From Beijerinckiaceae bacterium (GTDB taxonomy: Bacteria; Pseudomonadota; Alphaproteobacteria; Rhizobiales; Beijerinckiaceae): a DNA stretch of 64,000 nucleotides. A program made the translations under genes and the position numbers. Shown one piece after another: positions 1 through 64,000 of this stretch. Within the stretch, counting starts at the first letter, position 1; each line of letters opens with the position of its first letter. Location: the NCBI GenBank assembly GCA_021324915.1, contig JAJPIC010000012.1, positions 124,001-188,000 of the forward strand, written 5' to 3'. The notes below the pieces were generated by a model, which worked only from the letters and a program-made list of their open reading frames with translations, made no database searches and was not told the origin of the DNA.

Positions 1-609
1 GGGCTTCATCCCGGGCACGGCGGCTGCGACGAGATGGCGAATCGCCTTGGCGACCGAGACGTCGTCGGGCGTCTCGGTCCGCACGACGACCGAGGCGGAA
101 GGGGGTTCGCTCTCGCGCCGGAACGAGCCGTCGTCGGGCATGACGAGATGTACGCGCGCCGCCTTGACCGGGCGCATCAATTGGATCGTGCGCGCCAATT
201 CCCCTTCGAGCGCCCGCACCCGCGTCACCTCCTGCATGAAGGAGGTGAGGCCGAGCGAGCCGAGCTTGTCGAACAATTCATTGCCCGCGTCGGGATTGTT
301 CGGAAGCCCTTTTTCGGCGAGCAGCATGCGCGCCTGCGCCGTCTCGCCATAGCGAACATAGATCGAGCTCCCGTCCGAGCTCAGATCGAAATCGATATTC
401 GCTTCTTTGAGGGCCTCGGCGATCCGGCTCACGTCTTGCCGATCGAGTCCGCCGTAGAGCAGCTCGACCGAGGGCCTGCTGAGATAATAGCCGGCCAGTC
501 CCGTGATTGCGAAGACGGCAAGGCCGATCACGGCCAGCCCGACGAGCCGTCGCGCTCCGAGCTTGGCAAGATTCGCCCAGATACGCTTCGCCTGATCGAG
601 CGCCGTCAT
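1..609 (-). CDS. fliF: Flagellar MS-ring protein FliF, N-terminal part (runs off window)
   Basis: FliF forms the MS ring in the inner membrane, the base on which the C ring and export gate assemble. The 203 visible codons start with ATG at 609. They show a short cytoplasmic N-terminus, one membrane segment (about residues 22-45), then the ring-building motif domain, including LLYGGLD, the VRALEGELARTI stretch and VHLVMPD, all typical of the FliF/YscJ family. The C-terminal part, including the FliG-binding tail, lies beyond base 1. It is the last gene of the leftward flagellar series, downstream of flagellin and separated from it by a terminator, so it probably has its own promoter in 610-675. 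Confidence 0.93.
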   Translation of the reverse strand, partial: MTALDQAKRIWANLAKLGARRLVGLAVIGLAVFAITGLAGYYLSRPSVELLYGGLDRQDVSRIAEALKEANIDFDLSSDGSSIYVRYGETAQARMLLAEKGLPNNPDAGNELFDKLGSLGLTSFMQEVTRVRALEGELARTIQLMRPVKAARVHLVMPDDGSFRRESEPPSASVVVRTETPDDVSVAKAIRHLVAAAVPGMKP

Positions 610-675
610 CCCCTTCCCCGCCCAAAGCTTTGTGCAATGTGCGGCGCCAAGCTTGCCTGGAGATTGCCCCGGACG

Positions 676-708
676 CGAAAACGGCTCCGCCCGGCAGAGC
701 GGAGCCGT
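676..708 (-). terminator. Rho-independent terminator downstream of flagellin
   Basis: A perfect 10-bp GC-rich stem (ACGGCTCCGC / GCGGAGCCGT at 681-690 and 699-708) with an 8-nt loop lies just past the flagellin stop. On the minus strand it is followed by TTTT. This fits a highly transcribed monocistronic flagellin gene isolated from fliF. Confidence 0.8.
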
Positions 709-731
709 CCTTCAGAATTTCTACGCGGCTC

Positions 732-1634
732 TTAGAGGCCGAAGAGCTTCAGGATCATCTGGGTGTTGGAATTGGCGATCGCCAAGGCCTGAACGCCCAG
801 TTGCTGTTGCACTTGGAGAGCCGAGATCTTGGTCGAAGCCTCATTCATGTCCGCATCGACGAGAGAGCCGACGCCAGCCGTGAGCGAGTCCGTCAGGTTG
901 GAGATGAAATTCTGCTGGGAGGTGACGTTGTTCTGATCGGCGCCGAGCGTGCTCGCCGCGGTGGTGAGCGAGGTGATCGCCGATTGGACGTCCTTCAGCA
1001 TGTTGCTGATGTCGCCGGCGGTCGCCGAAGTGACGCTGAGCGTCAGGATCGAGGCGGAGGTATAATTGGTCCCCTTGGCACCGAGGACGCCCTGGGTGGC
1101 CGTCGTCGCAGCCGTCTCGAACAATTGGGTGCTCGAGGTATTGACCGAAATATAGCTCGCGCCGGTCAATTGGTTGTACGACGCCAAAAGCTGAACGTTG
1201 CCGCCGGTCGTATCGAGGAAGTTCACGCCATTGAACACCGACGAGCCGCCGATGCTGATGAGCTGCTGCTGCTGCTCGCTGATCATCGATTGCACGTTCG
1301 CAAGGTCGCTGGTCGATCCTTCCGAAGCGTAGCTCAGCGCGGTCGTGAGGTTCTGCTGGAGGCCGTTCATCACCGAGACGACCGAGTTCAGCGCCGCGCT
1401 CATAGTCGAGAGCAGCGAAGAGCTTTCCGAGAGAGAAGCGGAGACGGCGTTCAGCGAGCCGACCTGCGAGCTCATCGTGGTCGCGATCGACCAATAAGCG
1501 GCATTGTCGGCGGCTGTGGCGACCGACTTACCGGTCGAAACCTGGTTTTCGTAGGTGGCAAGACTCTGCTGGGTCTGATTGAGCGCCAGAAGGGCGGTCA
1601 TCGCAGACGTATTTGTAAGGAGGCTGTCGGTCAT
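732..1634 (-). CDS. flaA: Flagellin
   Basis: This is the filament subunit, exported through the flagellar type III system. The protein is 300 aa, short for the family. It keeps the conserved N-terminal D0/D1 helix (LTNTSAMTALLALNQTQQSL, STGKSVATAADNAAYWSIA) and the C-terminal D0 helix (ALQVQQQLGVQALAIANSNTQMIL), with a small Ser/Thr-rich centre. Such short flagellins are usual in rhizobia. It starts with ATG and is flanked by a strong terminator downstream and a 172-nt gap upstream, so it is probably transcribed alone. The symbol follows rhizobial usage; fliC would be the enteric name. Confidence 0.95.
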   Translation of the reverse strand: MTDSLLTNTSAMTALLALNQTQQSLATYENQVSTGKSVATAADNAAYWSIATTMSSQVGSLNAVSASLSESSSLLSTMSAALNSVVSVMNGLQQNLTTALSYASEGSTSDLANVQSMISEQQQQLISIGGSSVFNGVNFLDTTGGNVQLLASYNQLTGASYISVNTSSTQLFETAATTATQGVLGAKGTNYTSASILTLSVTSATAGDISNMLKDVQSAITSLTTAASTLGADQNNVTSQQNFISNLTDSLTAGVGSLVDADMNEASTKISALQVQQQLGVQALAIANSNTQMILKLFGL

Positions 1635-1806
1635 TGTATGTCCCTAGGGTTGGCCGGGTTTTGGGGACATACCGGATTTGCGCCGGTACGACAGGGCGGC
1701 GTAATGCCTTTGGGCGGCTGCGGCCCAACCTGGCGTCGTGAGGAACCGTAACCCGCAAAGCTTACCGGAAACTTAACTTTCTTTCCGCGCAGGCCGAAAG
1801 GAGCGC

Positions 1807-2556
1807 TTAAGAAAAGGACCTCACGAGACTGCCGATCAAAAGGTTCCATCCGTCGATAAGAACGAAGAATAAGATCTTGATCGGCAATGCGATGACCGAC
1901 GGCGGAAGCATCATCATGCCCATCGACATTGTCAGGGTCGAGACGATCATGTCGATGACGAGGAACGGCAGCGCGATCAGAAAACCCATCTCGAAGCCGC
2001 GCCGCAATTCCGAAATCATGAAGGCCGGAATGAGGATCCGCAGCTCCACTTCGTTCTTCTCCTCTTTGGGCTTGAGCTGTTCGGGCGCGAGGTCCTCGAA
2101 CAATTTGAGGTCCTTGTCGCGAACCTGCCGGAGCATGAACTGGCGGAACGGCTCGACGATCTTGGGAAAGGCGTCCTTTTCCGAGATCGTATTGTCCATG
2201 AGCGGCTTCATCCCATCCTGCCAAGCCTGATCGAAGGTCGGCGCCATCACATAAAAGGTCATGAACAAGGCGAGGCTGATGAGAATGAGATTGGCCGGCG
2301 TATTCTGCAAGCCGAGGCCCGAGCGCAAAAAGGAGAGCGCGACGATGAGCCGGGTGAAGCTCGTCACCATGATGAGGAGGCCCGGCGCGATCGAGAGCAC
2401 GGTCAAGAGCGCGATGATCTGAATGATTCTCGCGGCGGCACTGCCTCCGCCTTGCGGGATCAAAGTGCCGAGGTCCGGCGTCTGAATGGCGGTTTGCGCC
2501 AAGGCCGCCGTCCCGGAGACGAGCAGGAAAGCGATAACGAGCAGCGCTTTCTTCAC
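1807..2556 (-). CDS. fliP: Flagellar export-gate protein FliP
   Basis: FliP is the pentameric core of the flagellar type III export gate in the inner membrane. The 249-aa protein has a cleavable signal peptide (about residues 1-20) and the family core: TSFTRLIVALSFLRSGLG, then a periplasmic domain with ELRILIPAFMISELRRGFEMGF, and C-terminal membrane segments. The length is normal. The start is GTG inside the GTGA overlap with the fliL stop, which indicates translational coupling. Confidence 0.96.
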   Translation of the reverse strand: MKKALLVIAFLLVSGTAALAQTAIQTPDLGTLIPQGGGSAAARIIQIIALLTVLSIAPGLLIMVTSFTRLIVALSFLRSGLGLQNTPANLILISLALFMTFYVMAPTFDQAWQDGMKPLMDNTISEKDAFPKIVEPFRQFMLRQVRDKDLKLFEDLAPEQLKPKEEKNEVELRILIPAFMISELRRGFEMGFLIALPFLVIDMIVSTLTMSMGMMMLPPSVIALPIKILFFVLIDGWNLLIGSLVRSFS

Positions 2557-3032
2557 TGAACGACCAAGGTTTGAATGATGAGCTCGTGGACGCGGCCTTG
2601 CGAGCGAATCTCGGCGCGCTCGGTCAAGTCCTCGCGCAGATGTTGCAGTCCGCTCGCGCCGCCGATCTCCGAGACCGTCACCGTCTTCATGAAGCCCAGA
2701 ATGTCGTTGGCGATCTCGGCCGCCATGAGCTCCGGTTTGCGCGACGGTTCGTCGTCGATGACGATCGAAGCTTGCAATCGCACCCAGGAATCGACCGGAT
2801 CGGCGAGATTGGTGATGACCGGCGGAAGATCGATGAGCCGGGTTTTGGAAGCGGCCGCCGGGTGCATATCTTGGAGATTGTGGCGCGCCATGGCGGCGAG
2901 CTCGATCCCCGCGCCGCTGCCGAGCGCGGTGGCGATGATGCTCAAGCCGGCGATCGTCGCAATCCAGTGAAGTCTGGACGGGCCGGCGGGCGGCGGCGGT
3001 GGCGGGGCATCTTCAGAGAGATCGTCGACCAT
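2553..3032 (-). CDS. fliL: Flagellar basal-body-associated protein FliL
   Basis: FliL surrounds the stator in the inner membrane and modulates motor torque. The 159-aa protein has a short Pro-rich cytoplasmic head, one membrane helix (about residues 22-45) and a periplasmic FliL domain with PPVITNLADPVDSWVRLQASIVID and the C-terminal LTERAEIRSQGRVHELIIQTLVVQ region. It overlaps fliP by 4 nt. The methyltransferase gene lies 36 nt upstream. Confidence 0.9.
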   Translation of the reverse strand: MVDDLSEDAPPPPPPAGPSRLHWIATIAGLSIIATALGSGAGIELAAMARHNLQDMHPAAASKTRLIDLPPVITNLADPVDSWVRLQASIVIDDEPSRKPELMAAEIANDILGFMKTVTVSEIGGASGLQHLREDLTERAEIRSQGRVHELIIQTLVVQ

Positions 3033-3068
3033 GATCGGATTTTCTTGTCATCGGACCGCGCCCGATCC

Positions 3069-3890
3069 TCAAGACGCGAGGCGCTCCTGCTTGACGGCCA
3101 GGACTTCCATGCAGACGCGATAGCGCTCGCTTACACGATATTTGATCGGCCGGAATCCATGCTCTTCGAGAAGAGCGTGAAGGCGCTTGCGACTGAAATT
3201 GTGATAATGCTCGATCTCTCCCCAATAGGGATTGGCCTTGTTGGCATCGAGCAGCCGCCACACCATGTTGTCGATGTTCGGCATGGACAGAAACAAGACA
3301 CCATCCGGCTGCATGAGCCGATGCGCCGCCGCGAGCGCCGGCTTCGGATAGGGCATGTGCTCGAGCACGTCGGCCATGCTGATCACGCTGAATCTGCCGT
3401 TCGTGGCAAGATCGGCGAAATCCATGCAATAGGCTTCGTAGCCGAGGGCCCGGAGCGTCTCGACATTGGCCTTGCGCAGATCGATTCCGACGGGGCGAAA
3501 GCCGAATTCCTCGGCCGTGAAGAGCAGCGATCCGTTGCCGAAACCGACATCGAGCCAATCGCCGAGATCCGCTTGCTCCCCGATCCATTGGACCATTCGA
3601 GCGGAGACCGCGCGTTGACCCTCGATATCGTGGCCGACCGTCTGCCCGATCTGTGTCCGCCCGAAGATGAGGTTGAGTGCCGATTCGTCGAAATAGCCTT
3701 CGGTGAACACATGCGCGCAATCGGCGCATCCGAGCCAGGTCATGTCGGCGGGAATCTCCGGCCGATAGAGCGGATGCTGCGAACAATCGGCGCGGCGAAC
3801 GATGCGGAGATCCTTCCCGCTGCAGAGCGGGCATGAGTCATAGAGGATCCGAGCAGAGGTCTCGGCCTGTCCCGCTTCCAATAGCTGCAT
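3069..3890 (-). CDS. Zinc-ribbon class I SAM methyltransferase within the flagellar cluster
   Basis: The 273-aa protein has an N-terminal CxxC...CxxC pair (Cys20/23 and Cys55/58), suggesting a small zinc ribbon. A Rossmann methyltransferase domain follows, with motif I LDVGFGNGS (about 113-121), the acidic VGIDL strand and a VISMADVLEHMPYP motif typical of Methyltransf_11/23 enzymes. It lies between flgH and fliL in the same direction with gaps of 39 and 36 nt, so it is probably cotranscribed. The substrate is unknown. Candidates are a flagellar protein, or a sugar or lipid precursor; related ribbon-type enzymes often act in glycan synthesis. It is not FliB-like. Confidence 0.85.
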   Translation of the reverse strand: MQLLEAGQAETSARILYDSCPLCSGKDLRIVRRADCSQHPLYRPEIPADMTWLGCADCAHVFTEGYFDESALNLIFGRTQIGQTVGHDIEGQRAVSARMVQWIGEQADLGDWLDVGFGNGSLLFTAEEFGFRPVGIDLRKANVETLRALGYEAYCMDFADLATNGRFSVISMADVLEHMPYPKPALAAAHRLMQPDGVLFLSMPNIDNMVWRLLDANKANPYWGEIEHYHNFSRKRLHALLEEHGFRPIKYRVSERYRVCMEVLAVKQERLAS

Positions 3891-3929
3891 CTTGCCCCCG
3901 AATCTGCGGCGCGAACCGCCCCCAAGCCG

Positions 3930-4628
3930 CTACAACGGCTTGAAGCGATCCCAGATCTGCTGCCCGACCGCCGGCTGCTGCACTTCCATGATTCGGCCGC
4001 GACCGCCATAGGAGATGCGCGCCTCGGCAATTTTATCGTAGGCGACCGTATTGTCCTTCGATATGTCGCGCGGCCGCACGATGCCGGCGATATTGAGGAC
4101 GCGTAGCTCGTAATTGACGCGTACCTCCTGCGAGCCGCTGATGACGAGATTGCCGTTCGGCAGAACGTCCGTGACGACTGCGCCGACCGACAATTGGATC
4201 TTTTCCGAACGGTCGATCGTGCCCTGCCCCTGCGTCGACGACGAAGACGTCGTGTCGACCTGCGGATACCATTGGGTTTGCGAAGTCGCCTGCTGCAATT
4301 GATAATTAAGCCCGCCCTTGATCTCGGAATTCATCGCGCGATCGGTCGAATTGCCGAAGCTCGCGCTATCGTTGATGCCGATGTGGACGGTGATGACGTC
4401 GCCGATCTTGGCGGCGCGCGGATCGCTGAAAATATTCGACGGATTGCCGTCCCAGATCGAAAAGCGCGAGGGATGCTGGTTGGGCATATAGACCGCGGTC
4501 GCCACCGGCGCGACGTCCGTGTAGAGCCCCGTACCGACCGGCGTCATCGAGGGCTCGCGCCCGATGTCTTTGAGGTCGCCGGCGCAGGCCGCGAGCGGAA
4601 GAGCGAGGAGAACGAAAAGGCGTCTCAT
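3930..4628 (-). CDS. flgH: Flagellar L-ring lipoprotein FlgH
   Basis: FlgH forms the outer-membrane L ring around the rod. The 232-aa protein has a lipoprotein signal with lipobox LAAC (Cys15). The family core follows: DPRAAKIGDVITVHIGINDSA, a variable linker, then IQLSVGAVVTDVLPNGNLVISGSQEVRVN and the RPRDISKDNTV motif. The ATG overlaps the motE stop by 1 nt (TGATG), so translation is coupled to motE. Confidence 0.95.
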   Translation of the reverse strand: MRRLFVLLALPLAACAGDLKDIGREPSMTPVGTGLYTDVAPVATAVYMPNQHPSRFSIWDGNPSNIFSDPRAAKIGDVITVHIGINDSASFGNSTDRAMNSEIKGGLNYQLQQATSQTQWYPQVDTTSSSSTQGQGTIDRSEKIQLSVGAVVTDVLPNGNLVISGSQEVRVNYELRVLNIAGIVRPRDISKDNTVAYDKIAEARISYGGRGRIMEVQQPAVGQQIWDRFKPL

Positions 4629-5278
4629 CAGGATTTCTTTCCGTCGGCAGTGGTCATCGTGCCGAGCATCGTATTGGTAAGATGGGCGGCTTTGGTCGGA
4701 TCCATTTCGCCCAGAATGGCGCTGGCGGCGCGCGAATTCAGCTTGACGAGAACAGCGGCCGCCAGGTCATCGTCCATTGCCGCGAGTTCCGCCGCCGCCG
4801 CTTCAGGCGCCATTTTTGTGTAGATCGAGACGATATCCTCCTGGACGTATTTGAGCGCTGCGTTGCGCTTGTTGAGCCAGGTCTCGTATTCAGCGGTCTT
4901 TGCCTCCAGTTCGGCAATCCGCTGCTTCAGTCTGTCATCGAGATCGTTGAGCTTGGCGGCTTCCCAGGCGACGCGCGCCGCGCTCGCCGCACCGGCGTTG
5001 TTGGTGCAGAATTGCCGAATTTCCGGCAAAATCCGCGCAGCCGCGGAACGTGCAGCCGCGGCTCGCGCAAGGGCCGGCTCGACCTTCGTCTTCTGCTTTG
5101 CCTCGATCGGCGGATCGGCTTGAGCCGCTTGAGGGGCCTGAGTGGCTTGAGCGGATTGGCTAGCTGGCGCGGCATCGGCCCCCGCCGACGGCGTGGCCTC
5201 CGCGGAATGGCTCGCGCTCGATCCAAAGACCGCCAATCCGAAGATTGCGAGCGCGAGCCGGAAAGTGAAATGCCGCAT
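4628..5278 (-). CDS. motE: MotE-like periplasmic flagellar protein (MgtE-N fold)
   Basis: In Sinorhizobium, the gene at this position between flgI and flgH encodes MotE, a periplasmic chaperone for the stator-associated protein MotC. I chose the internal ATG at 5278 because it opens a clear signal peptide (MRHFTFRLALAIFGLAVFG); an upstream in-frame start at 5335 would add 19 residues before it. The mature part has an Ala/Gln-rich low-complexity region, a coiled coil (about 115-155, LDDRLKQRIAELEAKTAEYE), and a C-terminal MgtE-N-type helical domain (MAPEAAAAELAAMDDDLAAAVL...). No motC or motB is in the window, so the partner must lie outside it. Confidence 0.82.
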   Translation of the reverse strand: MRHFTFRLALAIFGLAVFGSSASHSAEATPSAGADAAPASQSAQATQAPQAAQADPPIEAKQKTKVEPALARAAAARSAAARILPEIRQFCTNNAGAASAARVAWEAAKLNDLDDRLKQRIAELEAKTAEYETWLNKRNAALKYVQEDIVSIYTKMAPEAAAAELAAMDDDLAAAVLVKLNSRAASAILGEMDPTKAAHLTNTMLGTMTTADGKKS

Positions 5279-5438
5279 CTGATGGTCCGCCGCAGACAAT
5301 GCGCTCGGCGCTATGCGCCTTGCGCTTCGGAGCACCTTTCTGGGACACTGCGCGAGGAAGCTTGTGCCGGGCTGATTGCGGCTCTTGGAGCGCGAGGCTC
5401 TTGAAATCGGCTCGGCATCGCGCTTTAGGTTTTTGATC

Positions 5439-5480
5439 GAGCAAGATCTTTTCGGAAAATACTGAACGTTTTTCCGGCTC
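5439..5480. repeat. Possible degenerate REP-type palindrome between motE and flgI
   Basis: The 204-nt gap between the motE start and the flgI stop contains GAGCAAGATCTTTTCGGAAAA followed by a partly complementary TTTTTCCGG segment. This resembles a decayed copy of the GAGCATGATC...-type palindrome seen at 29496-29541. It could also act as a weak hairpin behind flgI. Confidence 0.35.
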
Positions 5481-5482
5481 GC

Positions 5483-6574
5483 CTATTCCACGACGAGGTC
5501 GGCCTGCAAGGCGCCGGCGCTCTTGATCGCCTGCAGGATGGCGATGATTCCCTCGGGCTTGACGCCGATCTGGTTCAAGCCAGCGACCAAGGTTCGCAGA
5601 TCCGTGCCGTGCACGATTCGCATCAGCCCGTCAGGCTGATCGACATCGACTTGCGTGCGCGGAACCACCACGGTCTTGCCATGCGAGAATGGCGCGGGCT
5701 GCGAAACGACCGGCGTCTCGGTGACCCGCACCGTGATATTGCCGTAAGTCACGGCGACCGTCGAAATCTGCACGTCCTGGCTGATGACGACGGTGCCGCT
5801 GCGCGCATCGATCACGACACGCGCTGGCATGTCGGGCTCGACCGTCAATTCGCCGATCTCGGCCATGAAACGCGCCGAATCGACCGGCGCGACAATCGAA
5901 ATCGAACGCTGATCGCGCTGATACGCCACTGTCCTGCCGTAGCGCCCTCTCGTATAGGCATTGATAGCCTCGGCAACGCGCTCTGCCGTGTTGAAATCCG
6001 GATTCTTCAGTTCGAGGGTGAGCGGACCGACATCGGCGAGTTGGCCGGGAACTTCACGCTCGATCAAAGCGCCATTGGCGATTCGCCCGGCGGTCGGCAC
6101 GTTTTCTGTGACGCTCTCGGCCTGCCCCGAGGCCGAATAGCCGGACACGGCAACTTGGCCCTGTGCGATCGCATAGGTCTGACCGTCAACGCCCTGGAGC
6201 GAGGTCAAGATCAACGTGCCGCCCATGAGCGAGGTTGCATCCCCCAAGGAGGAGACGGTTACGTCGATGCGCGTTCCCGGTGTCGAGAAAGGCGGCAGAT
6301 CGGCGGTCACGAGCACCGCTGCGACATTGCGCGTACGCATGGAAGTGCCGCGCACGTTGATTCCCATCCGATCGAGCATCGACTCGAGCGATTGCTGAGT
6401 GAATGTCGCATTGAGCAGCGTGTCGCCGGTGTTCTGCAGACCGACGACGAGCCCATAGCCGAGGAGTTGATTGTCGCGCACCCCCTGCAGCGACGAAATA
6501 TCCTTGATGCGCACCAGAGCCTGCGCGCTGCAGGCCGCGAGACATAAGGCGAGGACGAGACAGAGGCGCAGCAT
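5483..6574 (-). CDS. flgI: Flagellar P-ring protein FlgI
   Basis: FlgI builds the periplasmic P ring that acts as rod bushing. The 363-aa protein has a Sec signal peptide and the highly conserved family sequence: RIKDISSLQGVRDNQLLGYGLVVGLQNTGD, then NVAAVLVTADLPPF and GTRIDVTVSSLGDATSLMGGTL, and a C-terminal LVAGLNQIGVKPEGIIAILQAIK segment. The length is normal. The ATG overlaps the flgA stop (TGATG), so flgA and flgI are coupled; FlgA is the chaperone for P-ring assembly. Confidence 0.97.
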   Translation of the reverse strand: MLRLCLVLALCLAACSAQALVRIKDISSLQGVRDNQLLGYGLVVGLQNTGDTLLNATFTQQSLESMLDRMGINVRGTSMRTRNVAAVLVTADLPPFSTPGTRIDVTVSSLGDATSLMGGTLILTSLQGVDGQTYAIAQGQVAVSGYSASGQAESVTENVPTAGRIANGALIEREVPGQLADVGPLTLELKNPDFNTAERVAEAINAYTRGRYGRTVAYQRDQRSISIVAPVDSARFMAEIGELTVEPDMPARVVIDARSGTVVISQDVQISTVAVTYGNITVRVTETPVVSQPAPFSHGKTVVVPRTQVDVDQPDGLMRIVHGTDLRTLVAGLNQIGVKPEGIIAILQAIKSAGALQADLVVE

Positions 6575-7074
6575 CAGCCGCCCACTCGCACCGATCCGTC
6601 CGACTGGACTATGCCGGAAATGGTTATGCCGCTATCGAGATTGCGCACGGAGATGACTTGACCGACGCCGCCCGATTGGAGCGCGGCCGCGTAGGTTTCG
6701 ATGACGAGCCCGTCCTGTTCGAAGATCACGCGCACTTTCGCCCCATTGGTTACCGCATCGGGACTGCCGACGGCATTGATGGGAATCGGCAGCCCCGGCA
6801 AGAGCGTTCGGCGCGCGATCTTGCCGACGAGCGCCGCATGCGAGCCGATGGCCGAGCCGCGAACCGGCGAATCTTCCGGGTAGTCGCGGTCGACGAGCAT
6901 CTGATCCTTGATCGTATCGCCGGGATAGATCACGATGGCCGGGACAGGCAATGGATCGGCGGCGTAAGCCGGCCCACCGGCGATGAGAAGGCCCAAAGCG
7001 CCGAGCAGAATCCCGGCGGCTTTCTTTTCGCGTTCGACGTGTCGAAAGACGCTCAATTTCCAGATCGAGAGCAT
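6574..7074 (-). CDS. flgA: P-ring assembly chaperone FlgA
   Basis: FlgA is a periplasmic chaperone that binds FlgI during P-ring assembly. The 166-aa protein has an N-terminal membrane or signal segment (about 20-40, ending AYAADPL). An SAF-type domain follows, with GDTIKDQMLVDRDY, the LVGKIARRTLLPGLPI motif and the conserved end GQVISVRNLDSG. It is short, lacking the extra N-terminal domain of enteric FlgA, as is usual in alphaproteobacteria. It starts 6 nt after the flgG stop. Confidence 0.93.
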   Translation of the reverse strand: MLSIWKLSVFRHVEREKKAAGILLGALGLLIAGGPAYAADPLPVPAIVIYPGDTIKDQMLVDRDYPEDSPVRGSAIGSHAALVGKIARRTLLPGLPIPINAVGSPDAVTNGAKVRVIFEQDGLVIETYAAALQSGGVGQVISVRNLDSGITISGIVQSDGSVRVGG

Positions 7075-7080
7075 GTTCCG

Positions 7081-7872
7081 TCACCCCAGGTTTTTGGTCA
7101 GCGTCTGCTCCATCTGATCGGCAGCCTGAACGACCTTCGAGTTCATCTCGTAAGCACGCTGCGCGGTGATGAGGTCGGTGATCTCCTTCACCGGATCGAC
7201 GTTGGAGGCTTCGAGATAGCCTTGCGAGATCGTGCCGAAACCAGGATCGCCCGGGACGCCGGCGATCGGCTGGCCGGAAGCTTCCGTGGCTTGAAAATTA
7301 TTATTGCCGACCGGAAGAAGACCGCCCTCGTTGGCGAAATTCGCCAGCGTCAATTGTCCGATCTGCTGAGGCTGCGTTTGACCGGCCAGGGTCACGGAGA
7401 CGATCCCGGTCTGATTGACGGTCACGCTCAGCGCATTCGACGGGATGACGATCGCGGGACTGATCAGATAACCGTCCTGGGTGACGAGCTGGCCATTGGC
7501 ATTCGTCGAGAGGTCTCCCGCGCGCGTATAAAGAATTGTGCCGTCGGGGCTTGTCACTTGAAACCAGCCGCGGCCGGTGATCGCGAGATCGAGCGGATTG
7601 CCCGTGTTGTTCAGCGTGCCCTGGATCTGCAGATTGCGCACGGCGGCGGTGCGCACGCCAAGGCCGACCATCGCCCCTTCCGGAACGGTTGCATTCTGCC
7701 CTCTGCTCGAGACGCCGGGCAAATGTTCGGGCTGGTAGATGAGATCGGTGAATTCCGCCCGCGACTGGCGAAAGGCCGTCGTATTGATATTGGCGATATT
7801 GTTGGCGATCACCTCGACGTTCAAGCTCTGAGCCGCCATACCGGTTGCCGCGATGGAAAGCACTGTCGACAT
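7081..7872 (-). CDS. flgG: Flagellar distal rod protein FlgG
   Basis: FlgG forms the distal rod crossing the P and L rings. The 263-aa protein shows the rod/hook N-terminal motif ([23 protein letters not shown]), the FlgG-specific [28 protein letters not shown] region and the C-terminal helix ([24 protein letters not shown]). Length and domain order are canonical. It lies 10 nt downstream of fliE. Confidence 0.97.
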
Positions 7873-7882
7873 TCTTGATCCC

Positions 7883-8212
7883 TCAAATCGCCATTCGGCT
7901 TATTTCTTGATAGGCCGAGACGACCTTGTCGCGGATCGCGACGACGGTCTGCACTGCCTGCTGCGCATCGAGCACCGACTTTACGACGTCCTGGACCGAC
8001 GCTTTGCCCTCGAGACCCGAGATCGCCGTTGCCTCGCCGGCATTTAGCGTGTTCACCGCCCCGCCGGCGACTTGCGCCAGCACCGAGCCGAAGTCCGCAG
8101 CTTCGGCGGGAAGCGGCGCGACAAATCCGCCGGCGGTCTGAGCGACAGCCGAGACCCCGCCCGCGATCTGCGTGCTTACCGAGCCCACGAGAGAAGAGAG
8201 AGCGCTTATCAT
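7883..8212 (-). CDS. fliE: Flagellar hook-basal body protein FliE
   Basis: FliE links the MS ring to the proximal rod. The roughly 109-aa protein has an Ala/Gly-rich N-terminus and the conserved C-terminal FliE motif ([35 protein letters not shown]). I chose the ATG at 8212, which overlaps the flgC stop by 1 nt; a GTG directly before it (8215) would also be possible. Confidence 0.93.
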
Positions 8213-8631
8213 CACGAGTTCTTCAGAAGATCGACTGTCATGTTGTAGAGCTCCCGGCTTTGCTTGATGACCTCTATATTGCCGGTATAGGAGCGATTGG
8301 CTTCTCGCATATCGGCGAGCTCGGTAATGAGATTGACGTTCGGCAGCTTGACGAAGCCGCGGCTGTCGGCCGCCGGATTGCCGGGATCATATTCGACATG
8401 GAACGGAGAACGGTCGTTGCCGACATTGTCGACCTTGACCAGATCGGCGCCGGTCGCGCGATCGACCTCGTCGGCGAAGGTCACGACCTTGCGCGTATAG
8501 GGGTCGGCACCAGGGGTCGAGCCGGTCGATTCGGCATTGGCCATGTTTTCGGAAATGATCCGCATCCTGATCGAATGCGCTTCGAGACCGGATGTGGCTA
8601 TCTGAATTGACGCATCGAGCGGATCGATCAT
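8212..8631 (-). CDS. flgC: Flagellar proximal rod protein FlgC
   Basis: FlgC is a proximal rod subunit. The 139-aa protein has the rod N-terminal helix (QIATSGLEAHSIRMRIISENMANAEST), the central YDPGNPAADSRGFVKLPNVNLITELADM motif diagnostic for FlgC and the C-terminal NIEVIKQSRELYNMTVDLLKN helix. It overlaps flgB upstream (ATGA) and fliE downstream, so the flgB-flgC-fliE block is translationally coupled. Confidence 0.97.
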   Translation of the reverse strand: MIDPLDASIQIATSGLEAHSIRMRIISENMANAESTGSTPGADPYTRKVVTFADEVDRATGADLVKVDNVGNDRSPFHVEYDPGNPAADSRGFVKLPNVNLITELADMREANRSYTGNIEVIKQSRELYNMTVDLLKNS

Positions 8632-9029
8632 GTTGAGCTCTTGAGGCTGAGCGACATCATCTGGTGAAACGCCTTCACGATACCTGTATTCATCGCATAC
8701 ATTCGGCTGACTTCGTTCGCCTTCAGCATCTCATGTTCCATGCTGACCGAATTGCCCGAAAGGGTGACCTCCCAGGGCTGCTCGTCCTTTCCCGCCGCGG
8801 ATTCGACATCGAGCGGATCGTTGCCGATCTGCCGCGGATTGTCGGTCGCAAGCTGGAGCGAAGTCTGCTGATAAACGCTGTCGAAAGGCGCGACATCCTT
8901 CGCCGCATAGCCGGGGGTATTGGCATTGGCGACGTTTTCGGCCACGACGGCTTGGCGGACCGCAAGCCAACGCGCCTCGCTCGCGGCAAGATCGAAAAGA
9001 TAAACCGGCTCTATGCTCGTATCCGCCAT
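8628..9029 (-). CDS. flgB: Flagellar proximal rod protein FlgB
   Basis: FlgB is a proximal rod subunit. The 133-aa protein has ASEARWLAVRQAVVAENVANANTPGYAAKDVAPF at the N-terminal rod motif and the C-terminal SVSMEHEMLKANEVSRMYAMNTGIVKAFHQMM helix. The length is normal. It begins the flgBC-fliE block, 47 nt after the small unknown flagellar-region gene. Confidence 0.95.
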   Translation of the reverse strand: MADTSIEPVYLFDLAASEARWLAVRQAVVAENVANANTPGYAAKDVAPFDSVYQQTSLQLATDNPRQIGNDPLDVESAAGKDEQPWEVTLSGNSVSMEHEMLKANEVSRMYAMNTGIVKAFHQMMSLSLKSST

Positions 9030-9076
9030 GTCGGAGATCTAGCTTCCAAATCTTGCCCGAGGCTGGCGCGGACCGC

Positions 9077-9511
9077 TCAAGAGCGGGCGCGCGGAAGCCT
9101 TGCGTCGGCGATTGCCGCAACGAGCCGCCGCGTATCGGCATCCGGACCCTCGGATTCGGCACCGAACGACATGGAGCGGATCGCGACGCTCGCGTGCGCG
9201 GCATGCAAGGTCAGATTGAAGGTGACCGCGACTTCCTGGTGGCGGAAATCGAGGTCGAGAAGAATTGCCGGCGGCCGATCCCATTCGAGCTCGTAATCGG
9301 CGAAGCAGCCGTAAGAGAGCGTGCCGTGCTTGAAGTAGAGCTCCATCGACGAATTCACGATGTCGCGTATGTTGTTGAATTGCTCGAAGTGAATGAAAGA
9401 GATCAGATCGGCGACATTGGTCAGGCGCAATTCGGCCGCGACATCCTTGATCCCGTCCGCGATCGCCTTGGCGCGGAGCATCGAATGGTCATCGCTCTGC
9501 TGGTCCAGCAT
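9077..9511 (-). CDS. Conserved-looking unknown protein between flhB and flgB
   Basis: This is a 144-aa soluble protein with no signal peptide or membrane segment. The sequence is mixed helical (residues 1-60, with DLISFIHFEQFNNIRDIVNSSMELYF), then beta-rich (about 70-115, with alternating hydrophobics such as AILLDLDFRHQEVAVTFNLTLHAAHASVAI). I do not recognise the family. It sits 13 nt after flhB and 47 nt before flgB in the same direction. Small unnamed genes occur at this place in other rhizobial fla clusters, so a flagellar accessory role is plausible but unproven. Confidence 0.8.
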   Translation of the reverse strand: MLDQQSDDHSMLRAKAIADGIKDVAAELRLTNVADLISFIHFEQFNNIRDIVNSSMELYFKHGTLSYGCFADYELEWDRPPAILLDLDFRHQEVAVTFNLTLHAAHASVAIRSMSFGAESEGPDADTRRLVAAIADARLPRARS

Positions 9512-9524
9512 TGAGAGGCAGCCC

Positions 9525-10607
9525 TCACGTGATCGCAGCGCGGCGCTGTCCGCGCTTGTGAAGGAAATGAATTAGCTCCGCGACGGCACGATAAAATTCC
9601 GGCGGAATCATCTTGTCGACCTCGACACTGTCGTACATGGACCTTGCGAGAGCCTTGTCTTCTATCACGGGAATGTCATGCTCTTCCGCAACCCTGCGTA
9701 TGTGCAGGGCGATGTAATCCTTGCCCTTGGCGACCACCCGCGGCGCCCCGCCCTCTTCTCTGACGTAACGCAACGCGATCGCGTAATGCGTGGGATTGGC
9801 GATCACCATGGTCGCTTTTGAAACCGCAGCAATCATGTTGCGGCGCCGCCGATCGAGCGCGAGCGAACGCATGCGCGCCTTGACCAGAGGATCGCCTTCG
9901 ACCTCCTTTGCCTCCTGCTTGATCTCTTGCCGGCTCATGCGCAGCTCGCGGCGCCAATTGAGCCGCGCCAGCATGACGTCGGCCGTCACGAGAAGCAGGC
10001 TCGCGACAGTTATGCCCGCGACGAGCCGCAGCGCGATCCTCGCGATCAGCTCGGGAATGGCGTCGGGATCGAAGAAGACGGCATTGACGAATTGATCCTT
10101 GTCGCCCTGAAGCAACATCCCGATCACTAGCCCTACCGCGAGCAGTTTTGCGATGTTCTTCAGAAATTCCGTCTGCCCGCGGCGGCCGAAGATTCTATGC
10201 CAGCCTTCGGAGGGCGAAATCCGCGAGACATCCGGGCGGATTCGCTCGAAGACGATGCGCGGAGCGTTTTGCGCGAGCGACGCGCCAAGTCCGGATATCA
10301 CGAGCACCGTGAAAATCGGCACGATCAGCGCGCCGGTGCCCATCGATATGATGCCGAACAAAGCCACGGCGTCCGAGCCGGTCGAAAGCCTGAAACCGTC
10401 GGCATGATCGATCAAGCGCGCAAGAATGAAGGCGGCGCCCATGGCGCCATCCTTGAGAAAGAAGCCCAGAATGATCATCAGGCCGGCGGCGAAAGCGAAG
10501 ATCGATGCTTCGCGCGAGACCGGCACGTTCCCGCGCTCGATCTCGTCGCGGATCCTCTTCTCCGTCGCCTCTTCTGTCCGACTGTCGCGGTCGGGCCTAT
10601 CGGCCAT
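9525..10607 (-). CDS. flhB: Flagellar export switch protein FlhB
   Basis: FlhB is the substrate-specificity switch of the flagellar type III export apparatus. The 360-aa protein starts ADRPDRDSRTEEATEKRI, a typical FlhB head. Four membrane helices follow, then the cytoplasmic domain with the self-cleavage motif NPTH at residues 271-274 (Asn271 is the cleaving residue) and the downstream VVAKGKDYIALHIRRVAEEHDIP segment. Length and motifs are intact, so switching should be functional. It is separated from fliG by two repeat copies. Confidence 0.97.
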   Translation of the reverse strand: MADRPDRDSRTEEATEKRIRDEIERGNVPVSREASIFAFAAGLMIILGFFLKDGAMGAAFILARLIDHADGFRLSTGSDAVALFGIISMGTGALIVPIFTVLVISGLGASLAQNAPRIVFERIRPDVSRISPSEGWHRIFGRRGQTEFLKNIAKLLAVGLVIGMLLQGDKDQFVNAVFFDPDAIPELIARIALRLVAGITVASLLLVTADVMLARLNWRRELRMSRQEIKQEAKEVEGDPLVKARMRSLALDRRRRNMIAAVSKATMVIANPTHYAIALRYVREEGGAPRVVAKGKDYIALHIRRVAEEHDIPVIEDKALARSMYDSVEVDKMIPPEFYRAVAELIHFLHKRGQRRAAIT

Positions 10608-10659
10608 AAGGGCTAGAGCTCCGGGTGCCTAGATGAAGCGGGCGCGTTATTTTTTGTTC

Positions 10660-10761
10660 GCATCGGATAACCCCAAAACCGGTTCCCACTTTTGGGTCCG
10701 ATGCCTTCTTGTTCGCGCATCGGATCATCCCAAAACCGGTTCCCACTTTTGGGTCCGATGC
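10660..10761. repeat. Two tandem 45-bp REP-type palindromes between fliG and flhB
   Basis: Copies at 10660-10704 and 10717-10761 are nearly identical: GCATCGGAT, then a CCCAAAACCGGTTCCCACTTTTGGG core, then TCCGATGC. Each can fold into a hairpin. A 12-nt spacer separates them, and the second copy directly abuts the fliG stop codon (10762). The CCGGTTCCCACTTT core recurs in altered form at 29496-29541, so this is a dispersed extragenic element. It could attenuate transcription or stabilise mRNA between fliG and flhB. Confidence 0.85.
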
Positions 10762-11793
10762 TTAATAGACTTCATCGTCATCGTCCCCGGAATTGAGTTC
10801 CAGCTCGCCGCGCTCGGCCATTTCGAGCGCGAGGTCGGCAATCACCCGGCGCGCCTTGACGACTTCGCGCTGCGGAGCCGGCACGCCGTTGGCGAGCTCG
10901 CTCTCGACCATCCGGCGGGCGCGGGACGAAAGGGTCGACAAAATCGCATCGCGGAACACCGAATCCGTTCCCTTCAAAGCGAGAACCACGCGCTCGGTCG
11001 GCACCTGATCGAAAAGCGCCATCCGCGATTTCGGCTGCAACTTGATGATGTCGTCGAAGGTGAACAAGAGGCCACGCAGAATTTCCGCCGTCTTGGGCCG
11101 GGCCTCAGCGAGGCTCTGCAGGACATCTTCCATCTGGTCGCGTTCGAGCTTGTTGATAATGTCCGCCATGCGGCCATTATGTGCGGCGCGGTTGTTGCGA
11201 GAGACGTTGACGAGCAGATCTTCCTGCAGCGTGCTCTCGATCACGCGCATCGCCGGTTCCATGACCATGCCGATTCCGACCATGCGCCGCATCAGCTCGT
11301 TGCGCATTTCGCGCGGGAATTGGCCCATGACCTTGGCGGCGCAAACGGGCGTGACCTTGGTGAGGATCACCGCCACGGTTTGCGGATGTTCCTTGATGAG
11401 ATAGGTGGCGAAGAGATTTTCCGAGACGCTCGAGAGGCGCTGCCAGATCGACTGGTTGGAATTGCCGGTCAAGTCCGACATGATGTCGGAAATTTCCTCG
11501 GGCGACAAAATTCCGGAAAGGAGATGTTCGGCGTCCCCGGCCGAAATCATGAGCCCGCCGCCATGCGCGAATTGCCCGGCGAATTCCTCGATCATGTCCT
11601 CGACCATCGGCATGGGCACGACGCCGAGATCGGCGACCGAACGCGTCACCAGCCGCAACTCGTCCTGGTCGAAATGTTTGAGAATGCGGCTTGCGAGCGG
11701 CTTGCCCATTGCGAGCAGGAGAGCCGCGACCTTGGCCGGCCCTGCGAGTGGCTTCGGCCCGCCATCTTCGGACTTGGCAAATTCCGTGCTCAT
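10762..11793 (-). CDS. fliG: Flagellar motor switch protein FliG
   Basis: FliG is the rotor subunit that contacts the stator. The 343-aa protein has an N-terminal FliF-binding domain (LAGPAKVAALLLAMGKPLASRILKHF), the middle-domain EHPQT motif (LIKEHPQTVAVILTKV, typical of FliM binding) and a C-terminal torque domain with LLFTFDDIIKL and DAILSTLSSRARRMVESEL. The length is standard. The fliN gene lies 3 nt upstream. Confidence 0.97.
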   Translation of the reverse strand: MSTEFAKSEDGGPKPLAGPAKVAALLLAMGKPLASRILKHFDQDELRLVTRSVADLGVVPMPMVEDMIEEFAGQFAHGGGLMISAGDAEHLLSGILSPEEISDIMSDLTGNSNQSIWQRLSSVSENLFATYLIKEHPQTVAVILTKVTPVCAAKVMGQFPREMRNELMRRMVGIGMVMEPAMRVIESTLQEDLLVNVSRNNRAAHNGRMADIINKLERDQMEDVLQSLAEARPKTAEILRGLLFTFDDIIKLQPKSRMALFDQVPTERVVLALKGTDSVFRDAILSTLSSRARRMVESELANGVPAPQREVVKARRVIADLALEMAERGELELNSGDDDDEVY

Positions 11794-11796
11794 GGA

Positions 11797-12135
11797 CTAG
11801 CGGCGCTCGCCCAAGGTTTCGGGCCCCACGACCTCAGTCAGGGACACCCCGAACCGCGAGGTGTCGTCCTCGACGACGACGACCTCGCCGCGTGCCACCA
11901 CCCGGCCGTTGACCACGACATCGACCGGCTCGCCCACCCGATGGTCGAGCGGAATGACCGCGCCCCGTCCCAGTTTCAAGAGATTGGAAACCGGCATCGT
12001 GGTCGAACCGAGCACGACTTGCACCGTGACGGGGATACGCAAAATCGTATCGATATTGCGCGCGTCGCCGATCGTCCCGTCGGACTTTTCTTCCAAATCG
12101 GCAACGCCTGCAAACATTGCCTCTTCCTTAGCCAT
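11797..12135 (-). CDS. fliN: Flagellar motor switch protein FliN
   Basis: FliN is a C-ring subunit of the SpoA/SURF1 fold. The 112-aa protein has a short acidic N-terminus, then the complete domain: ILRIPVTVQVVLGSTTMPVSNLLKLGRGAVIPLDHRVGEPVDVVVNGRVVARGEVVVVED. The length suits alphaproteobacterial FliN. It lies 38 nt after fliM and 3 nt before fliG. Confidence 0.96.
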   Translation of the reverse strand: MAKEEAMFAGVADLEEKSDGTIGDARNIDTILRIPVTVQVVLGSTTMPVSNLLKLGRGAVIPLDHRVGEPVDVVVNGRVVARGEVVVVEDDTSRFGVSLTEVVGPETLGERR

Positions 12136-12173
12136 GATTGACCCTATCCCAAAGCCGGAACCGGCCGTGCGGC

Positions 12174-13115
12174 CTAACGTTGGACCAGACCATTGAAGAA
12201 TTCCTGATCGGAATCGACCAATTCATCGACTTTCAGCGTGTAATGACCCTCGGCTTGGCCGAGCTGGCACCAGTAGAGCGGCGTGCCGTTGCATTCGAGT
12301 TTCACCCGGCTGCGCGGCGTGGCGCTCAATTCGAAGACCTGTCCCACTTTGAACTCGGCGATATCGCCGAGAGTGAGATTATCCTCCTCTATGATGGCGC
12401 TGACCGTCACCTCGGAGCGGCCGATCTCGGTATGAATCTGCTTGCTCCAGCGCGGATCCGGCACGAGCACTTCGTTGGAGAGATCGCGCGAAAGGCTCTG
12501 CCTGATCGGATTGAGCGCCGTCTGCGGAATGACCACGAACACTTCCCCGGAGCGGCCGAGGATGCGCAGATTGAGGCGGGTAATGACCGCGAAATTATTG
12601 CGGGGCGCGATCACCGCGAAATCCATGCGCGACTCGATGCGTTCGAACTTGAACCGCGTCTCCTCGATGACGGAGAAGCAGACCTGCAGCGTGCGCGCCA
12701 GCATGTCGAAAGTCTTCTGCGCCACCCTCATCTCGATACTGGTCAGGGCGCGATTTTCCATGTAGGCCGCCTCGCTCCCGTCACCGCCGAACAGAGCCTC
12801 GACGAGCGTGAACACGAGCTTGTTGTCGAGCCCGAGCATGATGCGGGCGTCCCACTTCTGCGCCTGGAATACGGCGACGACGGCCTTGCCCTCGTAGGAT
12901 TCGAGAATGCCGCCGATCCGCTCCGTCTTGATGGAATTCACCGAGAAATAGGCCGGCGCCGTCGAAAGCTGCCGTGCGTTCTCGGCAGATTGCGTCGCCA
13001 TCCGATCGAAGATGACGTGCAGCATCGGCATGCGCTCGACTGAAATGCTGGCCGAGTCGAGCAGCCGCTCCGGACCGGTGGAGCGGACTTCGGATTGAGA
13101 GGAATTGCGTGCCAT
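12174..13115 (-). CDS. fliM: Flagellar motor switch protein FliM
   Basis: FliM is the C-ring protein that binds CheY-P. The 313-aa protein begins at the ATG at 13115; a longer open frame to 13217 would run through motA and its extra residues look non-native. A middle CheC-like domain (MPMLHVIFDRMATQSAENARQLS..., KWDARIMLGLDNKLVFTLVEALFGGDG) is followed by a C-terminal SpoA domain (VTVSAIIEEDNLTLGDIAEFKVGQVFEL). The classical N-terminal CheY-binding motif is weak or absent, as in several rhizobial FliM proteins. It lies 4 nt after motA. Confidence 0.93.
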   Translation of the reverse strand: MARNSSQSEVRSTGPERLLDSASISVERMPMLHVIFDRMATQSAENARQLSTAPAYFSVNSIKTERIGGILESYEGKAVVAVFQAQKWDARIMLGLDNKLVFTLVEALFGGDGSEAAYMENRALTSIEMRVAQKTFDMLARTLQVCFSVIEETRFKFERIESRMDFAVIAPRNNFAVITRLNLRILGRSGEVFVVIPQTALNPIRQSLSRDLSNEVLVPDPRWSKQIHTEIGRSEVTVSAIIEEDNLTLGDIAEFKVGQVFELSATPRSRVKLECNGTPLYWCQLGQAEGHYTLKVDELVDSDQEFFNGLVQR

Positions 13116-13119
13116 CGCT

Positions 13120-13995
13120 TCAAGCCGCAGCCCGGTTGACGCCGCCGCCGGAGATCGTTTCGTTCTCGACCATGTCGATCGACGGCCGATCGTGCGAGGA
13201 AATGGTCTTGCGGCCATGCTCCAGGGCGATTTGCGGCATGGCGCCGTTCATGAAAGCGAGCAGCGTCTGCTTGACGATGAAGTAGACGCGCAGATGTTTT
13301 TCGCGCGTCACCTTGATCTTGTGCGCGAGCGGCCCGGTGAAGCCATAGGAAAGCAGGATGCCGCCGAACGTGCCGACCAGCGCCGAGCCGATGAGCCCGC
13401 CCAAGAGCTCCGGCGATTGATCGAGAGAACCCATCGCCTTGATGACGCCGAGCACCGCCGCGACAATGCCGAGCGCCGGCATGGCGTCGCTCATCACGGT
13501 GAGCGAATAATAGGGCTTCAGCCTGTCGTGCGTGATGGTTTCGATCTCCTCGTCCATCAAGGCTTCGATCTCGTGCGTGCGGGCGTTGCCGACGATGAGC
13601 AGGCGAACATAGTCGCAGATGAAATGGGTAAGCTCAGTATCTTTCAGCACGTTCGGGAAGCTTCTGAATATTTCCGACTCTTCCGGATTGTCGACGTGGC
13701 TCTCGACCTCATTGCGCGCCTTGCCGCGCAATTCGCGCATCAGCGCGTAAAGGACGCCGAGCACGTCGAGATAATCGCGCTGGGTCGGCGCCTTGCCCAT
13801 GACGCCTTCCATCATGGCCCGTCCCGTGTCTTTGATGGTGGCGAGATTATTGGCGACGACGAAGGTGCCGATCGCCGCTCCCGCAATCATCAAATATTCG
13901 GAAGGCTGCCAAATGACGGAGAGATGACCGCCCTCGGCCGCATAGCCGCCGACGATACAGCTCAGCGCAATGACAATGCCGATCAGGAAGCCCAA
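13120..13995 (-). CDS. motA: Flagellar stator protein MotA
   Basis: MotA is the proton-channel stator subunit in the inner membrane. The 291-aa protein has four membrane segments and the conserved cytoplasmic loop with [20 protein letters not shown], then [21 protein letters not shown] and [24 protein letters not shown]. It starts with TTG at 13995, supported by an AGAGGAGG ribosome-binding site 9 nt upstream. It is the first gene of the leftward flagellar set, divergent from the DUF1217 gene. No motB is next to it, as in rhizobia. Confidence 0.96.
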
Positions 13996-14165
13996 TCCCG
14001 CCCCTCCTCTGAGACGGGAAAGTCGTAGGCCGCCTGGCTTGCCTGAAGCTTAAATGGACGGCGGATCCGCCCGGAGCGGCGCGTCACCACGATGGCGCGG
14101 CGGAGCGCAGATCCAGGTTCGGACAAGCCAGGTCGGACAAAACGAAGTCAAAAGGAGCCGCCGCC

Positions 14166-14942
14166 GTGCTCACCGCGACTCAATTATATAATGCGATCAC
14201 GCGCAATTACTCGACATCGCTGTCGTCCACGGCGGCCGAGCCGGCGGTGAAGATCGCGACCCAATATTTCCTTGCCAATATCGGCAAGGTCACCTCGGCG
14301 CAACAGCTCGTCAATAATCCCAACCTCTACAATTATGTGGTCACCGCCTTTGGCCTCAGCAATATGAGCTATGCCAAGGCGCTGATTACAAAAGTGCTGG
14401 AAGGGGGCACGTCTTCGCATAGTTTCGCCGCAAGCTTGAACGATCCGCGTTACTTGGCCCTCGCACAGGCTTTCAATTTCGCCCAGAACGGGGCCGAGAC
14501 GACGCAATCGCCATCGACCATACAGACGACCGTCAATAATTATTACGAGCAGACGCTCGAGAACCAAACCGCGCAGGAGAACCCCGGCGCCCAGATGGCG
14601 CTTTATTTCCAGCGCATGGCACCGCATATCACGAGCGCCTACAGCATTCTTGCCGACCAGACTTTGCTCAAAGTCGTCGAAACGGCCTTCAGCCTGCCCT
14701 CGACCCTCTCTCTCGAAAACGTCGATACGCAGGCGCAGGAGATCTCGCAATTGCTGGACGTTCGCAAATTGCAGAACCCGACTTATCTTCAGCAATTCAT
14801 CGAACGTTTCACCGCATCTTACGACTCGCAAAATCCTTTGGGCTCTTCGACCCCGCCGACGGTCGCCATGCTCGTCAGCTCGCCGGGCATCAGCCAGAAC
14901 CTGCTGCTAAGTCTCGCCAATCTGAAGCTCGGAGGTTCGTGA
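14166..14942 (+). CDS. DUF1217 family protein of the rhizobial flagellar cluster
   Basis: The 258-aa protein starts with GTG, preceded by AAAGGAG at about 8 nt. It is helical and Gln/Asn-rich, with no signal peptide or membrane segment. The sequence (YFLANIGKVTSAQQLVNNPNLYNYVVTAFGL..., SYAKALITKVLEGG) matches the DUF1217 pattern found beside flgF in rhizobial flagellar clusters. Its function is unknown; a rod/hook-associated or export-related role is inferred only from position. It overlaps flgF by 1 nt. Confidence 0.82.
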   Translation: MLTATQLYNAITRNYSTSLSSTAAEPAVKIATQYFLANIGKVTSAQQLVNNPNLYNYVVTAFGLSNMSYAKALITKVLEGGTSSHSFAASLNDPRYLALAQAFNFAQNGAETTQSPSTIQTTVNNYYEQTLENQTAQENPGAQMALYFQRMAPHITSAYSILADQTLLKVVETAFSLPSTLSLENVDTQAQEISQLLDVRKLQNPTYLQQFIERFTASYDSQNPLGSSTPPTVAMLVSSPGISQNLLLSLANLKLGGS

Positions 14943-15667
14943 TGCAGTCCGGCCTCTACGTGTCGCTCTCGGCGCAAATGTCGCTCGAGCGCCGGCTCGA
15001 ATCCGTTGCCATCAACGTCGCCAATATGAATACGGTGGGCTACCGGGCGTCCGGCGTCAGCTTTCATGCCTATGTGGAGAATGAGGGCGGTCAATCGGTC
15101 GCCTATGCCAATTCCGGGCGCGATTACATCACCCGGAGCCAGGGGCCGCTGATCCAGACCGGCAATCCGCTCGATGTCGCGGTCCAGGGCGAAGGCTGGC
15201 TTGCGGTTCAAACGCCCGGCGGCACGGTCTATACGCGTGACGGGCGCATGCGCATGCGCCCGACGGGCGAGCTCGAATCGGTTGACGGGCATCCCATTCT
15301 CGACGCGGGCAATGCGCCGATCGTTCTCGATCCGACGGCCGGCGCGCCGACCATCAGCTCCGACGGCATGATCAGTCAGAACAACCAACAGGTCGGCGCC
15401 ATTGGGCTTTTCGCCATAGATCCAAGCGCCAAGTTCACCCGCTATGAGAATTCCGGCGTCATCCCGGACAAGCCGGCAACGCCGATCCTCGACTTTTCGA
15501 ATAATGGCTTCGTCCAAGGCCATGTCGAGGGATCGAACGTCAATCCGATCCTCGAAATGGCTAAGCTGATGACGATCTCGCGTACCTTCGAGAGCATTAC
15601 GGGAGCGAATGCGAGCACCGAGGGCTCGCTCAAAGATGCCGTGAAGATCCTCGGCGGAACCTCGTGA
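14942..15667 (+). CDS. flgF: Flagellar basal-body rod protein FlgF
   Basis: FlgF is a proximal rod subunit. The 241-aa protein has the rod N-terminal motif (LYVSLSAQMSLERRLESVAINVANMNT), FlgF/FlgG-type GPLIQTGNPLDVAVQGEGWLAVQTPGG and a C-terminal helix (EMAKLMTISRTFESITG). I take the ATG at 14942 inside TGATG with the upstream stop; GTG at 14939 is an alternative. It overlaps fliI by 4 nt (GTGA). Confidence 0.95.
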   Translation: MQSGLYVSLSAQMSLERRLESVAINVANMNTVGYRASGVSFHAYVENEGGQSVAYANSGRDYITRSQGPLIQTGNPLDVAVQGEGWLAVQTPGGTVYTRDGRMRMRPTGELESVDGHPILDAGNAPIVLDPTAGAPTISSDGMISQNNQQVGAIGLFAIDPSAKFTRYENSGVIPDKPATPILDFSNNGFVQGHVEGSNVNPILEMAKLMTISRTFESITGANASTEGSLKDAVKILGGTS

Positions 15668-16992
15668 AATCGGCTCTCGCCAGGCTCGAACAGGCCGTCA
15701 ATTTCGGCATGGAGGAATTCGGCCTGTTGCGCGTCGGCGGGACGATCACCGAAGTTGCGCCCTCGCATTATCGGATTTCCGGTCTCTCGCAATTCTTGAA
15801 GCTCGGCGAATGTGTCGGCCTTCGCCACGCGGGCGAAACGCAACTCGGCGAGGTCGTTCGTATCGATGCGAGCGGCACGACCGTGAAAAGCTTCGAGTCG
15901 AAGGTCACGGCCGGGATCGGCGACCGCGCCTATCGCATCGGCCCTCTGCATCTCTTTCCGGACGTAAGCTGGAAGGGCCGGGTCATCGACGCGCTGGGCC
16001 GGCCGATCGACGGCGCCGGCATTTTGCGGCGCGGCGAGGCGCTTCGCTCGATCGAAGCCGCACCGCCTTCCGCCCTCAACCGCAAACGCGTGCAGCAGCC
16101 GCTGCGGACTGGCGTGCGCGTCATCGACCTTTTCATGCCCATCTGTGCCGGCCAGCGTATCGGCGTGTTCGCAGGCTCCGGCGTCGGAAAATCGACCCTC
16201 CTCGGCATGATGGCCGGATCGAAAGGTTTCGATTGCGTCGTCATCGCTCTTGTCGGCGAGCGCGGCCGGGAGGTGCGCGAATTTCTCGAAGATTCGCTGG
16301 GGCCCAATCGCAAGCTTGCGGTCACGGTCGTCTCGACCGGCGACGAGAGCCCGATGATGCGGCGGCTTGCGCCGCGCACAGCCACGACGATTGCGGAGTT
16401 TTTCCGCGACCGCGGCGAAAATGTCCTGCTCATTGTCGATTCCGTCACGCGTTTCGCGCATGCGTCGCGCGACGTGGCACTCGCGGCCGGCGAACCCGCG
16501 GTTGCGCGCGGCTATGCGCCGAGCGTCTTCAGCGATCTGCCGAAATTGCTGGAGCGCGCGGGGCCCGGCGCCGAAGGACAAGGATCGATCACCGGCATTT
16601 TTTCCGTTCTCGTCGACGGCGACGACCATAATGATCCGGTTGCCGACAATATCCGCGGGACGCTCGATGGCCATATCGTGCTCGATCGCGCCATTGCGGA
16701 CCAGGGCCGGTTTCCTGCCGTCAATATCTTGTCATCGATCTCGCGCCTCGCCCACAACGTCTGGACCAAGGAGCAGCAAGGGCTCGTCCTCAAGTTGAAG
16801 ACCATGGTCGCCCGTTTCGAGGACACCCGCGATCTGCGGCTCATGGGCGGCTATCAGCCGGGGCAGGATGCCGACCTCGACCAGATTGTGACGCTGGTGC
16901 CGAAACTCTATGACGCGCTGGTCCAATCGCCCCAATCGCCTCCCAGCAAGGACGCTTTTCGGGAGCTCGCCGAAGCATTGCAGGCGAAGTGA
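15664..16992 (+). CDS. fliI: Flagellar export ATPase FliI
   Basis: FliI is the ATPase of the flagellar type III export apparatus. The 442-aa protein has an F1-beta-like N-terminal barrel, Walker A AGSGVGKST at residues 170-178, the VIALVGERGREVREFLED signature, Walker B LLIVDSVTRFAHA and the type III family motif GYAPSVFSDLPKLLERAG. It starts with GTG in the overlap with flgF. No fliH or fliJ is adjacent in the window, as is common in rhizobia. Confidence 0.97.
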   Translation: MKSALARLEQAVNFGMEEFGLLRVGGTITEVAPSHYRISGLSQFLKLGECVGLRHAGETQLGEVVRIDASGTTVKSFESKVTAGIGDRAYRIGPLHLFPDVSWKGRVIDALGRPIDGAGILRRGEALRSIEAAPPSALNRKRVQQPLRTGVRVIDLFMPICAGQRIGVFAGSGVGKSTLLGMMAGSKGFDCVVIALVGERGREVREFLEDSLGPNRKLAVTVVSTGDESPMMRRLAPRTATTIAEFFRDRGENVLLIVDSVTRFAHASRDVALAAGEPAVARGYAPSVFSDLPKLLERAGPGAEGQGSITGIFSVLVDGDDHNDPVADNIRGTLDGHIVLDRAIADQGRFPAVNILSSISRLAHNVWTKEQQGLVLKLKTMVARFEDTRDLRLMGGYQPGQDADLDQIVTLVPKLYDALVQSPQSPPSKDAFRELAEALQAK

Positions 16993-17095
16993 ATCGAAAG
17001 AGTCGTAGAGGCGCCAAAATCTCCCGGTTATGCTCTCTTGGCCGCACAATGGCCGCTCGAAGCCATAAGAACGGGCGCGGAAGCGGGAGGATGCC

Positions 17096-19320
17096 ATGAA
17101 AGCTTGGATCAGAGGCGCTGTCGCGGTTTTCGTTATCGGCCTTGTGAGCCAGCCGCTCCAAGCCGAACCGCTCCAGGAGGGCGCCGCCGCTTTTGCGCGC
17201 GGCGATTACGCGACCGCCTTGAGGCTGCTGCGTCCTCTGGCGGAGCAAGGCGATGCCTATGCGCAGGCCGAACTCGGGTTCATGTATGCGAAAGGTCGCG
17301 GCGTGGCGCAGGATTATGGGCAAGCCGCGCAATGGTTCCGCAAAGCGGCCGATAAGGGTGATGCTTTTGCGCAGGCCAATCTCGGCCTCCTCTATGCGAC
17401 GGGCCAAGGCGTGGCGCGCGATTATGCGGCAGCCGCCTCCTGGTATCGGAAAGCCGCGGAGAAGGCAATGCTTTCGCGCAGGGCAGCCTCGGTCTTCTTT
17501 ATGCGGCCGGCCAAGGTGTGGTTAAGGATTTTGCGCAAGCCGCATCCTGGTATCGCAAGGCGGCCGAGCAAGGCGACAGCGCGGCCGAGGCCAATCTCGC
17601 CGCCCTCTTCGCTAAGGGCGAGGGCGTCAACCAGGATTATGCCGAAGCGGCGCGCTGGTTCCGCAAAGCCGCGGAGCAAGGCAATGATTATGCTCAGGTC
17701 AATCTCGCCCAGCTCTACGCAAAGGGCCAAGGCGTGCAGCAAGATCTCGCACAAGCTGCGGCCTGGTATCGCAAGGCGGCCGACAAGGGCGAGATCGCGG
17801 CGATGCTCAATCTCGCTTTTCTTTATGTAAAGGGCCAAGGCGTATCGCAGGACCTGGCGCAAGCGGCGAATTTATACCGAAAGGCCGCGGAGCAAGGTAA
17901 TGCCTATGCGCAAAGCACGCTCGGCCTCATGTACGCCAAAGGCGAAGGCGTCCCGCAAGATTATGCGAAGGCGGCAGAGTGGTATCGCAAGGCGGCGGAT
18001 CAGGGCGATGTCGCGGCGCAGAGCAACCTTGCCCTTCTCTACGCAAAGGGCCAGGGCGTCCCGCAAGATTATGCGCAGGCCGCTTCCTGGTATCGCAAGG
18101 CTGCGGATCAGGGCGATGTCGCGGCAGAGAGCAACCTCGGCTTTCTTTACATGCGGGGCCAGGGCGTCGCGCGGGATTACGGCGAAGCCGCCAATTGGTA
18201 TCGCAAGGCGGCTGCGAGCGGCGATATCGCCGCGCAGAGCAACCTCGGCTTTCTTTATGCGACAGGCAAAGGCGTGCCGCAGGACTTTGCGCAAGCGGCG
18301 CAATGGTATCGCAAGGCGGCGGACAAGGGCGATCTGGCGGCTGAGACGAGCCTCGCCCTGCTCTATCTGAAGGGTCAAGGCATCAAGCAGGATGGTGCGC
18401 AGGCCGCCGCCCTCTATCGCAAAGCCGCGGATCAAGGCGACATATCCGCCGAAAGCACGCTCGCCTCGCTCTACGAAAAGGGCGAAGGCGTGCCGCAAGA
18501 CTTTGCGCAAGCGGCGGCCTGGTTCCGCAAGGCGGCGGAAAAAGGCGACGTCGTCGCGCAAAGCAATCTCGCCTACCTCTACGCGTCGGGCAAGGGCGTG
18601 CCGCAGGATTATGCGCAGGCTGCGGAATGGTACCGCAAGGCCGCATCGAGCGGCGATATGGCCGCCGAGGCCAATCTGGCGCTCATCTATTCGAAAGGCG
18701 AAGGCGTCGCGAAGAACGATTCGGAAGCAGCCAAATGGTATCTGAAGGCGGCCGAACAGGGCGATCTCGCCGCGCAAGACAAGCTCGCCATGATGTATGA
18801 GAAAGGCGAAGGCGTGGCGCAAGACTATACCCAGGCGGCCGATTGGTTCGGCAAAGCGGCGGAGCGCGGCGACGTCACAGCCGAAAGCAATCTCGGCCTG
18901 CTCTATGCGAAGGGCCAAGGCGTCAAACAGGATTATGCGCAGGCCGCCGATTGGTATCGCAAGGCAGCGGCCGCGGGCGATATATTCGCCGCGAGCAGTC
19001 TGGGACTACTGTATGAAAACGGCCAAGGGGTGCCGAAGGATTTTGCGCAAGCCGCTGCCTGGTACCGCAAAGCGGCAGAGCGCGGCGATTCCTTCGCCCA
19101 AAGCCATCTCGGCTTTCTCTACGCGAACGGCCAAGGCACGCCGCAGGATTACGTGCAGGCCTATAAATGGTTCAATCTCGCGGCGCTCAATTCCACCAAT
19201 TCCGAATATCGCAATAGCGCCGCCAAGAACCGCGACATCATGGCGGACCGGATGACACCGGATCAGATCAAGGAGGCGCAGCGCCTTGCCGCCGAATGGA
19301 AGCCGGTCAAGGAGCCGTGA
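17096..19320 (+). pseudogene. Sel1-repeat exported protein, interrupted by a 1-nt frameshift
   Basis: If repaired, the product would be about 741 aa: a signal peptide (residues 1-23, ending LQA), about 18 Sel1-type 36-residue repeats (consensus YRKAADQGDVAAQSNLALL, then YAKGQGVPQDYAQAA) and a short non-repeat tail. In the upstream frame the reading is intact to Glu-Lys at 17459-17464. One G is then missing from the expected AAG-GGC-AAT, and the repeat continues in the other frame from GGC at 17464 to the stop at 19320. The GTG at 17518 is an internal Val codon, not a start. Sel1 proteins scaffold periplasmic or membrane complexes (ExoR-type). It lies 103 nt after fliI. The shift may be a real mutation or an assembly error. 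Confidence 0.85.
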
Positions 19321-19381
19321 GGCTGACTTGGCGAAGCCAAGGGACAGCGAGGGATGGCGAGGGAAGCTCCGGCCGTTCGAC

Positions 19382-19879
19382 ATGAAGCGGCTCCATGCGG
19401 CACTCGATGCCGAGCGGCAAGCGCGCGGCTTGAGCTGGATCGAGCTTACGGCCGAGATCAACAAGCCCTTCCAGGGCACGCCTTCGATACCGATCAGCGT
19501 CACGACGCTCAAGGGCATGCCGGGGAAGAGATCGGTTACGAGCGCCGTCGTGCTGCAGGTCCTGCGCTGGCCGCGCTGCACGCCCGAAAGCTTTCTCGTC
19601 GGGTGCGAGTCCGCACCGAAACAGGAAGAATGCCTGCCCGAGCCCGGGCCGTCGCTCATCCTGCGCTTCGACACAAAAGCGATTTACGATGCGCTCGATG
19701 CAAAGCGGCGCGAACGCGGGATGACATGGAAAGAGCTCGCCCGCGAACTGCCGGGCTTCAGCGAAAGCATGCTCACCAATCTCTCGGCCGGGCCGCTGAT
19801 CGGCTTTCCGCGGGTGATGGTGCTGACGCAATGGCTGGAGCGCCCGGCTGCGACATTCGTCCGGGATCGTTCGAGGTGA
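19382..19879 (+). CDS. Protein with two tandem HTH-like repeats
   Basis: The 165-aa protein is made of two similar halves. Residues 2-60 (RLHAALDAERQARGLSWIEL...) and about 97-160 (AIYDALDAKRRERGMTWKEL...) share the pattern ALDAxRxxRGxxWxEL. A hydrophobic helix and a second conserved helix follow, as in Cro/C1-type helix-turn-helix folds. No metal site, signal or membrane segment is seen. The start is uncertain: ATG at 19382 begins the first repeat, while an in-frame ATG at 19286 would overlap the Sel1 gene. A DNA-binding role is inferred from the fold pattern only. Confidence 0.7.
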   Translation: MKRLHAALDAERQARGLSWIELTAEINKPFQGTPSIPISVTTLKGMPGKRSVTSAVVLQVLRWPRCTPESFLVGCESAPKQEECLPEPGPSLILRFDTKAIYDALDAKRRERGMTWKELARELPGFSESMLTNLSAGPLIGFPRVMVLTQWLERPAATFVRDRSR

Positions 19880-19931
19880 CCGGTCGTCATCGGCAATCCC
19901 TCTCCGTCATGCGGCGAAGGAGTCTGCCCGC

Positions 19932-22736
19932 TCAATGCGCGAGCCGTTCGAGCAGATCGCGCACGTGGACCTGGTCGGTCTTATAATTGCCGGTCAGCGT
20001 ATACATCACGAGATTGATGCCGCCGCGCAGCGCGAGCTCATGCTGGCGCGCCCCGCCCGGCACGAGCGGATAGAGGCTTTCGCCATCCGTATCGCTCGCC
20101 CAGCCGGCGGCGAGATCATTCGATGTGATGATGATCGGCGAGACGCCGTCGCCGGCGCGCGCCGGGCGCGCGCCATCGGCGGGATTGGGCGGCGGCAAGG
20201 CCTCGATCCAAGTCTGGCCGATTTGGTAACGCCCGACGAATCCGTCGAGCAGGTAGAACGTCTTGGTTACCACGTGATCGGACGGGATCGGCTCGAGCTC
20301 CGGCACATCGACGCCGCGCAGCAGGTCCCGCAGCCATTGGCCCTCGGGGGTCGGCGGCCCGTCCTGATGCTGCGATAGCGCATCGCGCGTATCGAAGATG
20401 ATGGTGCCGCCCTGCTTCATGTAAGCAGCGATCTTGGCGATTGCGGCGGCCGAGGGCTGCGGCCGGGCGGCGACGATCGGCCAATAGAGCATGGGATAAA
20501 AGGCGAGTTCGTCGCGCGCCGGATCGACGCCGACCGGATCGCCGGGGATGAGGGCGGTGCGCTGCGCGAGAACTTGCGACAGGCTCGTCAGCCCGTTCTT
20601 GCTCTCTTCATCGACGGAAGGATCGCCGCTGATCACATAGGCAAGCCGCGTATTGAGAGCCGATTGCAGATCGTTCTGGGAGATCGGATGATCCGGCTTC
20701 GGATCGGCACGCAAGGAGCCGGACGGCAGGCCGAAGAGAAGCCCGACGACGGCGAGCGCCGCGGCAGCATGTTTCATGCGCCGGCGCAGTCCGCCGCCGA
20801 GCCAAAGCGAAGCCAAGGCGTCGAGCATGAAAAGAACGAAGGCGATGGCGAGCAGCGGCGGGCGAAGGTCGACTGGCGTGGCTTCGCGCAAAGGCTCGCT
20901 TTTGAAGCTGAGGCCCGAATAATCCGCAGCACGCAGATTATCGTCCGGACGCATTGCATTGATCGCCAGCATCTCGTCTGGCGGGCCGTAGAAGCCCGGC
21001 GGATGTTCGGCAGTGCCTACGCCGGTGAAAGTCACGGGGACAGGCTTGGCGGTCGCCGGCGGCGCGCCAAGCACGCCGAACCCATCGAGAATACGCGTCG
21101 GCGGTACGGTTTCCGCCTTTTGGCTTTGTCCCTGCCCCTCGGCCGTTTTCGCCGTTTCGCCGGACAGCGAGACGATCTTGCGCAGCATGTCGACGAAGAG
21201 TCCGGATAGAGGAAGGTTGGACCATGTCGTATCGGCGGTGACATGGAAGAGGACGATCATGCCCTTGCCGTCCTGACTTGCCGTCACGAGCGGGGTGCCG
21301 TCGACGAGATGCGCCCAGGTCTTTCCCGGGAGATCTGCGTCGGGCTCGGCGAGGACCTGGCGGCGCACGGTGACTTCTTCGGGAACTTTGAGGCCGGCGA
21401 ACGGGCTCTGCTGATCGAAAGGCGCGAGCCTCTTCGGCGTCTCCCACGAGAGGGCGCCGCCCAGCACGCGTCCGCCCCGCCGCAGCCGAACGGGAACGAG
21501 ATCGTCGGGATCGGCCGCGGCCAGCCGCGTCCCCGCAAAGCGCAAAAGAAGGCCGCCGTTCTCGACGAATTGCTTGATAAGGTCGTGATCGTTTTGCGAA
21601 AGATTGCCGATGTCGGCGAGCACCAGAACGTTGACGTGTTCGTCGAGCAGCGCGGCGATCGGATCGGGCGTTCCCGGACGCGCCTGGCGTATGTCGGAGA
21701 ATGGCGCCAGCGCTTTGGCGAGATAATAATTGGGCGCAAGGAGCGGAAGTTGCAGATCGGCCGTGGCACCGCTGACGAGCCCGACGCGGCGGCGCTTCCA
21801 ACGTCCATCGAGCAGAGAGACCGCGCCGGCCGAATGTTCGTCGAGAATTTCGAGCCGGGCGACGTCATTGCGCAAATCGGTCGGCAGAGTAAATTTGGCC
21901 TGCGCCTCCGCCTCGTTCTTGGCAGCCTGGCCGGCGAAGTCGAATCGCGCTTCGCCGAGGCTCAGGCCCTTGATATCGAGCGCCCGGACAATGCCCTGTG
22001 CGGGACTTGCGGTGGAACTGCGTAAAACCCGCACGATAAGTCCATCGGCATCGTTCTTCGGCCCGGCCAGCGCCCGCAAGGCTTGATTGGCCGTCGCGAT
22101 CTCGGCACCCGGCACGAGGCGCGCGAGCTTTTCGGCGAAGTCCCGTGCGTGACCGCGCTCGATCCCGTCCGCGATCCAGACGAGCGTCGATTTGGGCTGC
22201 GCCGCGACAAAACTCGCGATCGGCGCCAACAAGGCCAGGCGATCCGGCACGTAAGGCAAGGGTTTGACGGCGCGCAAATGTTCGAGCGCGTGGGTCGCAT
22301 CCGAGGCAATGATTTCGCGCCCGGCATCCGAAGTTGCGACGACGGCGACGGCTTGGCCCTGCCGGCCCGCCGCCGCGATTCTTTGGGTCGCCGCCGCAAT
22401 GCGAACGTCCCAGGTCGGCGCCGCCGGCCAGCCGTCGTCGATCACGAGCAGCAAGGGGCCGCCGCGGTTCTCGCCAGCCGGCAGAGGATTGAAGATAGGC
22501 CCCGCCATCGCAAGAATGATCGCGGCCGCGATCGCCAAACGCAAAAGAAGCAGCCACCAAGGCGTATGAGCCGGCGTTTCCTGATGGGGGCGAAGATCGA
22601 GAATGAGACGCAGCGGCGGAAAATGCACGCGGCGCGGGCGCGGCGGGGTAACCCGCAGCAGATAATAAAGCACCGGCAGCCCGGCAAAGGCGATGAGAAC
22701 TGCCGGAATCGTGAAGGCGAGCGGTAGCCCGAACAT
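19932..22736 (-). CDS. BatA/DUF4159 membrane protein of a MoxR-DUF58 set
   Basis: The 934-aa protein starts with a BatA-type segment: a membrane helix, then LPVLYYLLRVTPPRPRRVHFPPLRLI and a second helix (about 60-80). A VWA-like region (LLLVIDDGWPAAPTWDVRIAAA) and a large periplasmic part follow. A further membrane helix precedes the C-terminal DUF4159 domain (LAYVISGDPSVDEESKNGLTSLSQVL ... YPMLYWPI ... FDTRDAL). With the MoxR ATPase and DUF58 genes it forms the set found throughout alphaproteobacteria, thought to act in envelope protein assembly. The ATG overlaps the DUF58 stop by 1 nt. Confidence 0.88.
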   Translation of the reverse strand: MFGLPLAFTIPAVLIAFAGLPVLYYLLRVTPPRPRRVHFPPLRLILDLRPHQETPAHTPWWLLLLRLAIAAAIILAMAGPIFNPLPAGENRGGPLLLVIDDGWPAAPTWDVRIAAATQRIAAAGRQGQAVAVVATSDAGREIIASDATHALEHLRAVKPLPYVPDRLALLAPIASFVAAQPKSTLVWIADGIERGHARDFAEKLARLVPGAEIATANQALRALAGPKNDADGLIVRVLRSSTASPAQGIVRALDIKGLSLGEARFDFAGQAAKNEAEAQAKFTLPTDLRNDVARLEILDEHSAGAVSLLDGRWKRRRVGLVSGATADLQLPLLAPNYYLAKALAPFSDIRQARPGTPDPIAALLDEHVNVLVLADIGNLSQNDHDLIKQFVENGGLLLRFAGTRLAAADPDDLVPVRLRRGGRVLGGALSWETPKRLAPFDQQSPFAGLKVPEEVTVRRQVLAEPDADLPGKTWAHLVDGTPLVTASQDGKGMIVLFHVTADTTWSNLPLSGLFVDMLRKIVSLSGETAKTAEGQGQSQKAETVPPTRILDGFGVLGAPPATAKPVPVTFTGVGTAEHPPGFYGPPDEMLAINAMRPDDNLRAADYSGLSFKSEPLREATPVDLRPPLLAIAFVLFMLDALASLWLGGGLRRRMKHAAAALAVVGLLFGLPSGSLRADPKPDHPISQNDLQSALNTRLAYVISGDPSVDEESKNGLTSLSQVLAQRTALIPGDPVGVDPARDELAFYPMLYWPIVAARPQPSAAAIAKIAAYMKQGGTIIFDTRDALSQHQDGPPTPEGQWLRDLLRGVDVPELEPIPSDHVVTKTFYLLDGFVGRYQIGQTWIEALPPPNPADGARPARAGDGVSPIIITSNDLAAGWASDTDGESLYPLVPGGARQHELALRGGINLVMYTLTGNYKTDQVHVRDLLERLAH

Positions 22737-23680
22737 CAGCCGGCAACCCTAAACTGTCCGAGATCGGCTTCGAGCCGCATCCGCAAAGTGAGCAGAGCTT
22801 CGGACCCGGTGCGGTCGGTTCGATGCGGCAGGACCGACCATCCGCGCCGCCGCGCCGCAGTCGCAATCGCGTCGCGGTGCGCGGCGAGCCGAGACACATA
22901 AATATTCCTGAAACTCTCCGCCTGCCCGACCCGCAGGCGCTCGCTCGAATCGACGTCGAGGAATTCGGTGTGGCCGGCGAAGGGAAAGGTTTCCTCGACC
23001 GGATCGGCAATCATGACGAGGTGACCGCGCGCCCCGCGCGCAGAGAGCACGTTGATCTTTTCGGCAATATCTGCCGGTTCGCTCAGAAAGTCTGAAATGA
23101 GAATGGCTTGCGTGCGCGGCGGCAAGGTCGCGCTCACCGGAAGTTCGGCGGGGCTGAAACCCGCCGAGCGTTCTTCCGCGACCAGGGCTTCGGCGAACTT
23201 GTGAATGATGCCACGGCTCGCCATGGGCCGCGTCAATCCCATGAGGCCGACGCGCTCGCCGCCATGGACCAGAAGGTCGGCCGCCGCCAGTCCGAGAACC
23301 AAAGCGCGATCGAGCTTCGATTGCAATGCGAGCTTCGATACGAAAGCCATTGAGGGGGAACGATCAATCCAGATCCAGATCGTATGCGCCCCCTCCCATT
23401 CGCGCTCGCGGATATAGATACGGTCGTCGCGCGCCGAACGCCGCCAGTCGATTCCGGCAGTCGATTCACCCGGCACGAAGGGCCGAAATTGCCAGAAGGT
23501 CTCGCCGATTCCGGCGACTCTGCGGCCATGAACCCCGAGCATCACGCTCGAGGCAATCTCCTTTGCCGCAACGATCAGATTGGGCAGCCGTGCGGCAAGG
23601 TCGAGCGCCGCCCCTTCGGTTTCGGAAGAGACTTGCCGTTCCGATTCGTTGAGCAGCCGTGTATCGCTCATGACGAGCAT
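22736..23680 (-). CDS. DUF58 (VWA-like) protein
   Basis: The 314-aa protein has the DUF58 signature around residues 50-90 (GIGETFWQFRPFVPGESTAGIDWRRSAR), an adhesion-type VWA strand (TIWIWIDRSPSMAF, with a DRSPS variant of the metal site) and LVHGGERVGLMGL. DUF58 proteins partner with MoxR AAA+ ATPases; this gene lies between the moxR-like and DUF4159 genes. The start is ATG at 23680, with an alternative at 23671. A degenerate repeat-like sequence overlaps the 34-nt gap to moxR. Confidence 0.9.
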   Translation of the reverse strand: MLVMSDTRLLNESERQVSSETEGAALDLAARLPNLIVAAKEIASSVMLGVHGRRVAGIGETFWQFRPFVPGESTAGIDWRRSARDDRIYIREREWEGAHTIWIWIDRSPSMAFVSKLALQSKLDRALVLGLAAADLLVHGGERVGLMGLTRPMASRGIIHKFAEALVAEERSAGFSPAELPVSATLPPRTQAILISDFLSEPADIAEKINVLSARGARGHLVMIADPVEETFPFAGHTEFLDVDSSERLRVGQAESFRNIYVSRLAAHRDAIATAARRRGWSVLPHRTDRTGSEALLTLRMRLEADLGQFRVAG

Positions 23681-23714
23681 GATCCGGAAACGGATGAAGC
23701 GGTTCTCCGAGAGA

Positions 23715-24737
23715 TCATCCCCGAGGACCTGAAGAATGAGTCAGATGCTGGGTCAAACGCGCGATCACGCCCGGCACGGTTTCGCCCTCCGCGCGCGCCG
23801 CGAAGGTCAATGCCATGCGATGTTTCAAGACCGGCGCTGCGAGCGCGACGACGTCGTCGATCGAAGGCGCAAGCCTGCCATCGACGAGCGCGCGGGCGCG
23901 GCAGGCGAGCATCAAGGCCTGAGCGGCGCGCGGACCCGGCGCCCAGGCGATGTGCTGGGTGATGGCGAAATCGCCCTCCCCCGGCCGGGCCGAGCGCACG
24001 AGATCGAGGATGGATTCCACCACTTGGCTGCCGACCGGCAGCCGGCGCACGAGACGCTGCGTCGAGACGAGCTCGTCGGCGGTCATTGCGGGCTTTGCCT
24101 CGACGTCCCTGTCGCCGGTCGTCTCGAGCAGGATCCGCTTCTCGGCATCGCGGTCAGGATAGGTCACGTCGATCTGCATCAGAAACCGATCGAGCTGCGC
24201 TTCGGGCAGCGGATAAGTTCCTTCCTGTTCGAGCGGGTTTTGCGTTGCGAGCACATGGAAAGGATGCGGCAGGTCGTGCCGCTCGCCGGCGACCGAGACA
24301 TGATGTTCCTGCATTGCTTGCAGAAGCGCCGATTGCGTGCGCGGGCTCGCGCGATTGATTTCGTCGGCCATCAGCAATTGAGCGAAGATCGGCCCCCTCA
24401 CAAAGCGGAAGCTGCGGCGGTGGTCGGGCGTCTCTTCCAGCACCTCGGAGCCGAGAATATCGGCCGGCATGAGGTCCGGCGTGAACTGGACGCGACGCGC
24501 ATTGAGGCCGAGCACGCGCCCGAGCGCCTCGACGAGCTTGGTTTTGGCGAGGCCCGGCACGCCGACGAGAAGGCCATGGCCGCCGGAGAGGAGCGTCACG
24601 AGCGCTTCTTCGACCACTTGTTCCTGCCCGAAGATGACTTCGCCGATCGACTGGCGCGCAGCGGCAATGCGATCGAGCGCCAGCTCGGCCGAGCGCACGA
24701 CGGCGGCTTCGAGCGAGGTCGTATTGGCTTCCTGCAT
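23715..24737 (-). CDS. MoxR-family AAA+ ATPase
   Basis: The 340-aa protein has Walker A-like GVPGLAKTK, Walker B LLMADEINRASPRTQSALLQAMQE, sensor 1 ATQNPLEQEGTYPLPEAQLDRFLM and a C-terminal lid, typical of MoxR ATPases. I chose the ATG at 24737 because an AGGTGAG ribosome-binding site precedes it; the longer frame to 24833 has no support. It is the first gene of the leftward MoxR/DUF58/DUF4159 set. MoxR proteins act as chaperone-like ATPases with VWA partners. Confidence 0.93.
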   Translation of the reverse strand: MQEANTTSLEAAVVRSAELALDRIAAARQSIGEVIFGQEQVVEEALVTLLSGGHGLLVGVPGLAKTKLVEALGRVLGLNARRVQFTPDLMPADILGSEVLEETPDHRRSFRFVRGPIFAQLLMADEINRASPRTQSALLQAMQEHHVSVAGERHDLPHPFHVLATQNPLEQEGTYPLPEAQLDRFLMQIDVTYPDRDAEKRILLETTGDRDVEAKPAMTADELVSTQRLVRRLPVGSQVVESILDLVRSARPGEGDFAITQHIAWAPGPRAAQALMLACRARALVDGRLAPSIDDVVALAAPVLKHRMALTFAARAEGETVPGVIARLTQHLTHSSGPRG

Positions 24738-25034
24738 GAAGGTCTCACCTCTTTGAAGGGTGTTCTGGACTAGATTGGGCCCGAAAGCCACAATGTCGAT
24801 AAGGGTGCATAACCGGAAGGGGCGATAAGACATCCGTGAAGCTGAGCAATAGGCGTTGCTCTGCCCGAGGAATGAGGCGGAACAATAGCTTGATGCAAGG
24901 CTTTGCAGGAGCTGGCGAATTAATCTTTCGTAAAGTGTCGTCGCCGGGCGCGTAATATCCCTCGACCCGGATCCGCTGCGGCAATCTGGTTAGAATGCCG
25001 CTTGTCGAACATTCGATGCTGCTCGCGAGGTCAT
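24738..25034. other. Divergent intergenic region between moxR and the PH-domain gene
   Basis: These 297 nt separate two outward-reading genes and must hold both promoters. I see no reliable -35/-10 pair, RNA gene or repeat. An AT-richer stretch around 24918-24960 lies upstream of the rightward gene. Confidence 0.5.
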
Positions 25035-25502
25035 ATGAGATATCTCGAAAAAATCCTGCAGCCCGGCGAGCGTGTCGTCTTCGACGGCCACTTACACTGG
25101 ATCATCTATAGAAAAGCGATTTTTTGCCTGATCCTCACGCTGATTGCGGGCGCCGCCGCACTCTATTTTCGCGGCACGCAATATCGGTTTGCGGTGGCGC
25201 TCGCCCTCGTCGCCGTTTTCGGCATCTTGACGCTCGCCTTCGCATTCCAAGCCTGGTGGCAGCGCTTTTCGACCGAGATCGCCGTCACGACCGCGCGCGT
25301 GATTTTCAAGAGCGGCGTCATCCGCCGCCACACGGTCGAAATGAACATGGACAAGGTCGAATCGGTCGACGTCGACCAATCGCTCGCCGGCCGCATTCTC
25401 GGCTATGGCACGGTCGATATCCGGGGCACGGGAGCCAGCATCGAGCAACTCGAGCATATTGCCCACCCGCTTGCACTCCGAAACGCGATCACCGTGCGCT
25501 GA
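25035..25502 (+). CDS. PH-domain (bPH2/DUF304) inner-membrane protein
   Basis: The 155-aa protein has two membrane helices (about residues 28-70) followed by a bacterial PH domain (STEIAVTTARVIFKSGVIRRHTVEMNMDKVESVDVDQSLAGRILGYGTVDIRGTGAS). This is the usual YdbS/YdbT-like arrangement. The ATG at 25035 has GCGAGG just upstream; an in-frame start at 25002 would add 11 poorly conserved residues. The function is unknown, possibly envelope stress or membrane-associated assembly. It converges with the phasin-like gene (2-nt gap). Confidence 0.85.
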   Translation: MRYLEKILQPGERVVFDGHLHWIIYRKAIFCLILTLIAGAAALYFRGTQYRFAVALALVAVFGILTLAFAFQAWWQRFSTEIAVTTARVIFKSGVIRRHTVEMNMDKVESVDVDQSLAGRILGYGTVDIRGTGASIEQLEHIAHPLALRNAITVR

Positions 25503-25504
25503 GC

Positions 25505-26365
25505 CTATTCGGCCTGATCGTCGCCGTCCGGCCGGCGCAGATTTGATTCGATCGCTTCCGCGCCATCTTCGGCTGCCGCAGCTTCGACGCGCAACATTTC
25601 GACGGCTGCTTTCGCCAATTCTTGCCATGCATCGCGGCTGACTTTGGCCGCCGATTGCCACGTCTCGGTCTCGAATGTTTCGCCCTCGTCTTGTTGCGGC
25701 GCTTCCGGGCCGGGCTCGCCTTCTGCGGCTTTTATTGTTTCCTTTGCCGCAAGGCCGGCTGCGTCGATACCGGGCGACACGTCCTCGGCCGGATCGGGCG
25801 CTGCCGCGGGTTCGTGAGAAACCAGGTGCTCGGACGCCATTTCCTGAGGGAGCTTTTCCTCGAAAGCAGGTTCCAGGCCGGCTCCGGCTTCGGACCCGGT
25901 CTCACGCGAGCCGGCCGCCGTCGCAGGCGCGCTTTCCTCGGACGCGATTTCGGGAGCGCCGGCCTCGTCGGGCCTTTCCAGAATTTCCGAATCCGGCGGC
26001 TCCGGCTCCTGCGGATTTTTGGCCCCGGGCCAAAGCGCTGCTGCGCCGGACGCGCCGCCATTGGCTGCTTGCGGCAGATATGAAGCAAGATCTGCCGCGC
26101 CCGGCACCTCGACCATTTGCGCCATCAGCCGGAATTGTTCGTTGAACCTTTCGAACACGCCGGTCATGAACTTGGCCTGGATCGCGACCAAATCGCTCAT
26201 ATCGCGTGCGGCGCTCAACTCGTCGATCAGCTTCGCGTTTTGAGCGAAGGAAACGCGCGACAAGCGGCTGATTTCATCCGTGAAAGTCTGCATGTTGCGC
26301 ACGATCGCCGCAAATCCCGTTGCGGTCCAATCGGCTGTAGAGCGCTGCGAATCCTGATTATCCAT
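25505..26365 (-). CDS. Phasin-like protein with long acidic tail
   Basis: The roughly 286-aa protein starts at the ATG at 26365, which has a GGAGG ribosome-binding site. Residues 10-90 form a helical phasin-like region (GFAAIVRNMQTFTDEISRLSRVSFAQNAKLIDELSAARDMSDLVAIQAKFMTGVFERFNEQFRLMAQM). A Pro/Glu/Ala-rich, probably disordered segment follows (about 110-235), then a second short helix (VSRDAWQELAKAAVEMLRVE). Phasins coat polyhydroxyalkanoate granules; the long acidic insert is unusual for the family. Confidence 0.75.
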   Translation of the reverse strand: MDNQDSQRSTADWTATGFAAIVRNMQTFTDEISRLSRVSFAQNAKLIDELSAARDMSDLVAIQAKFMTGVFERFNEQFRLMAQMVEVPGAADLASYLPQAANGGASGAAALWPGAKNPQEPEPPDSEILERPDEAGAPEIASEESAPATAAGSRETGSEAGAGLEPAFEEKLPQEMASEHLVSHEPAAAPDPAEDVSPGIDAAGLAAKETIKAAEGEPGPEAPQQDEGETFETETWQSAAKVSRDAWQELAKAAVEMLRVEAAAAEDGAEAIESNLRRPDGDDQAE

Positions 26366-26456
26366 CGCGTCCTCCGTGCCGTCTGCGCCGACGATCGCAG
26401 GCATGAGCGATCGTCTCAGCTTAACCCATCGGAGGCGATTGAGCGACAGCTACTTG

Positions 26457-26633
26457 CTACCCGCGTCGCAAGACGCCGAATACAAGTGAGATAATGAGCA
26501 GGACGATCGCTACCCAGAAGAGTATGCGGGCACCTTCCATCGCGGTACCCGCGACGCCGCCGAAGCCGAAAATAGCGGCGACGATCGCGATGACGAGAAA
26601 TATCAACGCCCAGTAAAGCAGATTGCCGAACAT
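26457..26633 (-). CDS. Small DUF1328 membrane protein
   Basis: The 58-aa protein, starting [20 protein letters not shown], has two membrane helices separated by a [20 protein letters not shown] loop and ends VFGVLRRG. This is the complete DUF1328 (YtjA) pattern. These small proteins are commonly induced in general stress, but their function is unknown. The gene stands alone between the phasin-like gene and alaS. Confidence 0.9.
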
Positions 26634-26694
26634 GCGAAAAACTCCGTGGCTCGAGCAAGGGCGTCAACGTCGCCTTTGCGACGGCACGGACTTC

Positions 26695-26719
26695 AACTCT
26701 GCGCTCGCACGCGGGTTCC
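26695..26719 (-). promoter_or_regulatory. Possible EcfG-type general stress promoter for the DUF1328 gene
   Basis: On the minus strand, GGAAC (26715-26719) and AGTT (26695-26698) are separated by 16 nt, close to the alphaproteobacterial EcfG consensus GGAAC-N16/17-CGTT with one mismatch. It lies about 62 nt before the DUF1328 start. This is a single-site resemblance, so confidence is low. Confidence 0.3.
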
Positions 26720-26756
26720 CCGCGCGCCCTCCTCAAAGCGGACGAGATTTGCAGGC

Positions 26757-29432
<2,676 letters not shown>

Positions 29433-29495
29433 AAGCTTTTCAATGGCTCGTCGCGACATGCGACCGCGAACAGGCGAAGGGAGAGCGCTGTTCTA

Positions 29496-29541
29496 GAGCA
29501 TGATCTTGGAAAGTGGAACCCGGTTCCGGAAGATCGCGCTC
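29496..29541. repeat. REP-type palindrome between recA and alaS
   Basis: The 46-bp imperfect palindrome starts GAGCATGATC and ends GATCGCGCTC, around an AAGTGGAACCCGGTTCCGG core. It matches the common Rhizobiales extragenic palindrome type and shares the AAGTGGGAACCGG core with the pair at 10660-10761. It could form a hairpin in a recA-alaS readthrough transcript. Confidence 0.75.
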
Positions 29542-29631
29542 AGTCAAAATCTAAAGCGCCGTCAAAACTCAAAGCGCGACGCCTCGATCGCATCGCGCTT
29601 ACTGCGGCCGTCACCTTGAGTGCCAAGGGAT

Positions 29632-30702
29632 TTAGGCGTCGACGCTCTCGTCGGTTTCGCCCGGATCGAGAATGCGCTGTGCGATGAGACCGGAATTCTC
29701 CCGGATCGCCTGTTCGATTCGGTCAGCGATCTCGGGATTGTTCTTCAAAAAGGCCTTGGCATTCTCGCGGCCCTGCCCGAGCCTCTGGCTGTCGTAGGAG
29801 AACCAGGCGCCGGATTTTTCGACGACGCCGGCTTTGACGCCGAGATCGATGAGCTCGCCCGACTTCGAAATGCCGGCCCCATACATAATGTCGAATTCGA
29901 CCTGCTTGAACGGGGGCGCGACCTTGTTCTTGACCACTTTCACCCGGGTCTGGTTGCCGACGACTTCCTCACGCTCCTTGATCGAGCCGATGCGGCGGAT
30001 GTCGAGGCGGACGGAAGCGTAGAATTTCAGCGCATTGCCGCCGGTTGTCGTCTCCGGGCTGCCGTAGAGCACGCCGATCTTCATGCGGATCTGGTTGATG
30101 AAGATCACCATGGTCTGCGAGCGCGAGATCGAAGCCGTGAGCTTGCGTAAAGCCTGGCTCATGAGTCGCGCCTGAAGGCCCGGCTGACTGTCGCCCATTT
30201 CGCCGTCGATTTCCGCCCGCGGCGTCAAGGCTGCGACCGAATCGACGACGAGCACGTCGATAGCCCCGGAGCGCACCAGCGTGTCGGTGATTTCGAGCGC
30301 CTGCTCGCCCGTATCGGGCTGCGAGATCAGAAGATCGTCGAGGTTGACGCCGAGCTTGCGCGCATAGACCGGATCGAGCGCATGTTCGGCATCGATGAAG
30401 GCGCAGACCCCGCCCCTCTTCTGCGCTTCCGCGATCACGTGGAGGGTGAGCGTCGTCTTGCCCGAAGATTCCGGCCCGTAGATCTCGATGACCCGCCCGC
30501 GAGGCAAGCCGCCGACGCCCAGCGCGATGTCGAGGCCCAAAGAACCCGTTGAGATCGTTTCGATTTCGATCGGCTTCTGGCTCTTGCCCAGCCGCATGAT
30601 CGAGCCTTTGCCGAAGCTGCGTTCGATCTGCGACAAGGCGGCATCGAGCGCCTTCGTCTTGTCCACGGATAGTCCTTCCACGAGGCGGAGATTCGCTGTC
30701 AT
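29632..30702 (-). CDS. recA: Recombinase RecA
   Basis: RecA drives strand exchange in homologous recombination and promotes LexA self-cleavage in the SOS response. The 356-aa protein has Walker A GPESSGKT (residues 76-83), Walker [23 protein letters not shown]-binding loop L1 [19 protein letters not shown] and loop L2 with [28 protein letters not shown]. It is full length with a typical acidic tail. Its promoter region has been split by an insertion element about 108 nt upstream of the start. Confidence 0.98.
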
Positions 30703-30767
30703 CGAGGTGTCCCTTCTGGCACGGTCGCGCTATGCGGGCAATGGCGAGCGGCATTGGCGAGGCTGAA

Positions 30768-30811
30768 AATGTACCTCTTTTGTTCTTTCCTGCCAAGTTC
30801 TTTTTTTGTCC
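30768..30811 (-). promoter_or_regulatory. recA promoter with disrupted LexA (SOS) operator
   Basis: On the minus strand a -35 TTGGCA (30791-30796) and a -10 TACATT (30768-30773) are 17 nt apart, 66 nt before the recA start. Abutting the -35 is GAAC (30797-30800), then seven A, then GGAC (30808-30811). The alphaproteobacterial LexA box is GAAC-N7-GAAC. The outer half here is GGAC because its last bases come from the inserted IS (from 30810). Removing the IS and one 8-bp duplication restores a perfect GAAC-N7-GAAC. Confidence 0.75.
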
Positions 30812-30832
30812 CAACTATGCACTTTACAAACC
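30802..30832 (+). repeat. Left target duplication and left terminal inverted repeat of the IS
   Basis: The 8-bp direct repeat TTTTTTGT occupies 30802-30809. The left IS end (30810-30832) reads CCCAACTATGCACTTTACAA followed by ACC. It matches the inverted right end over 16 of its inner 17 positions; the six tip bases differ. Confidence 0.8.
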
Positions 30833-30852
30833 GGACAAAAGGCGTAGAGACA

Positions 30853-32105
30853 ATGGAGGCCAATGAGAGTCGCGCCACGGCTTCTAGAGTGATCCAGACG
30901 CTTGGCCCGGCTCGGCACGAATGTCGACTTGGCGGAGCCTTTAAAGTGCGCGTCGCGGATGATCTGCGAAGGTGTGTTGTTTTTTTTGGCTATCCAGACG
31001 CGACGCCCGGGAAAACCAGTTTTTAGAAGAGAATATAGGTATTGGAGATCTAACTTATACCATTGGATTGTTCCGCCTGTTGTCGGGCAAGAAACGAAAT
31101 CTTCCAATTTGTCATTCAGGCTCTATAGCCTTATTCCCTAGCGACGAAAAGATACCAGTAATTGATTGGAGAGATGCTTCTAGAAAGAAGGTCATTACGG
31201 TTGAGGGATTTTTGGTCGAAACACACAGTCTGCAAGGCCTTAGCGGAGCGCCGGTGTTTGTGCGCCCTCAAGCAGCCATCGATCCGGCTAAGGCTTTAGG
31301 AGTTGAGAAGAAAGGATGGCGACCCAGAGAAAGCCGCTTAATCATGTGGCCAATGGTCCAGCTTCGTTTGCTTGGATTGTGGCAAGGATCGTGGGATGCG
31401 CCTCCTGACCAAATACTCGCCTCGGAGCCAGGCACAGGCGGCGGCAGAGTGCCGATTGGTATGGGAGTCGTCGTTCCATGCTATAAGATCGTTGAGCTCC
31501 TCGACAGCCCTGAGGCAAAGAAGGATCGCGATGAGATCATCACGCGGCTTCAGCCTCAGATGTTCATACTAGAACACGGCAAAGTTTCAGAGACGCCAAT
31601 TAGTAGTCATATGTCCAAAAACGAGACGTCTATGACGGATGGCCCGAAACCGGAGAACAGCAAGCCATCGAGGATTTTTGCTCAGACTGCCCTGATTTGC
31701 GATTCCCTGTACACGGACATCGTAGGCAGATCGATGCTCATCGGCGTCTATACGGACGATTTTCGTGTCTTTCAATTTCCGACGACAATTATCGTAACGT
31801 TATTTCTTAGGATAGCCGGGGATGCGGGCACGTATGACATCGAATTTCGCGCCATCGGACCTAACGACGCTGCGCTTTTGCTTCCGAATAAAACAAGAAT
31901 TACCCTCTCGCCAGAACACGCTTATGAGCCAAAGGTTTTCAACAACTTGAAGATCCAAATTCAGTCTTCTGGATGGATGAAGTTTCAATGGAAGCCGCCG
32001 GGCCGCGATTGGGAAACTTTGGTTTCCTGCGACGTAAAATTGTTGGCTTTGCCAGAAACGAAGCCCGCTAAAGAGGCCGCCGCGAATGGGACAGAAGAAA
32101 GATGA
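30853..32105 (+). pseudogene. Broken trypsin-like peptidase passenger gene, continuing into a DUF6941-like domain
   Basis: A frame from ATG 30853 encodes about 57 residues ending VADDLRRCVVFFGYPDATPGK and then stops at 31026. A different frame then carries the C-terminal part of a trypsin-like peptidase: EENIGIGDLTYTIGLF, KKRNLPICHSGSIALFP and the serine motif GLSGAPVFV. In complete relatives the catalytic His and Asp lie between these two parts. Neither is visible here, so an internal deletion with frame change at about 31010-31025 is inferred. After the peptidase end (VVVPCYKIVELL) the frame runs on without a stop into a second domain. A product of the downstream frame alone would be an inactive peptidase remnant. 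Confidence 0.7.
31611..32105 (+). CDS. DUF6941-like domain, possibly translated separately
   Basis: The last 164 codons of the passenger frame, from ATG 31611, encode a beta-rich domain: IFAQTALICDSLYTDIVGRS, then LIGVYTDDFRVFQFPTTIIVTLFLRI and LKIQIQSSGWMKFQW. This resembles the DUF6941 pattern (an early ALxCD, a LIGI-type strand, and a jelly-roll-like end). It is in frame with the peptidase remnant, so it is either a fusion partner or a gene starting at 31611 or 31635. No good ribosome-binding site decides this. The function is unknown. Confidence 0.45.
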   Translation: MSKNETSMTDGPKPENSKPSRIFAQTALICDSLYTDIVGRSMLIGVYTDDFRVFQFPTTIIVTLFLRIAGDAGTYDIEFRAIGPNDAALLLPNKTRITLSPEHAYEPKVFNNLKIQIQSSGWMKFQWKPPGRDWETLVSCDVKLLALPETKPAKEAAANGTEER

Positions 32106-32262
32106 TACGCTCACCGAGGAAGAAATCGCGCGCCGGATGGACAATGCAGTGCGCCGAGCGCTTAACACTCGACCAGTCCTTTTGAAAGAGGTAGCTGGCA
32201 AGAGTCGGAGCGCAACGATAAAAAAACGCGCTAGAAAATCTCCTCGATCAAAGCAATCATAG
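32086..32262 (+). CDS. Small basic passenger protein (58 aa)
   Basis: The ATG at 32086 lies inside the end of the upstream gene in another frame (20-nt overlap). The protein begins MGQKKDDTLTEEEIARRMDN. It is helical in the first half (EEEIARRMDNAVRRALNTRP) and strongly basic in the second (KKRARKSPRSK). Similar short EExxRRxxxxxRRALNTxP proteins often follow trypsin-like peptidase genes in mobile DNA; the role is unknown. It is co-oriented with the passenger gene and convergent with the transposase. Confidence 0.6.
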   Translation: MGQKKDDTLTEEEIARRMDNAVRRALNTRPVLLKEVAGKSRSATIKKRARKSPRSKQS

Positions 32263-32318
32263 CTCTCATCGCCGCAAGATTTTTCTTGATCCTCACCTTT
32301 CGGTTTCTCATCACGAGA

Positions 32319-33242
32319 TCATCGATAGGTCAGGCGTTTCCCAGCCGCGCCGCGCACGGCACGTCGAGCGCGTTCTGTGTCGTCTATGCCCAGCTTCACG
32401 CGGTTCGAATAGCGGAAATCGAACTCGTTCAAATAAGCCTGCAAATGCTGTTCGCCACAGTGGTGATAAACGCCCGTAATTCCGCGCTTGAAAATGCCAA
32501 AAAAGCCTTCGACCGTGTTTGTCGTCGTCTCGCCGCGCGCATATTCGCCTGAGCCGTGATTGACGGCTTCATGTTTGGCGAATTTCTTTCCCGGCTCTTT
32601 GTACCACTGCGCTTCGTCAGTATTCAGCGTGCTATCTAGAACGACATGCGCGCCGAGGATTTTCTTGATCGTCGGAATGGTGAGGTCGTCCACCTTGATC
32701 GAAACGGAACGGCCGCCGCGCTCGACCATCGTAAGAACCTTGCGTTTGGTCGCGGTACCGCGCTGGCTCTGCCAACCTTTGCCGCTTACGAAAACGTCTT
32801 TCGGCTTGCCAATATAAGTTTCGTCCACCTCGACCGTCTTGCCCTTGCCGCCTAGCGGTTCGGGGTCGCGATCAGCCATCGCTTCGCGAACGCGATGCGC
32901 AAGAAACCAAGCAGTCCGGTAAGAGCCGATTCCCAGAGAGCGCATCAATTGGTGAGCGGAAATGCCTTTTTTGCTTCCGGCCATCAGTCGAAAAGCAAGA
33001 GCCCATTTTTGTAGCGGAAGGTGACTCGATTCCATCACTGAGCCGACGGTCACTGAAAATTGCTCTCCACAAGCCCGACATTTGTAAACGCCCTGACGGT
33101 GGGCTTTGCCCTCTAGCTTTGTAGCTTCGTTCACGACACCGCAATGCGGGCAAACCGGGCCGTTTGGCCAACGGATGCCTTCAAAATAGGTGCGTGCGGC
33201 ATCTTCATCGTGGAAAATAGGATCGGAAAGATCGACTGACAT
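32319..33242 (-). CDS. IS1595-family transposase (ISXO2-like)
   Basis: The 307-aa protein has an N-terminal zinc ribbon (CPHC ... CRAC, about residues 33-61), a helical region, then an ISXO2-type DDE/DDN catalytic domain. This shows the first Asp in VEVDETYIGK, the second in HVVLDSTLNTDE, and NTVEGFFGIFKRGITGVYHHCGEQHLQAYLNEFDFRYSNR at the third site. It looks intact and full length, so the element may still be mobile. A TTGACA (33287-33292) in the right inverted repeat is a likely -35, with a weaker CATTGT -10 at 18 nt spacing. Confidence 0.95.
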   Translation of the reverse strand: MSVDLSDPIFHDEDAARTYFEGIRWPNGPVCPHCGVVNEATKLEGKAHRQGVYKCRACGEQFSVTVGSVMESSHLPLQKWALAFRLMAGSKKGISAHQLMRSLGIGSYRTAWFLAHRVREAMADRDPEPLGGKGKTVEVDETYIGKPKDVFVSGKGWQSQRGTATKRKVLTMVERGGRSVSIKVDDLTIPTIKKILGAHVVLDSTLNTDEAQWYKEPGKKFAKHEAVNHGSGEYARGETTTNTVEGFFGIFKRGITGVYHHCGEQHLQAYLNEFDFRYSNRVKLGIDDTERARRAVRGAAGKRLTYR

Positions 33243-33282
33243 TTGAAGCTCCTATGTTCCGAACAATGCCAGAACCCAAGTA

Positions 33283-33313
33283 GGTTTGTCAAGTGCATAA
33301 GTTCCTTTTTTGT
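33283..33313 (-). repeat. Right terminal inverted repeat and right target duplication of the IS
   Basis: The right end (33283-33305), read outside-in on the minus strand, is GGAACTTATGCACTTGACAA followed by ACC. The second copy of the 8-bp duplication, TTTTTTGT, follows at 33306-33313. Confidence 0.8.
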
Positions 33314-33315
33314 TC
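33301..33315. promoter_or_regulatory. Perfect LexA-type box created at the IS right junction
   Basis: GTTC (33301-33304), seven bases (C then six T) and GTTC (33312-33315) form an exact GTTC-N7-GTTC. The left half is from the IS end, the right half is the surviving half of the old recA operator. It ends 8 nt from the transposase -35 TTGACA, so LexA binding here could influence transposase transcription. Confidence 0.55.
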
Positions 33316-33430
33316 TTGGGGAGCCCGGTACTTTCCGGATGCGTCAAGCGCAGCGCGTGGCTCGACATCTCGGACAGCACCCGCCGCGATCCGAATTTCC
33401 GATATTGCCGCGGCTCCTTTGGCGAGCGAT

Positions 33431-35538
33431 CTATTTTCCGAGCGCGGCGCTCTGCTGATCGAGCCAGGCAAGAACCTTCTTCCATTGGGCTTCGCCCGGA
33501 TATTGCGCGACCAATGGCGCGAGAATGGCGCGGGCTTGCACGAGCGCGGTTTGTGCATTCGCTGAATCGCCCGCTTTCTTGTAGACGAACGCGAGCTTCG
33601 CATAGAAAACCGCGAGTTCGCCCTGCAAGCCGACGTTGCCGGGATTGGATTTCGCGAGGCGAACCATGATTGCGAGGCTTGCCTGATAGGATTTGAGCGC
33701 GTCGGGCAGATTGCCCTCTTCCAAATGTGCATCGCCGACCTTCTCGTACGATACAGAAAGGTCGCGCTGCCAATCGCCATTGCCGGGATCGGATGTCGCC
33801 AGGCGATCGCTTATGTCGAGGGCCGCCAGATAGGATTTCAGCGCCCCGGGCGGATTTCGCTCCGCAAACTGCACATTTCCGGTCTTTTCGTATGCGATCG
33901 AAAGATCGCGCTGCCAGACGAGATTGCTGCGATCGGATCTCGTCAGGCGCTCTCGGATGGCGAGAGATGCCTGATAGGATTTCAACGCTTCGGGCAGATT
34001 GGCTTGCGCGACCTCGACATTGCCGATTTTTTCGTAAGCGACCGAAAGATCGAGCTGCCATTCGGCATTCTCGGGATCGGTCTGGACAAGCGGCAAGAGG
34101 ATATCGCGCTTGGCCTCGTAGGACGTCAATGCCGCGGCAAGATCGCCTTCCGCCATTTGAACATCGCCGATCTTTTCATGAGCGATGCCGAGATCGTCCT
34201 GCCAGCGGATATTGCGCGAATCGGATTTGACCAGGCGCTCGGCTATCGCAAGGCCAGCTTCATAGGATTGCAACGCCTCGAGCAGATCCTTCTGCGCGAC
34301 CTGCACGTCGCCTATTCTCTCATGTGAGCTCGAGAGGTCGCGCAGCCATTGGGCATCGCCGGATTTTGCGAAGCGCTCGGCGATGGCAAGGCCGGCTTGG
34401 AAAGATTTGAGCGCCTCCGCCAGATTTCCCTCAGCGAGCCGGACCGCGCCGATCCTGTCGCATTCGATATTGATGCCATATTCCAAGCGGGCATAAAGTT
34501 GATCCGCGTTGCCCGGCTTTGCGGCGAGCATGGTCTCGTAGATCTGCTTGGCCTCACCGCCGGCGGCGAGCGCACCCGCCGTATCGCCGATTGCCAGCAG
34601 CGAACGGGCGGTCTCGTCGAGCGCCGCCGCCTCGCTCAGCCTGAGATCCGGCGTGACCTGCCCGGATTGAATCAATTGCTCCTGCAAGCCGCGGGCCCGA
34701 TCGAGTCCTTGACGAGATTGGCGGGAACACCCTTCGCGTTGCGGAATTTTTGCGCCAGATCGAAAACGAGGCCGTTCGCCGTCTTGGTGGCCAGCGCCAG
34801 CGTCGTCTCGGCGCGCTGGCGCTCGCGAACCGCGATACCCCTTTGCCAAAAGGCGAGCCCGGCAAGAGCGAGCGCGAGGATGAGGCCTGCCGCCAAACTG
34901 CCTGTAAGAACATTGCGGCGGCGGCTCGCCGCGCGCCGGCTCTCGAGGATGAAGGCCTGCGTTGCTTCTGTCGGCAGCGGCGCGGCGGCTGGGCGTGCGG
35001 CAATCCAGCTTTCGGCTTCCTCCAAAGCGGGCGAACGCAAGAGCAGTCCTGCCGACCTGCCGGCTTCCGCCCAGCGGCGCCCCGCCTCGCCAAATTCGGT
35101 ATGTCTCCTGATCCAGTCGATGTCTGTGCCCAGCGCCTCGCAGAGCCGATCGAAGCTCTCGTCGAACTTTGGCTCCTCGTCGAAGAAGATGAAATTGAGC
35201 CGCGCCAGCGGCTCCGGGACCTGTGTGTCCACGCGCCTGACAACGACCGGAGCGAAGCGCTTGTTGAGCGAGGCGGCGAAAGCCACTTCCTTGGCGCAGA
35301 CGGGAGAGGCAACCGAATCCGGGCTCAGCACGAAGATGACCGTGTCGGCGGCGGCAATGAGCGACTGGATGCGCGCCCACCAATCCTCGAAGGCGTAGAT
35401 CTCGCTGCGATCGATCAGCGGCTCGAATTGGCGTTGCTTGAGGGCCGCGTCGAGCCGATCGGCAAAGGTCATATCCTTGCGCGAATAGGAAATGAAGACC
35501 TTGGCTCGAGGTCCCTCGCCCGCAGCGTCGCTCGCCAT
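33431..35538 (-). pseudogene. TIR-transmembrane-TPR protein, interrupted by a frameshift
   Basis: A repaired product would be about 702 aa. Residues 12-120 form a TIR domain (VFISYSRKD at 14-22; an FED motif at 50-52 that lines up with the catalytic Glu of NAD-cleaving TIR domains). A linker and one membrane helix (about 210-231) follow. The frame reads to NLVKD (about residue 277) and then into a stop. The continuation LDRARGLQEQLIQSG and six or seven TPR-like repeats (for example ALKSYQASLAIRERL) is in another frame. A 1-nt or 4-nt loss at about 34705-34709 explains this. Such TIR-TPR membrane proteins are frequent in alphaproteobacteria; their roles are mostly unknown, with immunity or signalling possible. 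Confidence 0.82.
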
Positions 35539-35861
35539 TGGGGCCCGTTCTGCAACTCAACAAAATATTAAGAGCGGACACTTAAGCCGAAATTTCGGGA
35601 ATTTCAAAGAACTCCACGCAGGCGGGCGATTGCGCGCCCGCTTTTCCCGCGCGCGCGGGAAGAAGCAACGCGAATATGTCATGCTACGGAGATTTCGGCT
35701 CTCTATCCTGCCTTATTGCACCTATGGTCATTAATCACGGGATTTGCGAAATTCCAAAATTCATTGATAGGCAGGTCGCCGCGCCGACAAGTTTCAGCCC
35801 AAGCGCTTGCTCGGGACTTCCCGCGCACATTTCTCGTACCTGATTTTTTTATAGGTGATTT
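35539..35861. other. Intergenic region with GC palindrome
   Basis: This 323-nt stretch separates the divergent TIR-TPR and exported-protein genes. It contains a perfect 18-bp palindrome TTCCCGCGCGCGCGGGAA (35644-35661) and two similar short segments, AATTTCGGGAATTTC (about 35588) and GAAATTCCAAAATTC (about 35748). No RNA gene is evident. The rightward gene has an AGGTG ribosome-binding site at its start. Confidence 0.5.
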
Positions 35862-36776
35862 ATGAAAAGAGCGAAAAGATCCGCTGCTCCTTTGTCATTT
35901 TTGCTGACCTCTTGGCTTCTCGCATGGCTCGTAGCGGGATTTCCGCAAACCTGCGCGGCCGATGCACCCACCGTCGAGGGCGTTACCCTCGGCGAGAAGC
36001 AGACCGACCTCAAGAGCTCGGACGAATTCGATTGCGGCGAAATGAAAGGATCGATGAAGGTCAGGCATGGGCCAGTCGATGTGAAGCTGAGCACCGGCAA
36101 GACGCAGAAAGTGCCCGACGCCATCACGGTCAGCTTCTCCAGCAAGAGCTGCAATGATTGTGTCTGGGTCCAATTCAATTGGCGCAAGGTTGTCGTCACG
36201 GTCAAAGAAGGTGGAAGCGACGTCGAAAAGACGCTGAAGGGCAAGGCGCCGTCCCCTTATCTCGATCCGAAGTCCGGCCAGGAGAAAGACGATTATTCCT
36301 ACGAGCTCACCGAGGACGAGACTAAGAGCCCCAAGTGGAACGTCGATTCGCCCCATTACGGCGATGACCCGACGATGTCGGGCAAGAAGAGCTGCCTGCA
36401 GAGCGTCGATTGCACGAACGACGTCAATCTCGTCGGAGATACGCCATCGAGCATGTTCGGCTACAATCGCCGGACCTCGGAGCTCTTGAATGCGTATAGG
36501 CTCGACGCCACCAACCAGCAGATCGTAAAGAACGCGACGAAGATCAAAGTCTATTTTCACGCAGATACATATCTGATCTGCAAGGGCAAGATCTGCGCCA
36601 GGATATCCTGGAATGCCACGTGGACGATCGACGTAAAGGACGGCAAGACCGACCAACAGAAGTTTCCGAAGGCCCCGGACTATTCCGACGTCAAGATCGA
36701 TACGGGCGTTCAGCTCACAGACGAGCAGAAGAGCGCACTGAACGATCAGTTCAAGGGACAGACGGTCCTGAAGTAA
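35862..36776 (+). CDS. Exported Cys-containing protein of unknown function
   Basis: The 304-aa protein has a Sec signal peptide (about residues 1-32, ending TCAADAP). The rest is rich in Lys, Asp and Ser with no membrane segment. The mature part has conserved-looking Cys groups: DCGEMKG, KSCNDCVWVQ, KSCLQSVDC and CKGKIC, which could form disulfides. The second half is predicted beta-rich (KIKVYFHADTYLICKGKICARISWNATWTIDV). I do not recognise a family. The start is well supported by AGGTG 7 nt upstream of the ATG. Confidence 0.8.
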   Translation: MKRAKRSAAPLSFLLTSWLLAWLVAGFPQTCAADAPTVEGVTLGEKQTDLKSSDEFDCGEMKGSMKVRHGPVDVKLSTGKTQKVPDAITVSFSSKSCNDCVWVQFNWRKVVVTVKEGGSDVEKTLKGKAPSPYLDPKSGQEKDDYSYELTEDETKSPKWNVDSPHYGDDPTMSGKKSCLQSVDCTNDVNLVGDTPSSMFGYNRRTSELLNAYRLDATNQQIVKNATKIKVYFHADTYLICKGKICARISWNATWTIDVKDGKTDQQKFPKAPDYSDVKIDTGVQLTDEQKSALNDQFKGQTVLK

Positions 36777-36812
36777 GACTTTTCTTTCCCGTCGGCAAAG
36801 ACTCGATTCCGA

Positions 36813-37760
36813 TCAAGCCGAAAGCCCCATAATCTCCCGTGCGGCACGACGAAGAAAGGCCACTGCCGGTTCGAGGCTCGGGCGTTCCAACAACAACGGC
36901 TCGCGCAAATATTGCGTCATCAGCTCGGCAGATTGATTCACCCGCCGCACTTCCTCGACAAAGGCCGCGAGCGTCGGAAAGGAAATCCGGTTGATGATCG
37001 CGCGCGGATTGAAATCGACCGTGAAATAGGGATCGGAGAAATAGAGCGGGATGCAGCCGGCCGCCCAGGCTTGAAACGCCTTCTCGGTGTAATAGCCGGG
37101 AAAGATCGAATTCTCGAAACAGAGATTGAAGCGGTATTCGCGCAAGAAATCATATTTGGACCGCAGGACCGGTTCCCCCGACATTCCGCCGAAAACATCG
37201 ACCTCGCCCACCTGCGACAGCGCTTCCAGAGCCAATGCTCTATGCGCTTCGCGATAGCTCGAGACGAGGCAGCAGAATTTCGGGCGCAGCTCGATGTGCT
37301 CGCGTGGCGCCAGGAGCGAATCGATTTCCACACGCTCTTCGTGCCCGTGACTTCCACAGGGGATGCGCGGGGCGAGATCCCCGGTCCATTGAAGCTCGCC
37401 ATACCACTCAGGCAGGCGAAAATTGCGCCCACCGTACGTATCGAAATCGCAGGAGAGCGAGAACCTATAGAAATCGTATCTCGGGCGCACGTTCTCCCCG
37501 ATGATGACGATGGTCTTGTCGGGATAACGCGCTTGCGCGTGTGGAAAGACGCTCATCAATACGATGTCGGCCTCTTCTTCGTCCTCGACGACTTGGAACG
37601 GACCGAAGGCTTGCGTCATAAGGAGATTCCAGAATCCTTTACGCAGATCGAAAGCCGGATAGAAATTCCGCACGCAGATCGAAACGCCATCCTTCGGAGA
37701 AAGGGTCTGCCTCCCCTTGCGGCGTGCGACAGATCTGACTGCCGAAAAAAGCCGATGCAT
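36813..37760 (-). CDS. Glycosyltransferase family 10 (alpha-fucosyltransferase-like)
   Basis: The protein of about 315 aa carries the GT10 C-terminal signature: YRFNLCFENSIFPGYYTEKAFQAWAAGCIPLYFSDP, with the FENS and YxTEK motifs that bind GDP-fucose. Its N-terminal half has IGENVRPRYDFYRFSLSCDF, typical of the acceptor side. It probably transfers fucose to a surface glycan. No fucose-synthesis genes lie nearby. The start is unclear: ATG 37760 has no obvious ribosome-binding site, and an in-frame TTG at 37847 is an alternative. Confidence 0.88.
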   Translation of the reverse strand: MHRLFSAVRSVARRKGRQTLSPKDGVSICVRNFYPAFDLRKGFWNLLMTQAFGPFQVVEDEEEADIVLMSVFPHAQARYPDKTIVIIGENVRPRYDFYRFSLSCDFDTYGGRNFRLPEWYGELQWTGDLAPRIPCGSHGHEERVEIDSLLAPREHIELRPKFCCLVSSYREAHRALALEALSQVGEVDVFGGMSGEPVLRSKYDFLREYRFNLCFENSIFPGYYTEKAFQAWAAGCIPLYFSDPYFTVDFNPRAIINRISFPTLAAFVEEVRRVNQSAELMTQYLREPLLLERPSLEPAVAFLRRAAREIMGLSA

Positions 37761-37859
37761 CGAATGAACGAATTGCGTGAGAAGGGATAAGAAACCCGCG
37801 TGTAGTCTTCGCCGTCGCGGTTGACAACAGCGAAGTTGACCCGGCAAATCGCAATGCGA

Positions 37860-38105
37860 TCAGGCTTGGCGCCGCTTGATCAAAAGCAAGCCCATGATCG
37901 CAAGGGCGAGCGAGATGGGAAAATGCAGAAATCCGACCGCCGCGAATTGGACGCCCTGCGACTCGAAAACCGGCTGCGACATGCCGAGCGCGTGCCAATA
38001 GGTCCAAAGGCTTATCGGCTCGAAAGATCCGCCGCCCAGCCAGTGCCAGCAATCAACTCCAACAAGAGCAATCGCAACCATTACGAGCAAAAAACCAGAG
38101 GACAT
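37860..38105 (-). CDS. Small membrane protein (81 aa)
   Basis: There are two membrane helices (residues 4-22 and about 56-76) with a Trp/His-rich loop between them (DCWHWLGGGSFEPISLWTYWHALG) and a basic end (KRRQA). An AAGGAGG ribosome-binding site sits right before the ATG, so it is likely translated. I do not recognise a family. It is upstream of the fucosyltransferase-like gene in the same direction and may be cotranscribed with it. Confidence 0.7.
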   Translation of the reverse strand: MSSGFLLVMVAIALVGVDCWHWLGGGSFEPISLWTYWHALGMSQPVFESQGVQFAAVGFLHFPISLALAIMGLLLIKRRQA

Positions 38106-38640
38106 CTCGCCCTCCTTCTGCCCCTTCCACCCTCGCCCAAAGTCGAGACCGCCGCAGGAATGCGCAATATAAGTTGCACCCTGAACGATATTTCGCCTGT
38201 CCCGCTCGCATTCTCCTTTCCCGACGCGCTGAACTTAGCATCCGCGCCTTGCAAGCGACTTAAGGCGAAGGGTTAAACTCTGTCGGCGGAAATAGGGATT
38301 GCTCAGTAAAGTGCCGCTCTTCGTTCGAGCGGCCGACCGCGATGTCCATACTGGCAGCGGTCGAACGGCAGCCTATTTCCGAATCGGAACTATAGGTTCA
38401 CAAGTGAGAAGCACTATAGCTGGCGGAGACCGTTGTTTCTCCTGTAGAAAAAACATTTCTAAGATAGCATGCTTTTCATCGAGTCGGACTGCCGAGCGCT
38501 TGAAACAGCGCGCTGCAGCATGGAACTCGAGAAAGGCAATAGGTATTGGAGCGCCGCGATATGCGACTCGGGGCGAGGAGCACTTCCCGGCACCTGACCG
38601 GCGTTACGCACATTTTCAGCACCGATGGACGAGCAGGTTC
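38106..38640. other. 535-nt region without a supported gene
   Basis: Open frames here have no start signals and unconvincing products. There is no tRNA-like fold and no clear terminator. The short T/A-richer part around 38390-38465 may contain promoters for the small rightward gene. Confidence 0.5.
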
Positions 38641-38826
38641 ATGTCTAGATTTTCGGACGATCAATTTGGTCGAAGCACCCTCAGCATCAACGAAGCTTTG
38701 CAAGCCGTCGAGGACGCGCTGATTGAACTCGGGTTCGACAATTATGTGTTCGCGACCGAGCGCGGCACCTTCAGATGGCAGACCATCGAGCGGGCCATAA
38801 CGGAAGCCTCTGACCAGTCAGGATAG
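38641..38826 (+). CDS. Small hypothetical protein (61 aa)
   Basis: The ATG at 38641 opens a 61-aa frame, starting MSRFSDDQFGRSTLSINEAL. It has an amphipathic helix (SINEALQAVEDALIELGF) and a second one (WQTIERAITEASDQ). GAGCAGG lies upstream at a suitable distance. The composition looks protein-like, but I recognise no family. The longer in-frame extension upstream does not look coding. Confidence 0.45.
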   Translation: MSRFSDDQFGRSTLSINEALQAVEDALIELGFDNYVFATERGTFRWQTIERAITEASDQSG

Positions 38827-38838
38827 CGCGCCCGCGCT

Positions 38839-39054
38839 TTACCTCTTCGAATTCGACTTGCGGTCCTTGCTCGGCGACCCGACCTCGGTCTCGGGTTGAG
38901 TCATCGAGGGCGGATCGCTTGCCGGAAAAGATTCCTCGAGCGCTTCTTCCAGATCATCTTCGGTGCTCTCGGCCTTCTCAATGGCGCGTTCTTTGCGCTG
39001 CGCCTCGAGTTTCTCCTTTTCGGCCGCCGGCCCGCGCGTGGTCGTCTTCGCCAT
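38839..39054 (-). CDS. Small acidic/charged conserved protein with PASDPPS motif
   Basis: The 71-aa, highly charged protein starts MAKTTTRGPAAEKEKLEAQR. It has a helical Glu/Lys-rich first half and the motif EEALEESFPASDPPSMTQP, which recurs in many short alphaproteobacterial proteins. No function is known. AGGAGG precedes the ATG. It is convergent with the 61-aa gene and divergent from the NTF2-fold gene. Confidence 0.72.
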   Translation of the reverse strand: MAKTTTRGPAAEKEKLEAQRKERAIEKAESTEDDLEEALEESFPASDPPSMTQPETEVGSPSKDRKSNSKR

Positions 39055-39169
39055 CGTTCCCTCCTTCGCCTTTCGCTCTCAATGCGCGAGGGTTAGAATT
39101 GTTTCCGGCCGATCGGAACGGCGCTCTTGTGCTGCTTCCGTTTGGACCAGCCGACATGAACTTCCGCCA

Positions 39170-39574
39170 ATGCAGATCGAGGAGAGCGATGTGACCGAGG
39201 ACGAGCGCGCCATCCGCCAAGTGGTCGAAACTTGGATGTCCGCCAGCAAGGCAGGCGATCTCGCGACCCTACGCGACCTCATGACCGACGACGTCATTTT
39301 CATGGTGCCGGGCCGCCTGCCTTTCGGGAAGGAGGCTTTCGCCGCAGACGGCGCGCAGAGAGCAGACATGAAGATGGACGGAACGGCCGAGATCCTCGAG
39401 CTGCGCGTGTTGCAGGATTGGGCCTTTATTCGCAATCGCATCGACGTCGTCCTGACGCCGCCCGGCGCGGCGCCCATGCGCCACTCGGGATATACGCTGT
39501 CTCTCCTGCGCAAAGACGCCGATGGCCGGTGGCGACTGGCGCGCGACGCCAATCTCGTGACGGCGGAAACCTGA
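39170..39574 (+). CDS. SnoaL/DUF4440-type NTF2-fold protein
   Basis: The 134-aa protein fits the SgcJ/EcaC subfamily of NTF2-like proteins: DERAIRQVVETWMSASKAGDLATLRDLMTDDVIFMVPG at the start, a central IRNRIDVVLTP strand and the end GRWRLARDANLVT. Such domains bind small ligands or act as enzymes of unknown specificity. I start at the ATG at 39170, as the upstream part of the frame is low-quality sequence. Confidence 0.85.
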   Translation: MQIEESDVTEDERAIRQVVETWMSASKAGDLATLRDLMTDDVIFMVPGRLPFGKEAFAADGAQRADMKMDGTAEILELRVLQDWAFIRNRIDVVLTPPGAAPMRHSGYTLSLLRKDADGRWRLARDANLVTAET

Positions 39575-39715
39575 CTTGGTCGCCTGAGCCCAGACAGGGC
39601 TGAAGCCCGCGCGCTATGCCGCCAGCGATCCTGAATTCTCTTATAGAGTCAGAATTTCTTAGAAGACCCGCGGCCCCGCCCCTCCTAAAGCTCGCACGTT
39701 GCCGTGGAGGGAAAA

Positions 39716-41389
39716 ATGTTCAAATCCAAATTCATGAGCCTGTTGAGAGGCGCCGGCATCGCGCTCGGCCTCTCCTGCACATTGACAATAACTGCGACGC
39801 AAGCTTGGGCCAATGCCTATCTCATTCAAACGAACAAGGGGCCGGTGCAAGGTTTCCTCACCAATGGGATCGCGGAATTTCTCGGCATTCCCTATGCCGC
39901 GCCCCCGCTCGGTAATCTACGCTGGCGTCCGCCGCAAGCGCATCAGGCCTGGACCAACGTCCTGCAAGCCAAGGCATTCGGTCCTGAATGCGCACAGATC
40001 CAGCTCCTCGGGGTCTTCGCAGGCCCGGCGAACAACAACGAAGATTGTCTCTACCTCAACATCTTCTCGCCGAATGTAAGCTCGAAGGCCAACCTACCCG
40101 TCATCTTCTGGATCCACGGTGGCGGCAATATCGATGGGGCGAGCAATGGCTATGACGGCACGAAGCTCGCGACCCAGGGCCACGTCGTCGTCGTGACCAT
40201 CAATTATCGGCTCGGCCTCCTCGGCTGGCTCGCAAATCCGGCGCTCGATGCCGAAGGCCACCTCTTCGGCAATTACGGCCTGCTCGATCAGCAGTTCGCC
40301 ATCAAATGGGTGAAGCAGAATATCCGGGCCTTCGGCGGCAATCCGAACAATATCACCGTCGGCGGACAATCTGCCGGCTCGCTCGACACGCAGGCGAATA
40401 TGGTTTCGCCGCAGGTGTCGGCCGGGTTCTTCCAACATGCGATCTTTGAAAGCGGCGTGCAGGAACCGGCGCCGCTCGACTTCGCCGAACAGCACGGAAC
40501 GGCTTTCGCGCTCGCGGCAGGTTGCGGCGCGGGCGCGACGCCCGCGGTTGCCAAATGCCTTCGCAACCTGACGGCCGCGCAGATCATGAACCTGCAGAAC
40601 ACGGGCAATTACGCGACCCAGAACGGCGTCATCGGCGACGGCCAAGTCCTGCCGCCGAGTTTCGCAGACGCTTATAAGAGCGGCAATTTCCTCCAGATTC
40701 CCGTCATCAGCGGCATGACGCACGATGAGGGCGCCTTCGGTCTGGCCGTGACCGAATATTCGGAAAATCCGCGCGTGCCGTTCTCGGCGACGGATTACGA
40801 CAACATCGTCATGAGCACGTTTAGCGGCAATGCGGGTCCGGCCGGCTCGCCGCCACCCTATCCCGCCGGTACTCCCAAGAAGGTAATGCAGCTCTATCCG
40901 CTCGCCTCCTATCCGACACCGCAGCTTGCCTTGACGGCGATCGAGACGGACGGGGCCGTTTTCTTCGAATGCCCGCAGCGCCAGATCAACCGGTTGATCG
41001 CCGCCAAAGTGCCTCTCTACGCCTATAGGTTCGACGATCAGACGGCGCCCTTCTACTTCCCGAAAATGCCGGGGTTCGTGTCGCTCGCCTACCACACGGC
41101 CGATATTCAATATCTTTTCCCGCTCTGGCACGGCGGCCCGCAAGGCATTCCGCATCCTCTGAACAAGGCACAGACGCAACTTTCCGACGAGCTCGTTGCG
41201 GCCTGGACCAACTTCGCCTGGACCGGCAATCCGAACGGACAGGGAAACAGCCCTTGGCCGCGCTACCAGCTCGGCGCGACCAATTCCTATTGGCTGTCGG
41301 AGAATATTCCGCAGCTGTCCCTCATCACGGATGCCCAGTTCTACAACACGCATAAATGCAGCTTCTGGGACACGGTCACCAACTACTGA
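39716..41389 (+). CDS. Secreted type-B carboxylesterase
   Basis: The 557-aa alpha/beta hydrolase of the carboxylesterase/cholinesterase (PF00135) family has a signal peptide (about residues 1-33, ending AWANA). It also has GIPYAAPPLGNLRWRPP, NEDCLYLNIFSP, the oxyanion loop WIHGGG, the nucleophile motif GGQSAGS (Ser219) and the catalytic His in AYHTADIQYLF. It probably hydrolyses carboxylic esters in the periplasm or medium. GGAGGGA lies before the ATG at 39716; an in-frame ATG 12 nt upstream overlaps that site. A strong terminator follows. Confidence 0.95.
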   Translation: MFKSKFMSLLRGAGIALGLSCTLTITATQAWANAYLIQTNKGPVQGFLTNGIAEFLGIPYAAPPLGNLRWRPPQAHQAWTNVLQAKAFGPECAQIQLLGVFAGPANNNEDCLYLNIFSPNVSSKANLPVIFWIHGGGNIDGASNGYDGTKLATQGHVVVVTINYRLGLLGWLANPALDAEGHLFGNYGLLDQQFAIKWVKQNIRAFGGNPNNITVGGQSAGSLDTQANMVSPQVSAGFFQHAIFESGVQEPAPLDFAEQHGTAFALAAGCGAGATPAVAKCLRNLTAAQIMNLQNTGNYATQNGVIGDGQVLPPSFADAYKSGNFLQIPVISGMTHDEGAFGLAVTEYSENPRVPFSATDYDNIVMSTFSGNAGPAGSPPPYPAGTPKKVMQLYPLASYPTPQLALTAIETDGAVFFECPQRQINRLIAAKVPLYAYRFDDQTAPFYFPKMPGFVSLAYHTADIQYLFPLWHGGPQGIPHPLNKAQTQLSDELVAAWTNFAWTGNPNGQGNSPWPRYQLGATNSYWLSENIPQLSLITDAQFYNTHKCSFWDTVTNY

Positions 41390-41410
41390 CCGGCGCCCAA
41401 AGCGGGTCGA

Positions 41411-41441
41411 AAGCGGCAGTCTCGGCTGCCGCTTCTTTTTT
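41411..41441 (+). terminator. Rho-independent terminator after the esterase gene
   Basis: A perfect 9-bp stem (AAGCGGCAG / CTGCCGCTT, 41411-41419 and 41426-41434) with a 6-nt loop is followed by C and six T (41436-41441). Confidence 0.9.
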
Positions 41442-41521
41442 GGCGTTCGGCTACCGGCCGCGGAATGAACCTATCCGCCGCCCGGCGCGACCAAGAAGAA
41501 GAAGCTCAAGGGAGCGCCGCC

Positions 41522-41686
41522 ATGGACATCAATATCGTGCTTTTTCTGGCCTGTGCCCCGCTTTGGCTGCTCGCGGCGATAGCGGCGGGATTTCTCAGCC
41601 TAGGCATCGTCGTTGCGAGCGAAGCGAAGCAATCCAGGCGAAGCACAGAACTCTTGTTTGCTTCGTCGCTGCGCTCCTCGCAATGA
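41522..41686 (+). CDS. Possible small membrane protein ending inside a repeat
   Basis: The 54-aa frame from ATG 41522 (GGAG upstream) begins MDINIVLFLACAPLWLLAAI and continues as one hydrophobic helix. Its last 25 or so codons are read from the palindromic repeat at 41609-41687, so the natural C-terminus may have been replaced. I am not sure it is a gene. Confidence 0.35.
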   Translation: MDINIVLFLACAPLWLLAAIAAGFLSLGIVVASEAKQSRRSTELLFASSLRSSQ

Positions 41687-41687
41687 C
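41609..41687. repeat. 79-bp palindromic repeat (GCGAGCGAAGCGAAGCAA type)
   Basis: The arms, starting GTCGTTGCGAGCGAAGCGAA and ending CTCGCAATGAC, are complementary over about 25 nt with few mismatches, giving a long hairpin. This is the widespread alphaproteobacterial GTCATTGCGAGCGAAGCGAAGCAA repeat type. It lies between convergent genes, so it may work as a bidirectional transcript end. A weaker relative is at about 53925-53960. Confidence 0.75.
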
Positions 41688-41696
41688 GCCCCGACT

Positions 41697-42458
41697 TCAC
41701 GTCTTCAGCCGATAGCCGGTCTTGAAGATCCAGGTGATGATCGCAAGGCACACGCAGAGGAAGACGAGCGTCATGCCGAGGCTGATCGCGATATTCACGT
41801 CCGAAATGCCGTAAAAGCTCCAGCGAAAGCCGCTGATGAGGTAAACGACCGGATTGAACAAAGTGACGTCGCGCCAAAGCGGCGGCAGCATGTGGATCGA
41901 ATAGAAACTGCCGCCCAAAAAGGTGAGCGGCGTCACGATGAGAAGCGGGATCAATTGCAGTTTCTCGAAACTATCGGCCCAGATGCCGATGACGAAGCCG
42001 AACATGCTGAAAGTGACGGCGGTCAGCAGCAGGAAGCCGATCATCCAGAGCGGATGGATGACGCGAATGTCGACGAAGAGCGCCGCTGTCGCAAGCGTAA
42101 TCAATCCGAGGACAATGGATTTGGTCGCCGCCGCGCCGACATAGGCGATCACGATTTCGATTGCCGAGACAGGGGCCGACAGGATTTCGTAGATCGTGCC
42201 GACGAACCGCGGGAAATAGATCCCGAAAGACGCATTCGAAATGCTCTGGGTGAGCAGGTTCAGCATGATGAGCCCCGGCACGATGAATGCGCCATAGCTC
42301 ACCCCGCTCACATGCGAGATGCGCGAGCCGATCGCCGAGCCGAAGACGATGAAATAGAGCGCGGTCGAGAGCACGGGCGAGACGACGCTCTGCAGGAGCG
42401 TGCGCCGCGTGCGCGCCATTTCATATTGATAGATCGCGCGGATCGCCTGAACGTTCAT
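41697..42458 (-). CDS. ABC-2 type exporter permease
   Basis: The 253-aa protein has six membrane segments and the ABC-2/NodJ-like pattern ([69 protein letters not shown]...[14 protein letters not shown]). It matches the YadH family permeases paired with YadG-like ATPases. It overlaps the upstream ATPase gene by 4 nt, so both form one exporter. The substrate is unknown. Confidence 0.93.
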
Positions 42459-43378
42459 GGCGCCCTCCGGATGAGGCTGACGAATATATCCTCGAGCGAA
42501 CTTTCCTCGGTGCGCAGGTCCTTGACCTCAACGCCTGCCTTGACGAGGTCGATGAGCAGCGCGGCGACGCCGCCGTGCTCGCTATTGTCGTAATGATAGA
42601 CGAGCTCACGTTTGTCGGGCGACAAGGTGAGCGGATAGGCCGAGAGCGTCGCTGGAATCTCTTCGATCGGCGCCGCCAGGATGAGCGTAAGGCGCTTCTT
42701 GCCGAGCTTCAACATCAATTCTTTCTTGTCCTCGACCAGGATCAATTCGCCCTTGTCGATCACCCCGACCCGGTCGGCCATTTCCTCGGCTTCTTCCAGA
42801 TAATGAGTGGTGAGGATGATGGTGGTGCCGGCATCGCGCAGCCGGCGCACCAATTGCCACATGTCGCGGCGCAGTTCGACGTCGACGCCGGCCGTCGGCT
42901 CGTCGAGGAAGAGAATCTGCGGCTCGTGGGAAAGCGCCTTGGCGATCATCAGCCGGCGCTTCATGCCGCCCGAGAGCTTGCGGACCTGAACGTCCTTCTT
43001 TTCCCAGAGCGAGAGCTCGCGCAGGATCTTCTCGATATAGGCAGGGTTCGGCTTCTTGCCGAAAAGACCGCGGCTGAGGCTCACCGTCGCCCAGACGCTC
43101 TCGAAGAAATCGATGGTGAGCTCCTGCGGCACGAGGCCGATGAGCGAACGCGCCGCGCGATATTCGCGCTCGATATCATGGCCGTCGGCGGTGATTTTCC
43201 CGGCGCTTGGCGTGACGATGCCGCAGATGATGCTGATCAGCGTCGTCTTGCCGGCGCCGTTGCGGCCGAGGAGCGCAAAGATCTCCCCGCGGCGTATGTC
43301 GAGCGAGACGTCGCGCAGCGCCACCTGGCCGCCGGCATAGGTTTTGGAAACGTGACTGACGTGAATGATCGGGAGCAT
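42455..43378 (-). CDS. ABC transporter ATP-binding protein (ABC-2 exporter)
   Basis: The 307-aa ATPase has Walker [13 protein letters not shown]-loop LVPQE, signature LSGGMKRRL, Walker [13 protein letters not shown] and H-loop [12 protein letters not shown]-terminal extension of about 80 residues is typical of YadG-type exporters. I use the ATG at 43378; an upstream TTG at 43402 is possible. It pairs with the permease gene downstream by a 4-nt overlap. Which compound it exports cannot be told. Confidence 0.95.
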
Positions 43379-43402
43379 TGTGATGGCACGGTTGGTCCGC
43401 AA

Positions 43403-43612
43403 TCACCGCCAAATCCGCTGGAAGTGGTAGCGATCGCGAATATTGGCGTCGAAATAGCGTCCGGCCGAAGGCGCCGCAAGCAGGTCTTCGTAGACCTGAG
43501 CCGGAACTTCGAAATAGACGTATTTGCCGCCGCTCTTGAATGTTATGGTGAGTTGCCGCGATCTGCGATCATAGGTGACGAAAGACATCGCCGACGAACT
43601 GATCGCGGGCAT
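43403..43612 (-). CDS. KTSC-domain small protein
   Basis: The 69-aa protein is almost all one KTSC domain: SSAMSFVTYDRRSRQLTITFKSGGKYVYFEVPAQVYEDLLAAPSAGRYFDANIRDRYHF. This domain occurs alone or at the C-terminus of some lysyl-tRNA synthetases, possibly binding nucleic acid. It lies 24 nt upstream of the ABC ATPase gene in the same direction. Confidence 0.85.
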   Translation of the reverse strand: MPAISSSAMSFVTYDRRSRQLTITFKSGGKYVYFEVPAQVYEDLLAAPSAGRYFDANIRDRYHFQRIWR

Positions 43613-43642
43613 GAAGCCCCTTCTGCTCTTGTGCTGGCTTGC

Positions 43643-44188
43643 CTACTCCTGGCCTTGTTGCGCCGGTCCCGCGAGCTTGTCGTAATATTTGGTGACAAGC
43701 GCAATATTGCCGGGAAGAGCGGCCGGCGGCGGAGACTTGAGCTGCAGATGCAGTTCGTCGAGCGCTTCCTTCTTGTCTTCCGGTTTCATGCTTCTGTCGC
43801 CCTCGACCGCGTTGATCTGAAGCCTGATCGCAGCTTCCGCCCCGATGTATCTCTTGGTCTGCGGATCGAATCCGGCCATCACCAAGCTGATCGTGCCCGC
43901 AACTGCGCTGAAATCGGCGTAATTGGCAAAGCCGTGCTTCTTCGCGGCATCGTCGAGCGCGGCCAAGATTTTGGGATCCGGCTGCTGGGCGCCTTGCGGC
44001 ACTTTTTCCAGGATCGCATTGATATCCTCCTGCGCCGCAATGAAATTCTGGATCTGCTGGTCGGTGAGCGCGACTTGCTTCTCCGTTGGCGCTTGCGCGG
44101 ATTCCTGCGCCAGCGCGAAACCGCCGAGCGGAGCGATCGATGTGCCGAGCGCAAGGCTCAGTGCCAATGCGAAAGATGAAAGGCGCAT
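43643..44188 (-). CDS. Exported alpha-helical protein (DUF4168-like)
   Basis: The 181-aa protein has a signal peptide (about 1-27, ending FALAQE). A helical mature part follows (LTDQQIQNFIAAQEDINAILEKVPQ ... KILAALDDAAKKHGFANYADFSAVAGTISLVMAGFDPQTKRYIG). The pattern of an FxxAxxxI helix followed by a GFxxYxDF segment resembles DUF4168 proteins, but I am not certain. Function unknown; periplasmic. Confidence 0.72.
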   Translation of the reverse strand: MRLSSFALALSLALGTSIAPLGGFALAQESAQAPTEKQVALTDQQIQNFIAAQEDINAILEKVPQGAQQPDPKILAALDDAAKKHGFANYADFSAVAGTISLVMAGFDPQTKRYIGAEAAIRLQINAVEGDRSMKPEDKKEALDELHLQLKSPPPAALPGNIALVTKYYDKLAGPAQQGQE

Positions 44189-44284
44189 AACGTCTCCTTT
44201 CGGGCTTGAGATCGGACAGATTAGCGCTGAACGGTGCCAGAATCTTGACAGAAACGACCGGGTTTCCGTGGCCGCGGTTTGGCT

Positions 44285-46789
44285 CTAGGCCCCTGGCATA
44301 GCAGAGTTTTTGACGGCCTCGATGAGCTGTTTCAAGGTGAAGGGCTTCGGCAGGAAGCCGAAATCCTCCCCCTCCGGCAGGTTCTTGGCGAAGGCATCTT
44401 CCGCATAGCCCGAGACGAAGATCACCTTCGCTTGGATGCCGCGCTTGCGCAATTCGCCGAACATGGTCGGTCCATCCATTTCCGGCATGACGACGTCGGA
44501 GACGATCAAGTCGATCTTCGGATTGTTTTCGGCGATTTCGAGCGCTTCGGCGCCGTTCGCCGCTTCGAGCACGCTATAGCCGCGCGCCGCGAGCGCCCGC
44601 GCTCCGAAGGCACGCACCGCCTCTTCATCCTCGACGAGAAGAATTGTGCCGTGCCCGGTGAGATCGGCAGCCGCTTTTTTGGCCGGCTCCTTGCGCGTCT
44701 CTTCCTCCCCCGCCACCGCAACATAGCGCGGCAGAAGAATGCGGAACGTCGTGCCCCGTCCGACGGTCGAGTCGCAGAAGACGAAGCCGCCGGTCTGCTT
44801 GACGATGCCATAGACCATTGCGAGGCCGAGCCCCGTGCCTTTGCCGACTTCCTTCGTCGTGAAGAAGGGCTCGAAGATCTTGTCTTTCACCTCCGGCGGA
44901 ATGCCATGCCCCGTATCTTCGACCTCGACCATCACGTAATCGGCCGCCTGCAGCGCCTCTTCGCCGAGCTTGGCGCAATCGGCCGCGTTGAGGTTCTGCG
45001 TGCGCAGCTCGATCCGGCCGCCATTCGGCATGGCGTCGCGCGCATTGACGATGAGATTGATGATGACCTGCTCGAACTGGTTGACATCGGCCTTGACGAG
45101 CCAGAGATCGCGCCCATGGCGCAGATCGAGGCCGATCTTCTCGCCGACGAGCCGGCGCAGCAGCATCTGCAATTCGGAAAGCACGTCGCCGAGTTGCAGG
45201 ACCTCGGGCCGCAAGGTCTGGCGCCGCGAAAAAGCCAGCAATTGGCGGACCAATCCTGCCGCACGATTGGCGTTCTGCTTGATCTGCATAATGTCCTGGA
45301 AGGACGGATCGGTCGGCCGATGATTGGCGAGCAGCAGGTCGGAATAGCCGATGATGGCGGTCAGCACATTGTTGAAGTCATGCGCAATGCCGCCGGCGAG
45401 CTGGCCGATCGCCTGCATCTTTTGCGATTGGGCGAAATTCTCCTTCAGCGTGCGCAATTCGGTTGTGTCGAGCGCATAGATCGTCGCGCCTGACCCATCC
45501 GCCTCGTCGGCCGGCGAGATCAGGAGACGGGCCGAGCGGCCCTTCTCGCCGGCGAGACCCAAATCGACCGGCGGCAGATCGCTCTTCGATTCGGCGGCGG
45601 CTGCGATCGAAGCGGCGAGCGCGCCGCGGTCCGCTTCGGGCACGCCTGCCAGAATGTTGCGTGCATCGGCCCCCTTCAGCGCTTCCGGCATCAATTTGGC
45701 GAAGGCGGCGTTCGAACGCTTGATCCGTCCCGTCTTGTCGACAATGGCCAAGGCCATCGGCGCGGCATTGAAGACGCGGGCAAAGCGCACTTCGGCGGCA
45801 CGCAGGTCCTCGGCAGGCTCCTCGCCGGGCGCTCGGTTGAAGACCAGCGTGCGCGAAGGACCCGGCAGTCCATCCTGGCCGAAAGCAACGCGATGCAGCA
45901 GGCGCACCGGCAGGCTCTGCCCGTTGCGGCGCTTCAAATCCATGTCGAACTGCTCGGTCACGACGTCGCCCGGCGCGCCGGCGAGGCTCGACAGGAGAAC
46001 GGCGCCGCCGCCGGCAATGAAATCGCCGAGTTCCAATCCGCCGGAGCCGACCTGCGCGAGGTCATAATCGAGCCAGCCGGCAAGCGTGGCATTCATGTAG
46101 GAGACGGCGCCCGAAGCATCGCAGGAGAAGAAGCCGGCCGGCGCGTGGTCGAGAAAGTCGATGGCGTGCTGTAGTTCCTGGAAGACGTTCTCGTGCCGCT
46201 CGCGCTCGCGGGTCACATCGGCCACCGACCAGAGCGTTGCACGTTTCGCGCCGGCATAATTCAGCGGCCGCACCCGGATCCGATACCAGCCGACCTCGGC
46301 ATCGCCGCTGAGCGGCGGAGAGATGCGCAATTCCTCGGTATTGCGCTTGCCATCGCGTGCAGCTTGCGCGAGCCGATAGACCGCTTCCGAGACATCGGCA
46401 GGCCCGGAAAAGAGCCGCTCCACTGTTTTCAGCCGGCTGGCGTCGCTTGCGCCCGAGAGGCGCATATAAGATTCGTTCGCGTAGAGGATCTTGCCCTCCG
46501 CGTCGCTGACGATGAGCCCCTCGGGCCCGCTGTCGCAGACGAGCTTGGTCAGATCATTGCGCAGCGCTTGACCGGAAAATTGCAGGAAGCCGACCGCATA
46601 GCCGAAGAGGCCGAAAATTCCGACAACCGCCAGCAGCGCCAGAAGAACGATGACCAAAGTGCCTGCCGTCTCTTTGGGCAGGATCGAGATGGCGATGACG
46701 GGCGCAACGAGACAAGCGGCGAAGAGCAGGACGAGGCCTGGGCTGCCGGCACGCTCGGTACGATCGAAAGCAAGCGGCTGGTCAGTCAT
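44285..46789 (-). CDS. cckA: Cell-cycle hybrid histidine kinase CckA
   Basis: CckA phosphorylates ChpT, which passes phosphate to CtrA and CpdR. The 834-aa protein has two N-terminal membrane helices (about 17-36 and 42-66), PAS domains (about 85-195, 205-320 and 335-445), a HisKA domain with phospho-acceptor His470 in [22 protein letters not shown], HATPase motifs ([28 protein letters not shown]), and a receiver domain with phospho-acceptor Asp765 ([13 protein letters not shown]). The domain order and [11 protein letters not shown]-box are those of alphaproteobacterial CckA. The ATG at 46789 is backed by GGAGAGAGG. Confidence 0.93.
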
Positions 46790-46913
46790 TGCCTCTCTCC
46801 GATTCGCCAGCATGAGCCGCGGGGCGCACCATTGCAATCGGGCGAACCCATTTTCCGTCCGTCATGGCTCGGTGCGAATTCTCGTGCCGGTGGCGCACCG
46901 GTGGCAAAAGATG

Positions 46914-46928
46914 TTAACCATCTATTAA
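46914..46928. promoter_or_regulatory. CtrA-type binding site between cckA and the fliO-like gene
   Basis: TTAA (46914-46917), seven bases and TTAA (46925-46928) form an exact TTAA-N7-TTAA. The first half continues as TTAACCAT, the classical CtrA half-site. It lies 125 nt upstream of cckA and 188 nt upstream of the divergent FliO-like gene. In a GC-rich region, two such motifs at the right spacing are unlikely by chance. Confidence 0.65.
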
Positions 46929-47115
46929 CCCTTACCCGGCACCAGCGGTCGAGTCGTGTTAGGCTGGTAAAAGCAGGGAAAGGAACCCTAAAAGGTTGCG
47001 CTGGTTTGGCTTGTCAAAATGCTCTAGATCAAGAGCTTAGGGCGCATTCCTGACGCATGCCGGACGCGGGTTGGCCCTTTCGGGTAGATCTTCATAAGAA
47101 TCAAGCGAGTGTTCC

Positions 47116-48054
47116 ATGTCGGCCCTGGGCGGCCTTTCAGAAAACAAAGCCTTGATCGTGGCCGCCGCTGCGGTGGCTTTCTTCGTTGCGGCCGTGCTCA
47201 TCCTGCTCGTCTTCCGTCTCGCTTTCGGGCGGCGGCTGCGGATGGCGGGCGGGCGCGGGCGCCAGATGCGGCTCGGCATCGTCGATGCCTTCGATCTCGA
47301 TCGTCAGCGGCAATTGGTGATCGTCCGGCGCGACAATGTCGAACATCTCGTCATGATCGGCGGCCCCAATGACGTTCTGATCGAATCGCAGATCGTTCGA
47401 GCCGAGGCCCGCGAGGGGCGTTCGCGCGCGGAGCCGCGCGAGAGGAGCGAAGCGCCGCAAATGCCAATGGCTGCGCAGGCGCCGGTAAAGCCGCTCGAGC
47501 CGAAACTGCCGCTGCCGCCCTTCATGCCGGAGCCGCAGCAGCCTGCAGCGCAAGAGCCTGCGCCGCCCGTTTCGCCAGTCAGGCTGCAGCCGCTCACGCC
47601 CCGAAACACGGCTCCTCCCGTGCCGCCGCCCGGTGCGCCGCCGCGTCGTCAGCCATTACGTCCGGATCTCAAGCCTCTGCCTGAGGCACCGCGGAAGACC
47701 GAGGCGGAACCGCCGCCGTCCAATCCTTCGGCTCAGCAGCCCGTGAGCCCGACGCTGCCCCCGGCGGCGCCTCTGCCGCAGACGCCACCGGCCTCTCCGG
47801 GGCCCGGGGCGCCCTCGCCAGGTCCTGGCGGCCCCCCGAGAATGCCTGGGACGCAGCCGAGCTTCGCGCCGCGCTGGCCCGCGCGCACCACGCAGGCCAA
47901 GCCGCCGAGCAATCCCCCCTCGGGGGCTGGCCAAGCGCCTGCTCCGGGTCCGGGACAGAACGATGCGGGAGCGCCCTCGCAGCCGGTACCGGACGCGATG
48001 GAATCGCTCGAAGAGGAAATGGCGAAGCTTCTCGGTCGCGACCCGGGCAAATAA
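47116..48054 (+). CDS. fliO: FliO-like flagellar assembly protein with Pro-rich tail
   Basis: The 312-aa protein has one membrane helix (about residues 13-34). A small FliO-type domain follows (RMRLGIVDAFDLDRQRQLVIVRRDNVEHLVMIGGPNDVLIESQIVRA), then about 200 residues very rich in Pro, Ala and Gly and a short acidic end (MESLEEEMAKLLGRD). FliO helps assemble the FliP ring of the export gate. The gene stands apart from the main flagellar cluster, divergent from cckA. The ribosome-binding site is weak. Confidence 0.75.
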   Translation: MSALGGLSENKALIVAAAAVAFFVAAVLILLVFRLAFGRRLRMAGGRGRQMRLGIVDAFDLDRQRQLVIVRRDNVEHLVMIGGPNDVLIESQIVRAEAREGRSRAEPRERSEAPQMPMAAQAPVKPLEPKLPLPPFMPEPQQPAAQEPAPPVSPVRLQPLTPRNTAPPVPPPGAPPRRQPLRPDLKPLPEAPRKTEAEPPPSNPSAQQPVSPTLPPAAPLPQTPPASPGPGAPSPGPGGPPRMPGTQPSFAPRWPARTTQAKPPSNPPSGAGQAPAPGPGQNDAGAPSQPVPDAMESLEEEMAKLLGRDPGK

Positions 48055-48063
48055 GCTCGCTCT

Positions 48064-48086
48064 GGAAAAGCGCGGAGCGCTTTTCC
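48064..48086. terminator. Bidirectional hairpin terminator
   Basis: A perfect 10-bp stem GGAAAAGCGC / GCGCTTTTCC (48064-48073, 48077-48086) with a 3-nt loop lies between the ends of the convergent FliO-like and Pro/Ser-rich exported genes. A T-run of four is included in the stem on both strands. Confidence 0.65.
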
Positions 48087-48104
48087 CAAAGAGTCATGCT
48101 CCGT

Positions 48105-48902
48105 TCAGAAGCCTAAAGCGCGCTTGGTTGGGTCGGGCGTGTTGCTCTTCGCATTGCTCGACACCGAGCTCGCGGCGCTCGTCTGTGCCTGCTGCGGCTC
48201 TGAATCCTGATCGACCTCGACCGGCGCACGATAGCCGGGCGGCGGCTGCGTCAAATATTGGCGCGGCGGGTCGACACCGACCTTGAGGGCGGTCGCCGAC
48301 TTGGAATCATCCTGTTTGACGAAACCGAACCAATCGAACGAACCGAGCGGATTGCTCAGCGACCAGCCTTGCGAGTCGCCGGAGCCGCCGGAACCGCCCC
48401 AAGGGGTTGCAATCCGATTATTGGGATTAGCATTGCTCGCGACATGCGCATTCTGGTCCCACGGCACCGAGACTTTCTTGTCTCCCGTAATACTGCCCGG
48501 ATCGGGCGGGGAATCCGCTTTTGACTGTTGAGCCGGTTGCGCCGACTGGTCCGACTGATCCGCATCGGCGCTCGCATCAGCACCCGCATCGGGCGATGGC
48601 GGGGCTGGGCGGCGCGAATCCGCTTCCGCCGCGTGGCGGGCGCCCGCGTCCGGATCGTTCGGCCAGTCCGCCGGCCGCACTTTCGCCGTTTGTGGCGGCG
48701 GCAGATCCATCTTGGGCGGGACGACGAGCGCCGGCCGCGCGCTATAGTCAATCGTGCTGTCGGCCGGATCTTTCGGTCCCATCCCGACAAAGCCAAGGAA
48801 CGAATTCCACGGGTCCGCGGCAGCAGGTTCGGCTGCGCCGAAGGCGAGCCAGGCAACGGCCGCCGCAAAGCCCAGCCGATGGATCACGCGCGTTCTGTCC
48901 AT
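48105..48902 (-). CDS. Exported low-complexity protein near lspA
   Basis: The protein of about 265 aa has a signal peptide (residues 2-29, ending AAADPWN). The mature part starts WNSFLGFVGMGPKDPADSTIDYSARPALVVPP, which looks like a conserved envelope-protein motif of Hyphomicrobiales. The rest is Pro/Ala/Asp/Ser-rich and probably disordered. I favour the ATG at 48902 with AGGA upstream (48908 is also possible). Function unknown; it lies downstream of lspA in the same direction. Confidence 0.75.
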   Translation of the reverse strand: MDRTRVIHRLGFAAAVAWLAFGAAEPAAADPWNSFLGFVGMGPKDPADSTIDYSARPALVVPPKMDLPPPQTAKVRPADWPNDPDAGARHAAEADSRRPAPPSPDAGADASADADQSDQSAQPAQQSKADSPPDPGSITGDKKVSVPWDQNAHVASNANPNNRIATPWGGSGGSGDSQGWSLSNPLGSFDWFGFVKQDDSKSATALKVGVDPPRQYLTQPPPGYRAPVEVDQDSEPQQAQTSAASSVSSNAKSNTPDPTKRALGF

Positions 48903-48981
48903 GATCATCCTTTCACCGCAGACGACCATTGTGCGACAGTTCGCGGCAATTTGTGGGCACGCTCACTTCTTGTAGGCACGC

Positions 48982-49509
48982 TCACTTCGCCGCGCCGCGT
49001 TCGGACCGCAGCAGAGGCTCCAGAAGCAACAGGCCAACTCCGGCACAGATCGCTACATCGGCCAGGTTGAAAACGTACCACGAAAAACGGCCTACGTGGA
49101 AATGGTAGAAATCCGCGACATAGCCATAGGCGAGCCGGTCGCAGGCGTTTCCAAGCGCGCCGCCGATGATGAGACCGAGGCCCAGCGCGGTGAATTTGGT
49201 CCGCGCATGCCACAGCCAAAATCCGAGCAGCGCGATGGCCACGACCGCGAGGACCAGAAGGGACCAGCGGCCCATCGCGCCATCATTGCTGAACAGCGAA
49301 TAGGATATCCCCGGATTTTTGGCGAGAATGACATCGAAAAAGGGCGTCAGCCGCAGAGGCTGATGCGCCGCAATGTCATAGCCGAAGATGAGCCAGAGCT
49401 TATTGGCCTGATCGATCGCGAATGCGGCGAGCGCCGCCGCCAAACCGAGCCACCGCGCGCCGATCGCAAGCTTCGAGCCCGGTATTGCCGCGGTTTTATC
49501 GACGCTCAC
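48982..49509 (-). CDS. lspA: Lipoprotein signal peptidase LspA
   Basis: LspA removes signal peptides from prolipoproteins. The 175-aa protein has four membrane helices and the two aspartyl protease motifs: [11 protein letters not shown] (N-x-x-D) and [12 protein letters not shown] (F-N-x-A-D). It overlaps ileS by 4 nt, the classic ileS-lspA coupling. It would process FlgH and other lipoproteins of this cell. Confidence 0.96.
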
Positions 49510-52500
49510 GGCCAGAGCCCTCGCGCTCGCAATTCGCGCAGAGCCGCGGCGTCACGCGGGGTCACGTCGGGAAATTCGGGATCCGAACCGACCAGCGGCG
49601 AGATCTTCCAGGAGCGGGCGCACTTGCGGCCTTGAGCCGGTGTCGGCACGACCGCCACGCCGGGTACTTCCGGCAGGCGGAACGCGTCAGGCGGCCCCTC
49701 GCCTGCTTCGATCGCAATGTCGGAGGTGATGCAGATCTCGGCGAAATCGATCCCGTCGAGCAGGCCGCGCAGCTCTGGATCGGCGATGAAGACGCGCGGC
49801 GCCGCTTCGAGCGAAGAGCCGATCACCTTCTTGGCCCGTTCGATCTCCAGCGCGCCGGTGACAACGCTGCGAATTTTGCGGATCTTCTCCCACTTTGCGG
49901 CAAGCGCATCGTTGCGCCAAGCGGCCGCAATCTCGGGGAAGCTTTCAAGATGAACCGAAACCGCTTGGGGATAGCGCGAAAGCCAAGCCTCCTCGCAGGT
50001 AAAGACGAGAATCGGCGCGAGCCACAAGGTGACGGCGCGGAAGACCCGCTCGATCGTCTCGAGCGCCGCCAGCCGCTTTGCGCTCGACAAGGGATCGCAG
50101 TAAAGCGCGTCCTTGCGGATATCGAAATAAAAGGCCGAGAGATCGGTGTTCAAGAAGCCCGTGAGCCGCGCGACGACGCGCTTATAGTCGAACCGCTCGT
50201 AGGCTTGCCGCACGTCTTCGTCGAGCTCGGCGAGCCGATGCAGCATGAGTCGTTCGAGTTCGGGCATATCCGCCTTCTGTCCGCTCGCCTCGTAATGCGC
50301 GAGCGAGCCGAGCATCCAGCGAATCGTATTGCGCAATTTGCGATAGGTCTCGCCGAAGGTCTTGAGGATCTCGGGGCCGATGCGCAGATCGTCGGAATAA
50401 TCGGATGCCGCGACCCAGAAGCGCAAAATGTCGGCGCCGGAATCGGCGATCACGGTTTGCGGCGCCACGACATTGCCGAGCGATTTGGCCATTTTCTGGC
50501 CCTTCTCGTCGAGAACGAAGCCATGGGTCAGCACCGCATCGAATGGCGCGCGCCCGCGCGTGCCGCAGCTCTCGAGCAGCGAAGATTGAAACCAGCCGCG
50601 ATGCTGGTCCGAGCCCTCGAGATACATGACCTCGTCGCGCCCGCCGTCACGGATTCGATCGATGCCGGAAAGTCCGGGGAAGTGCACCGGGTCTTCGAGC
50701 GTGAACGCATGCGTCGAGCCCGAATCGAACCAGACGTCGAGCACGTCATCGATCTTCTCGTAATCGGCCGGTCTGTAATCCGGCTCGAGAAATCGCGCCG
50801 CCGCGTCCGGCGCGAACCAGGCATCGGCACCTTCCTTCCCGAAAGCCTCGGCAATGCGCGCGTTCACACGCTCGTCGACGAGAATCTCGTGCGTCTCCTT
50901 ACGGACGAAAATGGCGATCGGCACACCCCAAGCGCGCTGGCGCGAGACGACCCAATCGGGCCGATTGGCGACCATGCCGGTAATCCGGTTCTCGCCCGCC
51001 GAGGGATACCAACGGGTCGCCGCGATTTCCGCGAGCGCAGTCTCGCGAAGGGAGGGACCGCCATTGCTGCCGCGCAACGCCCTCCTCTCCCCGTCTGCGG
51101 GGTGAGGGCTGGAGTGAGGGGCATGGGCAGTTAGCACCCGAGGTGCCAAGCCCCCATGCCCCTCACCCTGGCCCTCTCCCCATCCATGGGGAGAGAGAAT
51201 CGGCTTATCCATCGCAATGAACCATTGCGGCGTGTTGCGGAAAATGAGCGGCTTCTTCGAGCGCCAGGAATGCGGATAGGTATGTTTGAGCCGTCCGCGC
51301 GCGAGGAGATTGCCGGAGTCTACGAGCGCCTTGATCACCGCCTCGTTGGCGTCGCCCTTCTCGCCCTTGTCGTCGATGACGCGCTTGCCGGTAAAGCCCG
51401 GCGCCTCCTTGGTGAAGAAGCCGTCGGCATCGACGGTATAGGGAATGCGCGTGTCGATCTCGCGCCTCTCGAGCTCGGTCTTATGCGCCATCCAGATGTC
51501 GAAGTCCTCGCGGCCGTGGCTCGGCGCGGTGTGGACGAAGCCGGTGCCCGCATCTTCCGTGACGTGCTCTCCATCGAAGAAAGGAACGGGAAATCCATAG
51601 CCCGTAACCGTGCGCGCGAGCGGATGGGCGGCGATCATGCCGCGCAACTCCTCGGCATAGATAGACCCGAGCCTCTCATGAGCCTCGACTTTCGCGGCCT
51701 TGAAGACGCTTTCGGCCAGGGCATCGGCGAGAACGTAGAGCGCCCCAGGCTTTGCCCAATTATCGGGAGGCGCCGCGCTGACGCGGTAAAGACCGTAGGC
51801 GATCTTGCGCGAATAAGAGATTGCGCGATTGGCCGGAATGGTCCAAGGCGTCGTCGTCCAAATGACCACGCTCGCCCTTTCCAGGAGCTCCCGCCTGCGA
51901 TCGAGGGCACCGGGCGAGCCGTCGATCTTGACGTCGGGCACGAATTTGATCGGGAAAGCGGCCCAGATCTGGTCGCTGACATGATCCTCATATTCGACTT
52001 CCGCTTCGGCGAGCGCAGTCTTTTCGACGACGCTCCACATCACCGGCTTCGAGCCGCGATAGAGCGTGCCATTGGCGGCGAATTTCATGATCTCGCGGGC
52101 GATCTGCGCCTCGGCGAAAAAGCTCATCGTCTCGTAAGGATGATCCCAATCGCCGATGACGCCCAGCCGCTTGAATTCCTTACGCTGCTCATCGACCCAA
52201 TAGGCGGCGAAGGCACGACACTCCCGACGGAATTCGATGATCGGCACTTCGTCTTTGTTCTTGCCTTTGGCGCGATAATCCTCCTCGATCTTCCACTCGA
52301 TCGGCAGACCGTGGCAATCCCAGCCCGGCACATAATTCGAATCCTTGCCGAGCATCTGCTGCGAACGGGTGACAAGATCTTTGAGGATCTTGTTCAGCGC
52401 GTGGCCGATATGAATATGCCCATTGGCGTAAGGGGGCCCGTCATGCAGGACGAATTTCGCCCTGCCCTCGCCCTGTTCGCGCAAAAGCCGGTAGAGATCG

Positions 52501-52628
52501 ATCTCCCGCCAGCGAGCGAGAAGCTCGGGCTCCCTTTGCGGCAGGCCGGCGCGCATCGGAAAATCCGTGCGCGGCAGAAAGAGGCTCTTTGAATAATCCG
52601 GGCCTTGTTTGCCCTTCGTGTCGTTCAT
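49506..52628 (-). CDS. ileS: Isoleucyl-tRNA synthetase with a repeat-derived insert
   Basis: IleS charges tRNA-Ile. The 1040-aa protein has HIGH (residues 73-76), the CP1 editing domain, the KMAKS form of KMSKS (about 712), and the usual anticodon-binding region. Between [11 protein letters not shown] and [10 protein letters not shown] about 48 residues (478-525, Gly/Pro/His/Arg-rich) have no match in the family. They coincide exactly with a palindromic repeat at 51054-51197. The frame is open throughout, so the enzyme is probably active with a tolerated loop insertion. ATG at 52628. Confidence 0.95.
51054..51197. repeat. Palindromic REP/BIME-type repeat inside ileS coding sequence
   Basis: It contains a perfect 14-bp inverted repeat, GTGAGGGGCATGGG (51114-51127) and CCCATGCCCCTCAC (51153-51166), plus outer CTCTCCCC...GGGGTGAG and CTCTCCCC...GGGGAGAG hairpins. 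The CCCTCACCC/CCCTCTCCCC units are shared with the intergenic repeat at 60523-60657. Its length (about 144 nt, a multiple of 3) and the lack of stops in the ileS frame keep the gene open. Confidence 0.85.
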
Positions 52629-52701
52629 GTCTGTCGAGATTTCGGGTGCTGGCGCCAGCGCTGGCGCGTTCTAGAACATTCTCACGCGAGGGGAAACCCG
52701 C

Positions 52702-53517
52702 TCAGCCGATCTTCCGTGCTGCGCGCCACAGCCGCCAAAGCCTGCGCCATTGGGAAAGCTCGACACGGCGCACGAATGGATCATAGCCGGGCCTATCCAT
52801 TTCATGGAGATAGGGCGCCGAGAGCGCGAGCGGCAGATAAGCCGGCGCCGCCTTTCCCGTATCGATAGCGAAAAATGCCTGAAGATGGCGGCGTGCCAGC
52901 GCGCGCATGTCGGTAAGCGCGGCAAAGAGCGCCGGTTTGTCGCGCCCCGAACGCAGATCTTCCGGCAAGAGCCCATGTCGGGCGAGGAGATCGAGCGGAA
53001 CATAGATCTGCCCGGCAGCGACATGCCAGGGCAAAGCGCGCAGGAGCCCCGTCACCGAATAGGCAATCCCGGCATGTTCCGCGGCGCGCTCCTCTGCGCC
53101 GCCAAGGATAGATGCTGCGAGAAAGAAGAGATTTCCGGCCGTCGCCCGCGCATAGGCTTCGAGCGCTGCAACCGAAGGCATCGGCGTGTCGTATAGATCG
53201 AAAAGCCGCGCATCGATGAGACCGAGGAGAGGATCGCGGCTCAAGCCGCAGCGCATGATCGTGTCGGTGAGCGCCGCGGCGACCGGATCGCCGGCGTGCT
53301 CCCCGGCGAGAACCTCGCGCCAATATTGGAAGCGCATTTCGCCGAGCATCGGCTCGGAGACGAGCTGGCGGACGCGCGCGATTTCGAGGCTGAAGGCATA
53401 AAGCGCCTCGACATGCGCGCGCACGTGCGACGGCAGAAAAAGGCAAGCGAGCCAGCGGTCGGGGTCGTCCCGCTTCAAAAGCGCGTCGCAATGGGCATAA
53501 TCCTGAGCGAGATCCAT
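52702..53517 (-). CDS. Phytoene/squalene synthase-fold protein, NDUFAF6-like
   Basis: The 271-aa protein has the squalene/phytoene synthase fold pattern (LACLFLPSHVRAHVEALYAFSLEIARVRQLVSEPMLGEMRFQYWREVLAG; ARATAGNLFFLAASILG; GLLRALPWHVAAGQIYVP). The Asp-rich substrate motifs of real synthases are absent: EIARVRQ stands where DxxxD is expected. This is the feature of the NDUFAF6 group, needed for respiratory complex I assembly in mitochondria. It sits 6 nt after the Mth938/NDUFAF3-like gene. Confidence 0.85.
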   Translation of the reverse strand: MDLAQDYAHCDALLKRDDPDRWLACLFLPSHVRAHVEALYAFSLEIARVRQLVSEPMLGEMRFQYWREVLAGEHAGDPVAAALTDTIMRCGLSRDPLLGLIDARLFDLYDTPMPSVAALEAYARATAGNLFFLAASILGGAEERAAEHAGIAYSVTGLLRALPWHVAAGQIYVPLDLLARHGLLPEDLRSGRDKPALFAALTDMRALARRHLQAFFAIDTGKAAPAYLPLALSAPYLHEMDRPGYDPFVRRVELSQWRRLWRLWRAARKIG

Positions 53518-53523
53518 GCCCTA

Positions 53524-53910
53524 TTATGGCACGGCAATGAGTGCCGCGGCGACGCGCCGATCTTCGGCCAGGAGCACAGAATAGGTGCGCGCCGCCGCCG
53601 CAGTCGGCATGGGCTCGGCGCGAATACCGGCGCCGCGCAGCCGCTCTCTCAGACTTCTCTTCAAAGGCACGAGCTCCATGCCGGTGCCGACCAGAAGAAA
53701 TTCGATCGCACCTTGCACCTCGGCAAATAGGGGCGCGAGCGATTCGATCGAAATGTCGTCGGCGCCCACCGCTCCCCACGCATGAATCCCCGAAGGAAGA
53801 GCGAGGATCGAGCCGCGATGCGACATGCCGCCGAAGTGGAAGCCGCCAGCCCCATAGCCCTCGATCGCATGTTTGCCGGGCAGAAAACCGGCATATCTCG
53901 CATCGGCCAA
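53524..53910 (-). CDS. Mth938-domain protein, NDUFAF3-like
   Basis: The 128-aa protein is a complete Mth938/DUF498 domain: AIEGYGAGGFHFGGMSHRGSILALPSGIHAWGAV, then FLLVGTGMELVPLKRSLRERLRGAGIRAEPMPTAAAARTYSVLLAEDRRVAAALI. The mitochondrial homologue NDUFAF3 is a complex I assembly factor. It is between secF and the NDUFAF6-like gene in the same direction, a common alphaproteobacterial order. About 110 nt separate it from secF, with a degenerate palindromic repeat. Confidence 0.9.
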   Translation of the reverse strand: MADARYAGFLPGKHAIEGYGAGGFHFGGMSHRGSILALPSGIHAWGAVGADDISIESLAPLFAEVQGAIEFLLVGTGMELVPLKRSLRERLRGAGIRAEPMPTAAAARTYSVLLAEDRRVAAALIAVP

Positions 53911-54019
53911 TGTTGCGTTACCTCGTTATTGCGAGGATCGCGGAGCACGGCGAAGCAGGCCAAAGTCTTTGGGCGCGCTCTCGTTTGCCTCGATTTCGGC
54001 CGCCATCGGCCGCAGGACG

Positions 54020-55012
54020 CTAGGCGCGCGCCTGCCGCTTGACCACGGCGACGGGCCGCTGCGGCGTTGTCGGCTTGGTCGTTTCCTTCGGTGCCGGCGT
54101 GGGCGGCGCCTCAGCGCCATGGCTACGCAGGCCGAGGTAGATCAGCATCGGCGAACAGATGAACACCGACGAATAAGTCGCGACGAAAATGCCCCACATC
54201 ATAGCGAGCGAGAACGAGCGGATCACTTCGCCGCCGAAAACCACGAGCGAGAGCAGCGCGAGGAAGACGGTGGTCGCCGTCATGATGGTGCGCGGCAGAA
54301 CCGCGTTGACCGAGACGTCGATCAGCTGATCGGTCGGCATGCGCCGATATTTCTTCAGCATTTCGCGGATGCGGTCGAGCACGACGACCGTCTCGTTGAG
54401 CGAATAGCCGACGATGGTCAGGATCGCGGCGATGGAGGTCGTGTTGAATTCGAGCCGTGTGATGGCGAAAAAGCCGACGGTCAGTAAGAGGTCGTGCATG
54501 GTCGCGATAATCGCGCCGATGGCGAACTGCCACTCGAAGCGGAACCAGAGGTAGCAGAGCACCGCGATGATGGCGATGACGACGCCGAGCGTGCCGGACT
54601 GGACGAGTTCGCCCGAAACGCGCGGGCCCACGACCTCGACGCGGCGGAAGTCGTAGGTCTTGCCGAGCGCATTCTTGATGTTCGCGACCGTCGCCTCCTG
54701 CGTGACGGCCTTCTCCTTCGGTACGCCGAAGCGTACGAGCACATCGGAGGGATCGCCGAAACGCTGAACCTCGACGTCGCCGGCCGTCAGTTTGCGCATA
54801 TCGGCGCGCAGCGAAGCGATGTCGGCCGGACCCGACTTTGCCCGCAGCTCCATGAGCGTGCCGCCGGCGAAATCGATGCCGAAATTCATGCCGAGCGTTA
54901 AGAACAGCACGACCGAGACGATCGACATCACTGCCGAGAACGGATAGCTCACGCGCCTGAAGCGCATGAACGGGAATTTGGTATTCTCAGGAGCGAGGCG
55001 GAGCAGCTTCAT
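54020..55012 (-). CDS. secF: Protein translocase subunit SecF
   Basis: SecF works with SecD to use proton flow to pull exported proteins from the Sec channel. The 330-aa protein has six membrane helices, the periplasmic P1 region GIDFAGGTLMELR and the conserved RFEWQFAIGAIIATMHDLLLTVGFFAI and GYSLNETVVVLDRIREML segments. A short Pro/Thr-rich basic tail follows. It lies 15 nt after secD. Confidence 0.97.
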   Translation of the reverse strand: MKLLRLAPENTKFPFMRFRRVSYPFSAVMSIVSVVLFLTLGMNFGIDFAGGTLMELRAKSGPADIASLRADMRKLTAGDVEVQRFGDPSDVLVRFGVPKEKAVTQEATVANIKNALGKTYDFRRVEVVGPRVSGELVQSGTLGVVIAIIAVLCYLWFRFEWQFAIGAIIATMHDLLLTVGFFAITRLEFNTTSIAAILTIVGYSLNETVVVLDRIREMLKKYRRMPTDQLIDVSVNAVLPRTIMTATTVFLALLSLVVFGGEVIRSFSLAMMWGIFVATYSSVFICSPMLIYLGLRSHGAEAPPTPAPKETTKPTTPQRPVAVVKRQARA

Positions 55013-55027
55013 CGATCGATACCGGAC

Positions 55028-56623
55028 TTAGATCGGCAATTTGTTCGGGCGCGCATATTGATACCAAAGCGCGATCATCATCCGCGTCATGGTCACCGCA
55101 GTGACGATGGACGTCATGATGCCGAGCGCCAGCGAGACGGCAAAGCCGCGCACCGGACCGGAGCCGAGGAAATAGAGGATTGCGGCCGCGACGAACATGG
55201 TGACATTCGAGTCGACGATCGTCGCAAAGGCGCGTTTGAAGCCCGCGTCGAGCGAGGCGATGATCGAGCGCCCGGCGTGGTTCTCCTCGCGGATGCGTTC
55301 GTAGATCAGCACGTTCGAATCAACCGCCATTCCGATCGTCAGAACGATTCCGGCAATGCCCGGCAAAGTCAGCGTCGCGCCAAGCAGCACGAGTGCCGCG
55401 AAGATGAAGGCGATATGCACGGCGAGCGCGATATTGGCGAATATGCCGAACGTGCCGTAGGTGATGAGCATATAGAAGAGCACGAGCGCGGCACCGACAT
55501 AGGCGGCGCGCTCGCCTGCCTTGATCGAATCCTCTCCGAGGCCGGGGCCGACGGTGCGTTCTTCCACAATCGTGAGCTTTGCCGGGAGGGCGCCGGCGCG
55601 CAGCAGGATCGCGAGATTCGTCGCCGAATCCACGGTGAAATGGCCGGAAATCTGGCCCGAGCCGCCGGTGATCGGCTGGAGGATGCGCGGCGCCGAAATC
55701 ACTTTGCCATCGAGCACGATGGCGAAGAGCTTGCCGACATTTTCCGAGGTGACGTCGCCGAAGCGCTGGCCGCCGCGAATGTTGAAACGGAAATTGACGA
55801 TCGGCTCGTTGGTGCGCGGGTCGAAGCCCGGCTGCGCGTCGGTCAAATCCTCGCCCTGCACCATGACCTGTTTCTCGACCGGCAATTTGCCCGGCTGATC
55901 GGTCTGGTCGAGCATTTCGTAATTGTTCGGGTCCTCGCCCGGCTCGGCGACGAGACGGAATTCGAGCTTCGCCGTCGTGCCCAGGATCTCCTTCAGTCTT
56001 TCCGGATTTTGCAGGCCCGGCACTTCGACCAGAATGCGGTCATTGCCCTGGCGCTGGATCGTGGGTTCGGTCGTGCCCAAGGCATCGACGCGGCGGCGCA
56101 AGACTTCGATCGATTGATCGACGGCTCGACGGATTCGGTCGTCGATAGCCGCATCGGTCACGAGGACCTGGATCGCGCCATTGCCCAAATCCTTGATTTC
56201 AAGCGCCTGCGAGGCCGGACCGCGCATCAGCGGATTGCCGATGGGCGTCGCCAATTGCTGAAGCTTCGGCAGGAGCTTGTCGCGATCCGCCGGATTGGCG
56301 ATGTGGAGCTGGATGCCGCGTTGCAGGAGCCCAATGCCGCCTGAGATCGGGATCTTCTCCTCGCGCAGCAGTCGGCGCGCATCATCGCGCAAATTCTGCA
56401 CTTCCGTCTTGACCACGGAATTGGAATCGACCTCGAGCAGGACGTGCGAGCCGCCTTGCAGATCGAGGCCGAGGACGACCGTGCGCACCGGAATCCAGCT
56501 CGGCAGATGACTCGCAAGCCCCGCGCGGGCCGACGGCGGCAGAAGGCTCGGAATGATGACGAGCAAGGCGCAGGCCGTCATCGCCAGGATCGATATGACT
56601 TTCCATTTCGCGAAACGCAGCAT
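55028..56623 (-). CDS. secD: Protein translocase subunit SecD
   Basis: The 531-aa protein has an N-terminal helix, the large P1 periplasmic domain beginning LGLDLQGGSHVLLEVD, and the RRVDALGTTEPTIQRQGNDRILVEVPGLQNPERLK motif. Five C-terminal helices include GMAVDSNVLIYERIREE with the proton-relay Asp. It precedes secF and follows yajC, the standard order. The start is ATG at 56623. Confidence 0.97.
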   Translation of the reverse strand: MLRFAKWKVISILAMTACALLVIIPSLLPPSARAGLASHLPSWIPVRTVVLGLDLQGGSHVLLEVDSNSVVKTEVQNLRDDARRLLREEKIPISGGIGLLQRGIQLHIANPADRDKLLPKLQQLATPIGNPLMRGPASQALEIKDLGNGAIQVLVTDAAIDDRIRRAVDQSIEVLRRRVDALGTTEPTIQRQGNDRILVEVPGLQNPERLKEILGTTAKLEFRLVAEPGEDPNNYEMLDQTDQPGKLPVEKQVMVQGEDLTDAQPGFDPRTNEPIVNFRFNIRGGQRFGDVTSENVGKLFAIVLDGKVISAPRILQPITGGSGQISGHFTVDSATNLAILLRAGALPAKLTIVEERTVGPGLGEDSIKAGERAAYVGAALVLFYMLITYGTFGIFANIALAVHIAFIFAALVLLGATLTLPGIAGIVLTIGMAVDSNVLIYERIREENHAGRSIIASLDAGFKRAFATIVDSNVTMFVAAAILYFLGSGPVRGFAVSLALGIMTSIVTAVTMTRMMIALWYQYARPNKLPI

Positions 56624-56648
56624 CAGTTCATCTCATTCTAAGGCGCGC

Positions 56649-56990
56649 CTAGCCGGCCGCGTCCTTCACCGGCTCGCCCTTGGCCCGAACGTCCGAAATC
56701 ATGGCTTTGGCAACCCTGACTTTGACGTTCGGTGCAATTTCCATTTCGACTTCTGAATCGTCGATCACGCGGGACACTTTGCCGATAAGCCCGCCGGTCA
56801 TCACGATCGTGTCGCCGCGTCGCACATTCTTGAGCAAATCGGCGTGCTCGCGCGCCCGCTTCTGCTGCGGACGCATGATCAGGAAATACATGATGAGGAT
56901 GATGACCGCGAAAGGCGCGAATTGGATGAGCATGTCGCCGGCCCCGCCTGAAGCGGCGCCCGCGCTCTGAGCAAAAGCCGGGGTGAACAC
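56649..56990 (-). CDS. yajC: Sec translocase accessory protein YajC
   Basis: The 113-aa protein has one membrane helix (about residues 22-41, FAPFAVIILIMYFLIMRPQQKR) and the YajC domain (VRRGDTIVMTGGLIGKVSRVIDDSEVEMEIAPNVKVRVAKAMI). YajC associates with SecDF. It is the first gene of the yajC-secD-secF set, 25 nt before secD, so the promoter is likely in 56991-57159. Confidence 0.96.
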   Translation of the reverse strand: MFTPAFAQSAGAASGGAGDMLIQFAPFAVIILIMYFLIMRPQQKRAREHADLLKNVRRGDTIVMTGGLIGKVSRVIDDSEVEMEIAPNVKVRVAKAMISDVRAKGEPVKDAAG

Positions 56991-57159
56991 CTGAATACTC
57001 CTAGAAGGGTCTTTCGACCCTCCGACCGGGGCGGACTATAGCCAGCGCGAGCGCGAAAGCAATGCCGCTCACCGGTTTCGCGGCGCGAGATTAACGTGCC
57101 TTCGGCCGGCTGGACGCGGCCTTTCCGGCCGGTTACATCCGGTTCATGAGGCAAGGTCT

Positions 57160-58065
57160 ATGACCAGCCACGAGAAGGACATCCGCGCGGCGCTGGCCGC
57201 ACCCGACGCGGCCGAGGCTCTGCTCAGGATCGCGGCGGCGCTCGAGCGGCTCGCGCCCGCGCAGCCGGGGCTCGCCGATTTCGATGCCGCCGATGCCTTC
57301 ATCTGGCATTCGGATGAAGAAAGGCTGGCGCCCGTCGCCAAGGTCAATCGCGTCGACATCGCGCTTTTGCGCGGCATCGACCGTGTGCGCGACATCCTGC
57401 ACGACAACACGGAGCGCTTCGCCAAGGGCTTCGCGGCCAATAATGCGCTGCTTTGGGGCGCGCGCGGCATGGGCAAGTCTTCGCTCGTCAAGGCGGTGCA
57501 TGCCGAGGTCAATCGCGGGCTCGCGGCCGCGCCCGGCTTGCGTCCGCTGAAGCTGATCGAGATCCATCGCGAGGACATCGAGAGCCTGCCGCGATTGATG
57601 AAGCTTCTGCGCGAGGCCGGCTATCGCTTTTTGATCTTCTGCGACGATCTCTCCTTCGATGCGGAGGATACGAGCTACAAGTCGCTGAAAGCGGTGCTCG
57701 AGGGCGGCATCGAAGGCCGGCCCGCCAATGTGATCCTCTATGCGACCTCGAACCGCCGCCATCTTCTGGCGCGCGACATGATCGAGAACGAACGCTCGAC
57801 TGCGATCAATCCGGGCGAGGCGGTCGAAGAAAAAGTCTCGCTCTCGGATCGCTTCGGCCTCTGGCTCGGCTTTCATAAATGCAGCCAGGACGAATATCTC
57901 GCGATGGTCAGGGGCTATGCGCAATATTTCGGGCTTGATGCCGATCCCGCGGACCTCGAGGCGCAGGCGCTCGAATGGGCCACCACGCGGGGCTCTCGTT
58001 CCGGACGCACCGCCTGGCAATTCATCCAGGACGTCGTCGGACGCGCCGGCAAGAGCGTCGACTAA
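57160..58065 (+). CDS. DUF815 AAA+-type ATPase
   Basis: The 301-aa protein has Walker A LLWGARGMGKSSL (about 96-108), Walker B FLIFCDDLSFD, sensor ILYATSNRRHLL and SDRFGLWLGFH, which together are the DUF815 signature. The function is unknown; proteins of this family resemble MoxR or clamp-loader-like ATPases. It starts 169 nt from yajC, divergently, and ends in a bidirectional terminator. Confidence 0.92.
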   Translation: MTSHEKDIRAALAAPDAAEALLRIAAALERLAPAQPGLADFDAADAFIWHSDEERLAPVAKVNRVDIALLRGIDRVRDILHDNTERFAKGFAANNALLWGARGMGKSSLVKAVHAEVNRGLAAAPGLRPLKLIEIHREDIESLPRLMKLLREAGYRFLIFCDDLSFDAEDTSYKSLKAVLEGGIEGRPANVILYATSNRRHLLARDMIENERSTAINPGEAVEEKVSLSDRFGLWLGFHKCSQDEYLAMVRGYAQYFGLDADPADLEAQALEWATTRGSRSGRTAWQFIQDVVGRAGKSVD

Positions 58066-58067
58066 AA

Positions 58068-58091
58068 AAGCGCGCCGTTCCCGGCGCGCTT
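58068..58091. terminator. Bidirectional terminator between DUF815 and permease genes
   Basis: A perfect 10-bp stem AAGCGCGCCG / CGGCGCGCTT with a 4-nt loop starts at the end of the DUF815 gene. On the minus strand it is followed by TTTTTT, so it serves the permease gene best. Confidence 0.9.
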
Positions 58092-58115
58092 GTTCGGCTC
58101 AGGCCGGCAATAAGC

Positions 58116-59534
58116 CTATTCGGCCATTCCCATGCTTTGGAACCGCGCGTGGCTCTGCTCGAGATCCTGCTGGATCGTCGTCGAGGCCGAAGGCTGCCGG
58201 CGGTAATAGGCGAGGATCCACGCAATGCCGATCGCGAGATAGACGAGGAAGGCATAGGGGAAATAGCTCACCGGCGGTGCCGGGACCGGATAGACGCTGC
58301 CGACCGCGGGTATCGCCAGCAGGAGCAGCGAGGCGGCGGAGCCTGCCCAATCCTTCGCCGTGACTTGCCCGAGCTTCCTGAGATAGGCGGGCGCGGCGGC
58401 GCTGACGAGGCCATAGGCCACGACGAAGCCGAAGGCCGCGCACGTGCCGGCGTCGTTGAAGGCGTCGAGCAGCGCGCAATGCGCAATGAGCAGCGCGGCT
58501 GTCGGAATGCAGAACGAGAGAAACGCCATTACGCTGATCGCGATATGCGGCGTCTCGTTCTTTTCATGCGCAGCAGCGGTCGCCTCGGGGAAAATGCCGT
58601 GCCGGCCCATCGCGTAAATGACGCGCCCACCCGCGCTGATGCAGGAAAGGTTCAGCGCGAAGAAACTCAGCATAGCGCCGGCCGAAAGCGGAATCTGCAG
58701 CACTGGGATGTTGACGAGCTGCGCGAGGATATTGAGCGGCTGATCGATCTTGTCGAGCGTCGTCGAATAGCCTCTGATCCCGAAGACTTCCACATAGGTC
58801 ACGAAGACGAAGAAGATGCCCGAGATGATCAGGCTGACATAGATCGACTGCGGCACGGTCTTGAGCGGATCCTTGGCCTCGTCGCCGAAGGCGGTCGCTG
58901 CCTCGAAGCCAACGAGACTGAAGATTGCGACGACGACGCCGAGACCGATGCTCGACCAGGGGATCGTCTTGGTATCGAATTGCGCTTTGTCGATTGCAAA
59001 GCCGTGATGGCCGAGCACGATGAAGCTCAGGAGTAGAATGAAAGCCATGGAAACGGCTTCGCAGATGAGCATCGTGCGCGCCGAAAGATTGACGTTCTTC
59101 CAGGCGCAGAACCAGGAGATCGCGATACAGACGACAAAAAGCGCGACCGGCGGCACATCGAGCCCCATCATCGAAAGAAGCTTGCCGGCAAAAATGGTGA
59201 ATCCGGTAATGCCGGCGATGGAAATGCCGAGATAGGCCCAGATCAAAGCCCAGCCGCCGATGGCGCCCGCGGTCAGCCCAAGGCCGCGGCAAATATAGGC
59301 ATACATGGAGCCGGCGGAGGTGGAGCGCTTGGCGAACTGATTGAGGTTGAACGCCACGAACATCAGCATGACGGTGCCGAGCGCATAGGAGAGCCAGCTC
59401 CAATCGCCGGTATTCGAATACATGACGGGAACGATGAGCGCCGCGGTCATTGTGGGAGAAATGAGCGCGACGTTCTGGGCAAGGAGTTCGGTGAACCCCA
59501 AACAATTGGGTTTCAGCTGTCGGGTGGCAGACAT
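58116..59534 (-). CDS. APC-superfamily amino-acid permease
   Basis: The 472-aa protein has about 12 membrane helices and APC permease motifs: NCLGFTELLAQNVALISPTMTAALIVP, SMYAYICRGLGLTAGAIGGWALIWAYLG, FSLVGFEAATAFGDEAKDPLKTVPQ (typical of amino-acid/polyamine transporters) and GGRVIYAMGRHGIFP. The substrate cannot be named. It stands alone, with its own terminator. Confidence 0.93.
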   Translation of the reverse strand: MSATRQLKPNCLGFTELLAQNVALISPTMTAALIVPVMYSNTGDWSWLSYALGTVMLMFVAFNLNQFAKRSTSAGSMYAYICRGLGLTAGAIGGWALIWAYLGISIAGITGFTIFAGKLLSMMGLDVPPVALFVVCIAISWFCAWKNVNLSARTMLICEAVSMAFILLLSFIVLGHHGFAIDKAQFDTKTIPWSSIGLGVVVAIFSLVGFEAATAFGDEAKDPLKTVPQSIYVSLIISGIFFVFVTYVEVFGIRGYSTTLDKIDQPLNILAQLVNIPVLQIPLSAGAMLSFFALNLSCISAGGRVIYAMGRHGIFPEATAAAHEKNETPHIAISVMAFLSFCIPTAALLIAHCALLDAFNDAGTCAAFGFVVAYGLVSAAAPAYLRKLGQVTAKDWAGSAASLLLLAIPAVGSVYPVPAPPVSYFPYAFLVYLAIGIAWILAYYRRQPSASTTIQQDLEQSHARFQSMGMAE

Positions 59535-59785
59535 GACGAGCCTTCGAAAGAGGGTTGAGCCTCTTGCGGCCTAAGTGTCACGAGCCTCCCTATCCCGCGA
59601 CCTTTTGGTCGCAATTGAACTCAAGGCTAAGAAGCGCTTGGCCCGCCGAGAACATCCAGTTTTTAAATGAGCGCTGGTCCAGTATGCAGAGGAAAAGGGG
59701 CCTCGACTGCTGGACCCTGACGAGCGGAGAAACTGGCTCTTTCCGCGGACCAAATCGGGCACTGAATTGCACTTCGGAGCGAGAA

Positions 59786-60520
59786 ATGCCGATTGAGACC
59801 GCCGGACTGTCGAAAATCGATGCGCTCGACGCAATTCCGGCGCTCGAGCCCATCGTGCTTGCCGGAAAATTGCAGGCGCTTACGCAAAATCGCATGAGCG
59901 GCATCGCCAAAGCACCGGTCGCCGGTCCTTGGACCATCACGCCTACTGGACTTGCGGGCGACAACCAGGCCGACCTCGAACATCATGGCGGGCCGGAAAA
60001 GGCCCTCCTCCACTATGCGCGGGATCATTATGCCGCGTGGCAGGAAGAAATCGGCGCGCATCCTTTGCTCGATGCGCCCGGCGCTTTCGGCGAAAATCTG
60101 TCGACCCGCGGCTGGACCGAGGCCCGCGTCCATATCGGCGACGTCGTCAGCCTCGGCGAGGTGGTTTTGCAGGTCAGCCAGGGCCGTCAGCCGTGCTGGA
60201 AGCTCAATTTCCACTTCGGACGGCCGAAAATGGCATTCGACGTGCAAATGAGCGGACGCACCGGCTGGTATTATCGCGTGCTCCAGCCGGGCGTCGTCGA
60301 ACCCGGCGACAAGATGCGCATCATCGAGCGCCCCTGCCCCGATTGGCCGCTCACGCGGCTCATCCGCCTGCTCTATAAAGATGTGGATGATCGCGAGGGG
60401 CTCGCCGCCATGGCCGAGATCGGCCCCCTCGCTGAGAGTTGGCGCCAGATCGCCCGCCAGCGCCTCGCCTCCCGCTGCACGGAGGATTGGGCGCGGCGGC
60501 TCTATGGCGAGGGGCGGTAA
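59786..60520 (+). CDS. MOSC-domain protein (YiiM-like)
   Basis: The 244-aa protein has a MOSC domain (GIAKAPVAGPWTITPTGLAGDNQADLEHHGGPEKALLHYARDHYAAW; AFGENLSTRGWTEARVHIGDVVSLGEVVLQVSQGRQPCWKLNF) with the conserved Cys of the domain in RQPCWK. A 3-alpha C-terminal domain of YiiM type follows. YiiM proteins are molybdenum-cofactor enzymes reducing N-hydroxylated compounds. The ATG at 59786 follows GGAG by about 8 nt; the longer frame to 59555 looks non-coding. Confidence 0.92.
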   Translation: MPIETAGLSKIDALDAIPALEPIVLAGKLQALTQNRMSGIAKAPVAGPWTITPTGLAGDNQADLEHHGGPEKALLHYARDHYAAWQEEIGAHPLLDAPGAFGENLSTRGWTEARVHIGDVVSLGEVVLQVSQGRQPCWKLNFHFGRPKMAFDVQMSGRTGWYYRVLQPGVVEPGDKMRIIERPCPDWPLTRLIRLLYKDVDDREGLAAMAEIGPLAESWRQIARQRLASRCTEDWARRLYGEGR

Positions 60521-60522
60521 CT

Positions 60523-60657
60523 TCCCTCTCCCGTTCACGGGGCCAGGGTGAGGGGCGGGGCGATCAGCTCCTCCGAAGCCTGCGGCACGGCGCAAAGTCG
60601 ATGTTGCGCCCTATGCCCCCCACCCGATCCCTCTCCCCATTCGCGCAGTAAGAGGGA
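60523..60657. repeat. Palindromic REP/BIME-type repeat between MOSC and MocR genes
   Basis: CCCTCTCCCG...CGGGG-type hairpins, starting at 60524 and ending with TAAGAGGGA at 60657, lie in inverted orientation with GGTGAGGGG and CCCCCCACCC units between them. They are clearly related to the repeat inside ileS (51054-51197). It lies 3 nt after the MOSC stop. Confidence 0.75.
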
Positions 60658-60712
60658 ACAATCCAATCGTCACGAATTTTGCTTGTCCGGACCGGAGCAA
60701 GACCGGTCCAAC

Positions 60713-62176
60713 ATGCTGCGTCCCTGGGTTCCGAACCTCATCGTCCGCACCGAAGGGCGCGGCAGCCTCAGCCTGCGTATCGCGCAGGCGATCATCGAGG
60801 AGATTCAGCGCGGCCGGCTCGCGGCGGGCGATTCGCTGCCCGGCACAAGGGACCTGGCGCGCGATCTCGCCGTCAATCGAAAGACGGTGGTCCAGGCCTA
60901 TGAGGAATTGAGCGCCCAGGGTTGGGTCACGACCGACATGCGGCGCGGGACGTTCGTTGCCCGCAGCATAGGCGAGACGCAAGTCAAACTGCCGGATCAG
61001 GAACCGGCGAAACCCATTGCCGGTCCGCGCGGGCGCGAAGTGCGCCCGCCGCTCCTCTGGCCGCCGCAAGGCAAGGTGCGTTTCGACGACGGCGCGCCCG
61101 ATCCGCGCCTCATTCCCACGACCGCGATCGCGCAAGCCTATGCGAGCGGGGCGCGCGCCGCCGCCCGCCAGCGCCTGCTCGGTTACGGCGATCCGCGCGG
61201 CACCGAGCCCTTGCGCCAATCGATCGCCAAAATGCTCAATATGACGCGCGGGCTCAATACGACGCCCGACAATATCTGCGTCACGCGCGGCAGCCAGATG
61301 GCGCTTTACGTCATCGCCCAATGTCTCGTCGCGCGCGACGACACGGTGATCTTCGAGGAGCTCACCTATCCTCCCGCCGTGCAGGCCTTCGTGCTTGCCG
61401 GCGCGCGCATCGCCGCCGCGCGGCTGACGCCCGACGGCATCGATCTCGATCATCTCGAAGATATCTGCCGGCATACCCGCGTGCGCGCGGTCTATCTGAC
61501 GCCCGGCCACCAATTCCCGACGACCGTGGTGCTGCGGCCGCGCGCGCGGCTCAAATTGCGGGCGCTCGCTGCCCAATTCGGATTCGTCGTCGTCGAGGAC
61601 GATTACGACCACGAATTCCAATTCGACCATCAGCCCATGTTCCCGCTGGCGAGCAATGACGTCACCGGGCAGATCGCCTATGTCGGCTCCTTCTCGAAAA
61701 TCCTGTCTCCCAGCCTGCGCGTGGGCTATGTCGTCGGCCCGAGCCGCCTCATCGAACAAATCGGCAATTGGATCGGCGCGATCGACCGCCAGGGCGATCC
61801 GATCACCGAGCTCGCCATCGTCGAGCTCATCGAGTCCGGCCAACTGCGCCGGCACATCAAGCGCGTGCACGCAATCTTCGACAAACGCCGCGAGGCCTTT
61901 GCGAGCGCTCTCCGTGCCGAGCTTGGCTGGCTTGCGACATTCGAAATGCCGACCGGCGGCCTCGCCTTCTGGGTCCGCTTTCCGGATTCGACCGACCTCG
62001 TCAAATTGGAGCGCCGCCTCGGCGGCCCGCAATTCCTGACGAGCGCCGAATGCGCCGTCGGCGATCGGCCGAAACCGGCCGCGCGGCTCGGCTTCGCGAG
62101 CCTCGACGGGCATGAAATGGAAGCGACCATCTTGGCGCTGAAGCGCGCTGTGCAGGACGGCCAGAACGGAAGATAG
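60713..62176 (+). CDS. MocR/GabR-type transcription regulator
   Basis: The 487-aa protein is a fusion of an N-terminal GntR winged helix (about 15-80: IIEEIQRGRLAAGDSLPGTRDLARDLAVNRKTVVQAYEELSAQGWV) with a class I aminotransferase-fold domain (VVVEDDYDHEFQFD, then YVGSFSKILSPSLRVGYVV with the PLP-binding Lys329). MocR proteins sense PLP or amino compounds. The target is unknown, though the neighbouring genes are possible. ATG at 60713. Confidence 0.93.
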   Translation: MLRPWVPNLIVRTEGRGSLSLRIAQAIIEEIQRGRLAAGDSLPGTRDLARDLAVNRKTVVQAYEELSAQGWVTTDMRRGTFVARSIGETQVKLPDQEPAKPIAGPRGREVRPPLLWPPQGKVRFDDGAPDPRLIPTTAIAQAYASGARAAARQRLLGYGDPRGTEPLRQSIAKMLNMTRGLNTTPDNICVTRGSQMALYVIAQCLVARDDTVIFEELTYPPAVQAFVLAGARIAAARLTPDGIDLDHLEDICRHTRVRAVYLTPGHQFPTTVVLRPRARLKLRALAAQFGFVVVEDDYDHEFQFDHQPMFPLASNDVTGQIAYVGSFSKILSPSLRVGYVVGPSRLIEQIGNWIGAIDRQGDPITELAIVELIESGQLRRHIKRVHAIFDKRREAFASALRAELGWLATFEMPTGGLAFWVRFPDSTDLVKLERRLGGPQFLTSAECAVGDRPKPAARLGFASLDGHEMEATILALKRAVQDGQNGR

Positions 62177-62296
62177 CTTCTTTGGAAAGGGATCAGGGAT
62201 GCCGCGCAGCGGAAAATTTTCCCAAGAGGGACCACAAAAGAAAAATGCCGCCCGCGGTAAGCAGGCGGCTTCGAGTTGGTCAGGGGGAATTTCAAT

Positions 62297-63010
62297 TCAA
62301 TTCTTTTTGGCAGCCTGTGCAGCTTGCGCGGCGGCTTCAAATTGCGCGGCGGCCTGCGGATTTGCGGCGAGATAATCGGCGAAGGTGCGCCCCGCATAAT
62401 TCGGCGCCGTCGGGACCTGCGTCGCATTCAGCACCGGGCCGGGGCCTGTCGTCTCGCCCGAAGCTTGCTGCGGGTCGGCGTTTGCCGCCGCTGCGCCGGA
62501 TGTCGGCGCCGCATCGGCCATGGGGTCGCCGACTTGCACTTCGGCAGCTTCCTTCGTGCACACGTCGGCGAAGACCACCAGTCCGGTCGGCGTATAGGTC
62601 TTCGTCAGGCAGGAGCAGAGGCCGGGCGCGGGTGTGCTGGCCACAGGAGTTGCGACCGCAACCGGCGTATCGACGACCGCGACATCGTCGATAATGATCC
62701 AGCGGCCACCGCGGAACACCCAATGATGATGATGGTGATGCCACCACACCCACGACGGGGGATGGGTGGGATGGCCTGGATGATGCGGATGGCCCGGCTT
62801 GCCCGGATAAAGGATCGGAATCGGATGCGGGTGGAAATGGCTCAAATGCCCATAATGACCGCTCCCCACCATTCGCGTTGCGCCGACGAAATGGGCGCCG
62901 CCGTGGCCTAATCCGCCACGGCCGAAGCTGCGAGCAAAAGCTTCATCTGAATGAATGCTGCCGGCGACAACGGCCGCGGCAGCAAGGCTGAGAACCAGTT
63001 TTCGTGACAT
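62297..63010 (-). CDS. His-rich exported protein
   Basis: The 237-aa protein has a signal peptide (about residues 1-26). A strongly His/Pro/Gly-rich segment follows (about 45-105, PHPIPILYPGKPGHPHHPGH and WVWWHHHHHH), then an RWIIIDDVAVVD strand, a Cys-containing region (LCSCLTKTYTPTGLVVFADVCTKEAAE) and an Ala-rich tail. The His clusters suggest metal binding in the periplasm. I recognise no named family. It reads away from the sigma factor gene. Confidence 0.8.
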   Translation of the reverse strand: MSRKLVLSLAAAAVVAGSIHSDEAFARSFGRGGLGHGGAHFVGATRMVGSGHYGHLSHFHPHPIPILYPGKPGHPHHPGHPTHPPSWVWWHHHHHHWVFRGGRWIIIDDVAVVDTPVAVATPVASTPAPGLCSCLTKTYTPTGLVVFADVCTKEAAEVQVGDPMADAAPTSGAAAANADPQQASGETTGPGPVLNATQVPTAPNYAGRTFADYLAANPQAAAQFEAAAQAAQAAKKN

Positions 63011-63241
63011 GATTAATCTCCGGAATGAGCGATTTGCAATGGCTGTTGGTCGGCTTCCGCGCAGAAAGGTTCACCGGCGCCCGCCGCCCGATTGCGGCGG
63101 CCTTGCCAAAATGTGCTATTGAGAAGCTGCCGCTTCACTGCCGTCGGCAAGCGCCGCGAGCCGGGCCGTTGGCGCTGAATTCATTCGAATGATTTGAACC
63201 GGCGTGCCGCCGCCAGCGACTTAATCACGAGCCGATTGCCG

Positions 63242-63802
63242 ATGCAGACGAATTCCGACGAGGTTCTGATCGGAAGGATCGCCAAAGGCGACCGGCTCGC
63301 CATGCAGGTCCTCTATGGACGCCACCATGTCCAGGTTTACAGATTCGTGCTGCGTATGGTCCGTAATGAGACGACGGCGGAAGACTTGATCAGCGACGTA
63401 TTCCTCGACGTCTGGCGGCAGGCCGGAAAATTCGAGGGACGCGCTGCCGTCTCGACATGGTTGCTGAGCATCGCCCGATTCAAGGCGCTCTCGGCGCTCC
63501 GGCGAAAGCCAGAAGAGGAGCTGGATGAGGATGCGGTCGGCGCAATCGAGGATCACGCGGACGATCCTGAAGTTGCGCTGGCGAAGAAAGACAAAGGTGC
63601 GGCCTTGCGTACATGCCTGAGCAAATTGTCGGTCGAGCATCGCGAGATTGTCGACCTCGTCTATTACCACGAGAAGTCGGTCGAAGAGGTTGCGAAAATC
63701 GTCGGCATACCGGAAGCAACCGTGAAGACCCGCATGTTCTATGCACGCAAGAAATTGTCGGAGCTCCTGAAGGAGCAAGGAATAGATCGGGGCTGGCCAT
63801 GA
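63242..63802 (+). CDS. ECF RNA polymerase sigma factor
   Basis: The 186-aa protein has sigma region 2 (LYGRHHVQVYRFVLRMVRNETTAEDLISDVFLDVWRQAGKFEGRAAVSTWLLSIARFKALSALRR) and region 4 (LSVEHREIVDLVYYHEKSVEEVAKIVGIPEATVKTRMFYARKKL). It starts at the ATG at 63242. Its last codons overlap the next gene by 4 nt, typical of a sigma/anti-sigma pair. The group and regulon cannot be told from the sequence. Confidence 0.95.
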   Translation: MQTNSDEVLIGRIAKGDRLAMQVLYGRHHVQVYRFVLRMVRNETTAEDLISDVFLDVWRQAGKFEGRAAVSTWLLSIARFKALSALRRKPEEELDEDAVGAIEDHADDPEVALAKKDKGAALRTCLSKLSVEHREIVDLVYYHEKSVEEVAKIVGIPEATVKTRMFYARKKLSELLKEQGIDRGWP

Positions 63803-64000
63803 TGACGGCAGACGAACGCGGCGAGATCGAAGAACTGCTGCCCTGGCATGCGGCCGGAACGCTCGACCGCCGCGAAGCACAACGCGTGGAAGCGGCGCTC
63901 GCCGAAGATGCCGAGCTTGCGCGCCGCTACCAATTGGTGCGCGAAGAACTCGTCCACACGACCCATCTCAACGAGACTTTGGGCGCGCCATCGGTACGCG
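63799..64000 (+). CDS. Probable anti-sigma factor, N-terminal part (runs off window)
   Basis: The 67 visible codons start MMTADERGEIEELLPWHAAGTL, followed by DRREAQRVEAALAEDAELARRYQLVREEL. LLPWHAAGTLDRREAQRVEAAL is typical of ECF-associated anti-sigma factors with an N-terminal sigma-binding domain. The ATG overlaps the sigma stop (ATGATGA). A membrane segment, if any, lies beyond the window. Confidence 0.85.
   Translation, partial: MMTADERGEIEELLPWHAAGTLDRREAQRVEAALAEDAELARRYQLVREELVHTTHLNETLGAPSVR

Follow-up and report, generated by a model that had tools for sequence, protein, structure and literature searches.

A transposon in the LexA operator of recA occupies the same base pair in nine bacterial genomes and appears to seek out this site

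Is a small mobile element that sits inside the LexA operator of recA there by accident, or does it seek out this operator? We examined a 64,000-nt stretch of DNA (here called the window; positions 124,001 to 188,000 of contig JAJPIC010000012.1) from a Beijerinckiaceae bacterium, the genome referred to here as G000. Other genomes are also given G numbers, and individual loci L numbers. The initial annotation of the window claimed that an IS splits the LexA operator of recA, that joining the flanks after removal of the IS and one duplication gives GTTC-T7-GTTC touching the recA -35, and that the half-site distal to recA has become GTCC. It also proposed that this change could weaken LexA repression and raise basal expression of recA.

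We found that these statements about the sequence are correct. The relevant features of the window are:

29632 to 30702, minus strand: recA (356 aa; PF00154, E 9.5e-147, and PF21096)
30768 to 30773, minus strand: recA -10, TACATT, 17 nt from the -35
30791 to 30796, minus strand: recA -35, TTGGCA; TTG is found at this position against the box in relatives
30797 to 30811: the recA LexA operator as it stands, GTTC (30797-30800)-T7-GTCC (30808-30811), in which the half-site distal to recA is altered because the IS end supplies its last two bases
30802 to 30809: target-site duplication on the recA side, TTTTTTGT
30810 to 33305, minus strand: IS1595-family element of 2,496 bp, with its transposase end distal to recA
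30810 to 30832: passenger-side terminal inverted repeat, CCCAACTATGCACTTTACAAACC
30972 to 32105, plus strand: passenger ORF, part of a trypsin-like-protease-like protein followed by a DUF6941-like stretch (PF22091, E 2e-5, 25.4 bits, just under the cut-off of 27); 28% identical over about 190 residues to the Trypsin_2-like passenger of the element in G196; we infer that its N-terminal part is frameshifted or decayed, with an overlapping ORF at 30853-31026 in another frame
32086 to 32262, plus strand: 58-codon ORF convergent to the transposase, with an RRALNTPPKPTKELVGKTERA-like motif; similar small ORFs are in the elements of G006, G244, G114, G256 and G210, and no Pfam match was found; a possible accessory protein
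32319 to 33242, minus strand: IS1595-family transposase (307 aa), a zinc ribbon (PF12760, E 3.8e-15) and an ISXO2-like DDE domain (PF12762, E 6.7e-35)
33261 to 33275, minus strand: GTTC-TGGCATT-GTTC in the transposase promoter, a putative LexA box over the -10 region
33287 to 33292, minus strand: putative transposase -35, TTGACA, inside the terminal repeat
33283 to 33305: transposase-side terminal inverted repeat, GGAACTTATGCACTTGACAAACC (read on the minus strand)
33301 to 33315: perfect GTTC-CTTTTTT-GTTC recreated at the far junction, half from the IS end and half from the split recA box
33306 to 33313: target-site duplication on the far side, TTTTTTGT

The two copies of the duplication are identical (8/8), and the 23-nt ends of the element are imperfect inverted repeats. 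Joining the flanks with one duplication gives GAACAAAAAAAGAACTTGGCA on the recA strand; that is, GAACAAAAAAAGAAC, a perfect box that fits the alphaproteobacterial LexA motif GTTC-N7-GTTC (PMC12700426), touching TTGGCA. The box as it now stands is GGAC-N7-GAAC on that strand. The perfect box at the far junction, which the initial annotation did not mention, is just upstream of the transposase and of its putative -35; among related elements it is seen only where the end reads GGAAC (G000, G006 and G256). It and the box in the transposase promoter are the only GTTC-N7-GTTC in the window. Beyond the element, a minus-strand ORF at 33431-35581 encodes a protein that, judged by eye, has an N-terminal TIR-like stretch and TPR-like repeats.

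We next asked whether relatives without the IS have the box, because their lacking it would have argued against the initial annotation. We read about 330 nt upstream of 30 recA loci (including that of G000), the best 30 of 57 genomes with a match. A perfect GAAC-N7-GAAC was found in 18, and in 11 of these it was GAACAAAAAAAGAAC directly against TTG. Of the other 12, two carry the IS (G000 and G006), one is cut by a contig end, and nine (L037, L038, L039, L041, L045, L060, L061, L064 and L065) have no perfect box and no sign there of this IS. That is, many relatives have the box, but the condition that would have counted against the initial annotation is partly fulfilled. In the genus of G000, G005 and G004 are intact, G001 and G008 (sisters of G000) and G007 lack a perfect box, G000 and G006 carry the element, and no recA was recovered for G002, G003, G009 and G010. 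It is possible that recA has left SOS control repeatedly, and control of recA by LexA may be dispensable in this genus anyway.

We also searched 397 family genomes for the wider operator pattern, which occurs in 218. GGAC or GCAC in place of the distal GAAC is seen in at least six genomes, among them five IS carriers (G000, G006, G196, G239 and G244) and G155, which is outside the set inspected for the IS; G064, G215 and G252, also outside that set, show AGAC or AAAC.

The insertion in G000 is not the only one of its kind. Transposases with 72-100% identity to that in the window (BLAST, best segment) were found in 11 of the 397 family genomes (G000, G006, G070, G114, G196, G210, G239, G244, G256, G275 and G336). 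A scan of GTDB genomes added one relative with 62% identity, in a metagenomic alphaproteobacterium, OFTM273; five other loci from that scan were judged by length to be the same contigs as G336, G196, G256, G210 and G244. In seven of these 12 genomes (G000, G006, G239, G196, G244, G114 and OFTM273) the element is in the recA operator with both junctions on one piece, as verified by script, and the duplications match at 8 of 8 positions in six and at 7 of 8 in G244. In two (G210 and G256) it is in the recA operator with the junctions on two contigs. In G275 the element has an GAACAAAAAA flank but the recA contig is truncated, and in G336 and G070 the element is elsewhere. That is, 9 of the 11 members with a resolved site are in the recA operator, and in each the duplication starts at the same base, at the AC of the distal GAAC (GA|ACAAAAAA). 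The distal half-site GAAC has become GGAC, GCAC or CCAC in all nine. Seven have the transposase end away from recA, whereas G114 and OFTM273 are reversed. There is usually one clade copy per genome. In contrast, the arrangement at recA in G006 (L095, 3111-8202) is complex, with two identical inverted transposase copies, apparently a nested second element, and another IS-like insertion (transposase-like ORFs at 3651-4405, judged by eye) in one passenger region.

We looked for further members. An order-wide search gave a match in 44 of 397 genomes, none over 58% identity except that of the window itself. A search of 39 genomes of the genus g18 found none beyond the three already identified, and a plasmid search returned 35 records, all under 60% identity; that is, there was no plasmid carrier of the clade in that collection.

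The next question was that of INDEPENDENCE. G196 and G220 are a natural empty-site pair. The recA-side flank is 97.2% identical, the far side is 95.6% and 97.4% identical over two long stretches, and the alignments overlap by exactly the 8 duplicated bases of GAACAAAAAATGAAC, proving insertion into an intact box. Spacer variants of the host are reproduced in the duplication (ACAAAAAT in G210 and ACAAAATC in G114). Operators are intact in same-genus genomes (G005, G004, G220, G027, G106, G060, G073 and G035). The transposase tree does not follow the recA tree, although several transposase nodes are weakly supported, and G244 (at recA) and G336 (at another site) have nearly the same transposase; that of G336 is also among the closest to that of G000. 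G000 and G006 could in principle share an ancestral insertion, but G005 and G004 fall between them on the recA tree with intact boxes. In addition, the passengers mostly differ: a trypsin-like protein in G196, an HNH-like ORF in G239, and others without a Pfam match, although those of G000 and G196 are distant homologues (28% identity). A possible role of the passengers in defence received little support; of seven proteins scanned there was one weak match, to PDC-S45, in the passenger of G196.

The preference for this site is not absolute. Nine genomes searched (not including G000, G114 and OFTM273) contain 3 to 14 copies of GAACAAAAAA each, counting the flank of the element itself. In the carriers with that 10-mer whose recA start could be read, the occupied copy is the one at recA. 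Recognition must therefore reach beyond the 10-mer, to the full operator, its promoter setting or LexA. However, the site in G114 is GAACAAAATCCGCTT, which is not a perfect box and has a poor second half-site. Furthermore, two clade members are at sites without a LexA box, G336 (duplication AATGAGTA; its own recA start is off its contig) and G070 (about AATCGAAA, a broken copy), even though the recA box of G070 is intact.

We found that some more distant members of the family are associated with LexA boxes in another register. Among 78 distinct transposase loci below 70% identity (OFTM273 among them), 7 have a perfect GTTC-N7-GTTC in an 80-nt zone between -125 and -45 of the transposase start, which spans the end of the element. 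The far flanks of the 87 loci analyzed gave 3 boxes in 111,691 nt, so about 0.17 would be expected; the reversed pattern gave none near. Five of these seven, and G007 at its non-transposase end, have the box, then exactly four bases, then the duplicated 8-mer (G289, G095, G204, G262, G003 and G007). The copies are identical (8 of 8) at each site, whereas the 8-mers themselves are unrelated (CAACAATC, CCCTTCCT, CGACCGGG, AACAACGG, CAAACGCT and CGCTTTTG). These six sites were checked because a box had been seen there. The other two of the seven (L104 and L197) are at other distances. In a scan of offsets, a transposase-end TIR was found in 68 of 87 loci; of 60 scanned below 70% identity, 4 have a box with at least 7/8 half-site letters at offset 12 and no other offset has more than one. 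That scan missed the ends of L155 and L153 (L127), and the box of G007 is at the end it did not cover. The remaining 71 of 78 loci have no perfect box in the zone scanned, so this is a habit of some branches only, and the notion that all IS1595 relatives target LexA boxes is not supported.

Two or three of these six sites are at comM (Mg-chelatase family). Distant relatives (L145, L147, L155 and L206) are beside the LexA box of comM in G007 and G204 and probably in G003, where the box and a comM gene with the matching 8-mer are on two contigs and where there is apparently a tandem of elements sharing the 8-mer CAAACGCT; the G003 case is inferred. One imperfect box at the same distance is by a UvrD-type helicase gene (L076). 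Some other relatives use AT-rich sites of the type AGG-N8-CCT, and at two sites of this type (L110 and L073) two IS ends face each other across exactly 8 bases, indicating tandem insertions.

The transposase promoter of the clade also contains a conserved GTTC-N7-GTTC. It is perfect in 8 of 12 elements, has one half-site change in three (G006, GTTT; G210, GTCC; G256, TTTC), and is absent in OFTM273. In 52 non-clade rows (some loci appear twice) no perfect box is inside the promoter, those found being in the flank. In an alignment of 11 clade promoters, the eight half-site columns are identical in 10 or 11 of 11, and the seven spacer columns in 4 to 11 of 11, two of them being invariant. Overlap with a -10 element may explain part of this conservation. 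A lexA gene is present in the host (G000, contig 28), with a GTTC-N7-GTTC 100 nt from the start of its DNA-binding-domain match. Genome-wide, GTTC-N7-GTTC is not in excess in G000 (72, compared to 99 for the reversed control), so a lone match proves little.

Based on these results, the explanation that we favor, with reasonable confidence, is that the element belongs to a clade of IS1595-family transposons that insert preferentially, and to the base, into the LexA operator of recA, in either orientation. What the sequences demonstrate is the shared insertion point, the duplications, the empty-site pair and the alteration of the recA-distal half-site at the nine occupied sites. The rest we infer. 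We infer that the transposase, alone or with help from operator-bound LexA, recognizes the operator, because other copies of GAACAAAAAA in these genomes are not the ones occupied. We also infer that the occupied operators bind LexA poorly, so that recA would be partly or fully uncoupled from the SOS circuit while its -35 and -10 stay intact. Lastly, we infer that the transposase is itself under LexA control, so that the element would move under DNA damage, when LexA is cleaved and operators are free. LexA binding, induction by DNA damage and derepression of recA are all inferred from sequence alone. The difference between the register inside the box and that 4 nt beside it fits awkwardly with one mode of recognition. 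The initial interpretation was partly supported: the IS did land inside the operator and change one half-site base (GAAC to GGAC on the recA strand), and weaker repression by LexA with higher basal recA is plausible but inferred from the sequence alone. Reading the insertion as a single accident is too small, and a plain accident was rejected once G006 and then other genera showed the same base.

It is possible, though unlikely, that the transposase simply prefers an 8-mer such as ACAAAAAA next to GA, which the recA operator happens to offer, and that LexA plays no part. Duplications in the recA clade are A-tract-like, and the AGG-N8-CCT sites are AT-rich. In contrast, the unoccupied copies of GAACAAAAAA, and the six distant relatives that keep only the box and the 4-nt distance while the 8-mer is free, disfavor preference for a 10-mer alone. 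A longer motif (the whole operator) read by the transposase itself remains fully possible and is part of the explanation we favor. It is similarly unlikely that insertions occur widely and that those in the recA operator are kept because they free recA from LexA or place it near a useful passenger. All nine occupied operators lose the same half-site, three same-genus species show neither IS nor perfect box, and the nine sites are natural survivors that selection could have enriched. However, selection would accept many base positions and many IS families, whereas the sites seen here, which do not come from a systematic search for other IS families at recA, show one clade, one base, an 8-bp duplication and both orientations; in addition, loss of the operator could be had by point mutation. 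A single ancestral insertion, inherited or spread with the recA region by recombination, is very unlikely: although eight of the nine carriers are one family and three pairs share a genus (G000/G006, G196/G244 and G114/G210), the site is empty in G220, the near-identical sister of G196, spacer variants and orientation differ, and the recA and transposase trees disagree.

The element has the hallmarks of the IS1595 family of insertion sequences, including the zinc ribbon plus DDE domain, terminal inverted repeats, 8-bp duplications and passenger genes. A defined chromosomal target is not known to us for this family, and searches of the open-access literature, which leaves out most subscription papers, listed among their top hits no report of IS1595 elements at recA or LexA operators, though some of these searches concerned LexA boxes or SOS-regulated transposases more generally. 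This is an otherwise ordinary transposon family with an extraordinary target. The element works like a targeted transposon, with one conserved chromosomal site. Tn7-like transposons insert at attTn7 by glmS. The Tn5053 family are hunters of res sites (PMC7765201). No known target-selector protein (such as TnsD in Tn7) was recognized here; the larger passengers differ and show no match to such a family, and the small ORF shared by at least six elements has no Pfam match. The target here is a regulatory operator that the insertion alters.

There are also SOS-regulated mobile elements, including ISCR1 and ISCR8, whose transposases are repressed by LexA (PMC13393415), and integron integrases (PMC3108266). 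The putative LexA box in the clade described here similarly overlaps the -10 region of the transposase promoter. For the ISCR elements, control by LexA is shown by EMSA and reporter fusions in E. coli, whereas here it is only a conserved motif, and those elements are not described there as targeting LexA boxes. Changing one terminal triplet of one half-site in ISCR elements abolished the LexA shift, a parallel for the binding step inferred here, but with the E. coli LexA and a different box.

A broader notion, which we regard as tentative, is that a group of alphaproteobacterial IS1595-type transposons uses the LexA operator, or LexA bound to it, as its landing signal. In this view, one branch enters the recA operator itself and cuts recA loose from the SOS repressor, other branches land exactly 4 nt beside the LexA boxes of comM and other genes, and the recA branch keeps its own transposase under a LexA box, closing a loop between DNA damage, transposition and the SOS switch.

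Target-specific transposons are few, and Tn7 and the res-site hunters choose sites where insertion does little harm. Here the site is the control switch of the central DNA-repair gene, and each of nine insertions changes the same half of it. If LexA operators are the landing signal, then transposition, DNA damage and SOS control are tied together, and nature offers nine parallel cases of a remodelled recA operator, as well as a testable case of a repressor-binding site, or a repressor, acting as a target for transposition.
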